A stretch of 35,233 nucleotides of DNA, taken from Bacteroidota bacterium. Lineage in GTDB: Bacteria > Bacteroidota > Bacteroidia > Bacteroidales > FEN-979. The stretch is taken from positions 1 to 35,233 of the forward strand of contig JAPLDO010000208.1 of NCBI GenBank assembly GCA_026391715.1, read 5' to 3'. Positions within the stretch are counted from its first letter, which is position 1. The number at the start of each line of letters is the position of its first letter. Below are positions 1 to 35,233 of this stretch, piece by piece. Below the pieces are notes generated by a model. The model made no database searches. It had not been told where the DNA came from and saw nothing but the letters and a program-made list of their open reading frames with translations. The translations under genes were made by a program, and so were the position numbers.

Positions 1-62
1 AATTACAGGGAACGCAAGTGAAATCGGAAAATAAAGCTGATTAAGCCGGCTTTCTGCTTTGT

Positions 63-188
63 TCAAAACCATTTCATCCTCTTTACCAGAATTGCAACCC
101 CAACCAGAATCGCCACAACAACGATTCCAACAATCCATCCAACCATCCCCGTCCGTGTCGCCTCCCGGTCTTTTTTCAAAGCCTCCGA
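63..188 (-). pseudogene. C-terminal fragment with one membrane helix
   Basis: A minus-strand reading frame of 41 residues ends at a TGA (complement of 63-65) and is blocked upstream by a TAA at 189-191, with no start codon. It reads as a charged stretch (EALKKDREATRTG) followed by a hydrophobic helix (GWIVGIVVVAILVGVAILV) and a basic end (KRMKWF). That is the layout of the C-terminal membrane anchor of a longer protein. The family is not recognisable. It stops exactly where the plus-strand FISUMP fragment begins, so it is probably the leftover of a rearrangement, or an assembly joint. Confidence 0.4.
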
Positions 189-189
189 T

Positions 190-449
190 TATGGTACAAC
201 GTTGACAACACCGGCGGCTGGACCAACTGGAACGGACCCTGGAACTCAGGGCTGAAACTGCACGCTGCCGGGTATCTCAACTACAGCGGTGGTTCGCTGG
301 ACTACAGAGGCTCACTCGGCTACTACTGGAGTAGTACGCAGAACAGCTCGACCTTCGGCTGGTACCTGTTCTTCTACAGTGGCTACAGCTTCATGTACTA
401 CTACCTCAACAAGGCGCACGGCTTTTCCCTACGCTGTTTGAGAGACTAG
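190..449 (+). pseudogene. Orphan C-terminus of a FISUMP / C-type-lectin-fold protein, DGR variable-region-like
   Basis: The frame ends at TAG 447-449 and reads as the last ~86 residues of a FISUMP (Fibrobacter succinogenes major paralogous) domain: W-rich start, GYYWSSTQ, and the family ending GFSLRCLRD. The N-terminal part of the domain, a start codon and a signal peptide are absent. The frame is open further left to 45, but that part is antisense to the anchor fragment and shows no FISUMP similarity. From about 270 on, positions that are Asn in related diversified lectins are here Y, F, S, G, L, D or H, and most of these codons end in C (tac, ttc, agc, ggc, ctc, cac). That is what adenine-directed mutagenesis of AAC codons would leave. 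Function as a binding surface is inferred. It could also be an ordinary FISUMP remnant. Confidence 0.65.
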
Positions 450-487
450 ATAACTTTGATTTATTTGGAACTTTGACACTTGAGCCC

Positions 488-682
488 ACTCCGAAAAGTC
501 TATGAGAAAGGTTTGCAGTCAATTTACCCACCCCCAACCCCTCCCTTGAAAAGGGAGGGGAGAAGCGCTACAAAGCACAACAGCAAGATATACAGTGTAT
601 TGCCAAAGCAGAGGTACTCCCCTCCCTACGGGTAGGGAGGGGCTGGGGGTGGGTAGATTCACCTTAAACTACTTTTCGGAGT
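488..682. mobile_element. MITE-like element with 12-bp terminal inverted repeats and nested G-rich hairpin
   Basis: ACTCCGAAAAGT at 488-499 is matched by its exact reverse complement at 671-682. Inside lies a second inverted pair: a C-rich arm near 527-550 (ACCCACCCCCAACCCCTCCC) and a G-rich arm near 633-656. Shorter local hairpins (CCCTCCC..GGGAGGGG) sit beside each arm. No coding potential is seen. A further copy of the 12-mer occurs at 28957-28968. The layout suggests a small non-autonomous element, but no transposase or target duplication was identified. Confidence 0.5.
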
Positions 683-734
683 TTGCTCACACTTTAAATT
701 TTTTATTTTGTTTAAATCACAGCTAAGCAAGCCA

Positions 735-857
735 CCTCAACCCCCGGACCCTTCTCCTTGCTGGAGAAGGGGAGGAGGGGCGTGGCAAAGGTTTTTGGTT
801 CGTTATGCAGGCGCTAAATTAGCGGGGGAAAGCATTGTTAGTCCCTCCTTTTTGGGG
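735..857. repeat. G-rich palindromic repeat, related to the 488-682 element
   Basis: C-rich and G-rich arms (near 741-780 and 841-857) surround a centre containing the palindrome CGCTAAATTAGCG near 812-824. A reading frame runs through it into the next gene, but the translation is low-complexity Pro/Gly/Arg and the gene probably starts after it. Together with the 488-682 element it fills the gene-free stretch from 450 to 908. Confidence 0.5.
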
Positions 858-885
858 ATGGAGATGAAGCAGAGTGAAAAAACTG

Positions 886-893
886 TATATTTG
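886..893 (+). promoter_or_regulatory. Bacteroidota -7 box TATATTTG
   Basis: It matches the Bacteroidota consensus TAnnTTTG and lies 15 nt before the ATG at 909. No clear TTTG -33 partner is seen. It supports 909 rather than the far-upstream ATG as the start of the small protein. Confidence 0.4.
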
Positions 894-908
894 AAAAAAA
901 AGCACATC

Positions 909-1115
909 ATGATACTTGAAAGAACAAAAGATGAAATTTTTGTCCGGCTACCAGCTTATGTCGATCTGACTGAATTGCAAAACATGCTCGATTATTTGCA
1001 ATATAAGGAATTGACAGCAAAATCTAAAGCCAAACAGACTGACGTTGATGAACTATCACAAGCAGTGAATCGTTCCATCATGAATAAGGTCAACATTCAA
1101 CGGGGTCAGAAATGA
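909..1115 (+). CDS. Small antitoxin-like protein preceding a MinNT nucleotidyltransferase
   Basis: A 68-residue protein starting MILERTKDEIFVRLPAYVD, with a short beta-strand start and a helical, lysine-rich second half (LQNMLDYLQYKELTAKSKAK). This resembles the small putative addiction-module proteins common in Bacteroidota. The frame is open upstream to 708, but that part translates a G-rich repeat, so 909 (or 858) is the likelier start. A -7 promoter box sits 15 nt before 909. It ends 6 nt before the nucleotidyltransferase gene, so the two are probably one transcript. Its role as the antitoxin of that pair is inferred from context. The family is not assigned with certainty. Confidence 0.6.
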   Translation: MILERTKDEIFVRLPAYVDLTELQNMLDYLQYKELTAKSKAKQTDVDELSQAVNRSIMNKVNIQRGQK

Positions 1116-1121
1116 AATGGA

Positions 1122-1439
1122 ATGCTTCAGCAAGATGCTTTAAATATTGCCCGACAGTATGTTGCCAACCTGAACAATTCAGGCATTGAAATTTATAAAG
1201 CCTATTTGTTTGGAAGCTATGCACGCAACCAGGCAAAAGAAGATAGCGATATTGACATCTTGTTGGTTTCAGATGCCTTCGACAAAGATGATGATGCTGT
1301 TTTATCAAAGCCATGGTCTCCAAAATACAGGAAAGACTATCGCATTTAACCTATTGCCATTGGTAAAAGGCGATTTCAAACAGACGAGAACTCTATCATT
1401 TTAGATGTTGTACGGAATGAAGGGGTGGAAATAGATTAA
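1122..1439 (+). pseudogene. MinNT-type nucleotidyltransferase interrupted by an in-frame stop
   Basis: The first 75 residues carry the nucleotidyltransferase signature: GSYAR followed by DSDIDILLVS, that is GSxAR plus the DxD metal ligands. TAA at 1347-1349 then interrupts the frame. Translation continues in the same frame for 29 more residues (PIAIGKRRF...ENSIILDVVRNEGVEID) to TAA 1437-1439. The sequence around the break reads DYRI-stop-PIAIG, where members of this family usually have a Glu (RIEP), so a single GAA to TAA change would explain it. Full length would be 105 residues, normal for minimal nucleotidyltransferases, which act as toxins or AMPylating antitoxins in MNT/HEPN-like modules. 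The truncated form keeps the metal-binding site but lacks the C-terminal strand. A sequencing error cannot be excluded. Confidence 0.75.
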
Positions 1440-1623
1440 CCAGGAAGTAAATCGTTCTTTTTCGTTTTCGTTACCGGAAGGAATTGATTTTGTTATCCAA
1501 AGCAAACCGCTTACAACCAAACAGGAAAAGGAATTAAGTGAGTTTATCGTAAAGAGAAAACTGGAGATTAAAAAGCGGTTGAAAAAAACACGTTCACGAA
1601 AAATACTGAATACGGAGAGTTGA
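1435..1623 (+). CDS. Small basic protein without a canonical start codon
   Basis: An open frame of 62 codons runs from an ATT at 1435 to TGA 1621-1623, reading INQEVNRSFSFSLPEGIDF and then a lysine/arginine-rich helix (KRKLEIKKRLKKTRSR). TAG lies immediately upstream (1432-1434), so no ATG, GTG or TTG is available before residue 20. The protein-like composition suggests a real gene whose ATG became ATT, or one started from ATT. It overlaps the stop of the nucleotidyltransferase. Function is unknown; its place among addiction-type genes suggests the same kind of role. Confidence 0.4.
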   Translation: MNQEVNRSFSFSLPEGIDFVIQSKPLTTKQEKELSEFIVKRKLEIKKRLKKTRSRKILNTES

Positions 1624-1642
1624 AAGTCATGTTCTTTAATGA

Positions 1643-1921
1643 ATGAACATCATGGCAAAAGCATTTAATATTTCGGATGTTCGGTTTGAAAACGAAAATA
1701 TGGTTTTAACCATAGATAACCAATTGGTCACCTTGGAATTATCGGATATTTCAGAGAAACTGGCAACTGCAACTGACCAGGAAAGAAGAGATTTTAAAAT
1801 TTCGCTTTCCGATAGGGACGATCTGTTGGTAAAAGAAATAGGAAGAAGATTAATGGCTGTGAAAAATATCCGTGAAGGAAAAGCGCCAAAAAGAACTATT
1901 GCTCAAATGATAAATAAGTAG
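1643..1921 (+). CDS. DUF2442-like protein with altered C-terminus
   Basis: 92 residues; the second Met (1652, MAKAFNISDVRF) is an equally good start. The N-terminal part (FNISDVRFENENMVLTIDNQLVTLELSDISEKLATATDQ, positions about 5-45) resembles the Bacteroidota DUF2442 proteins found in addiction-like gene pairs. Those usually continue with a conserved tryptophan box (ISPSGYGIHWPxIDED). Here the corresponding part reads KISLSDRDDLLV, so the box seems deleted and the tail is a different lysine-rich helix. DNA binding is suspected for the family but not shown here. It converges with the transglycosylase gene 67 bp downstream. Confidence 0.55.
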   Translation: MNIMAKAFNISDVRFENENMVLTIDNQLVTLELSDISEKLATATDQERRDFKISLSDRDDLLVKEIGRRLMAVKNIREGKAPKRTIAQMINK

Positions 1922-1987
1922 GAAAAACAGTGGGATTCACATTAAGGCACATCAAAACGATTATCCTCGTGCCTGGGAATAAACTAT

Positions 1988-3937
1988 TCATTCCGGAATT
2001 TCGGTTGAATCCGGAAGCGTTGTTTCATGCTTTTTCAGCTCCAGCTTCGCAGCTCCTTTCAATTCAACATCGGGAATTAAATTCTCAGCATCGGCAGATG
2101 TAATCCAGCCTTTGCGAACCATTTTTTCTGAAACCAGCCGGTAAAATTCTGCATTGGATTCGCGAAGATGTCCGTTTTCATCAAATGAATACCTGAACCA
2201 TTTAGGTCGCGGGATTATTGACGCCATGAAAATAGCCTCTGCCAAAGTCAGTTTTGAGACGTCCTTGTTAAAATAAAACCGCGAAGCTTCATTGGCGCCA
2301 TAAATCAATGGACCCCATTCAATAATGTTGAGGTAAACTTCGAACATACGCTCCTTTGAGCATAATTCCTGGTTTTCGATAAGCCACACAATCAAAGCCT
2401 CCTCAAGTTTGCGCGCCACAGTTTTATTCCGGTTAAGAAAAACATTCTTGATAAGTTGCATGGTGATGGTGCTTCCTCCGCGGGCAAACCTCCGCTCTTT
2501 GATGTTGGCGATCATTGCTTCACGGAAAGCGTCGGGCAGAAATCCGCGGTGCTGATAAAACCCGCCATCTTCGGAAGTCATTACAGCTACCGGCAGAAAA
2601 TGGGAAATCTGATCTAATCTTCGAAAATCAGGATTTTCAGAGCCAACGATAAAAGTGTGCGCCGGCTGATCCTGCTCCCAGGCGGTATAGGTAAATGGTT
2701 CATTTATTTTTGTCAGATCGCTGTTTCCATAAGATAAAATACCGAACTGACGCCTGCTGAGCGCGGTTTCGAAGCGAAGAGAGTCGGGTTGGGAGAGATC
2801 GGCGAAAAAATCGAGATACCACGACAAATTTCCAGTGACGCGGATTCCATCGAGATTTGTAAAAAGTCCTGGTGGAAAAGACGAAAATAGATCCTGCGCC
2901 GCGAATGATGGCTTATTTATTTTTATGGTAATCTGTTTTGTTGGATTGGGACGAAACCTTAGATAAGGATGAAAATCAATCCGGTTGAAAGTCACCGTTG
3001 AAGAACTGTCAATTTCAATGAAATCCTTGCCAATACTAAAGGTGTAATCAACTGCCAGCTTGTCAAATTCTAAAGGCTGAGCCGCTATCATCCGGTGTTC
3101 AATACCGAGTCCGCGGATTAGCGCGAAACCGCCAAGCCTGACCCTCCCGGCAATTGTGGTTTCCAGCGCTGAAAATCCAAAAGCAAGCGTATCAAATCTA
3201 ACGTTTGCCTGCCATTGTCGTTGAATGAAAGGTATCTTGATTTTGTTTTCGCCAGACGGAAAAAGACGGAATTCCGCTAACCTGCTCCCATTGTCAATCC
3301 TGCCGGCAAGCGCCCAGCGCTGTTGAACTGAATCCTCGCGAACAGTGATCGCCGTTCTGAAATAATGACTTGAAATTGCAAGCTCGTCAATGTGAAATCC
3401 AACAATATGGTCATCATTGGTATAGGAAAAATTAAAATTTCTGATTTTCAACGATAACGGTATTTTGTCGAAAATAAATCTTATCAGCTTTTCAGTGGCG
3501 GCAGCGTAATCGGAAGATCTGCCAATAGTATCGTTTCTGACTTTATTGTGTTGAAGCAAAAACCCGTAGTTCGAACTTTTATCATTGTTTTTCAGTAAAA
3601 ACCAGGAATTTCTGAGTTCCACGTTATGCAATGAAAGCCTTCCTGCAAATAGTTTTAAAATGCCGATGGAGGCATAAACTGTATCTATTTTCATCAGTGT
3701 ATCGCCGTTTGCAGGTCGCAGGGAAATTCCGGTAATGCGGATGGAGGCTAATCCTAATATTCTGACGTTGCTGATTTTAAGTTCGGCGCTATATGATTTG
3801 TTGAATTGTTCGAGCCTGCGCTGTAAATACCAGGAAGCAATCGGCGAACGAAAGATGAAGGTAAGCAGCGTGAGAGCTAAAATAGAGAGCGCTGCGGAAT
3901 AAATTACCTGTGTTAATTTTCCTTTTGTGTCTGGCAT
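1988..3937 (-). CDS. Membrane-anchored GT51 peptidoglycan transglycosylase with AsmA-like N-terminal region
   Basis: 649 residues. A single membrane helix lies near residues 10-30, followed by a long beta-rich stretch of AsmA-like character (about 40-430). The C-terminal ~210 residues hold the GT51 motifs: SEDGGFYQHRGF with the catalytic Glu, RGGSTITMQLIKN, the KLEEALIVW segment, and FEVYLNIIEWG with the second conserved Glu. No penicillin-binding transpeptidase domain follows, so it would polymerise lipid II glycan chains at the outer face of the inner membrane without crosslinking. The family is longer than monofunctional MtgA because of the N-terminal region. It starts 19 bp after the heparinase-like gene on the same strand, so the two are likely cotranscribed. 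Confidence 0.85.
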   Translation of the reverse strand: MPDTKGKLTQVIYSAALSILALTLLTFIFRSPIASWYLQRRLEQFNKSYSAELKISNVRILGLASIRITGISLRPANGDTLMKIDTVYASIGILKLFAGRLSLHNVELRNSWFLLKNNDKSSNYGFLLQHNKVRNDTIGRSSDYAAATEKLIRFIFDKIPLSLKIRNFNFSYTNDDHIVGFHIDELAISSHYFRTAITVREDSVQQRWALAGRIDNGSRLAEFRLFPSGENKIKIPFIQRQWQANVRFDTLAFGFSALETTIAGRVRLGGFALIRGLGIEHRMIAAQPLEFDKLAVDYTFSIGKDFIEIDSSSTVTFNRIDFHPYLRFRPNPTKQITIKINKPSFAAQDLFSSFPPGLFTNLDGIRVTGNLSWYLDFFADLSQPDSLRFETALSRRQFGILSYGNSDLTKINEPFTYTAWEQDQPAHTFIVGSENPDFRRLDQISHFLPVAVMTSEDGGFYQHRGFLPDAFREAMIANIKERRFARGGSTITMQLIKNVFLNRNKTVARKLEEALIVWLIENQELCSKERMFEVYLNIIEWGPLIYGANEASRFYFNKDVSKLTLAEAIFMASIIPRPKWFRYSFDENGHLRESNAEFYRLVSEKMVRKGWITSADAENLIPDVELKGAAKLELKKHETTLPDSTEIPE

Positions 3938-3956
3938 ATTAAAGGAAATTAAATAA

Positions 3957-6599
3957 TTATTGCGGATTTTCTATCGTTAAAGTTCCTGTCACAGTCAGAA
4001 ATTTAAGCGAGGCAACCGTTAACGACGCAGCCGACTGGATCAGAACATCGTGACAGATTGCAGGATTATCCGAAGAAACAACCGGCATGTTGATAGCTCC
4101 CGAAGGGATTATCACATTGTTTGACGCCACAGGAACCCCGTTTACAGTTGCATGATTCAGCATTTGCCAGTTTGCCGGGTTATGCCAGTCATGGCTCTCC
4201 TCGCCAATCCATACCCATGTCATATCTGCCGGTCCGAACAAAAAATTTCCTTTACCGCTGAAAGTAACAACGGTTAAATTATGCAAAGAGTCGAAAGTTG
4301 CCGACGATATAGCTCCCTGAAGAAGTTGTAAAACAACCTCTGAAAACATCTTAACAACTCCAAAATCAGAAACATATCCGCTATAAAGATCGGAGCTGGC
4401 GCGCATCCACGCTACATCCAGTTTTTTATTTGTTTCTATGATGGTCTGGGTTCCGGCTTTGACGCTGTCGCCGTAATGAATAAAAGCGGAAGAAAATTGT
4501 CCGTCGGAAGTTTCAGAGTAAAAATTGATCTTTCCGTTGCCTTTAACCGGTTTATTCATGCCAGAAGAATCGGCAGAAATGATATTCAAAATTCCGGTTT
4601 GCGAACAGAACATGAGATCTTTGAAGTTGTCGGACTGAATCCTTACCGAGGTAATTGAGCTACTTTGACTCGCGGATAAAACCTGCGGCGGGGTAGTTGT
4701 GTATGGAAACAGGGTGGAAAGAAACAGAGTGTTTGCAACAGCGTTTTTTTGCGCTAACATTTTCGAATATTGCCTGAAACCTCCTGCAATTACCATACTG
4801 TCCAGTTGATATGAATAACTTAAACCAACGCCCGGCGTAGTGACTCGCGCAAGTAAAGAAACCGAATTTCTTGAATAAACTCCCTGCGAAGCGGTAAAAT
4901 CAGGAACAAAGGCGCCAGTTGAGGCGGAAGGCGGACTTCCGAATAATCCGTTACCATGTAATTGAAACGTGTAATTTTTGGAAGATGAAGAAGTTACAAA
5001 ATCGGTAAGAAGAAAATACTTATTCCGCACAAATAGGTTTTTACGGATTATATCGGCGCTCTGGTAAGTAACCCTCACTTCGCCGTAATCAAGCAAAGGT
5101 GTGTCAAAACAATGTTCGATATAAGCAGTATTGGTTGATGTACTTACCGACTCCCCTGTGGGGGGTAATGGTCCGGCGCCATTTACAAGAATCAGGCTGT
5201 GGTCAATAGCCTTATTTTCGAGTTCGGCAAGGGAAGCGCCGGGATATCCTGGGTCAACGGCAAGGAGTTCGTTATATGCCGCGAGCGAAAAACCGGTGGC
5301 GTCTCCCTGGTGATGAGCCTTGGCGCCGGTAAGCGCAATTCCATGTTTGCCAATAAAGTGCATATAAACGGCAGATGGTTGCCATGACGAGCGAAAAACC
5401 AGACTACCGGCGGCGGGCAGGGACTGGAAAAGACTATCCTGAATTGCGCCATGCGCCACATTAGTTGCAATATATTGGGTTCTTACAAAAGGATCGTCAG
5501 GATTAAAACCCGGATTGAGCCAGTTAAACTGCGGTTTCCCCGAAAGCGCCATGATGACTGTTCCAAATCCCAGATAGCTGTCGTGAATTGCCGGAAAACT
5601 TCCATTGGGCATACGAATCTTGTTCATCCAGTCATACAGCCGGTCGTATCGCACATCGGACCAAGGATTCCTGATATTCCGCGCGGTAGAATTGAAAGTA
5701 GCGGAATAATAACCATCAGGCAGGAAATTGCCCATTGAACGGATAAAGGGAAAAGCATTTTCGAAGGCATATTTGAAATAGTTCGGTCCTTCGGCATATC
5801 CCGCGAGGGTATCGGGTTCTGAAACGCGGGGATAGACGCCGTTTTCCATCCAAAGGGTGTTATCAAGGTTATATAAACCGGCATTTATCCAGTTCTGGGG
5901 CTGATAATTCACATTGGCATTGGAATAATCATTGAAAACAACGGCGGCGAGTCCAAGCGCCGAAGCCGTCATTATGCTGTGGTTATTAAACTGGTAAGTA
6001 AAAAACTTCAGGTTCAGGAAAGTATATGAAGCCATTGACTTTTGGTAAAGGTTGGCGGCGAATGTCAATAGTTTTGTTTTTGAAGCGTCGAGAAGAGTTT
6101 GAGCCACGCCTGCGCCTTTCAGCAAATCATAAGCGACGAGGTATGAAATTAGTTCCTTCGACCTGTGTTGCCAGGGGTTATAAAATGTCCAGAAAGTTCC
6201 TACATCTACATCGGTATTTATCTGTTCGAGCAGCCACAGCGCTCGGTTCAGTAATGTGTCGCGTTCGATTTGAGTCAACTGCACAATGGTATTGGCGTAA
6301 AACTTTCGGTCCATCAGATAGATAAATGCCACTTCCCGCGCAATCATCGAACGGACATATCTTTCGGTGATTGTTGAGTTTCCGGCAGGGATTGCCGAAT
6401 TTGCATTAAGCCAGATACTGCCGTATAAAAAAAGATGATCCGGGTCGGCAAGTGTCGCTCTTACAACCGGAACCGCAGCGCTGTCGAGCAATGTCCGCGG
6501 AAAACCGGGGGCAAATCCGGGAGGGTTCCAGCTTCCCTGGGAAAAAAACTGAAACGGAAGTAAAACCAGCGCGAGAAAAAAAGTAAGATGCTTTTTCAT
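3957..6599 (-). CDS. Secreted heparinase II/III-like polysaccharide lyase
   Basis: 880 residues. A signal peptide (MKKHLTFFLALVLLPFQFFSQ) is followed by a helical region (about 60-390) with YAEGPNYFKYA, the kind of (alpha/alpha) toroid motif found in heparinase and alginate lyases. A beta-sandwich region (about 400-780) includes HHQGDATGFSLAAYNELLAVDPG, corresponding to the H-x-D-x-x-S..DPG motif of heparinase II/III. The C-terminal ~85 residues (WIGEESHDWHNPANW...VIIPSG) are a small beta module often found at the end of Bacteroidota secreted proteins. A clear T9SS type A domain is not visible. The substrate would be an acidic polysaccharide but cannot be named. It is upstream of, and probably in one operon with, the transglycosylase. 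Confidence 0.7.
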   Translation of the reverse strand: MKKHLTFFLALVLLPFQFFSQGSWNPPGFAPGFPRTLLDSAAVPVVRATLADPDHLFLYGSIWLNANSAIPAGNSTITERYVRSMIAREVAFIYLMDRKFYANTIVQLTQIERDTLLNRALWLLEQINTDVDVGTFWTFYNPWQHRSKELISYLVAYDLLKGAGVAQTLLDASKTKLLTFAANLYQKSMASYTFLNLKFFTYQFNNHSIMTASALGLAAVVFNDYSNANVNYQPQNWINAGLYNLDNTLWMENGVYPRVSEPDTLAGYAEGPNYFKYAFENAFPFIRSMGNFLPDGYYSATFNSTARNIRNPWSDVRYDRLYDWMNKIRMPNGSFPAIHDSYLGFGTVIMALSGKPQFNWLNPGFNPDDPFVRTQYIATNVAHGAIQDSLFQSLPAAGSLVFRSSWQPSAVYMHFIGKHGIALTGAKAHHQGDATGFSLAAYNELLAVDPGYPGASLAELENKAIDHSLILVNGAGPLPPTGESVSTSTNTAYIEHCFDTPLLDYGEVRVTYQSADIIRKNLFVRNKYFLLTDFVTSSSSKNYTFQLHGNGLFGSPPSASTGAFVPDFTASQGVYSRNSVSLLARVTTPGVGLSYSYQLDSMVIAGGFRQYSKMLAQKNAVANTLFLSTLFPYTTTPPQVLSASQSSSITSVRIQSDNFKDLMFCSQTGILNIISADSSGMNKPVKGNGKINFYSETSDGQFSSAFIHYGDSVKAGTQTIIETNKKLDVAWMRASSDLYSGYVSDFGVVKMFSEVVLQLLQGAISSATFDSLHNLTVVTFSGKGNFLFGPADMTWVWIGEESHDWHNPANWQMLNHATVNGVPVASNNVIIPSGAINMPVVSSDNPAICHDVLIQSAASLTVASLKFLTVTGTLTIENPQ

Positions 6600-6694
6600 A
6601 TTTCAACTATATTATTAATAAGGATATGAAGTTAATTGATAAAACAAATGCCAAAGTAATTCGTTTTATCTTCTTAATTCAGGATGAAAAATTT

Positions 6695-7423
6695 ATGATG
6701 CAATTTATGAAAAAAAGACGATTATTATTAACGGTATTGTTATTTCTGACAGGAATTATCGCGAGCAAAGCCCAATTCCCGCTTGAAATTAAACAAATCC
6801 TGGATCCGATAAAAGGGGGTTTGACCGAAAAAGACGCTGCCGCAGGAATCCGCGAGGCGCTGATAAAGGGAGCCGGCGAAGGGGTGAAAATTGTTTCGCA
6901 GGTGAACGGCTACTTCGGAAATCCGCAAATTAAAATCCCTTTCCCTGAAAATGCCAGAGAAATTGAGACAAAACTCAGGGCAATCGGATTAGGAAACGAA
7001 GTTGACGAAGTGGTTACATCCATCAACCGCGCCGCCGAAGATGCGGCAAAAAGCGCCGAACAGGTTTTTGTGGCTGCAATTAACGGGATGAGTATTTCCG
7101 ACGCCATCAACATTGTGAAGGGCAGCAATGACGCCGCCACCCGTTATCTTGAAAAAACCACTACGCCTGAACTTGACGCGAAGTTCAGCCCAATCGTAAA
7201 AGCGAGTCTTGAAAAGGTAAACGCAACCCGCTTGTGGGCGGATGTGGTAAACCAGTATAACCAGATTCCTTTCATTACCAAGCAGAATCCCGATTTGGTG
7301 GGTTATGTTACAGATAAAGCCATTGCCGGGCTTTTTGTGATGGTGGCAAAAGAGGAGGCAAAAATCAGAAAGGATCCGGTTGCGCGCACAACAGAACTGT
7401 TAAAGAAGGTTTTCGGTAATTGA
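6695..7423 (+). CDS. DUF4197 family exported protein
   Basis: The chosen start gives MMQFMKKRRLLLTVLLFLTGIIASKAQ, a clean signal peptide, preceded by AGGA 10 nt upstream. A longer frame from 6626 would put 23 residues ahead of it. The mature part matches DUF4197: GLTEKDAAAGIREALIKGAGEGV, IKIPFPENAREIETKLRAIGLG, MSISDAINIVKGSNDAATRYLE, and the LWADVVNQYNQIPF segment. Members are helical periplasmic proteins of unknown function, about 230-250 residues long, and this one is complete. It is divergent from the heparinase-like gene, with start codons separated by under 100 bp, so regulatory signals must be compact. Confidence 0.85.
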   Translation: MMQFMKKRRLLLTVLLFLTGIIASKAQFPLEIKQILDPIKGGLTEKDAAAGIREALIKGAGEGVKIVSQVNGYFGNPQIKIPFPENAREIETKLRAIGLGNEVDEVVTSINRAAEDAAKSAEQVFVAAINGMSISDAINIVKGSNDAATRYLEKTTTPELDAKFSPIVKASLEKVNATRLWADVVNQYNQIPFITKQNPDLVGYVTDKAIAGLFVMVAKEEAKIRKDPVARTTELLKKVFGN

Positions 7424-7428
7424 TACAG

Positions 7429-7456
7429 GTTCAAAGTTCAAGGTTCAAGGTTGAGA
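7429..7456. repeat. Heptamer tandem array GTTCAAR
   Basis: Four 7-bp units (GTTCAAA, GTTCAAG, GTTCAAG, GTTGAGA) follow directly after the DUF4197 stop. The reverse complement (CTTGAAC/TTTGAAC) recurs in the leaders of the AlbA_2 and Fic genes near 25350, 26550 and 28120. Confidence 0.6.
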
Positions 7457-7499
7457 CCGCTCGAAAAAATCAAAAATATAAATAAACTGCCATTTGTCA

Positions 7500-7652
7500 T
7501 ATCATCTATCATCGGACCCCACCCCCAACCCCTCCCCAAAAAGGGAGGGGAGTAACGTGCTAATCGGCATATTGCCATGATTAACCGAGCTATTGCATAT
7601 TAGCACGGGACTCCCCCTTCCCTTTTTGGGGAAGGGGGTCGGGGGGAAGGGG
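7500..7652. repeat. Long palindromic G-rich repeat element
   Basis: A C-rich arm (CCCCACCCCCAACCCCTCCC) and a G-rich arm (near 7620-7652) flank an inner inverted pair, CGTGCTAAT near 7556 with ATTAGCACG near 7597-7606. The inner sequence GTGCTAATCGGCAT..CCATGATTAAC recurs in reverse orientation at about 14905-14933. No gene lies in the gap from 7424 to 7703. Confidence 0.6.
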
Positions 7653-7703
7653 TCTTTGAACTTTTAACAATTTTTTGCAACGACATTAACCCAATTTGAT
7701 ACA

Positions 7704-8477
7704 ATGCAGAACATTTTTGCTAAAACCGACGAGATTATCCGCAGCGCCAAACCGGCGGCGCTTTGCGTGGTTATCAGCACAGAGGGTTCCACGCCGCGAA
7801 AAGCGGGTTCCAAAATGCTGGTTTACTCCGACGGATCAGTTTTTGGCAGCGTAGGCGGCGGAAGCGTGGAAAAGCAGGTTGTTGAATTCGCGCTGAAACT
7901 TATAGGCGCTGGGAAGCCTGAAAAATTCGTCTTTAACCTCGAAGACGATCTCGGCATGCACTGCGGCGGTTGTATGGAGGTTTATATCGAACCCGTTAAT
8001 CCTTTGCAGAAACTTTTTATCTTCGGCGCAGGACACATCGGCAGAGCGCTCGCGCATTACGCAAAGGATTTCGGATTTTCCATCACCTTCTTCGACCCCC
8101 GTGAAAAGATTTTTGAAATGCCGGGTTTTGAAGATTTTATCTGTGTGAATAAGGAATATTTCGAAGCTATCGGCGAAGCTTCATTCGATCAGAATACATA
8201 CATTGTGATTGTAACGCCGAAACACTCTTTTGATGAGGAAATTTTAGCCAGGGTTGCCTTAAAGGAACACGCATACGTTGGCATGCTGGGAAGTTCGCGG
8301 AAAGTGGCGATGGCAAGGCAGCGGTTTCTTGACGAGCAAATCCTCACGGAAGAACAACTTAACGCCATTGATATGCCTGTCGGGATAAAGTTCCGCGCCG
8401 AAACCCCTGATGAAATCGCAATAAGTATTCTCGCCAAGCTGATAGATGTAAGGAATACTATTCTGGAACAAAAATAA
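7704..8477 (+). CDS. xdhC: XdhC-family molybdenum cofactor insertion chaperone
   Basis: 257 residues with both XdhC parts. The N-terminal XdhC/CoxI domain (about 10-75) has EGSTPRKAGSKMLV and GSVGGGSVE. A CGGCMEVYIEP segment follows, and the C-terminal Rossmann domain (about 105-245) has FGAGHIGRALAHYA and the LGSSRK loop. In characterised systems XdhC binds molybdenum cofactor, promotes its sulfuration and delivers it to xanthine dehydrogenase. The gene lies 5 bp before the FeS/FAD subunit gene and is surely cotranscribed with it. Confidence 0.9.
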   Translation: MQNIFAKTDEIIRSAKPAALCVVISTEGSTPRKAGSKMLVYSDGSVFGSVGGGSVEKQVVEFALKLIGAGKPEKFVFNLEDDLGMHCGGCMEVYIEPVNPLQKLFIFGAGHIGRALAHYAKDFGFSITFFDPREKIFEMPGFEDFICVNKEYFEAIGEASFDQNTYIVIVTPKHSFDEEILARVALKEHAYVGMLGSSRKVAMARQRFLDEQILTEEQLNAIDMPVGIKFRAETPDEIAISILAKLIDVRNTILEQK

Positions 8478-8482
8478 TCTTT

Positions 8483-10009
8483 ATGCTGAACCATAATTTA
8501 CACGCTTCCTCCGGTTCCTCCAATGAAAGAGAGGAGAACGGGGCGGTTTCAACGCTTCGTTTTGTTCTCGACAACCGCCTGGTTGAAATCGCCTTCAGCG
8601 AAACCGGTAAATTTAAGCCAACCACTACTGTTTTGAACTATCTCCGCAGTCTTCCGGGTCACAAAGGAGTAAAGGAAGGTTGCGGCGAAGGCGATTGCGG
8701 CGCATGTACTGTTGTTATTGCATCTGCCGCCGTAGATGGGCGTTTAGTTTACAGAGCCATTGATTCCTGTCTTTTCTTTTTACCGATGATCCATGGAAAA
8801 CAACTTATCGCCGTCGAAAACCTGGCATACATTAAGGGACATGAACAAATTCTTCATCCCGTTCAGGAAATAATGGTTGCCCACAACGGAACCCAGTGCG
8901 GCTATTGTACCCCCGGAGTTGTGATGTCGCTGTTCAGCTTGTATAAAAATCAACGCAATCCCTCAGATTCAGTAATTCTTGACGCCCTTACCGGAAACCT
9001 CTGCCGTTGCACCGGATATCAGTCAATTCTCGAAAGCGCCAGAAAAGCTTGTTCGTCAGGGGTAGATGATCATTTTTCGGAAAACGAAATCGCTATTGCC
9101 GATCTGCTCAATAAAATCAATTCAGATAAGAGAACCATTGAAATTCATTCTGCGGGTCAAACATATTACAAACCTTTTACGCTGACTGAAGCTCTTCGGA
9201 TTCGCGGCGAAAACCCAACTGCCATTATCACCGCCGGTTCAACCGATGTTGCTTTGAGGCAAACCAAAAAGAAGGAGCTTCTTCCCATAATCCTTGACAT
9301 TTCAGATGTTGAGGAACTGAATTATGTTATTGAGGAGCCCGACCATTGGAAACTTGGATCGGGAATGAAACTTGAAGCGGCGAGATCGTGGGCTGAGAGC
9401 CGGCTTCCGGCGCTATTTTCAGCGCTGAGTGTTTTCGGGTCATTGCAGATACGAAATGTCGCCACACTCGGCGGAAATGTCGGCGCAGCGTCGCCAATCG
9501 GCGATACTTTGCCGCTGCTTATCGCTCTGAACGCCGGGGTTAAAGTAAGATCGGTTGCCGGAGAAAGAGTAATCAGCGCCGAACAATTTATTGTCGGCTA
9601 CCGGAAAACGGCTATCAGGAACGACGAGCTGATCGCTGAAATCATTATCCCAAAACCGGCGCCAGGCGTCGAAATCTGGGCGCATAAGGTTTCAAAGCGC
9701 AAAGACCTTGATATCTCAACAGTAAGCGCAGGGTTTAGTCTGAAACCAGTTGATGGCAGAATTTCGGAAATCATCCTCGCCTTTGGCGGAATGGCTGAAA
9801 TACCTAAACGCGCTTTTAAAACGGAAAAATTTCTGACCGGCAAAACTTTAACCCGCGAAAATTTTGAAAAAGCGATGAAAGTCATAGACAGCGAATTCAC
9901 GCCGGTCACCGATGCCCGCGCCAGCGCAGGGTACCGGACTATCGTTGCGAAGAATTTACTATTGAAGTTTTTTAATGGCTTACCTGATTATATATTGAAT
10001 CAGCATTAA
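8483..10009 (+). CDS. xdhA: Xanthine dehydrogenase-type small subunit (2Fe-2S / FAD)
   Basis: 508 residues in the order expected for the XdhA type. A plant-type 2Fe-2S domain (GCGEGDCGACTVV, about residues 55-75) is followed by a helical 2Fe-2S domain (QCGYCTPG and NLCRCTGY, about 130-180). A FAD-binding domain (TAGSTDVALRQ, TLGGNVGAASPIGDTLPLL, about 225-350) precedes the CO-dehydrogenase flavoprotein C-terminal domain. It passes electrons from the molybdenum subunit to NAD. The molybdopterin-binding large subunit expected directly downstream is missing; a LysM gene follows instead. The symbol is by family resemblance. A related aldehyde or purine hydroxylase cannot be excluded. Confidence 0.88.
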   Translation: MLNHNLHASSGSSNEREENGAVSTLRFVLDNRLVEIAFSETGKFKPTTTVLNYLRSLPGHKGVKEGCGEGDCGACTVVIASAAVDGRLVYRAIDSCLFFLPMIHGKQLIAVENLAYIKGHEQILHPVQEIMVAHNGTQCGYCTPGVVMSLFSLYKNQRNPSDSVILDALTGNLCRCTGYQSILESARKACSSGVDDHFSENEIAIADLLNKINSDKRTIEIHSAGQTYYKPFTLTEALRIRGENPTAIITAGSTDVALRQTKKKELLPIILDISDVEELNYVIEEPDHWKLGSGMKLEAARSWAESRLPALFSALSVFGSLQIRNVATLGGNVGAASPIGDTLPLLIALNAGVKVRSVAGERVISAEQFIVGYRKTAIRNDELIAEIIIPKPAPGVEIWAHKVSKRKDLDISTVSAGFSLKPVDGRISEIILAFGGMAEIPKRAFKTEKFLTGKTLTRENFEKAMKVIDSEFTPVTDARASAGYRTIVAKNLLLKFFNGLPDYILNQH

Positions 10010-10105
10010 TTTGCAACTAAATCCCGTAGGGATAGTATGATTTCAGATTGAAAAGATTGAATTTGCAACAGAATACCGAAGGGGGATGACATGATAATAG
10101 AAAAA
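10010..10105. repeat. Two degenerate copies of a TTGCAAC...CCGWAGGG repeat
   Basis: TTGCAACTAAATCCCGTAGGG (about 10011) and TTGCAACAGAATACCGAAGGG (about 10062) are diverged copies. Each is followed by a GATARYATGAT-like segment. This is a dispersed intergenic repeat type, with no coding potential in the gap. Confidence 0.5.
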
Positions 10106-10155
10106 GATTTTATGAGATTCAATAGCGATCAACTTGTTTAAAGCAGTTAGTTAAA

Positions 10156-11640
10156 ATGAGATACATTTATTTTGGTTTAGTTTTTCTTCTTTTGCAGGTT
10201 GCTCTGAAACCTTTGCAGGCTCAGTCAACTCAGGAGCAGTTGAAGCAGATGCGGTCGGCGGTAATTGAAACAATTGACGGTCGCGAGTTTTACATTCATA
10301 AGATTAAACGCGGGCAAACGCTTTATATGATTTCAAAAGCATACGGCGTTGAGGTGAACGATCTGATCAGAGAAAATCCGGGAGTGAAAGAGGGAATAAA
10401 AGCCGATGATACACTCCGGATTCCACTGAAGAACCAACCGGTAAAACCTCCCAAACCAAAACCTTCCGTTACATCTGATACCGTTAAAATCATTTCCCCA
10501 GGATCAAATTCTGCGAAAGCCGACACGGTTGAAAAAATTCTTTTGCCTTGCGGACACGATACTTCAACAAAGAAGTCTGTTTATCAGGTAGCTCTTATGC
10601 TCCCTCTTTTTCTCGGCGAAGTTGATGCCATTGACGCTGATAATCCGGACAGAAAAACTATTGAAAACGCCAGGTCTTTCCAGTTTTTACCATTCTATGA
10701 AGGTTTCCGCATCTCGCTCGATTCATTGAAAAAAACGGGCTTGTCAATCCGGCTTTATGTATATGATGTTGACAAGGATACCGCAAAAACCCGGCAGACG
10801 CTGAAAAAACCTGAACTTAAATCTATGGATTTAATCATCGGTTTGCTCTATCACCGGAATTTCCAGATTGTGGCGTCCTTTGCCGTTAGAAACAAAATCA
10901 ATATCATCAATGCTGTTTCGGAACGTAGCGAAATCGTTTCCGGCAACCCGTTTGTTTTCAAGGTGCAACCTGATAAAAAGGCGCAAGCCGGACAGCTTGC
11001 AGAATGTCTGAATAAAACATGCGGCAACGGACGTATTGTGATAATCCGCAGCGGGCAGTATCCTGACAAAGATCTACCGGAAAATCTGAAAACAGCCTGC
11101 CTTGAACATAATTTGAATGTTCGTCTTGTGGATGGTCAGCAGGCTGCATTTGACCAGCTTTCAAAGGAAACCGAAAATTATCTGATAGCTTTCAGCGACA
11201 AACCTGAATACGCAATTGATTTCACCCGCCGGGTTTATGAACTTCGTAACGATTACAGCATAACCCTTTTCGGACTTCCCGACTGGTCGGCGATAAACGG
11301 AATTGAAACCGAATACCTGATTACCCTCAAAACCCATATAATGGCGCCGGCTTTTGCCGATTATGAAAATCAGGATGTAAAGAAATTTGTTCGGAAGTAT
11401 CAGGAAGATTACAAGACAGATCCTGAATTACTCGCTTTCGAGGGATTTGACGTTGGATATTATTTTCTTTCGGCATTGCAGCAATTCGGAACTAATTTCG
11501 GTCGTTGCCTCGAGGATTATAAAATCAATTCATTGCAATCGCAATTCAACTTCAAAAATACAAAAGGAAACGGGTATGAAAATCAGCGATGGGCGATTTT
11601 TAAATATGAGCATTACCGGTTAGTTCCGGCAAGCCGCTAA
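10156..11640 (+). CDS. LysM-domain protein with a type I periplasmic-binding-protein-like fold
   Basis: 494 residues: signal peptide (MRYIYFGLVFLLLQVALKPLQAQ), then one LysM domain (about 43-87: YIHKIKRGQTLYMISKAYGVEVNDLIRENPG...ADDTLRIP). A Pro/Lys/Ser linker leads to a ~350-residue region (VYQVALMLPLFLG...) with the alternating pattern of amino-acid-receptor/leucine-binding proteins. Bacteroidota encode many such fusions, thought to bind peptidoglycan in the periplasm. The ligand of the second region is unknown. The stop codon overlaps the stop of the convergent stress-protein gene (sequence CTAA). Confidence 0.8.
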   Translation: MRYIYFGLVFLLLQVALKPLQAQSTQEQLKQMRSAVIETIDGREFYIHKIKRGQTLYMISKAYGVEVNDLIRENPGVKEGIKADDTLRIPLKNQPVKPPKPKPSVTSDTVKIISPGSNSAKADTVEKILLPCGHDTSTKKSVYQVALMLPLFLGEVDAIDADNPDRKTIENARSFQFLPFYEGFRISLDSLKKTGLSIRLYVYDVDKDTAKTRQTLKKPELKSMDLIIGLLYHRNFQIVASFAVRNKINIINAVSERSEIVSGNPFVFKVQPDKKAQAGQLAECLNKTCGNGRIVIIRSGQYPDKDLPENLKTACLEHNLNVRLVDGQQAAFDQLSKETENYLIAFSDKPEYAIDFTRRVYELRNDYSITLFGLPDWSAINGIETEYLITLKTHIMAPAFADYENQDVKKFVRKYQEDYKTDPELLAFEGFDVGYYFLSALQQFGTNFGRCLEDYKINSLQSQFNFKNTKGNGYENQRWAIFKYEHYRLVPASR

Positions 11641-12515
11641 ACTTTTTCAGAGGGCATTGCCACCATCGGAATGTTGGTCTCAAACAGGTTTTTTCTTGTG
11701 ATTTTTTTTGTGAAAATCATAGACAGAAGACTTCTCCGGTGTGGTTGAAATGCAATAAGGTCAATTTTTCTTTCGGCAACGAAATGATCAATAGCCTTCT
11801 GGTTTTCTTCCTCAATCTCGATGACATTGAATCTGATTTTTTGCTGAAGTTCTTCTTCCCCGAATTTCAGTTGCAGCCCTTTCATCTTCATATAAACATC
11901 GGTTGGCTTTACTTTGGCTATAAAATGCACTACGTGAATAACGCTTTCCAAGGGTGAAAACAGCGATATAAGATGCGTCAATGTTGTTTCATTCCCATCT
12001 GTAAGATCGGCGGCAAACATGATATTTTTAAATCCAAGAAAATTTTTAATGGCAGGCACCGTAATCACCGGCGCTTTTGCATGATCCATGATGTATGTCG
12101 AAACCTTACCCCAAACCTGTAAAGTATTGCCTTTTCCGGTAGTTCCCATCACCACGAGGTCGGGATGATAATCGGAACACAGTTCTTTCAGCTCGTGTTC
12201 TACATCGCCGCCAACAACTTTTGTTGTCAATGTTACATTCTGAATCATGGATTTGCTGATCATTTCTCTGACATATTCTTCAAGTTCTTTCATGCTGTGA
12301 AGCGCCTGGTTGTAAATGTCCTTCATTAGTTCCTCATTATAAATTGAACTCATGTTGAGCGTGTCGGGAAAACTGGTATCGGTAATGATGATCTGGTCGA
12401 AGTAGGTGTGAAATAGTTTTATTTCGCCGCCGGATAACTTTGCCAGTTCAAGCGCGTAGGTGCAGGTAATGTGTGTGTGACCGGAAAAATCAACAGGTAC
12501 AAGGATCTTTTTCAT
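11637..12515 (-). CDS. Tandem-domain universal stress protein (UspA family)
   Basis: 292 residues with two Usp domains. Residues 1-150 begin MKKILVPVDFSGHTHITCTYALELAK and include VVMGTTGKGNTLQVWGKVS; residues about 155-290 repeat the fold (NIMFAADLTDG..., DLIAFQPHRRS). The usual ATP loop G-2x-G-9x-G-S/T is imperfect: in domain 1 the spacing is one shorter and the residue after the last Gly is Lys. Nucleotide binding is therefore uncertain. It is cytoplasmic. A -7 promoter box lies 34 nt upstream of the ATG, inside the end of the preceding glycosyltransferase gene. Confidence 0.85.
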   Translation of the reverse strand: MKKILVPVDFSGHTHITCTYALELAKLSGGEIKLFHTYFDQIIITDTSFPDTLNMSSIYNEELMKDIYNQALHSMKELEEYVREMISKSMIQNVTLTTKVVGGDVEHELKELCSDYHPDLVVMGTTGKGNTLQVWGKVSTYIMDHAKAPVITVPAIKNFLGFKNIMFAADLTDGNETTLTHLISLFSPLESVIHVVHFIAKVKPTDVYMKMKGLQLKFGEEELQQKIRFNVIEIEEENQKAIDHFVAERKIDLIAFQPHRRSLLSMIFTKKITRKNLFETNIPMVAMPSEKV

Positions 12516-12539
12516 GGAATATTTAGTTAGGTGAATTTT

Positions 12540-13670
12540 TCATGTCGGCAAAGTTAATATCTCAACCAGCCTTTTGCAATTATTTAGGTCGGAATAATTC
12601 TCGAACAGTGTGGTTTTTCTTTCTGAAATCAAAATTTTGGAAAAATCCTGCCGGAAAAGCCCCGGAATTAACAATTTAAAATCGCCAGGAGTTGACGCCA
12701 ATTTGCAAAGATTTCCCAGTGAAGTCCCTGTAACCATCTGAGGATTGACCAGGCAAAACCGTCCGTTGTACAGTGCATTCAGCAGTTTCAATTTTAATCC
12801 GGTCGGCTGAAAAGTTACCATGATGTTGATGTGCGCCTGCCTGATTAATTGTTGCATCGCATCATTTGACGGGTTTTCAATGAAACTGATGTTGTGCCGT
12901 TTTTCCGCGAGTTTTTTCAACCATAGCGGAGGATCCAATCCTGCCACAATAAGTTCCGGAAAGGAATCTTCCCAAACCTTTTTGATAAGAAACTCGGCGG
13001 CATGACTGTTTTCAGCAACCGATAATTTACCGTGGTATAGCGCGTAATTCCCTCTTCCCGTGAGGATATTCATCTCATCATGCCCATGAAAACTGGGAAG
13101 ATAATAGACCTGCTTCTGCGGAAATGCCTTCGCAAGGTAAGTTGTATCTTCCTGCGAAACTGTGAGCGCCAGCGAAGCATGATTTAAAACCGACTGAAAC
13201 AATTTCAGACGAAGACTCTCTGCAAGGAAATAGATTTTTTTCCACGGGTTCTTTTCCGCGCCGAAAAGATGATAATAATAATGGTGCTCAATATTGCTCT
13301 CCCGGTAAATCAACAGCCTGCCATTTAACCGCCGGTCGCTGATAAAACCGCATGTATGTAAACCTTCAAAAAGTACTGGATGATCGTCTTTCAGTAAATT
13401 CTTCAGTAATTCCTGCGACATTCGGCTGCTAACTATATAAGGTTTCAGGCTCAGGTTTGCTTTTAATCCCGTTGTTCTCGGATAATAATGAACCGATTCG
13501 CAAAACTGTTCCAACTCCGGCGCAGGTAAACGCCGGTGTGTGAAACAATGCAGATGAATCCTAACTCCTTCGCGGTGCAACGCCCTGATCTTGTAAAAAA
13601 CATCAATCACCCCTCCGTAATTCGCCGGAAAAGGAATATCAAAAGAGACAATATGGATGCAAATATTCAA
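12540..13670 (-). CDS. Glycosyltransferase, GT4-like (GT-B fold)
   Basis: 376 residues. The N-terminal Rossmann half begins NICIHIVSFDIPFPANYGGVIDVFYKI, with the glycine-containing acceptor loop typical of GT4 enzymes. The donor half has YALYHGKLSVAENSHAAEFLI and PTGLKLKLLNALYNGRFCLVN, corresponding to the G-K-x-x-x-x-A-L donor region. The classical EX7E motif is not clear. The start codon is TTG (complement of 13668-13670) inside TTTTGA, overlapping the stop of the upstream glycosyltransferase. No ATG in a comparable place exists, so the start may have been changed by the adjacent repeat. Substrates are unknown; surface polysaccharide or glycolipid synthesis is likely. Confidence 0.75.
   Translation of the reverse strand: MNICIHIVSFDIPFPANYGGVIDVFYKIRALHREGVRIHLHCFTHRRLPAPELEQFCESVHYYPRTTGLKANLSLKPYIVSSRMSQELLKNLLKDDHPVLFEGLHTCGFISDRRLNGRLLIYRESNIEHHYYYHLFGAEKNPWKKIYFLAESLRLKLFQSVLNHASLALTVSQEDTTYLAKAFPQKQVYYLPSFHGHDEMNILTGRGNYALYHGKLSVAENSHAAEFLIKKVWEDSFPELIVAGLDPPLWLKKLAEKRHNISFIENPSNDAMQQLIRQAHINIMVTFQPTGLKLKLLNALYNGRFCLVNPQMVTGTSLGNLCKLASTPGDFKLLIPGLFRQDFSKILISERKTTLFENYSDLNNCKRLVEILTLPT
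12549..12556 (-). promoter_or_regulatory. -7 box TAACTTTG for the universal stress protein gene
   Basis: On the minus strand TAACTTTG matches TAnnTTTG and stands 33 nt before the ATG at 12515. It overlaps the last codons of the upstream glycosyltransferase gene. A -33 box was not identified. Confidence 0.4.
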
Positions 13671-14866
13671 AATTCGATTGTTCTATTTTTATCGAGAGAC
13701 GCAAGGCATTGCGTCTCTACAATTGTTCTATTGTTCACTGCCATCACAAGTACATTTTCCTCATTCTCCCAGCACAAATCTTCCGCCGCTTTCAATAGAT
13801 TCATTTTAAAACCTGACAGTTTCAAACCATCATTGAGCAGGTTATCAAGTTGCCGGGCAAGAGCGACAGGATCGTGATTCTCAATGAATACTCCGACATG
13901 ATAACGATCAACAATTGATTTCATTTCAGGAAAAGGAGAAACCATCACTGGAATATTTGCCTGGATATAATCAAGAAACTTGTTTGGCAGGCAAAAATGG
14001 TAGTTGATGCACACATCTTTTTCAATAGATAAGCCAATGTCGGCAATTAGCGTATATGAATGAAGATCCTCGAAAGGCGTCTGTCCAAGGAAAATCACTT
14101 TCCCCGAAAGACCTTCTGTTTCAGTCATGGTTTTCAATGATTCAAATACATCTCCAATTCCAGCGATTACCAGCGCTGCATCGGTTTTCAGGTATTTCAT
14201 GGCGCGGATTGCCTCTTCAAGCCCCCTGTCAACATTCACCGCGCCCTGATACAGAATCACCTTCTGATCGGGACGAATATTCAATGTTGCTTTTTCTATT
14301 GCGCCGGAAAGCGCTTTTCGGAACGGGACATTTCGAACAACTGCTATCCTGTTTCCGTATTCTTTTTGGTACAGGTCGGCAACTGATTGATTAACGGCGG
14401 TAACGTGTTTAAGCCGGGGAAAAATCCGGTCTTCTATCCATTTCCATATTTTAGTAACGGTATTTCTTCCAGCAAGTTCCGGAACGCCTCGGAAATATTC
14501 ATGGCAATCGTGAAGATGCGAAATTTGTGAAGCTTTACCGGCGCAGGAAAAGGGATGTTTTATCAGGTTTGCGAGGTAATTCGCGGGCAGAGTATCGAGG
14601 TCGTTTGATACCAACAGGTCGCTGGAGTGTGTTAGCATATAGAAAAACAGCGAAATATTGTATTCGGCATAAAAAAGAGGACCTTTTTCGAACAACAAAC
14701 GCATCCTGTGAACCTGGTATGAGCGGGGCGTAAGCGCTTTGCTGTTTCTGAGCCTTCGCCCAATCAGCGTAACATCGTAGCCAAGTTTCACCAAAGTCTG
14801 ACAAGTGCGGTCAACACGCTGGTCGGTGGTAAGATCATTTGTTACAGAAACTATTGCTGAATGCAT
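13667..14866 (-). CDS. Glycosyltransferase family 4, C-terminus encoded by repeats
   Basis: 399 residues. The acceptor domain begins IVSVTNDLTTDQRVDRTCQTLVKLGYDVTLIGR. The donor domain has VILYQGAVNVDRGLEEAI and GLSIEKDVCINYHFCLPNKFLDYIQANIPVM, with the conserved K-F/L-DY segment of GT4 enzymes. The last ~22 residues (NNRTIVETQCLASLDKNRTIEF) are translated from intergenic-type repeats: octamers of the AACAATAG type and a 10-bp-stem hairpin. The original stop was probably earlier. It is translationally coupled to the next glycosyltransferase through an overlap. It likely acts at the cytoplasmic membrane in glycan synthesis. Confidence 0.82.
   Translation of the reverse strand: MHSAIVSVTNDLTTDQRVDRTCQTLVKLGYDVTLIGRRLRNSKALTPRSYQVHRMRLLFEKGPLFYAEYNISLFFYMLTHSSDLLVSNDLDTLPANYLANLIKHPFSCAGKASQISHLHDCHEYFRGVPELAGRNTVTKIWKWIEDRIFPRLKHVTAVNQSVADLYQKEYGNRIAVVRNVPFRKALSGAIEKATLNIRPDQKVILYQGAVNVDRGLEEAIRAMKYLKTDAALVIAGIGDVFESLKTMTETEGLSGKVIFLGQTPFEDLHSYTLIADIGLSIEKDVCINYHFCLPNKFLDYIQANIPVMVSPFPEMKSIVDRYHVGVFIENHDPVALARQLDNLLNDGLKLSGFKMNLLKAAEDLCWENEENVLVMAVNNRTIVETQCLASLDKNRTIEF
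13695..13718. repeat. REP-like perfect hairpin inside a coding end
   Basis: AGAGACGCAA and its exact reverse complement TTGCGTCTCT form a 10-bp stem with loop GGCA. It is flanked on both sides by ATTGTTCTATT-type octamer repeats and is read through as the C-terminus of the glycosyltransferase. Confidence 0.75.
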
Positions 14867-14904
14867 TGGCGACTCTTTTAATTCCTACTTATTCATAGCC
14901 CTGT

Positions 14905-14976
14905 TAATCATGGTATTATGCCGATTAGAACACCACTCCCCTCCCTTTTTGGGGAGGGGTTGGGGGTGGGGTACAA
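14905..14976. repeat. Half copy of the 7500-7652 palindromic element
   Basis: GTTAATCATGGTATTATGCCGATTAG is followed by CTCCCCTCCC and GGGGAGGGGTTGGGGGTGGGG. It matches, in reverse orientation and with few differences, the inner part and C-rich arm of the element near 7500. It lies between the glycosyltransferase start and murB. Confidence 0.6.
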
Positions 14977-15032
14977 TAAACGGCAATCCTTAATCAGAAG
15001 TCGCAAAATTACTGACTCTCCTCCATTTTAAC

Positions 15033-15040
15033 TAATTTTG
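15033..15040 (+). promoter_or_regulatory. -7 box TAATTTTG for murB
   Basis: It fits TAnnTTTG and lies 14 nt before the murB ATG. The -33 region is weak. Confidence 0.4.
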
Positions 15041-15054
15041 CCCCTTTTCCAAAC

Positions 15055-16104
15055 ATGCATCTCGACCAGAAAGTTTCCCTGAAAGCCCTTCACACCTTCG
15101 GAATGGAGGTAGAAGCGCGTTATTTTGTTGAAGCAAAAACCCAATCAGAGGTTCTTACTTTGCTCAATTATCGCCAGATGATTCACATGCCGATCCTTTT
15201 TTTAGGAGGCGGCAGCAATGTTTTGTTTACCCGTGATTTTTCCGGTATTGTCATAAAAATCAGCGCCAAAGGAATTTCCGCGGTTGAAACTGATGATGGT
15301 CATGTTCTGGTTTCAGTTGAAGCTGGCGAGAATTGGGATGAGTTTGTTCAATATTGTGTAAATCGCGGCTGGTCGGGGCTTGAAAATCTTTCGCTTATTC
15401 CCGGAACTGTTGGAGCGGCGCCGATACAGAACATCGGCGCTTATGGAGTTGAAGTGAAGGAGATTATCGAATCTGTCCTTGTTGTTGATATTAACACCGC
15501 CAAACAACGCCGCCTTACCAATGCCGAATGTAGCTTCGGCTACCGCGATAGCGTCTTTAAAAACACCCTCAAAGGAAAAGTCATAATCCTCAATGTAACT
15601 TTTAAACTTCTTAACCCCAACTTACCAACTTACCAACTTACCAACTTACCACCTTACCAACTCCATTACCCCGACCTCCAGCATGAACTCGCCTCAATGT
15701 CCATCGCCGCGCCAGCTATCGCCGATATCCGCGAAGCTGTTTGCCGCATTCGACGCCGGAAACTTCCCGATACTTTTGTAGCAGGAAATGCCGGAAGCTT
15801 CTTTAAAAATCCGGTGATTATGAAAGAACAATTAGATTCGCTCAAGGCAACTTTTCCCGATTTACCCCATTTTCCGAATCAGGGAAAAGGTACAATCAAA
15901 ATTCCGGCAGCATGGTTGATTGACCAGTGCGGATGGAAGGGTTACAGAAACGGCGATGCAGGAGTTCATCCCAACCAGCCGCTGGTTCTTGTAAACTACG
16001 GCAATGCGACAGGACGGCAGATACTCGATCTGGCAAATCAAATAATGGAATCGGTAAAACAAAAGTTTGGGATACTTTTGGAAATGGAGGTTAATGTTTT
16101 TTAG
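15055..16104 (+). CDS. murB: UDP-N-acetylenolpyruvoylglucosamine reductase MurB
   Basis: 349 residues, the long type I form. FAD-binding motifs LGGGSNVLF and LSLIPGTVGAAPIQNIGAYGVEV are present. So are the type I segment FGYRDSVFK, the catalytic Ser in GNAGSFFKNP, and the C-terminal Glu in LLEMEVNVF. It reduces enolpyruvyl-UDP-GlcNAc to UDP-MurNAc with NADPH in the cytoplasm. Between VTFKL and YPDLQHEL lies NPNLPTYQLTNLPPYQL, translated from an 8-bp tandem array and not found in typical MurB. The array keeps the frame and falls in a loop region, so the enzyme may stay active. Confidence 0.95.
   Translation: MHLDQKVSLKALHTFGMEVEARYFVEAKTQSEVLTLLNYRQMIHMPILFLGGGSNVLFTRDFSGIVIKISAKGISAVETDDGHVLVSVEAGENWDEFVQYCVNRGWSGLENLSLIPGTVGAAPIQNIGAYGVEVKEIIESVLVVDINTAKQRRLTNAECSFGYRDSVFKNTLKGKVIILNVTFKLLNPNLPTYQLTNLPPYQLHYPDLQHELASMSIAAPAIADIREAVCRIRRRKLPDTFVAGNAGSFFKNPVIMKEQLDSLKATFPDLPHFPNQGKGTIKIPAAWLIDQCGWKGYRNGDAGVHPNQPLVLVNYGNATGRQILDLANQIMESVKQKFGILLEMEVNVF
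15618..15663. repeat. In-frame octamer array CAACTTAC within murB
   Basis: There are four perfect 8-bp units, one variant (CACCTTAC) and a partial unit. The unit is the reverse complement of the GTAAGTTG arrays at 18022 and 18913. Three units encode eight residues (LPTYQLTN). Confidence 0.9.
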
Positions 16105-16132
16105 ATTTTAAAAATCAAGTTTGTTCCCCGCA

Positions 16133-16303
16133 TCATCTCATCTTTACAAAATCTCCTTTTCCAACTCCACAAATCGGGCAAACCCAATTGTCGGGAATTT
16201 CTTCAAACGGAGTTCCGGGAGCAATCCCTGAATTGGGATCGCCAACCGCCGGGTCATAAATATGACCGCAGATGGCGCATTTGTATTTGGCGAGGCTGGG
16301 CAT
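16133..16303 (-). CDS. Rubredoxin
   Basis: 56 residues: [18 protein letters not shown], then [18 protein letters not shown], then [12 protein letters not shown]. The two CxxCG knuckles (CAICG and CPICG) coordinate one iron, and the spacing and length are standard for rubredoxin. It is a soluble electron carrier, often used for oxygen or peroxide reduction. Nothing nearby shows its partner. It converges with murB, ending 28 bp from it, and lies downstream of the T9SS protein gene on the same strand. Confidence 0.93.
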
Positions 16304-16331
16304 AAAATATTATTTGAGTTTTCAGAGTGTG

Positions 16332-17324
16332 TTATAAAATTGCGATTCGGCGAGTGGAATTTGCGACTGTTCCGCTGGCGATTTTCAGAAAGTAAATCCC
16401 TGTTGTAAGCGATTCCCGCGAGAATGAGAAGTTGGTGCATTTTCCGGGTTTGCCACTCGAAACTGTCCTGCCGGTAATATCGAGGATTGAAAACTCCACA
16501 TCGTCATATTCCTTTAGCAGCGTTACCTGAGCTTTCGACAGAATCGGATTTGGATTTACCTTTGCTATAATAGAATTTCCCGAAAGTTCGTTGAACCCGC
16601 TGCCGAGATCAATGGAGAAAAGCCGGATTTGATCAATCATCCATCCCTCTTTGTTGTTGTTAATATTATCCGAAATAAAATTAAACCGAAGGATCATGGT
16701 ATCCGGCGGGAAAGAAGACGCTTTTTTGACCGGAAGGTCATACCATGCCAAGCAGGTATGAACCCAGCCGCCGGAATTACCTGAAAAACCTGGCTCGCCG
16801 TTCGACAGAAGGGCTGTTTCATCGTACAGGTTTGTATTACCATAGAAGTAGAAGGGTCGCGTAGGGGAACAGAAAAAGTATTGCAATGACAATGAATCGT
16901 GCCGGATGTTCGACCACGTTTGCCCATGATCCCACGACACGGTAATGAATCCGCCATCCTGAAGAGTGTCGGTATCAAATTTATGCCGGAAATCAATAAA
17001 CAGATTATAATAATATCCATAAGAATTGAAATCTCCAATATAAAGGTCAAACGACGATTGATTGTTGACCGGATAAAAGCCAATTGTGTCTGTTACAATG
17101 GCGTTGGGAACGGAATAAGCCTGATTAAAAAACGACTTTTGTGGCGCTCCGATTTGCCAGATATTCTGGGCAGATGGGTTTATCTGGATATAATCAGTCG
17201 GTTCTTCAAAGGAGATTACACTCCAGGGACCGAGAGTATCGCCTACCCATTTACTTTCCGGTACTTGTGCGGATAAGGAAATAGCTGAAACCAGCAAAAC
17301 TGCGAAAAATGTCAATGTCTTCAT
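16332..17324 (-). CDS. Secreted protein with T9SS type A sorting domain
   Basis: 330 residues. Signal peptide (MKTLTFFAVLLVSAISLSAQ), then a beta-rich region with FDLYIGDFNSYGYYYNLFIDFRHKFDTDTLQDGGFITVSWDHGQTW, which looks like a jelly-roll recognition module. The last ~80 residues (KVNPNPILSKAQVTLL...FSILDITGRTVSSG...LTTGIYFLKI) are a typical type A C-terminal domain for secretion and surface attachment through the type IX system. The role of the central part is unknown. Confidence 0.85.
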   Translation of the reverse strand: MKTLTFFAVLLVSAISLSAQVPESKWVGDTLGPWSVISFEEPTDYIQINPSAQNIWQIGAPQKSFFNQAYSVPNAIVTDTIGFYPVNNQSSFDLYIGDFNSYGYYYNLFIDFRHKFDTDTLQDGGFITVSWDHGQTWSNIRHDSLSLQYFFCSPTRPFYFYGNTNLYDETALLSNGEPGFSGNSGGWVHTCLAWYDLPVKKASSFPPDTMILRFNFISDNINNNKEGWMIDQIRLFSIDLGSGFNELSGNSIIAKVNPNPILSKAQVTLLKEYDDVEFSILDITGRTVSSGKPGKCTNFSFSRESLTTGIYFLKIASGTVANSTRRIAIL

Positions 17325-17370
17325 AATTTCCGAAATTTTAACTGCTAAGATACGAATTAAAAGCGGACAA

Positions 17371-17526
17371 TTAATTCTTTTTCATATTGAACGCAATGGC
17401 GGCAATCACTCCCGGTATCCAGCCACAACAGGTAAGGATGACAACCAGAAGGATTGCGCCACAACCTCTGTCGAGAACGGCAAGAGGCGGGAAAATAATA
17501 CAGATAATGGCTCGGAAAAGTCCCAT
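17371..17526 (-). CDS. YqaE/Pmp3 family small membrane protein
   Basis: 51 residues: MGLFRAIICIIFPPLAVLDRGCG, then AILLVVILTCCGWIPGVIAAI, then AFNMKKN. It has two hydrophobic helices, the PPLAV and GCG motifs, and the LT-x-x-GWIPG signature of the UPF0057/Pmp3 family, at the family's normal length. Members are inner-membrane proteolipids linked to ion and stress homeostasis. It lies 46 bp upstream of the T9SS cargo gene on the same strand. Confidence 0.9.
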   Translation of the reverse strand: MGLFRAIICIIFPPLAVLDRGCGAILLVVILTCCGWIPGVIAAIAFNMKKN

Positions 17527-17541
17527 GAGTGTATGTTTCGT

Positions 17542-17799
17542 TTAGCTCAAAGGATGAAATTTTCGTGTAACTTCTTGACTTCTTCGTGTAACATCGTGAA
17601 AATATTGGGAATCATTATCAACAAGATAGATTTTGTTATATAGGAGATAAATTTCAAGTGAAAAAAAATTCCATCCGATAGGTCTCTCCAGATTTACAAG
17701 AATATCTATATCGCTGTTTTCTGAAAAGGAGTTATCGGAAAACGAACCAAATAATCCGATTTCCTTATCTTTAATATAAAACAAACGGACACAAAACAA
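17542..17799 (-). pseudogene. MinNT-type nucleotidyltransferase, degraded ends
   Basis: The centre is clear: KEIGLFGSFSDNSFSENSDIDILVNLERPIGW, with GSF and the DID metal ligands of minimal nucleotidyltransferases, then a family-like helix (FFSLEIYLL) and KIYLVDN. The only available start is TTG at 17797-17799. The last residues (HDVTRRSQEVTRKFHPLS) are translated from CGTGTAAC repeats, so both ends look eroded. Homologues are usually preceded by a ~25-residue helix that is missing here. It would be the toxin or transferase half of an MNT/HEPN-like pair, but no HEPN partner is seen. Confidence 0.6.
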
Positions 17800-17895
17800 T
17801 TGAAGTATTTTGCAAACATATTTTTTGGTATATTAAAATGATTAGATTTATATGAAATATCAGGCATTAAGTATTAAAACAACATATAATGACTG

Positions 17896-18036
17896 ATGAA
17901 CATTAAAAAACCTGCGGCTGTTTTAATCCATGTAAACGATACAGTAAAGAAATGGCATGAATATGCTGAAGAAATCAGGGTGAATCCGGCAATCAGGGAT
18001 GCCATTGGTAAAACGCTCATCCTGGTAAGTTGGTAA
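17896..18036 (+). pseudogene. Short ORF fragment cut off by an octamer array
   Basis: 46 residues starting MNIKKPAAVLIHVNDTVKKW and continuing HEYAEEIRVNPAIRDAIGKTLI before running into GTAAGTTG repeats (LVSW-stop). The protein-like helix resembles the C-terminal part of HipA-type kinases, but this is a weak impression. The 3' end is replaced by the repeat. Confidence 0.35.
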
Positions 18037-18055
18037 GTTGGTAAGCTGGTAAGTT
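18022..18055. repeat. Octamer array YTGGTAAG, four units
   Basis: CTGGTAAG, TTGGTAAG, TTGGTAAG, CTGGTAAG. Same unit family as in murB and at 18913. It ends the ORF fragment at 17896-18036. Confidence 0.85.
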
Positions 18056-18135
18056 TTATTGGTTTCCTTTAAAAGGTAAATTAAATTGCCTGGTTCGCCG
18101 GTTGACTTTCATGTTTTCATGTTTTTAAGTAACTT

Positions 18136-18170
18136 CCTGAACTGACATTTTCGAACGGTGAAACCAAATC
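18136..18170 (+). pseudogene. DUF2442 fragment, left part
   Basis: Translates as PELTFSNGETK. The last 21 bp are identical to 19189-19209, where the same peptide continues into the rest of a DUF2442 domain. Upstream sequence is frameshifted or eroded. The stretch 17800-18213 otherwise holds only the small fragment at 17896 and repeats. Confidence 0.5.
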
Positions 18171-18185
18171 GTCCGACTCCAATCC

Positions 18186-18206
18186 CCCTCGTCCCTCGTT
18201 TCGTCC
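18186..18206. repeat. Heptamer CCCTCGT, short array
   Basis: Two perfect CCCTCGT units and a partial one, directly next to the left DUF2442 fragment. A longer array of the same unit lies at 19741-19797. Confidence 0.7.
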
Positions 18207-18213
18207 CCCGGCC

Positions 18214-18621
18214 TTAGTGCAATAATTCAAACTCTTTAAGCGTCATAACCCTGCAATCCAGAGCCGCAGCTTCACGAAGTAATTCTTTATCGCCACTCAC
18301 AAGTACAGTTGCTTTTCCGGTTAGATAAAGATTGATCAGAAAATTATCTTTTGGATCTGATAGCGTAGTAATAGTTTCTTTGGGAACTACGAACTGGCAA
18401 AGTTTCAAATGAAGAGTTGATAATTCTTCAATATCCGTAAGGTTTACATATTTTTCAAACTTAGGACGAGCTAAAACGGACTGAAGCTCCTGAACCAACT
18501 GCTCACTCGTTAGAACTGTCAAATGATGCTTGAGAATAATTGAAACTAATATTTGAATTCGCCTGGAGAGGAGATAACTAATCCAGATGTTACTATCCAG
18601 AATGAAAACTTCATTTTGCAT
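18214..18621 (-). CDS. PIN-domain toxin (putative endoribonuclease)
   Basis: 135 residues: VFILDSNIWISYLLSRR with the first acidic residue, TSEQLVQELQSVLARPKF with the conserved Glu, DPKDNFLINLYLTGKATVLVSGDKELL with the D-x-x-D and GD acidic residues, and a final LKEFELL. All four acidic positions of the metal-dependent nuclease site are present and the length is standard. It would cleave RNA when freed from the antitoxin. Its start overlaps the antitoxin's end by 11 bp, so they are translationally coupled. The pair looks intact, unlike its neighbours. Confidence 0.88.
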   Translation of the reverse strand: MQNEVFILDSNIWISYLLSRRIQILVSIILKHHLTVLTSEQLVQELQSVLARPKFEKYVNLTDIEELSTLHLKLCQFVVPKETITTLSDPKDNFLINLYLTGKATVLVSGDKELLREAAALDCRVMTLKEFELLH

Positions 18622-18847
18622 TCTGTTTTTTTCTATAATCTGAAACTTCAGTAACCATATCTTCCATTGAAAGATCGTTGTCCTTTATTTTTTCAGACAA
18701 TTTTGTAGCCCGGTAAACTAACGTATCTTTTTCAAGTTCTTTTTCCAGCCTTACTTTGTCCTCAATCGAGAATGATTTTATCAGCGTTAATATTTCATCG
18801 AAAGAAAATGACAAACTGTAGGTTCGTTTATATGTGACTGTATTCAT
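18611..18847 (-). CDS. Antitoxin of the PIN module
   Basis: 78 residues from MNTVTYKRTYSLSFSFDEIL, mostly helical and charged (SIEDKVRLEKELEKD), ending with DMVTEVSDYRKKQNAK. The frame is open to 18910, but a TAACTTTG promoter box lies at 18859-18866, between the two candidate starts, so 18847 is preferred. It precedes and overlaps the PIN toxin, which is the normal antitoxin-first order. The DNA-binding type is not recognised. Confidence 0.75.
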   Translation of the reverse strand: MNTVTYKRTYSLSFSFDEILTLIKSFSIEDKVRLEKELEKDTLVYRATKLSEKIKDNDLSMEDMVTEVSDYRKKQNAK

Positions 18848-18858
18848 TGTTTTTCTCA

Positions 18859-18866
18859 CAAAGTTA
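18859..18866 (-). promoter_or_regulatory. -7 box TAACTTTG of the PIN toxin-antitoxin operon
   Basis: Minus-strand TAACTTTG fits the Bacteroidota consensus and stands 11 nt before the antitoxin ATG. Confidence 0.4.
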
Positions 18867-18912
18867 AAAAATATTTCGCAATTTACCTTTGATAAACTGT
18901 TTTTGGACACAT

Positions 18913-18992
18913 GTAAGCTGGTAAGTTGGTAAGCTGGTAAGCTGGTAAGCTGGTAAGTTCGTAAGTTGGTAAGCTGGTAAGTTGGTAAGTTT
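18913..18992. repeat. Octamer array GTAAGYTG, ten units
   Basis: Ten contiguous 8-bp units: GTAAGCTG five times, GTAAGTTG three times, one GTAAGTTC and one GTAAGTTT. The right end abuts a GxxExxY gene fragment whose 5' part is missing. Confidence 0.9.
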
Positions 18993-19098
18993 GTTTTACG
19001 AACTACAAAAGGCTGGTCTTAAAGTTGAAAAGCAAAAGCCTTCGCCATTAGTTTACAAGGAAGTAAAGTTGGATGTTGGATACCGTATAGATTTATGA
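18991..19098 (+). pseudogene. GxxExxY protein, 5'-truncated
   Basis: 35 residues: LFYELQKAGLKVEKQKPSPL, then VYKEVKLDVGYRIDL. This is the middle of the GxxExxY family (PD-(D/E)XK-like), which normally starts ~45 residues earlier and continues beyond RIDLLVE. The 5' part is replaced by the octamer array and the 3' end by a stop directly after RIDL. Confidence 0.7.
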
Positions 19099-19104
19099 CA
19101 ATCT

Positions 19105-19188
19105 TTAGCTTTGCGGCTCTCTGCGTAAAAACTCAGCGGTTCTCAGCGGTTAAACCTTTTTTTACCGCTGAGTACGCAAAGAAACCGC
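19105..19188. repeat. CAGCGGT palindromic repeat
   Basis: CTCTGCGTAAAAACTCAGCGGT is answered by ACCGCTGAGTACGCAAAG, a hairpin-forming intergenic repeat of the CTTTGCGTACTCAGCGG type. No coding potential. Confidence 0.55.
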
Positions 19189-19369
19189 TTCGAACGGTGA
19201 AACCAAATCTTTCGACATGAAGCCATATCTTAACATTGGGGTTTTCAGGGAATTAAAAGATTTATCCTTATTTAATTCCGTGCATCCCTTTCTCGGCAGC
19301 GTTCAATGGAAAAATGGGCAGGATCTTTGCCCGGACACACTTTATCTCAACAGCATCCCAACCCCCTGA
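19189..19369 (+). pseudogene. DUF2442 protein, right part
   Basis: Reads SNGETKSFDMKPYLNIGVF, then RELKDLSLFNSVHPFLGSV, then QWKNGQDLCPDTLYLNS, the whole C-terminal part of a DUF2442 domain, ending at TGA 19367-19369. An ATG at 19217 lies inside the domain and is not a natural start. The 21 bp at 19189-19209 duplicate 18150-18170, which suggests one gene split by insertion of the intervening kilobase. Confidence 0.65.
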
Positions 19370-19396
19370 TTTTTCCAATTCGTCTGAAAAGTTTCG

Positions 19397-19404
19397 TAAA
19401 TTTG
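19397..19404 (+). promoter_or_regulatory. -7 box TAAATTTG before the decayed antitoxin
   Basis: It fits TAnnTTTG and lies 17 nt before the expected start of the antitoxin frame at 19422. Confidence 0.4.
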
Positions 19405-19421
19405 TTACAAAATCAAATCCG

Positions 19422-19658
19422 ATAAGTACAAATGAAATAAGGATATTGCTTCATGAAAGCATCGAAAATATCGATGACCAGCAATTTCTGATTGCCATTA
19501 AACAACTCCTCGACAGGAAATATACTTCTGCAAAAGACCCACTGTTGGCTGAATGGCAATTGGACCGTATGGACGAATCAAAAGCACAAATTTAAAAGGG
19601 ACAATTCATTTCAAATACCCAGGCGGATCAATTGGTTGAAAGATGGCTAAACGGATAA
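19422..19658 (+). pseudogene. Antitoxin with lost start and internal stop
   Basis: The frame reads ISTNEIRILLHESIENIDDQ, then QFLIAIKQLLDRKYTSAKDP, then LLAEWQLDRMDESKAQI, meets TAA at 19593-19595, and continues in frame KGQFISNTQADQLVERWLNG to TAA 19656-19658. This matches the ~78-residue helical antitoxins that precede RelE/ParE toxins in Bacteroidota (ending LTNEQA..LVExWL). Where an ATG is expected there is ATA, and where Glu or Lys is expected there is a stop. Two point changes thus inactivate it. A remnant of the toxin follows directly. Confidence 0.7.
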
Positions 19659-19661
19659 TCC

Positions 19662-19730
19662 GACAAAGAAATTCAGATAACACACCTTTGGGACAGCAGA
19701 CGTAATCCGGAAGATCTTCCTGTGAAGTAA
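19662..19730 (+). pseudogene. RelE/ParE-like toxin, C-terminal remnant
   Basis: 22 residues, DKEIQITHLWDSRRNPEDLP-VK, match the final beta-strand and tail of RelE/ParE toxins (IxIxHVFDTRRNPEKL). The rest of the toxin gene is deleted between the antitoxin stop and this piece, leaving a junction of a few bases. Confidence 0.6.
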
Positions 19731-19740
19731 GTTGACGCCC

Positions 19741-19797
19741 CCCTCGTCCCTCGTCCCTCGTCCCTCGTCCCTCGTCCCCTCGTCCCTCGTCCCTCGT
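19741..19797. repeat. Heptamer array CCCTCGT, eight units
   Basis: Eight units, one with an extra C, begin 10 bp after the ParE-like remnant. Confidence 0.9.
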
Positions 19798-20182
19798 CTA
19801 ATTAAATTGCCCAATTCCGCCCTTTATAACTTAAAAAGCGGTAATTTTACCTGTTATTTTTGATCGCAATTTTCATTAACGAGCTGATTACAAATATTTA
19901 ACAATGTTCAGTAGAGCACGACAGGGGAAATTATGCTTCCGGCGAAGGGATTCGCTTACTGTTGTGCTGTGCGGCGCGGCGCCTGCTGTGCCGGAGTTGA
20001 TGACCCGGAGTTTTATGGTGTTTTGGTGTGTCACGTCAGGGTTAAAGGCGGGAGGGGTGGCATGAGAGGGATGTGGGGGAAGGGATGCACAGGTGTGATT
20101 TTCATTCATATATGCGATGGTTTAGCTTATTGTGATTATTGTTTAGCGCAAGAGCAACATGACCATTTTGTGCTTGACCATT
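19798..20182. other. Gene-free leader region with a G-rich segment
   Basis: After an AT-rich part (19798-19910) comes a clearly G-rich strand (about 19918-20095: GGCGAAGGGATTCG, GTGCGGCGCGGCGCC, GGCGGGAGGGGTGGC). It has short open frames on both strands that look like no protein. Its composition differs sharply from both neighbours. It may be a structured leader or a relic insertion. No function is assigned. Confidence 0.35.
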
Positions 20183-20206
20183 TTACCAATTTAAACAAAT
20201 TGGTAA
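20183..20206 (+). promoter_or_regulatory. Perfect hairpin directly before the start codon
   Basis: TTACCAATTT, loop AAAC, AAATTGGTAA: a 10-bp perfect stem ending one base before ATG 20208. The region where a ribosome would bind lies inside the stem, so it may restrain translation or be an operator. Confidence 0.55.
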
Positions 20207-20207
20207 G

Positions 20208-23200
20208 ATGATGAAAAAGTGGAATTTACATATTGGTTTATTAGTTAATTCACGTCAGGTGAAACAAATTTGCCTTATTTTATTACTATTTGTATTTGCA
20301 ATGCCAGTAGTCTATTCAGAGGCAAATTATCTTTATCATGAAGCTTCCATTTTTAATCCTGGATGTGGCTTCGGTAGTGATAATTATCGCAGTGTTCTTA
20401 TCCCAAATTCAGCTCAATCGTTAAAACTTGCATGGAAAATCGAATATCAAAACTACACAAACCAGACGAGAGTTTATTATACAATTGACGGGAGTGATCC
20501 TCTTGGCTCTTTTGGAGATGGTTATGGAACAACTCAAGTTTTAATTGGTTCATACACTTGTACGTTTAATGTGGGTTCTTTGATTGTTGATGTTGCAACT
20601 GCTACAATTCCTGCTCAAGCTGCTGGAAAAACCGTAAAGTATATTCTTAGCGCATGGCATAGTGGTGGTGGAGATGAAATCTTTGCAAATGGACCTGGCT
20701 TTCCTTGTAGAGACTGTGGACCAATAACAAATAGTGCGGATAAGGCTACAGTCTTTTCATATTTAGTTGCGAATTCAAACAATGTAGAAGTTTCTGCCTC
20801 TTTAGGGACTGAGATAGGCTCATATTCAACACTAAAAGGAGCATTTGATAAAATCAATGACGGGACACACAAAGGTGTTGTCTTGATTAGTATTTATGGA
20901 AATACCACTGAATTGCCAACCGCAATGTTGGGACCAAATATTTCCCCAGCAAATTATACTTCCATCGGCATTCAACCTGCCGGTGGCTCGCCAAGAATCA
21001 TAACCGGAGACATAACCGGACCACTGATTGAACTCAATGGCGCCGATAATGTAACCATTGATGGAAGGGAAGGAGGAACCGGTTCCACCAAAGCCCTCAC
21101 CATCACCAACACCAACACCAACACAGGCGCTTTGGCTTCAACCATTAGGTTTACCAACGACGCCACCAACAACACGTTGAAGTATTGCAAGGTTCAAGGC
21201 GCCTCAACCAACGATACCGGCGGGGTTGTGTTTTTCTCAACAGCAGCAACTGGCGTCGGAAACGATGGAAATGTAATTACCTATAACGATATTTCGGGCA
21301 ATGCGGCAGGCAGACCGGTTAACGCTGTTTATTCCGAAGGAACTGTCGGGAAAGAAAACAGCGGGAATACCATCAGCAACAACAACATTTTCGATTTTTT
21401 CAACCGGAGCATCGCCTCCAATGCCATTTTACTGGCGGAAAACAATACGAACTGGACAATCTCCGGCAATAGTTTTTATGAAACAACAATGCTGGCGCCA
21501 ACAGCCAATGTACCGTATAATGTAATAAAGGTAGCAAATGCCGGCGCCGGTTATTTAATCTCCGGCAATTACATAGGTGGAAATGCGGCTACATGTGGCG
21601 ATACGTTGAAAAAATTAGCCCCCGGCAACAATACCTTTTACGGAATTTATCTTGATGTTGGGAGTGGGACGGTAAAAGCTAACACGATAAAGAATATTAA
21701 CTGGGCAAATTCAGGCAACGCTGATTGGACTGGAATTCATGTGAATGAAGGGGTTGTAACCATAGGCGGGGCTAATGCTATTGATGGGAATATAATTGGC
21801 GCTACGGTTGAAGCGAGTTCGATTGTTGTCACTGCGGGCGCCGCAGATGCGTTTGTTTACGGAATAAAATCAGATGCTTCACATTCGGTGATCATGCAAT
21901 ATAATGTTATTGGAAGTATAGAAGCAGCCAATAGCGCCAACAGCAACACCAGTTTTTACGGGATTTATGCATCTTACATTAACGGAACTGAATCAGTCAC
22001 CATCAGTAATAATTTAATTGGTAGCGCTTCTACGCCACGGAGTATTTATGCAAGTTCGAATGTAACAGGAAGTACTTTAAGTCAGGTAGTAATCGGGATA
22101 TTAAATGAATATGGTGAATCTGATGGTGAATCTGGAGGATCTGTTTTAATTCGTGACAATACGATTTCGAATGTAGAAAATGCATCAGAGGGGGATAAAT
22201 CCATCCTCAATGGAATTAATACGTCTGCTGGGACCAATACGATATGGGGAAACATCATTCATGAAATGAAAAATGCGGGAGGTACTAAAATAAACAATTT
22301 ATCCTCAGTGGTTGGAATAAATATTCCTTTTGCTTCTTACAACAATCATATTGCCAAAAATACAATTTACAACTTAGAATGCACAAGCGGCTCTGGGTCA
22401 ACCAATGTAATCGGTATTTTTTATAATTCATCAAGTACCGGATTGATAGAGAAGAATTTTATCCATTCTCTTTCCACCGAAAGTCCCGACGCAATTATAG
22501 TAGGATTTTCAATTAACACCCAACATAGCGATGGTATCAATAAATTTCAAAATAACCTGATTAGCCTGATAGCGCCTGCATCAGGGGCAAAAATAGACGG
22601 GTTCTATATTGGAGATTCACGTAAAGCAAGTCTTTTTTTTAACACCGTCTCAATAACAGGTTCTAATAATGTGGCGATAGATGCATGTTTGGAAGTAGGT
22701 GGCGAGTTTAAATATGGCGACAAAATAACAAACAATATTTTTACCAATACCTGTGGTGGCAGTAGTTCTCATTATTCAATCAATATTCCTACCAACAATG
22801 GAACCGTTGAGTACAATGATTATATCGGCATTTGCGACCCTATAACCTTATTAGCGCCTGGATTTCATAGCCGAACACGAGATCCAGAATTTCCAAATCC
22901 AGCCGGTACCAGTGTAACTGATTATATTCCCGGAGCCGATACTTTAATGGGGGATGAGTCCCTGCTTACTGTAATCACTGATGATATTGATGGTACAGCG
23001 CGTTGTTTGCCAACAATGGGCGCACTGGAAAATACAACCCCGGTTGCTTCACTCGTATTTGCTTTAGGATCCACATCCGCCCGTTGTGTTGGAGCAGGTG
23101 CGGTAACTTATTCTGCCACAGCATTACATACCCGCCGGATAGTATATAGTCTTGATACGCCAAGTAATACCGCTGGAAATACGATCAATCCATCAACGGG

Positions 23201-23336
23201 TGAAGTAACTTACACAGCCACCTGGGTTGGAACAACAGTCATAACCGCCTCGGCATTTGGATGCGGACCACTAACAGCAACCCATACAGTTACTGTTAGT
23301 CCAAAACCCGCCACCACCCCAATCTATCACAACTAA
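20208..23336 (+). CDS. Large secreted parallel beta-helix protein with terminal Ig-like domain
   Basis: 1042 residues; the second ATG (20211) is equally possible. A signal anchor ([18 protein letters not shown], about 19-37) is followed by a beta-rich domain (about 45-180). Then come many turns of Asn/Gly/Thr-rich beta-helix repeats (about 200-890: [32 protein letters not shown], pectate-lyase/NosD style). A ~95-residue Ig-like domain ends [18 protein letters not shown]. No T9SS type A or B domain is visible. The last five residues, PIYHN, also end the next secreted protein. A role as adhesin or surface glycan-binding protein is inferred. Confidence 0.75.
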
Positions 23337-23566
23337 CACCCCAACAACCAAACGAAACAAAACCAAACCAAATAAAACCACCAACCATGAAAACACAACT
23401 TACCACACAGCGAAGGTTTCAACTGCCGGAAACAGGGTTAAATCCCAACCGCCGAACGCATGACCTTTCACGTTTTGCATGGTTCCGACGACCTCGAAAC
23501 AAGATAAGAGATTACGAGATAATTCAGGATATTCAAATAGAAAACAAACAATCAAACAATCAAAAA

Positions 23567-25114
23567 ATGAAAACAACAATGAGATTGATACAGTGGGCGC
23601 TGGTGATGGTGTTTGCTGTAGGGGCGATGGGGGTGATGGGGCAAAGTAACCCAGCAATAACTCAATCGGTATGTCCTGGAAATCAACCTTATCGAGTGGT
23701 TCCTGGAAATAGTGGTAATACATTTATGTGGAGTATTACCACGGGTATATCGGGGGTTGACTGGACGATTTTTAGCCCATCAAATGATAGTACAATAATT
23801 AATTGGGTCACTCCCGGCAGCTATATATTGAAGTTTTATGAGTTAAATAGTCAAGGCTGTGATTCAACTGTCAGTTTAAGTGTTACAGTGAATGCTTTAC
23901 CTACAGCCACTATTGCATATTCAGGTTCACCATACTGCGCTACAGGCACGGCAGCGGTTACTCAGACAGGACAGGTCGGTGGAACTTATAGTTCAACAGC
24001 AGGTTTAGTGATAGATCCGACAACAGGAACGATTAATCTGGGAACAAGCACACCAAACACCTACACTGTTACCTACAGCTTCACAAACGGAACATGTCCA
24101 AACACTACGACAACAAGTGTCACGATTAATGCTTTACCTACAGCCACTATTGCATATACAGGTTCACCATACTGCGCTACAGGCACAGCAACGGTTACTC
24201 AGACAGGCCAAGTCGGTGGCACATATAGTTCAACAGCAGGTTTAGTGGTAGATCCGACAACAGGAACGATTAATCTGGTAACAAGCACTCCGAACACTTA
24301 CACGGTTACTTACAGTTTCACAAACGGAACATGCTCAAACACTACGACAGCAAGTATCACAATCAATGCTTTACCTACTGCCACTATTGCATATACAGGC
24401 TCACCATACTGCGCTACAGGAACGGCAACAGTTACTCAGACAGGCCAAAGCGGTGGCACATACAGTTCAACAGCAGGTTTAGTGATTGATCCGACAACAG
24501 GAACGATTAATCTGGGCACAAGCACACCAAACACTTATACGGTTACTTACAGTTTCACAAACGGAACATGCTCAAACACTACGACAGCAAGTATCACAAT
24601 TAATGCTTTACCTACTGCCACTATTGCATATACAGGTTCACCATACTGCGCTACAGGAACGGCAACAGTTACTCAGACAGGCCAAGGCGGTGGCACATAT
24701 AGTTCAACGGCAGGTTTAGTGATTGATCCGACAACAGGAACGATTAATCTGGTAACAAGCACTCCGAACACTTACACGGTTACTTACAGTTTCACAAACG
24801 GAACATGTTCAAACACTACGACAACAATTGTCACGATCATTGCTTTACCTACAGCCACTATTGCATATTCAGGTTCACCATACTGCGCTACAGGCACGGC
24901 AGCGGTTACTCAGACAGGACAAGGCGGTGGCACATACAGTTCAACGGCAGGTTTAGTGATTGATCCGACAACAGGAACGATTAATCTAGGAACAAGCACA
25001 CCAAACACCTACACGGTTACCTACAGCTTCACAAACGGAACATGTTCAAACACTGCGACAACAAGTGTCACAATAAAATTAGTTCCAAATACTTCACCAA
25101 TATACCACAACTAA
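23567..25114 (+). CDS. Secreted protein of five near-identical 79-residue Ig-like repeats
   Basis: The start at 23567 gives [26 protein letters not shown], a clear signal peptide. An in-frame ATG at 23387 would add 60 residues of unlikely sequence. An N-terminal Ig/PKD-like domain (about 27-108) precedes five tandem units, each beginning ALPTATIAY and containing [24 protein letters not shown] and YSFTNGTC. Each has two cysteines that could form a disulfide. The protein ends NTSPIYHN. No sorting domain is visible. It resembles repeat regions of SprB-type Bacteroidota surface adhesins. Confidence 0.8.
23891..25075 (+). repeat. Five tandem 237-bp coding repeats
   Basis: Units start at 23891, 24128, 24365, 24602 and 24839, exactly 237 bp apart. 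They differ at only a few bases each, mostly silent or at a V/S/G position in TQTGQxGG and a G/V position in INLxTS. Confidence 0.95.
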
Positions 25115-25156
25115 ACTCATAACCATCATGTATTTCCACACTCAATATCCACTTAT

Positions 25157-25197
25157 CCCATCCCTCCGGCGTCCATCACCCGCCGGATGGGGAGGCA
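25157..25197. repeat. Palindromic CCGGCG element
   Basis: CCCATCCCTCCGGCG and CGCCGGATGGGGAGG are imperfect inverted arms around TCCATCACC. It lies 40 bp after the repeat-protein gene and may act as a transcription end or be a REP-like repeat. Confidence 0.4.
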
Positions 25198-25227
25198 TTA
25201 TTTGGCAGGAAGGGGGAAAGTAGAAAA

Positions 25228-25332
25228 GAAAGTGTTAAGTTAGAAAGTGATTAAGTGTTAAGTGTTAAGTGATTTGAACAATCGAACAATAGAACAATTG
25301 AACAATTGAATATCGAATATCGAATATCGAAT
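25228..25332. repeat. Three adjoining short tandem arrays
   Basis: GTGTTAA-type heptamers (about 25250-25271) are followed by AACAATNG octamers (about 25276-25307) and then GAATATC heptamers (25308-25332). They fill the gap 25115-25373 together with the palindrome at 25157. The last array passes directly into the ATTTTGAAGTATTGGAA leader. Confidence 0.75.
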
Positions 25333-25356
25333 TTTGAAGTATTGGAAACTTTGAAC
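25331..25356 (+). repeat. Shared leader GAAGTATTGGAA, copy 1
   Basis: ATTTTGAAGTATTGGAA plus CTTTGAACCTTGAAC upstream of the first AlbA_2 gene. Copies recur at 26535-26561 and 28106-28125 before the next two genes, each ending about 20-27 nt from the start codon. Confidence 0.7.
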
Positions 25357-25373
25357 CTTGAACATCGAACAAC

Positions 25374-26477
25374 ATGACCAGGACCGTTGACATAATTAAA
25401 CTTGTTGAATCAGGAGAAGGACAGAATCTTGAATTCAAAAGCAGTTTCAATTCGGAAGCTATTGAAACGCTTGTGGCATTTGCCAATGCCGATGGAGGAA
25501 AGGTTGTTATTGGCGTTAATAACAAATGTGAATTGTCGGGCGTGAAAATGAATGATGAATCGGGTCAGAATTGGATTATCTCGGCTGGTCGCTTTTCCAA
25601 TCGCATTACTATCAAAGACAGCGCAACCATACGATGTGATCTGTTTGGACAGGTTGAGAAAATACTTGAATTCATTAAGAAACACATCAATAAGGAATTC
25701 ATCATAACCGGCGATCCGCAGCGGCAGGAACGGTGGCAATATCCGTTAAATGCGGTAAGGGAGATTGTTATCAATATGATTGTGCATAGAAATTATCAGG
25801 ATTCTAACGACGCTGTAATCAGGATTTATAATGACAGGATAGAGTTCTTTAATCCCGGAAAGCTACTTGAACCGCTCACCGTTGAACAGTTGATTAGTGG
25901 CAACTACAGCTCGCTCGTGAGAAACAAGAAAATTGCCGGTTTATTCAAAGAAGCAGGAATCATTGAACAATATGGCTCCGGCATCCAGCGGATACTTTTA
26001 TCATTCAAAGGACATGGACTCGACGCGCCTGTTTTTGAGAATTTTCAGCATGGTTTTCGGGTGGTGATTTTTTCAAAACATGATACCCCGCAAGATACCA
26101 TGCAAGATACCATGCAAGATACCCCGCAAGATACCCCGCAAGATACCCCACATGACGCCCCACATGACGCCCCACATGATACCCCACATGATACCCCACA
26201 TGATGGGAAGGAAGAACCTTCATTAGTAAAAACCCTTCTGACAATATTAAATGGTGAGATGTCGCGTCCGGAAATCATGAAAGCGTTAGGGCTACGCGAT
26301 AGATTTCATTTCAGGGAATCCTATCTCAATCCCTCGCTGGCAGCAAATCTGGTAGAAATGACAATACCTGAAAAATTGAAGAGTAAGAAACAAAAGTACC
26401 GGCTGACCGAGAAAGGAAAGAAGATAAAGAGCGCCGCCTTGAACCTTGAACAATCAAATATAGAATATAGAATATAG
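25374..26477 (+). CDS. AlbA_2/RecG-like ATP-binding regulator, internally shortened
   Basis: 367 residues. The AlbA_2 (Schlafen-like) domain starts ESGEGQNLEFKSSF with AFANADGGKVVIGV (10-48), then breaks off near residue 68. The HATPase_c_4-like part follows (RFSNRITIKDSATI, QYPLNAVREIVINMIVHRNYQ, RIEFFNPGKLLEPL, EQYGSGIQRIL, about 72-235). The ~150 residues between, present in the next gene, are missing without loss of frame. A linker of ten Asp-rich tetrapeptides (QDTP, QDTM, HDAP, HDTP) leads to a winged-helix-like end (MKALGLRDRFHFRESYLNPSL, YRLTEKGKK). The last ~9 residues are read from repeat DNA. Probably a DNA-binding regulator; reduced function is possible. Confidence 0.75.
   Translation: MTRTVDIIKLVESGEGQNLEFKSSFNSEAIETLVAFANADGGKVVIGVNNKCELSGVKMNDESGQNWIISAGRFSNRITIKDSATIRCDLFGQVEKILEFIKKHINKEFIITGDPQRQERWQYPLNAVREIVINMIVHRNYQDSNDAVIRIYNDRIEFFNPGKLLEPLTVEQLISGNYSSLVRNKKIAGLFKEAGIIEQYGSGIQRILLSFKGHGLDAPVFENFQHGFRVVIFSKHDTPQDTMQDTMQDTPQDTPQDTPHDAPHDAPHDTPHDTPHDGKEEPSLVKTLLTILNGEMSRPEIMKALGLRDRFHFRESYLNPSLAANLVEMTIPEKLKSKKQKYRLTEKGKKIKSAALNLEQSNIEYRI
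26083..26207 (+). repeat. 12-bp coding repeats (QDTP/HDTP linker)
   Basis: Ten or so 12-bp units of the type CAAGATACCCCG or CATGATACCCCA encode Q/H-D-T/A-P/M tetrapeptides. Unit changes keep the frame. Confidence 0.85.
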
Positions 26478-26536
26478 AATATAGAATATAGAATATAGAA
26501 TATAGAATATAGAATATAGAATATAGAATATAGAAT
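26460..26536. repeat. Heptamer array ATAGAAT, eleven perfect units
   Basis: Eleven identical 7-bp units. The stop codon of the preceding gene (TAG) lies inside the array, and the array passes into the second GAAGTATTGGAA leader. Confidence 0.95.
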
Positions 26537-26561
26537 TTTGAAGTATTGGAACCTTGAACTT
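26535..26561 (+). repeat. Shared leader GAAGTATTGGAA, copy 2
   Basis: ATTTTGAAGTATTGGAACCTTGAACT-type sequence whose 12-mer core ends 20 nt before the ATG of the second AlbA_2 gene. Confidence 0.7.
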
Positions 26562-26570
26562 TGAACTGTT

Positions 26571-28064
26571 ATGAACATTGAAGAATTGATCAAACGGAAA
26601 GAGTCCCAATGGCTGGAGTTTAAAGAGTCATTTGGGAAGGAGGCGATTGAGACGGTTGCTGCATTCAGCAATGCGTCGGGGGGAACGTTGCTTATCGGGG
26701 TTGAAAATAGCGGTGGGGTTAGAGGTGTTGCGGCGTCGGAAGAGTCAATCAAAGAGTGGGTCAATCAGATCAAACAGGCGACTCAGCCACAGATATTCCC
26801 GGAGATCAGACCGATAGAATTGGATGGAAAAACCGTTGTTTATATGATTGTGCAGGAGTATCCCATCAAGCCGGTGAGTTGCAAGGGTAAATACTTTAAG
26901 CGATTTGGCGCTTCCAACCATTTGATCCCGGTGGAGGAACTGGTTGAAATGCACCTTTACAGCATCAACAGCTCTTTTGATTCTTTTAAAGTAACGCAAA
27001 CCGTTGCAGATATGCAAATGAACCTTGTCGTGAAGTTCTTCAAACAGTTGCAGGATACCGGACGAATCAGCCTGAATGATGATCCAGTGGTGAATCTTCG
27101 GAAAATTGGACTTTTGAAAGATGAGCAATTGACATTCGCGGCATTGCTGCTCTTCGGCGAACATCATACCGGCATCCATATTGGCAGGTTCAAAACCGAA
27201 GACACGATCATTGACGATATCCTGATTCATTCGCCTCTGGCGCTTGCCGTTGATGAAGCCATGACCTTTATCAAGAAATGTATCTCTATCAGATATGAAT
27301 TTACAGGCGAACTGCGCCGGAAAGAGATATGGCAATATCCACTGCCGGTTTTGAGGGAGTTATTGCTGAACGCCATCATTCACAAGGATTATCGCAACCC
27401 GACTGATATTATTATTAAAATATATGATGATCGCATCAGGTTCATGAACCCGGGAGCTCTGATGGGCGACCTTACGCCGGAGATCTTACTTTCGGGCAGT
27501 TATTCCGCAATGCACCGGAACCGCCTGTTAGCCGAGGCTTTCTACCTGCGTGGCGACATTGAGAAGTTCGGAACGGGTTTCTTTAGAATACAGCGGGATA
27601 TTTTAGAATATCCTGAGCTTCAGCTAACCCTTGACAAACTTCCGGGGGTTACACGCATTGGGCTGGATGTGATTCCAAAAAATTTACTAAAAGTCACCGA
27701 CCAAGTCACCGACCAAGTCGCCGACCAAGTCACCGACCAAGACGCCGACCAAGACGCCGACCAGGTAATTCAACGTATCAATACAGAAAAACAAAAATTT
27801 GATACTTTAGAACTATCTGATTCCGTGCAAACATTGTTGATGATTGTAGATGGTGAAATGACACACGAACAATTATTGATGAAATTGAACCTCAAACACA
27901 AGCCTAGTTTCAGAAAACTATATCTGGCGCCAGCGCTTAAATCTGGAATCATTGAAATGACGATACCGGATAAACCCAACAGCCGATATCAAAAGTACCG
28001 GCTAACCGAGAAAGGAAAGAAGATGAAGAGCGCCGCCTTGAACATTGAACAATCGAATAATTGA
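26571..28064 (+). CDS. AlbA_2/RecG-like ATP-binding regulator, full length
   Basis: 497 residues. A complete AlbA_2 domain (1-125: KRKESQWLEFKESFGKEAIE, AFSNASGGTLLIGV, KPVSCKGKYFKRFGASNHLI) is followed by a helical middle (about 140-240). A HATPase_c_4-like region comes next (QYPLPVLRELLLNAIIHKDYR, RIRFMNPGALMGDLTPE, FGTGFFRIQRDI, about 255-345). A linker of VTDQ/VADQ/DADQ tetrapeptides (about 373-398) precedes a winged-helix-like end (LLMKLNLKHKPSFRKLYLAPAL, YRLTEKGKK). Family members are annotated as RecG-like helicases or regulators but have no helicase motor. The C-terminal ~30 codons are almost identical to the preceding gene, showing they are paralogues. Confidence 0.8.
   Translation: MNIEELIKRKESQWLEFKESFGKEAIETVAAFSNASGGTLLIGVENSGGVRGVAASEESIKEWVNQIKQATQPQIFPEIRPIELDGKTVVYMIVQEYPIKPVSCKGKYFKRFGASNHLIPVEELVEMHLYSINSSFDSFKVTQTVADMQMNLVVKFFKQLQDTGRISLNDDPVVNLRKIGLLKDEQLTFAALLLFGEHHTGIHIGRFKTEDTIIDDILIHSPLALAVDEAMTFIKKCISIRYEFTGELRRKEIWQYPLPVLRELLLNAIIHKDYRNPTDIIIKIYDDRIRFMNPGALMGDLTPEILLSGSYSAMHRNRLLAEAFYLRGDIEKFGTGFFRIQRDILEYPELQLTLDKLPGVTRIGLDVIPKNLLKVTDQVTDQVADQVTDQDADQDADQVIQRINTEKQKFDTLELSDSVQTLLMIVDGEMTHEQLLMKLNLKHKPSFRKLYLAPALKSGIIEMTIPDKPNSRYQKYRLTEKGKKMKSAALNIEQSNN
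27699..27764 (+). repeat. 12-bp coding repeats (VTDQ linker)
   Basis: Units of GTCACCGACCAA and variants encode VTDQ, VADQ and DADQ tetrapeptides in the same place as the QDTP linker of the paralogue, but with unrelated sequence. Confidence 0.85.
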
Positions 28065-28074
28065 ACAATCGAAT

Positions 28075-28108
28075 ATAGAATATAGAATATAGAATATAGA
28101 ATATAGAA
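28075..28108. repeat. Heptamer array ATAGAAT, about five units
   Basis: Four perfect units and a partial one, again between an AlbA_2 gene and a GAAGTATTGGAA leader, as at 26460-26536. Confidence 0.9.
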
Positions 28109-28125
28109 GTATTGGAACCTTGAAC
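28106..28125 (+). repeat. Shared leader GAAGTATTGGAA, copy 3
   Basis: GAAGTATTGGAACCTTGAAC. The 12-mer core ends 20 nt before the Fic ATG, the same distance as in copy 2. Confidence 0.7.
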
Positions 28126-28136
28126 GATTTAATAAA

Positions 28137-28907
28137 ATGGAAATAACCGACAGAAAATATCTTGATCAATATGCGGCATTGGCTGGAAACAGGATTCCGG
28201 AGCTGATTGCCGGATTTGATTTCTCCGAAGAACGGGGCGGGCTTGATTTTCTTACTACGGCTTCGGCGGTGTTTTCATCGAATATTGAAGGGAACAGCAT
28301 TGATTTGAATTCTTTCATGAACTATCAATTGAATGGGCAAAAGTTTAAGGTGGGAAAGGAAATCGCGGAGATCGAAAACCTGGTAATGGCTTATAAACTC
28401 GCCCAAAACATTGAATTAACGGAGGATTCGCTTTTAAACTGTCACCGGATATTATCGGAAACCCTCCTTATCAAAAGCAAACGCGGAACGTATCGGACTG
28501 AGCAGGTAGGTGTGTTTGGAAAATCAGGGCTTTCCTATCTCGCTGTTGAACCGGAATTTGTCAAGAAGGAAATGAAATTGTTGTTTGCCGGGATTGCTGT
28601 TTTGCTCTCCAACGAGCTGACTGTTTCAGAGGCGTTTTATTTCGCTTCCATGATTCACCTGAAGTTTGTTCAGGTTCATCCTTTCATGGATGGAAACGGC
28701 AGGGCAGCCCGGTTGCTTGAAAAATGGTTCATCGCCCAAAAGATTGGAAAGCAGTTCTGGAAACTGCCCTCAGAAGAATACTATCTGAAAAACAGGAAGA
28801 GATACTATGAAACCCTTGATCTTGGCGTGAATTATTATGAACTCGACAATGACAGATGCATCGGATTTTTAACGATGCTGCCGGGGTGTCTCGAGGATGA
28901 AGAATGA
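28137..28907 (+). CDS. Fic family protein (class II, putative AMPylase)
   Basis: 256 residues. The Fic core motif is HPFMDGNGRAARLL (about 181-194), matching HxFx(D/E)GNGRxxR in full, so the catalytic His is present. An inhibitory helix of the (S/T)xxxE(G/N) type, SSNIEGN, lies N-terminal (about 48-54), which defines class II self-inhibited enzymes. Further support comes from the GTYRTEQVGVFG flap region. It would transfer AMP or another phosphate-containing group to a target protein in the cytoplasm. Class II proteins often carry a C-terminal winged helix; here the protein ends soon after the Fic fold, so it may act alone or through its two AlbA_2 neighbours. Confidence 0.88.
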   Translation: MEITDRKYLDQYAALAGNRIPELIAGFDFSEERGGLDFLTTASAVFSSNIEGNSIDLNSFMNYQLNGQKFKVGKEIAEIENLVMAYKLAQNIELTEDSLLNCHRILSETLLIKSKRGTYRTEQVGVFGKSGLSYLAVEPEFVKKEMKLLFAGIAVLLSNELTVSEAFYFASMIHLKFVQVHPFMDGNGRAARLLEKWFIAQKIGKQFWKLPSEEYYLKNRKRYYETLDLGVNYYELDNDRCIGFLTMLPGCLEDEE

Positions 28908-28922
28908 TTAATATGAACAATA

Positions 28923-28950
28923 GAATAAAAGAATAAAAGAATAAAAGAAT
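28923..28950. repeat. Octamer array GAATAAAA
   Basis: Three 8-bp units and a partial one lie right after the Fic gene. They lead into the 12-mer ACTCCGAAAAGT at 28957-28968, which is also found at 488 and 671. Confidence 0.8.
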
Positions 28951-28984
28951 GAGTCCACTCCGAAAAGTGGTTATAAAAATAAAA

Positions 28985-29080
28985 ATTTGGCTAAAGCCCG
29001 GAATGTCAGCAACTTGAATTGCCACTACCTTAAGGTAGTGGCAATTGATAACCAGATAGTTACTGGACTTTAGTCCAAAT
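28985..29080. repeat. Nested palindromic element with 30-bp perfect palindrome
   Basis: Outer imperfect arms (ATTTGGCTAAAGCCCGG at 28985-29001 and CTGGACTTTAGTCCAAAT at 29063-29080) enclose a perfect palindrome at 29017-29046 (arm AATTGCCACTACCTT). Its right arm abuts the signal-peptide coding sequence of the next gene. Confidence 0.75.
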
Positions 29081-29750
29081 TGTTTCCTTTCTAATCAGCG
29101 CGCTTACGGCGGCTGGTCAGTCAACCTTGCCCGATACGGTATGTGTGGGTACTACGAAACCTTATTGGGTAAAACCAACGCCGGGATCGTCATATACATG
29201 GTGGATTAATGGAACTCTTCAGACGCCCCCAAATGATACAATTCTTAATATGACCTGGAATACTGTGGGAGAAGACACTATCAATGTGCAGGAAACCACT
29301 TCGGAAAATTGTATTGGTGATGTGAAGACGTTGCTAGTACATGTGAGGAGTGACCCGCCAACAGTCACTCCCCCTGTTCTGAACGCAGGCTATTGCGTGG
29401 AGGATATTAATACAGCAATTTATCAACCCGGTGGGAGTTACGACGCGCAAACAGATATTTCACCTCCCCGACCAAATTACTATTTACTCCCCGCCGGCAA
29501 TACATCGCTCAACCTGACCATCGTTCAGCACAGTTGTCCCGATACCTTGCTGATCGAATGGACAATCAACTTTGCCAATGCTACGAACCTCACAGGAATC
29601 GGACAGATATCGGAAAGGACTGAACCAATCTATTTCCAGGTTGGCACAAACACAATTACCTGGACTGTAACCAACAGCTTTGGGCATCAAGATTATTCCG
29701 TTGTACTGGTTGTATTGCCGCGACCGGAGATCGGAGATATTCCTCATTAA
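29079..29750 (+). CDS. Secreted Ig/PKD-like protein without a canonical start
   Basis: The frame is open from 29052. IVSFLISALTAAGQS (from 29079) looks like the hydrophobic and cleavage part of a signal peptide, but no ATG, GTG or TTG precedes it. The first TTG (29127) falls after the signal. The mature part begins LPDTVCVGTTKPYWVKPTPG, typical of the first Ig-like domain of Bacteroidota surface proteins, followed by a second beta domain (about 100-205). The end is VLPRPEIGDIPH. The 5' end was probably replaced by the palindromic element, so it may be a pseudogene or use ATT. Confidence 0.55.
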   Translation: MVSFLISALTAAGQSTLPDTVCVGTTKPYWVKPTPGSSYTWWINGTLQTPPNDTILNMTWNTVGEDTINVQETTSENCIGDVKTLLVHVRSDPPTVTPPVLNAGYCVEDINTAIYQPGGSYDAQTDISPPRPNYYLLPAGNTSLNLTIVQHSCPDTLLIEWTINFANATNLTGIGQISERTEPIYFQVGTNTITWTVTNSFGHQDYSVVLVVLPRPEIGDIPH

Positions 29751-29876
29751 ACGAATGACGAAAATGAAAGGATTTAACAATAGAACAATCGAACAAATGA
29801 ACAATCGAATTTTGAAGTTAAAGAGAATAGAACAGCCACAGAAATTGAGCAAACAGAACAAAGCTGAGTTTGCCAT

Positions 29877-29972
29877 CAATTGCCCCGACCTTCAGGTCGG
29901 GGAACCATCAATTGCCCCGACCTTCAGTCCGGGGAACCATCAATTGCCCCGACCTTCAGGTCGGGGAACATG
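29877..29972. repeat. Three tandem 32-bp hairpin units
   Basis: Units begin CAATTGCCCCGACC at 29877, 29909 and 29941. The first and third form CCCCGACC-TTCA-GGTCGGGG hairpins; the middle one is altered (GTCCGGGG). There are no unique spacers. A GGGCTTTAGCCCAAA arm at about 29989-30004 resembles the right arm of the 28985-29080 element. Confidence 0.85.
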
Positions 29973-30151
29973 AAACATAGATGCTCACTGGGCTTTAGCC
30001 CAAAATTTTAATGACTATAAAAATCACTGACACACTAACCATCAAATACCAGAAACCAATGAAAAACCCCAAAAAACCAAGGCATCCGCCCACCGGCGTT
30101 GATCCTCTAAACAAATCAATGACTTTTAAAAATCAAAAAATAATGAAATTA

Positions 30152-30240
30152 CCCTCTGTGTAACTCTGCGCCTTCTCCTTGTAACTCCGTGTAACAATAT
30201 TACACAGAGCGACACAGAGAACCACATAGAACCACAGAGA
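30152..30240. repeat. CTCTGTGTAAC inverted repeat
   Basis: CTCTGTGTAACTCTGCG and GTAACTCCGTGTAAC face TTACACAGAGCGACACAGAG and ACCACAGAG, forming a long imperfect hairpin. With the 32-bp units it fills the gene-free stretch 29751-30289. Related CGTGTAAC copies occur in the nucleotidyltransferase end near 17560-17592. Confidence 0.6.
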
Positions 30241-30289
30241 AAAAATCAATTCAAACAAATAATCTATTAACAATTAAAACTTTAAAAAA

Positions 30290-31333
30290 ATGAAAAAGCA
30301 ACTTTTATTGATCGTTCTACTGGCATTCTTTGCCGGAATCACTAATGTTAACGCGCAGTGCGCAAGCGATGGGTTTCACCCATCTGCTGGGCAACCGTAC
30401 AATTATGTAGTTCAAATTGATCCGGCTGGCGGATATCTCGGTTCCGGTGTATATGACTGGTATGTAACACAGGATCCAAACCTTCTTAATGCGGCAGCTA
30501 TAATTCTTGCCACCAATACTTTTTTTACGGTTAATCCTTCGTTTTCCACTTATCATTCAACAACAGGGACAACAAATACTCTTGGTCTTGCATGGACATC
30601 TGCAGCCGTGAGTTCTGTTAATCCATTCTATCTTGTGTTGAAGTATCGTGAATCCAATCCAAACGCAACTGAACCGGGTGGGTGCTCGGCAGAAAATATC
30701 AGGGTATGGCAAATCAACCCGATTAACACCTTCCTGCTTGCAGTTACTGGCGCTTATGAAACCGGGAATCCATTTGCTTCTGCAACTCAATGTGCTTCTG
30801 CTCTGTCAGGAGCAACCGTTAATCCGGGAGCCACGCCCACGGTTACATATCTGTATGGTGTAAATACCTTGTATTATACAATTACGGCAAGCGGATACAC
30901 CGGCAACTGGATACCTCAGGTTCAGCTTCCGGCGCTAAATGGATTGGGACAGAATTACGCCGCTGTTGAATGGACCAGCGATCTTATCGGAGGAACTGGC
31001 TATGTAGCCTTTACAGGAGCAGCAGGAAATAGTGCCGGAGGCGCTTTTACATCGCCATCTCCCGCCACTATTACCAATCCAACTACCGGCACTCCAATTC
31101 TTATACGTGTTCAGGTTGCTAACGTAAGCTATGAAACACTTGCTAACCAGGCAATCACACTTGGCGCTGATGGTACAACTTCCGCCGGTTCACCAGATAT
31201 TATCGGTGGAACAGGAACAAATGCTTGTGATCCCGAAAATATATTTGGTAAAACAGCAATCTACACAATTCTGGCTCGTCCCACAGTTAATCCTGGAGCG
31301 ACCATGCCGACATTTATCCCGAAAAACCCGTAA
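30290..31333 (+). CDS. Secreted protein of a Bacteroidota surface-protein cluster
   Basis: 347 residues: signal peptide (MKKQLLLIVLLAFFAGITNVNAQ) and an all-beta mature part. YNYVVQIDPAGGYLGSG, YDWYVTQDPNLLN, CSAENIRVWQINPINTFLLAV and IPQVQLPALNGLG are segments I associate with conserved proteins that accompany Ig-repeat surface proteins in Bacteroidota. Two beta domains of ~150 residues are likely. It ends TILARPTVNPGATMPTFIPKNP with no T9SS domain. The role is unknown; context suggests part of a surface structure. Confidence 0.7.
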   Translation: MKKQLLLIVLLAFFAGITNVNAQCASDGFHPSAGQPYNYVVQIDPAGGYLGSGVYDWYVTQDPNLLNAAAIILATNTFFTVNPSFSTYHSTTGTTNTLGLAWTSAAVSSVNPFYLVLKYRESNPNATEPGGCSAENIRVWQINPINTFLLAVTGAYETGNPFASATQCASALSGATVNPGATPTVTYLYGVNTLYYTITASGYTGNWIPQVQLPALNGLGQNYAAVEWTSDLIGGTGYVAFTGAAGNSAGGAFTSPSPATITNPTTGTPILIRVQVANVSYETLANQAITLGADGTTSAGSPDIIGGTGTNACDPENIFGKTAIYTILARPTVNPGATMPTFIPKNP

Positions 31334-31387
31334 TTGGGAAAATTTGGGGTAACCCTTAATAGTTGCTTTTTCAACCAGGCTGTCTTT

Positions 31388-31411
31388 CCTGCCGGGCTTA
31401 TGCCTGGCAGG
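31388..31411 (+). terminator. Hairpin after the 30290-31333 gene
   Basis: CCTGCCGGGC, loop TTAT, GCCTGGCAGG: a 10-bp stem with one G-T pair. No U-run follows, so it may be a REP-like repeat rather than an intrinsic terminator. Confidence 0.4.
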
Positions 31412-31866
31412 AGAGAACACCGGGTGTTGAAATTGAAACTTAATTTATTGGCGTGCATGAAAAACTAACAATGTGTTGACATCAGTCAAAAACATGACAG
31501 TCATGACAAACTGATCTGAATATATTGAAAATCGGGCTTTCAAAGCTGTTTCGTTACTTTGGAAGTAGCGCGACAATGCGATTGCCAATAGTCAGCAGGC
31601 AGCGACGCTTTGCTGAGCAATGAATACAATTGTATGATGTTTAATCAATTGTAATGGAATATTTAATAAAGTCAATGAATGTATAACCTGTGCAACAAAC
31701 ATGGCGCGGTGAAGAACATTTACCGTGATATTAACGATTACAGGGCGGGTCCGCTTAAAAATGCCCGAACCCGAAGCAGGGCGCCGGCAAACGGAACGTT
31801 CCGAAATGGGGAAAATCTGGTTTTTATGCCGGAAACAGAAGAACTATGCCTGTTAACTACCAATCT
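31412..31866. other. Gene-free stretch
   Basis: Apart from a short CATGACAGTCATGAC palindrome near 31491, I see no gene, promoter match or repeat that I can name. A 67-codon frame at 31679-31882 has no protein-like character. Confidence 0.4.
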
Positions 31867-31943
31867 GAAATATGAAATATGAAATTTGAAATTTGAAACC
31901 TGAAATCTGAAATCTGAAATCTGAAATCTGAAATTTGAAATTT
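31867..31943. repeat. Heptamer array GAAATCT/GAAATTT, eleven units
   Basis: Eleven 7-bp units of GAAANNT type end 8 bp before the TTG start of the next gene. Confidence 0.9.
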
Positions 31944-31950
31944 GATTACA

Positions 31951-33396
31951 TTGAAACGACCCTTATCTAACATATTACGTCTGTTTATCATCGCGGTTTC
32001 GCTGATGATGACTATGGCTTCCGCCATGGCTCAGACGAATATTGTTAATGCCGGTCAGCAAAGTAATCTCGGTATTGAGCCAATCCCTGGCGCTACTTAT
32101 CTTTGGGAACTTTTTACAGATAATATTACAATCAATTTTGCCACTGTGCCGGGAAATTGTCCGATAACCGATGCGAACTTCGTCGGAGTCAATTCAACCC
32201 CAACAGTAAGCGTAATGTGGACAACGCCCGGCGTCTATTATTTCCGGGTGAAAGTAATGGCTTCCGGAGGGTGCCAGAATCTGAAAATAGGCAGGATGGA
32301 TGTTATCGGCGATTTGCCAACAGCCACTTTTGTTGATACTTTGCCAATCTGCCTCGGTCAAACCACTAATCTGAAAATACTGCTCACAGGGTTGCCTCCC
32401 TGGAGTTTAACATATACCGACGGAAATATCCCCGTTACCCTGTCAGGAATTTTAGCGAGTCCGTTGTGGATTCCGGTAAGCCCTGCCGCAACAACAAGTT
32501 ATTGGATTACAACCGTGAACGATGCGCGCGGAAGCCCGAATAACGCCCTGGTGGGTCCATCGGTGATTACCGTTAACCCAAAACCAAATGTATTTTTTAT
32601 TCCATGCTTCGACATTATCACTTCGGTGGAGGCGAAACCCTTCAAACTTCGGGGTGGATTGCCTCTGAATGGCAGCTATTCCGGCGGCGCGTGGATTAAT
32701 TTCCCATCTTCCGGCATGTTTAATCCTGCGACGGCTCCTATCGGTTCGAGTCCGGTTAAATATAAATACACAAATTATTTCGGATGCAGCGACAGCGCGG
32801 TTAGCAATGTGCAAAACCATGCCGCGCCGGCATTTTCATGTGGAGGAGACTGGACAGACATCCGCGACAGCAAAACCTATCCAACTATTCTGATTGGCTC
32901 GCAATGCTGGCTTGCCGCTAACCTCAACCACGGTCAGCAAATCCAGTCGCCGCAACCGCAGGCAGACAACTGTGTGAACGAAAAATATTGCTATAACAAC
33001 GACCCGGCAAATTGTGCCACTCTGGGCGGTTTGTATCAGTGGGACGAACTGATGAGATACGATGACGCCCAGGCTTCACAGGGTATCTGTCCTCCCGGAT
33101 GGCATGTCCCCACTGAACCTGAATGGGCGACGTTACTGAATTTCTACGGAGGAAACGCCTTTGCAGGCAAACCGTTGCAGGAAACTTCCGCTGTCGGATT
33201 CCATGCCTTCGCAGGCGGCGTGCTTTACCAGAACAACATCTGGAGTTTCAAAGGTATCGCTACCCTTTTCTGGACATCCACAGCAACCAGCCCGGTAAGA
33301 GTAATTTCCCACGGGATGAATATCTATGACGTCTCAGTTTCATATTACGAATCGCTGCGAACCAACGCTTTCCCGGCGAGGTGTTTAAGGGATTAG
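31951..33396 (+). CDS. Secreted FISUMP-domain protein with Ig-like N-terminal part
   Basis: From TTG 31951 the protein starts (M)KRPLSNILRLFIIAVSLMMTMASAMAQ, a signal peptide. An alternative TTG lies at 31942, and no ATG precedes the signal. Residues ~30-290 form two or three Ig-like domains (TYLWELFTDN, VSVMWTTPGVYYFRV, ITVNPKPNVFF). Residues ~295-481 are the FISUMP domain (DWTDIRDSKTYPTILIGSQCWLAANL, NNDPANCATLGGLYQWDELMRY, CPPGWHVPTEPEWATLL), ending NAFPARCLRD. Unlike the fragment at 190-449 it lacks the C-ending codon bias of a diversified region. It acts at the cell surface; the ligand is unknown. Confidence 0.82.
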   Translation: MKRPLSNILRLFIIAVSLMMTMASAMAQTNIVNAGQQSNLGIEPIPGATYLWELFTDNITINFATVPGNCPITDANFVGVNSTPTVSVMWTTPGVYYFRVKVMASGGCQNLKIGRMDVIGDLPTATFVDTLPICLGQTTNLKILLTGLPPWSLTYTDGNIPVTLSGILASPLWIPVSPAATTSYWITTVNDARGSPNNALVGPSVITVNPKPNVFFIPCFDIITSVEAKPFKLRGGLPLNGSYSGGAWINFPSSGMFNPATAPIGSSPVKYKYTNYFGCSDSAVSNVQNHAAPAFSCGGDWTDIRDSKTYPTILIGSQCWLAANLNHGQQIQSPQPQADNCVNEKYCYNNDPANCATLGGLYQWDELMRYDDAQASQGICPPGWHVPTEPEWATLLNFYGGNAFAGKPLQETSAVGFHAFAGGVLYQNNIWSFKGIATLFWTSTATSPVRVISHGMNIYDVSVSYYESLRTNAFPARCLRD

Positions 33397-33506
33397 ACCC
33401 GCAGTTGTTTTATTCTGCAAACGGGCTAAATTTTGACATTCTGTAAATGCAGGGTTATATCACGTTTTAGTATAGTTGCGATGGATTGACAATGTATAGC
33501 CAAACA

Positions 33507-34496
33507 TCAATTGTCAGGCATAAATCCGTGATTTATGAGAATTTCTTTTACTTTATCCTCATTTATTTGCGCCATTTTAGATAAAACCTCAATAGAAATT
33601 CCTTCTTTGAAGCCATTAACAATCATAAATTCGACGCCTTCAATCTTTCCTTCAATCTTTCCTTCAATCTTTCCTTCAATCTTTCCTTCAATCTTTCCTT
33701 TAACAATTCCTTTAACAATTCCTTTAACAATTCCTTCTTCGCGCCCTTCTTCTTTTGCAGTGTTTATGGCATCCCGGTCTCTCGCGGTGTTGATCAAATA
33801 TTTGTCGTAAACTTTTCGTTCCTGCTCGCTCATATTTATTTCTGCAAGTTTTTTTTCGGCTTTATCTATGTTTTTCGAGGTTGAACCTTCGGCTACTTCG
33901 TTGTTTTTGAAAATATAGATCCATTCGTCAATTTTTCTTTGAATGATATTCTTGTACCGCTCAACGGTAATCAGGTAATATTCGGGAAAGATATTTTTTC
34001 CCACAAATTTGTATTTTGGTTCAAGACTTCCCAGTAACTCAACCCGCTTCTTTACAATAAGTTTACTGAGGGTATTGATCCCAAAAAAATCATTGGTTCC
34101 ATAATAAAGATAGTCATCGCCGAAACCCAGATTAAAATACATTATGCTGATCGAAATCACTTTACTGATATTGCGAAAATCATCGCCTAACTTCTGATGC
34201 TCAACAATAATCTTCGAGGCGCTGTACAACAAACTTTCGAGATAGTCGGTTTCTCTGGTATTTTGAATCTCGATATATATTTTCCGGTTTTCCGAATCCT
34301 GTACCAACAGGTCAACACGGTTATATTTATCTTCCTCTCCTCCCTGATTAGTTTCACTTTCAATGATGTTCAGAATTTTGATATTATCATCTTCAAGCAA
34401 AGCGCCTAAAAAACCTTCCAGCACATCGAAATTGGCTTTGTCGCGAAGTATCGTTTTCATCGCCCAATCGAAACGGATTAACTTATTTTTGCTCAT
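33507..34496 (-). CDS. Rpn/PDDEXK family putative nuclease-transposase
   Basis: 329 residues. FDWAMKTILRDKANFDVLEGFLGALLEDD opens the PD-(D/E)XK_2 family. YNRVDLLVQDSENRKIYIEIQNTRE carries the D...ExQ nuclease core, and the receptor-like middle follows the family. The C-terminal ~90 residues include a tandem tetrapeptide tract (IVKG three times, KIEG about five times) and a helical end. Rpn proteins promote RecA-independent recombination in E. coli; this Bacteroidota branch is usually annotated as a transposase-like nuclease. No terminal inverted repeats are seen, so it is probably a single gene rather than an insertion sequence. A good promoter precedes it. Confidence 0.82.
   Translation of the reverse strand: MSKNKLIRFDWAMKTILRDKANFDVLEGFLGALLEDDNIKILNIIESETNQGGEEDKYNRVDLLVQDSENRKIYIEIQNTRETDYLESLLYSASKIIVEHQKLGDDFRNISKVISISIMYFNLGFGDDYLYYGTNDFFGINTLSKLIVKKRVELLGSLEPKYKFVGKNIFPEYYLITVERYKNIIQRKIDEWIYIFKNNEVAEGSTSKNIDKAEKKLAEINMSEQERKVYDKYLINTARDRDAINTAKEEGREEGIVKGIVKGIVKGKIEGKIEGKIEGKIEGKIEGVEFMIVNGFKEGISIEVLSKMAQINEDKVKEILINHGFMPDN
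33641..33729 (-). repeat. 12-bp coding repeats in the Rpn gene
   Basis: Tandem 12-bp units encode KIEG (about five copies) and then IVKG (three copies). Unit changes keep the frame. Confidence 0.85.
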
Positions 34497-34517
34497 ATTC
34501 CGAAGAATTTATTGATG

Positions 34518-34548
34518 CAAATTTACGGTTTTAAATACGGTAATCAAA
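34518..34548 (-). promoter_or_regulatory. Complete Bacteroidota promoter for the Rpn gene
   Basis: On the minus strand TTTG (34545-34548) and TAAATTTG (34518-34525) are separated by 19 bp, matching the -33/-7 consensus and spacing. The -7 box lies 21 nt before the ATG. Confidence 0.7.
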
Positions 34549-34628
34549 TGCTTTTTATATTCATCCAAAGTTCCACTTTTGGAGGTCTGTATTCAAAAAT
34601 AAATCCTGGGCTTTAAGGGAAAAAACTG

Positions 34629-34636
34629 TAATTTTG
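34629..34636 (+). promoter_or_regulatory. -7 box TAATTTTG
   Basis: It fits TAnnTTTG and lies 58 nt before the ATG at 34695. The -33 element is not clear. Confidence 0.35.
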
Positions 34637-34694
34637 CACCTCCCTCTTACATAAAAATCATTCATTATCAAATTTTTAATTCCTCCTCCAACCA

Positions 34695-35233
34695 ATGAAA
34701 AGAATTATTACGGTCTTATTGGTCATTCTCATGACCAGCAGCCTGCTTATGGCGCAAAAACAAATCGCAGGAGTTCCTGAAGTTAAAACCTGTATCTATT
34801 CTGATGTTTCGATCCCGCTCAGGGATATGAAACTGGCAAAGAAACCTTTCTGGGCAACATGGTTTCATAAAAATGAGGGAAGGGAAGTTCCAAACAAGTT
34901 CAGGAAGATTCCTTTAGATTACAGCGACGTGGCAGACAAGGCGCTACAGACAGAATATACCGACAATTCCACCGCTGTTGCCGCGGTTCCGATACAGAAT
35001 TTCAACGGACTTACAAACGGAAATAATACTGTTTGGCGTGTTACCCCTCCGGATCCATGCGGTGATGTTGGACCGAATCATTATGTTCAGGTTGTAAACA
35101 GTATGTTGCAGATTTTTAGTAAAACAGGAGCCTCGATGTACGGACCAGTGACGACCTCCACAATCTGGAATGGTTTTACCGGCAATTGGAACGGTCATAA
35201 TGACGGGGATGCAGTCGTTTTATACGATGAAAA
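34695..35233 (+). CDS. Secreted protein, 3' end beyond the window
   Basis: The start gives MKRIITVLLVILMTSSLLMAQ, a signal peptide. At least 179 residues follow without a stop to the window edge. The segment PPDPCGDVGPNHYVQVVNSM, then IFSKTGASMYGP, matches the conserved opening (PPDTxGDVGPNHYVQ-x-VN) of large Bacteroidota secreted proteins that usually end in a T9SS sorting domain. That end is outside the window. Function unknown. Confidence 0.8.
   Translation, partial: MKRIITVLLVILMTSSLLMAQKQIAGVPEVKTCIYSDVSIPLRDMKLAKKPFWATWFHKNEGREVPNKFRKIPLDYSDVADKALQTEYTDNSTAVAAVPIQNFNGLTNGNNTVWRVTPPDPCGDVGPNHYVQVVNSMLQIFSKTGASMYGPVTTSTIWNGFTGNWNGHNDGDAVVLYDE

Follow-up and report, generated by a model that had tools for sequence, protein, structure and literature searches.

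A FISUMP-type gene tail at a contig end, very probably the variable region of a DGR acting in trans on dispersed targets

The diversity-generating retroelement (DGR) of Bordetella phage BPP-1 is phage-borne and lies adjacent to its target. A more dispersed arrangement is described for Treponema denticola in the available portion of PMC4891356, with one core locus, 2 to 7 scattered variable region (VR) genes per isolate, some of them truncated, and one isolate, SP32, with a leftover VR fitting another template type. Among DGRs of the human microbiome, the part of PMC4159848 accessible to us names Fib_succ_major, DUF1566 and FGE-sulfatase targets and shows a pair with adenine-only changes, while the excerpted text of PMC10907252 reports a single genome with nine DGR loci and 15 targets. 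Remote targets on short contigs are missed by the survey method of PMC8144416, as its authors acknowledge in the passages available. Within the literature searched, represented in part by such excerpts, we found no template-less cohort of VRs in a Bacteroidales genome, an absence that is unproven.

Here we describe one end of a 35,233-nucleotide stretch of DNA (the window, analysed as a whole), which constitutes contig C232 of a 5.02-Mb assembly in 256 contigs that is 99% complete. A reading made from the nucleotide sequence alone had proposed a DGR variable region near its start, and this proposal is supported by a DGR with a related template in the same genome and by sibling sequences that differ mainly at adenines. 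We consider it very probable that positions 264-446 are a variable region diversified in trans by a DGR. The features discussed are located in Table 1.

Table 1. Positions of the gene tail and its surroundings in the window, and of the C169 DGR loci
Feature	Location	Strand	Remarks
Unrelated DNA abutting the gene tail	window 62..190	.	similarity to C111 and C165
DGR target gene 3' end, FISUMP domain, 5' part missing	window 192..446	+	85 codons; alignment with 14 C-terminal domains
Variable region (VR), homologous to C169 TR1	window 264..446	+	sibling differences concentrated at template-adenine columns
TAC TAC TAC CTC AAC, one extra codon	window 396..410	+	3-nt gap in all other rows, two alignments
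TAG stop closing the target tail	window 447..449	+	
Second RT	C169 185-1420	-	
Second template, TR2	C169 1485-1630	-	beside second RT
RT	C169 2331-3689	-	RVT_1
Avd gene	C169 3628-4044	-	Pfam bAvd, NCBIfam, PHROG
Template TR1	C169 about 4205-4392	-	spells AAGYLNNSDGSLNNRGSNGNYWSSTQNDATNGWNLNFNSGNSNMNNNNKAYGFSARCVRD
Target frame, 745 codons, VR at end	C169 5145-7379	-	

The gene tail and its relatives

The tail reads through GYLNYSGGSLDYRGSLGYYWSST, the peptide that the sequence-only reading had singled out, and the surplus of codons ending in C on which that reading drew is evident both in the last 35 codons (23) and in all 85 (48), compared with 25% third-position C in the six large open reading frames of the window (binomial p 4e-7 and 7e-10, respectively). 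The interval first assigned to it, 190-449, does hold a target tail, although its internal limits required correction: target-gene homology sets in at about 191, and the template-homologous part occupies only about 264-446. The intact FISUMP gene (31942-33396), said there to lack the codon pattern, is absent among the gene-tail matches listed. Also borne out is the observation that neither a reverse transcriptase (RT) nor a template occurs in the window, as all five RVT_1 matches in the genome and the template are on other contigs and the sole window match in the search for a template was the VR itself. The open frame of the tail spans 45-446 and has no ATG, GTG or TTG before 393, so the copy as assembled is a gene tail. 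Its similarity to the FISUMP domain falls under the curated cut-offs of both Pfam (Fib_succ_major, PF09603; E 3e-6) and NCBIfam (FISUMP; E 4e-4).

Window positions 190-500 have at least 24 matches in their own genome, the query itself counted, a figure that is a possible lower bound with 40 of the 168 first-look candidates scored. The best others among the matches listed are on C196 (88%), C90, C237, C180, C187, C251 and C169 (74%), and all seven are the C-terminal ends of longer target-like frames with the exception of C187, where the sibling VR gene tail (C187:25416-25698:+) has a disrupted reading frame. When 15 C-terminal domains are aligned, the C196 protein and the window fragment share 81% identity, and by eye the siblings resemble genes for secreted FISUMP proteins, with signal-like N-termini. 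One further frame, C218:8490-11270:+, carries a VR-like domain within a long reading frame whose end resembles a HINT domain by eye. Matches to the gene tail were found in 19 of the 41 genomes searched, its own counted, and in 14 of the 18 relatives within the genus.

The lectin fold proposed for the target is not confirmed: the C-terminal domain of C196 as modelled by AlphaFold has a mean pLDDT of 37 (low), and a profile search of solved structures yielded no significant match (best E 0.036). At Rfam gathering scores no family was detected in the window or in the C196, C90 and C92 stretches examined, and one tRNA was detected in the C169 stretch examined. After the stop codon, C-rich and G-rich runs form an apparent inverted pair at window 520-660; by eye, similar runs also follow the C237 VR and lie close to the RTs of C169.

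DGR loci on other contigs

Four of the five RTs, two on C169 and one each on C149 and C225, match both RVT_1 over its cut-off and phrog_1423 and are accordingly RTs of the DGR kind; they also carry G(L/V)PIGNLTSQ, a motif that we take to be a mark of DGR RTs, and in NCBIfam they have only sub-cut-off matches, to other RT families. The best solved relative of the C169 RT is 8ub7 (listed as 'Reverse transcriptase'; E 5e-36, with the next at 2e-9), presumably the RT of the Bordetella phage BPP-1 DGR. A scan with the C169 RT named 14 loci, the best three of which, at 74-81% identity, come from metagenome-assembled genomes, two of them uncultured Bacteroidales. An accessory protein is likewise present at the C169 locus, where the Avd product scores 55 bits against Pfam bAvd (over the cut-off of 40) and 65.7 bits against NCBIfam Avd (E 4e-18, under the cut-off of 80) and matches the PHROG 'Avd protein of DGR'. 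The fifth RT, on C92 (2183-3196:+), looks like another kind and is perhaps CRISPR-associated; its NCBIfam matches are to retron-type RTs, under cut-off. Cas1-, Cas2- and Cmr-like frames were seen by eye in that stretch.

Templates and VRs that differ only at template adenines were found on C169, C149 and C225. In local alignments, which trim mismatched ends, TR1 differs from the neighbouring C169 VR at 20 of 56 adenines and none of 127 other bases (20/55 and 0/125 in fixed columns, which begin at the template start), the C149 template differs from its two VRs at 21/34 and 19/34 adenines and at 0/96 others each, and the C225 template differs from its VR at 17/31 adenines and 0/101 others. The C149 and C225 DGRs have another target domain, FGE-sulfatase-like by eye. 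The second C169 template, TR2, is accompanied by six dispersed VR-like copies, on C135, C252 (two), C214, C165 and C162; in a comparison by similarly end-trimmed alignments that leaves out the match on C136, these show adenine-bias p values from 1e-5 to 0.06 and 6-18 non-adenine changes each.

Sibling variable regions and a proposed template not seen in the assembly

The sequence-only reading had sketched an Asn-rich template and expected a near-identical copy, apart from adenines, beside a DGR RT. TR1 is close to the sketch and is indeed related and so placed, yet the expected identity outside adenines does not hold, as the window VR differs from TR1 at 21 of 55 adenines and also at 20 of 126 non-adenine sites (local alignment, ends trimmed), so TR1 was not its writer. 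Descent from TR1 followed by drift could be proposed on the grounds that no FISUMP-type template other than TR1 was encountered in the assembly and that the adenine columns of TR1 do differ more than the others. However, the window, C196, C90 and C237 VRs have 18 fixed differences from TR1 in common, 16 of them at non-adenine template bases, which separate drift would not give, and the C169 VR itself has 0/125 such changes. We therefore regard drift from TR1 as very unlikely, and the non-adenine mismatches together with the 16 shared differences rule out TR1 as the direct template.

Comparison of the window VR with its siblings is more telling. With adenine columns defined by TR1, standing in for the true template, the window differs from C196 at 19/55 adenine columns and 3/125 others (p 1e-8), from C237 at 23/55 and 4/125 (p 2e-10), from C90 at 21/55 and 8/125 (p 4e-7), and from C180, C187 and C251 at 24-31 of 55 adenine columns and 14-17 of 124-125 non-adenine columns. 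Variation among the window VR and its nearest siblings is thus concentrated at template adenines, with few non-adenine changes remaining; these are compatible with a VR because a non-adenine rate of 2.36% is given for one VR elsewhere in the available text of PMC6642488.

Older copies served as a control, with pairs drawn from four young VRs (window, C196, C90, C237) and six old paralogues; C180 and C251 entered the alignment but no pair, and C187, C218b, C108 and C85 formed no part of the comparison. The ratio of adenine to non-adenine differences is 5.4-13.9 in the six young pairs and 1.1-2.3 in the 15 old pairs. A few columns before the template start are also counted in this comparison, which gives 3/130 non-adenine differences for the C169 pair, 4/130 for window and C196, and 2/128 (with 20/57 adenines) for the G013 pair. 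The control is not free of bias: 8 of the 15 old pairs reach p < 0.05, so old copies, too, vary to some degree at template-adenine columns, which may reflect earlier rounds of diversification. This residual bias and the size of the family are what could be said for ordinary duplicated FISUMP paralogues, shaped by diversifying selection and gene conversion with no retrohoming. Conversion, however, homogenises all columns, whereas the four nearest VRs are 94-98% alike at non-adenine sites and differ at 35-53% of adenine columns, and the genome does contain DGR machinery, including a template from this family; we consider this account extremely improbable.

The strongest single result comes from the flanking sequence. 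Between window and C237, 19 of 72 positions differ upstream of the VR against 4 of 125 non-adenine positions within it (p 2e-6) and 23 of 55 adenines, and between C196 and C237 the corresponding counts are 110/385 over the long upstream part, 3/125 and 24/55 (C187, with its disrupted frame, is left out of this comparison). The upstream excess over VR non-adenine sites is not significant for the window against C196, C90, C180 or the C169 VR (p 0.09-0.37). The C237 results are explained by copying of a common template into diverged gene bodies, since gene conversion would even out adenine columns as well, and a shared template that we did not see, here called TR3, explains the sibling pattern better than gene conversion does.

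Under this shared-template reading, TR3 would be an Asn-rich sister of TR1. From its RNA a DGR RT would make cDNA carrying a random base wherever the template has an adenine, and this cDNA would take the place of the 3' ends of several scattered target genes, the window gene among them. The AAC codons of such a template would become NNC codons, making stops impossible. The window VR would in addition have gained one AAC unit by slippage: its extra codon falls where TR1 has an (AAC)4 tract, and we infer that the template perhaps slipped by that single unit; the accessible part of PMC12875486 mentions that AAC repeats can slip in multiples of three. T predominates at the changed adenine columns of the window VR (16 T, 4 G, 1 C), hence its many Tyr and Phe residues. 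This T share exceeds the one in a pool of four siblings (28 T, 50 other; Fisher p 0.001, post hoc).

TR3 was sought directly. Patterns of the fixed bases of the group, at up to 3 mismatches, occur at seven and six places in the own genome, all of them known VR places; the TR3 pattern was found in none of 18 other genomes of the genus at up to 2 mismatches, and viral contigs gave 0 exact matches. Near copies of TR1 do exist in other genomes (185/188 in G013, 182/188 in G001, 179/187 in G004 and 160/186 in G036). As sources of the window VR these were rejected on non-adenine mismatches of 18/125 (G013), 19/125 (G001), 19/124 (G004) and 23/122 (G036), and they hardly differ in fit from TR1, which has 20/126. 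For five of the seven VRs of the group the nearest contig end is no more than 273 bp away, so TR3 could have been lost in an assembly broken at repeats. Loss of the template is also possible in a biological sense, and we tentatively entertain, as a somewhat unlikely history, a template turnover in which an older TR3 seeded a cohort of scattered FISUMP genes in this species, four at the least and perhaps seven, and was then lost. If so, these VRs would be frozen orphans while TR1 continues elsewhere in the genome.

The missing gene body and comparison with known DGRs

The window copy has no 5' part and starts 189 bp from the contig end, and the absent gene body would reflect either an assembly break here or a 5'-truncated remnant, two explanations that we judge about evenly balanced. 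An assembly artefact, in which the VR is real, the 5' part of the gene sits on another contig and window 1-189 is a wrong join, has an even chance of being correct. It is favoured by the position of this copy and of most of the group VRs near contig ends and by C11 (4446 bp), which begins inside such a target gene, has the 5' part without a VR, and is 88% identical to C196 over 151 bases. The C11 and window halves are complementary but have no overlap that would prove them a pair. The DNA abutting the tail also speaks against a wrong join. Window 62-189 is 84% identical to C111:23448-23575:- and window 133-190 is 84% identical to C165:38013-38070:+, and the C111 similarity ends at the same motif, a sharp junction that fits a real module boundary. 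A tiny membrane peptide is possible on the other strand of the 62-189 repeat in both the window and C111 copies.

Only slightly short of an even chance, in our estimate, is a true cast-off copy, a gene tail that a rearrangement severed and attached to other DNA and that is no longer expressed. The sharp junction, a frame that is open only from 45 with no usual start before 393, and the truncated targets of Treponema denticola (PMC4891356, available portion) are consistent with such an event, whereas the contig-end position and a VR that is itself uninterrupted argue against it.

With either origin of the truncation, the preferred reading of the tail as a VR diversified in trans has several implications. 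Raw sequence can suffice to recognise a VR that is distant from any RT or template, and a comparison of non-adenine with adenine columns across paralogues can support a remote one. The genome is a rich natural case, with four DGR-type RTs, three adenine-only template systems and a VR group with a missing template, and it makes template loss and in-trans retrohoming testable. Such DGR systems have been described before, and what deserves following here is the missing template and the scattered siblings.

With the BPP-1 DGR the genome shares an RT, Avd, TR, VR and adenine mutagenesis, but most VRs of the family here are on contigs other than that of the RT. The Treponema denticola DGR, as described in the available portion of PMC4891356, is similar in its remote and partly truncated targets and in the leftover VR of isolate SP32, which fits another template type; in contrast, the present targets are of the FISUMP type in a Bacteroidales relative, several DGR loci occur in one genome, and no template was found for the orphan group. 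The known genome with many DGR loci and candidate remote targets is alike in those respects, although its targets are tied to conflict-system genes, whereas the siblings here resemble, by eye, genes for secreted FISUMP proteins. The human-microbiome DGRs, insofar as the accessible part of PMC4159848 describes them, correspond in the kinds of target domain and in adenine-only changes, while the targets here are dispersed paralogues within one genome.
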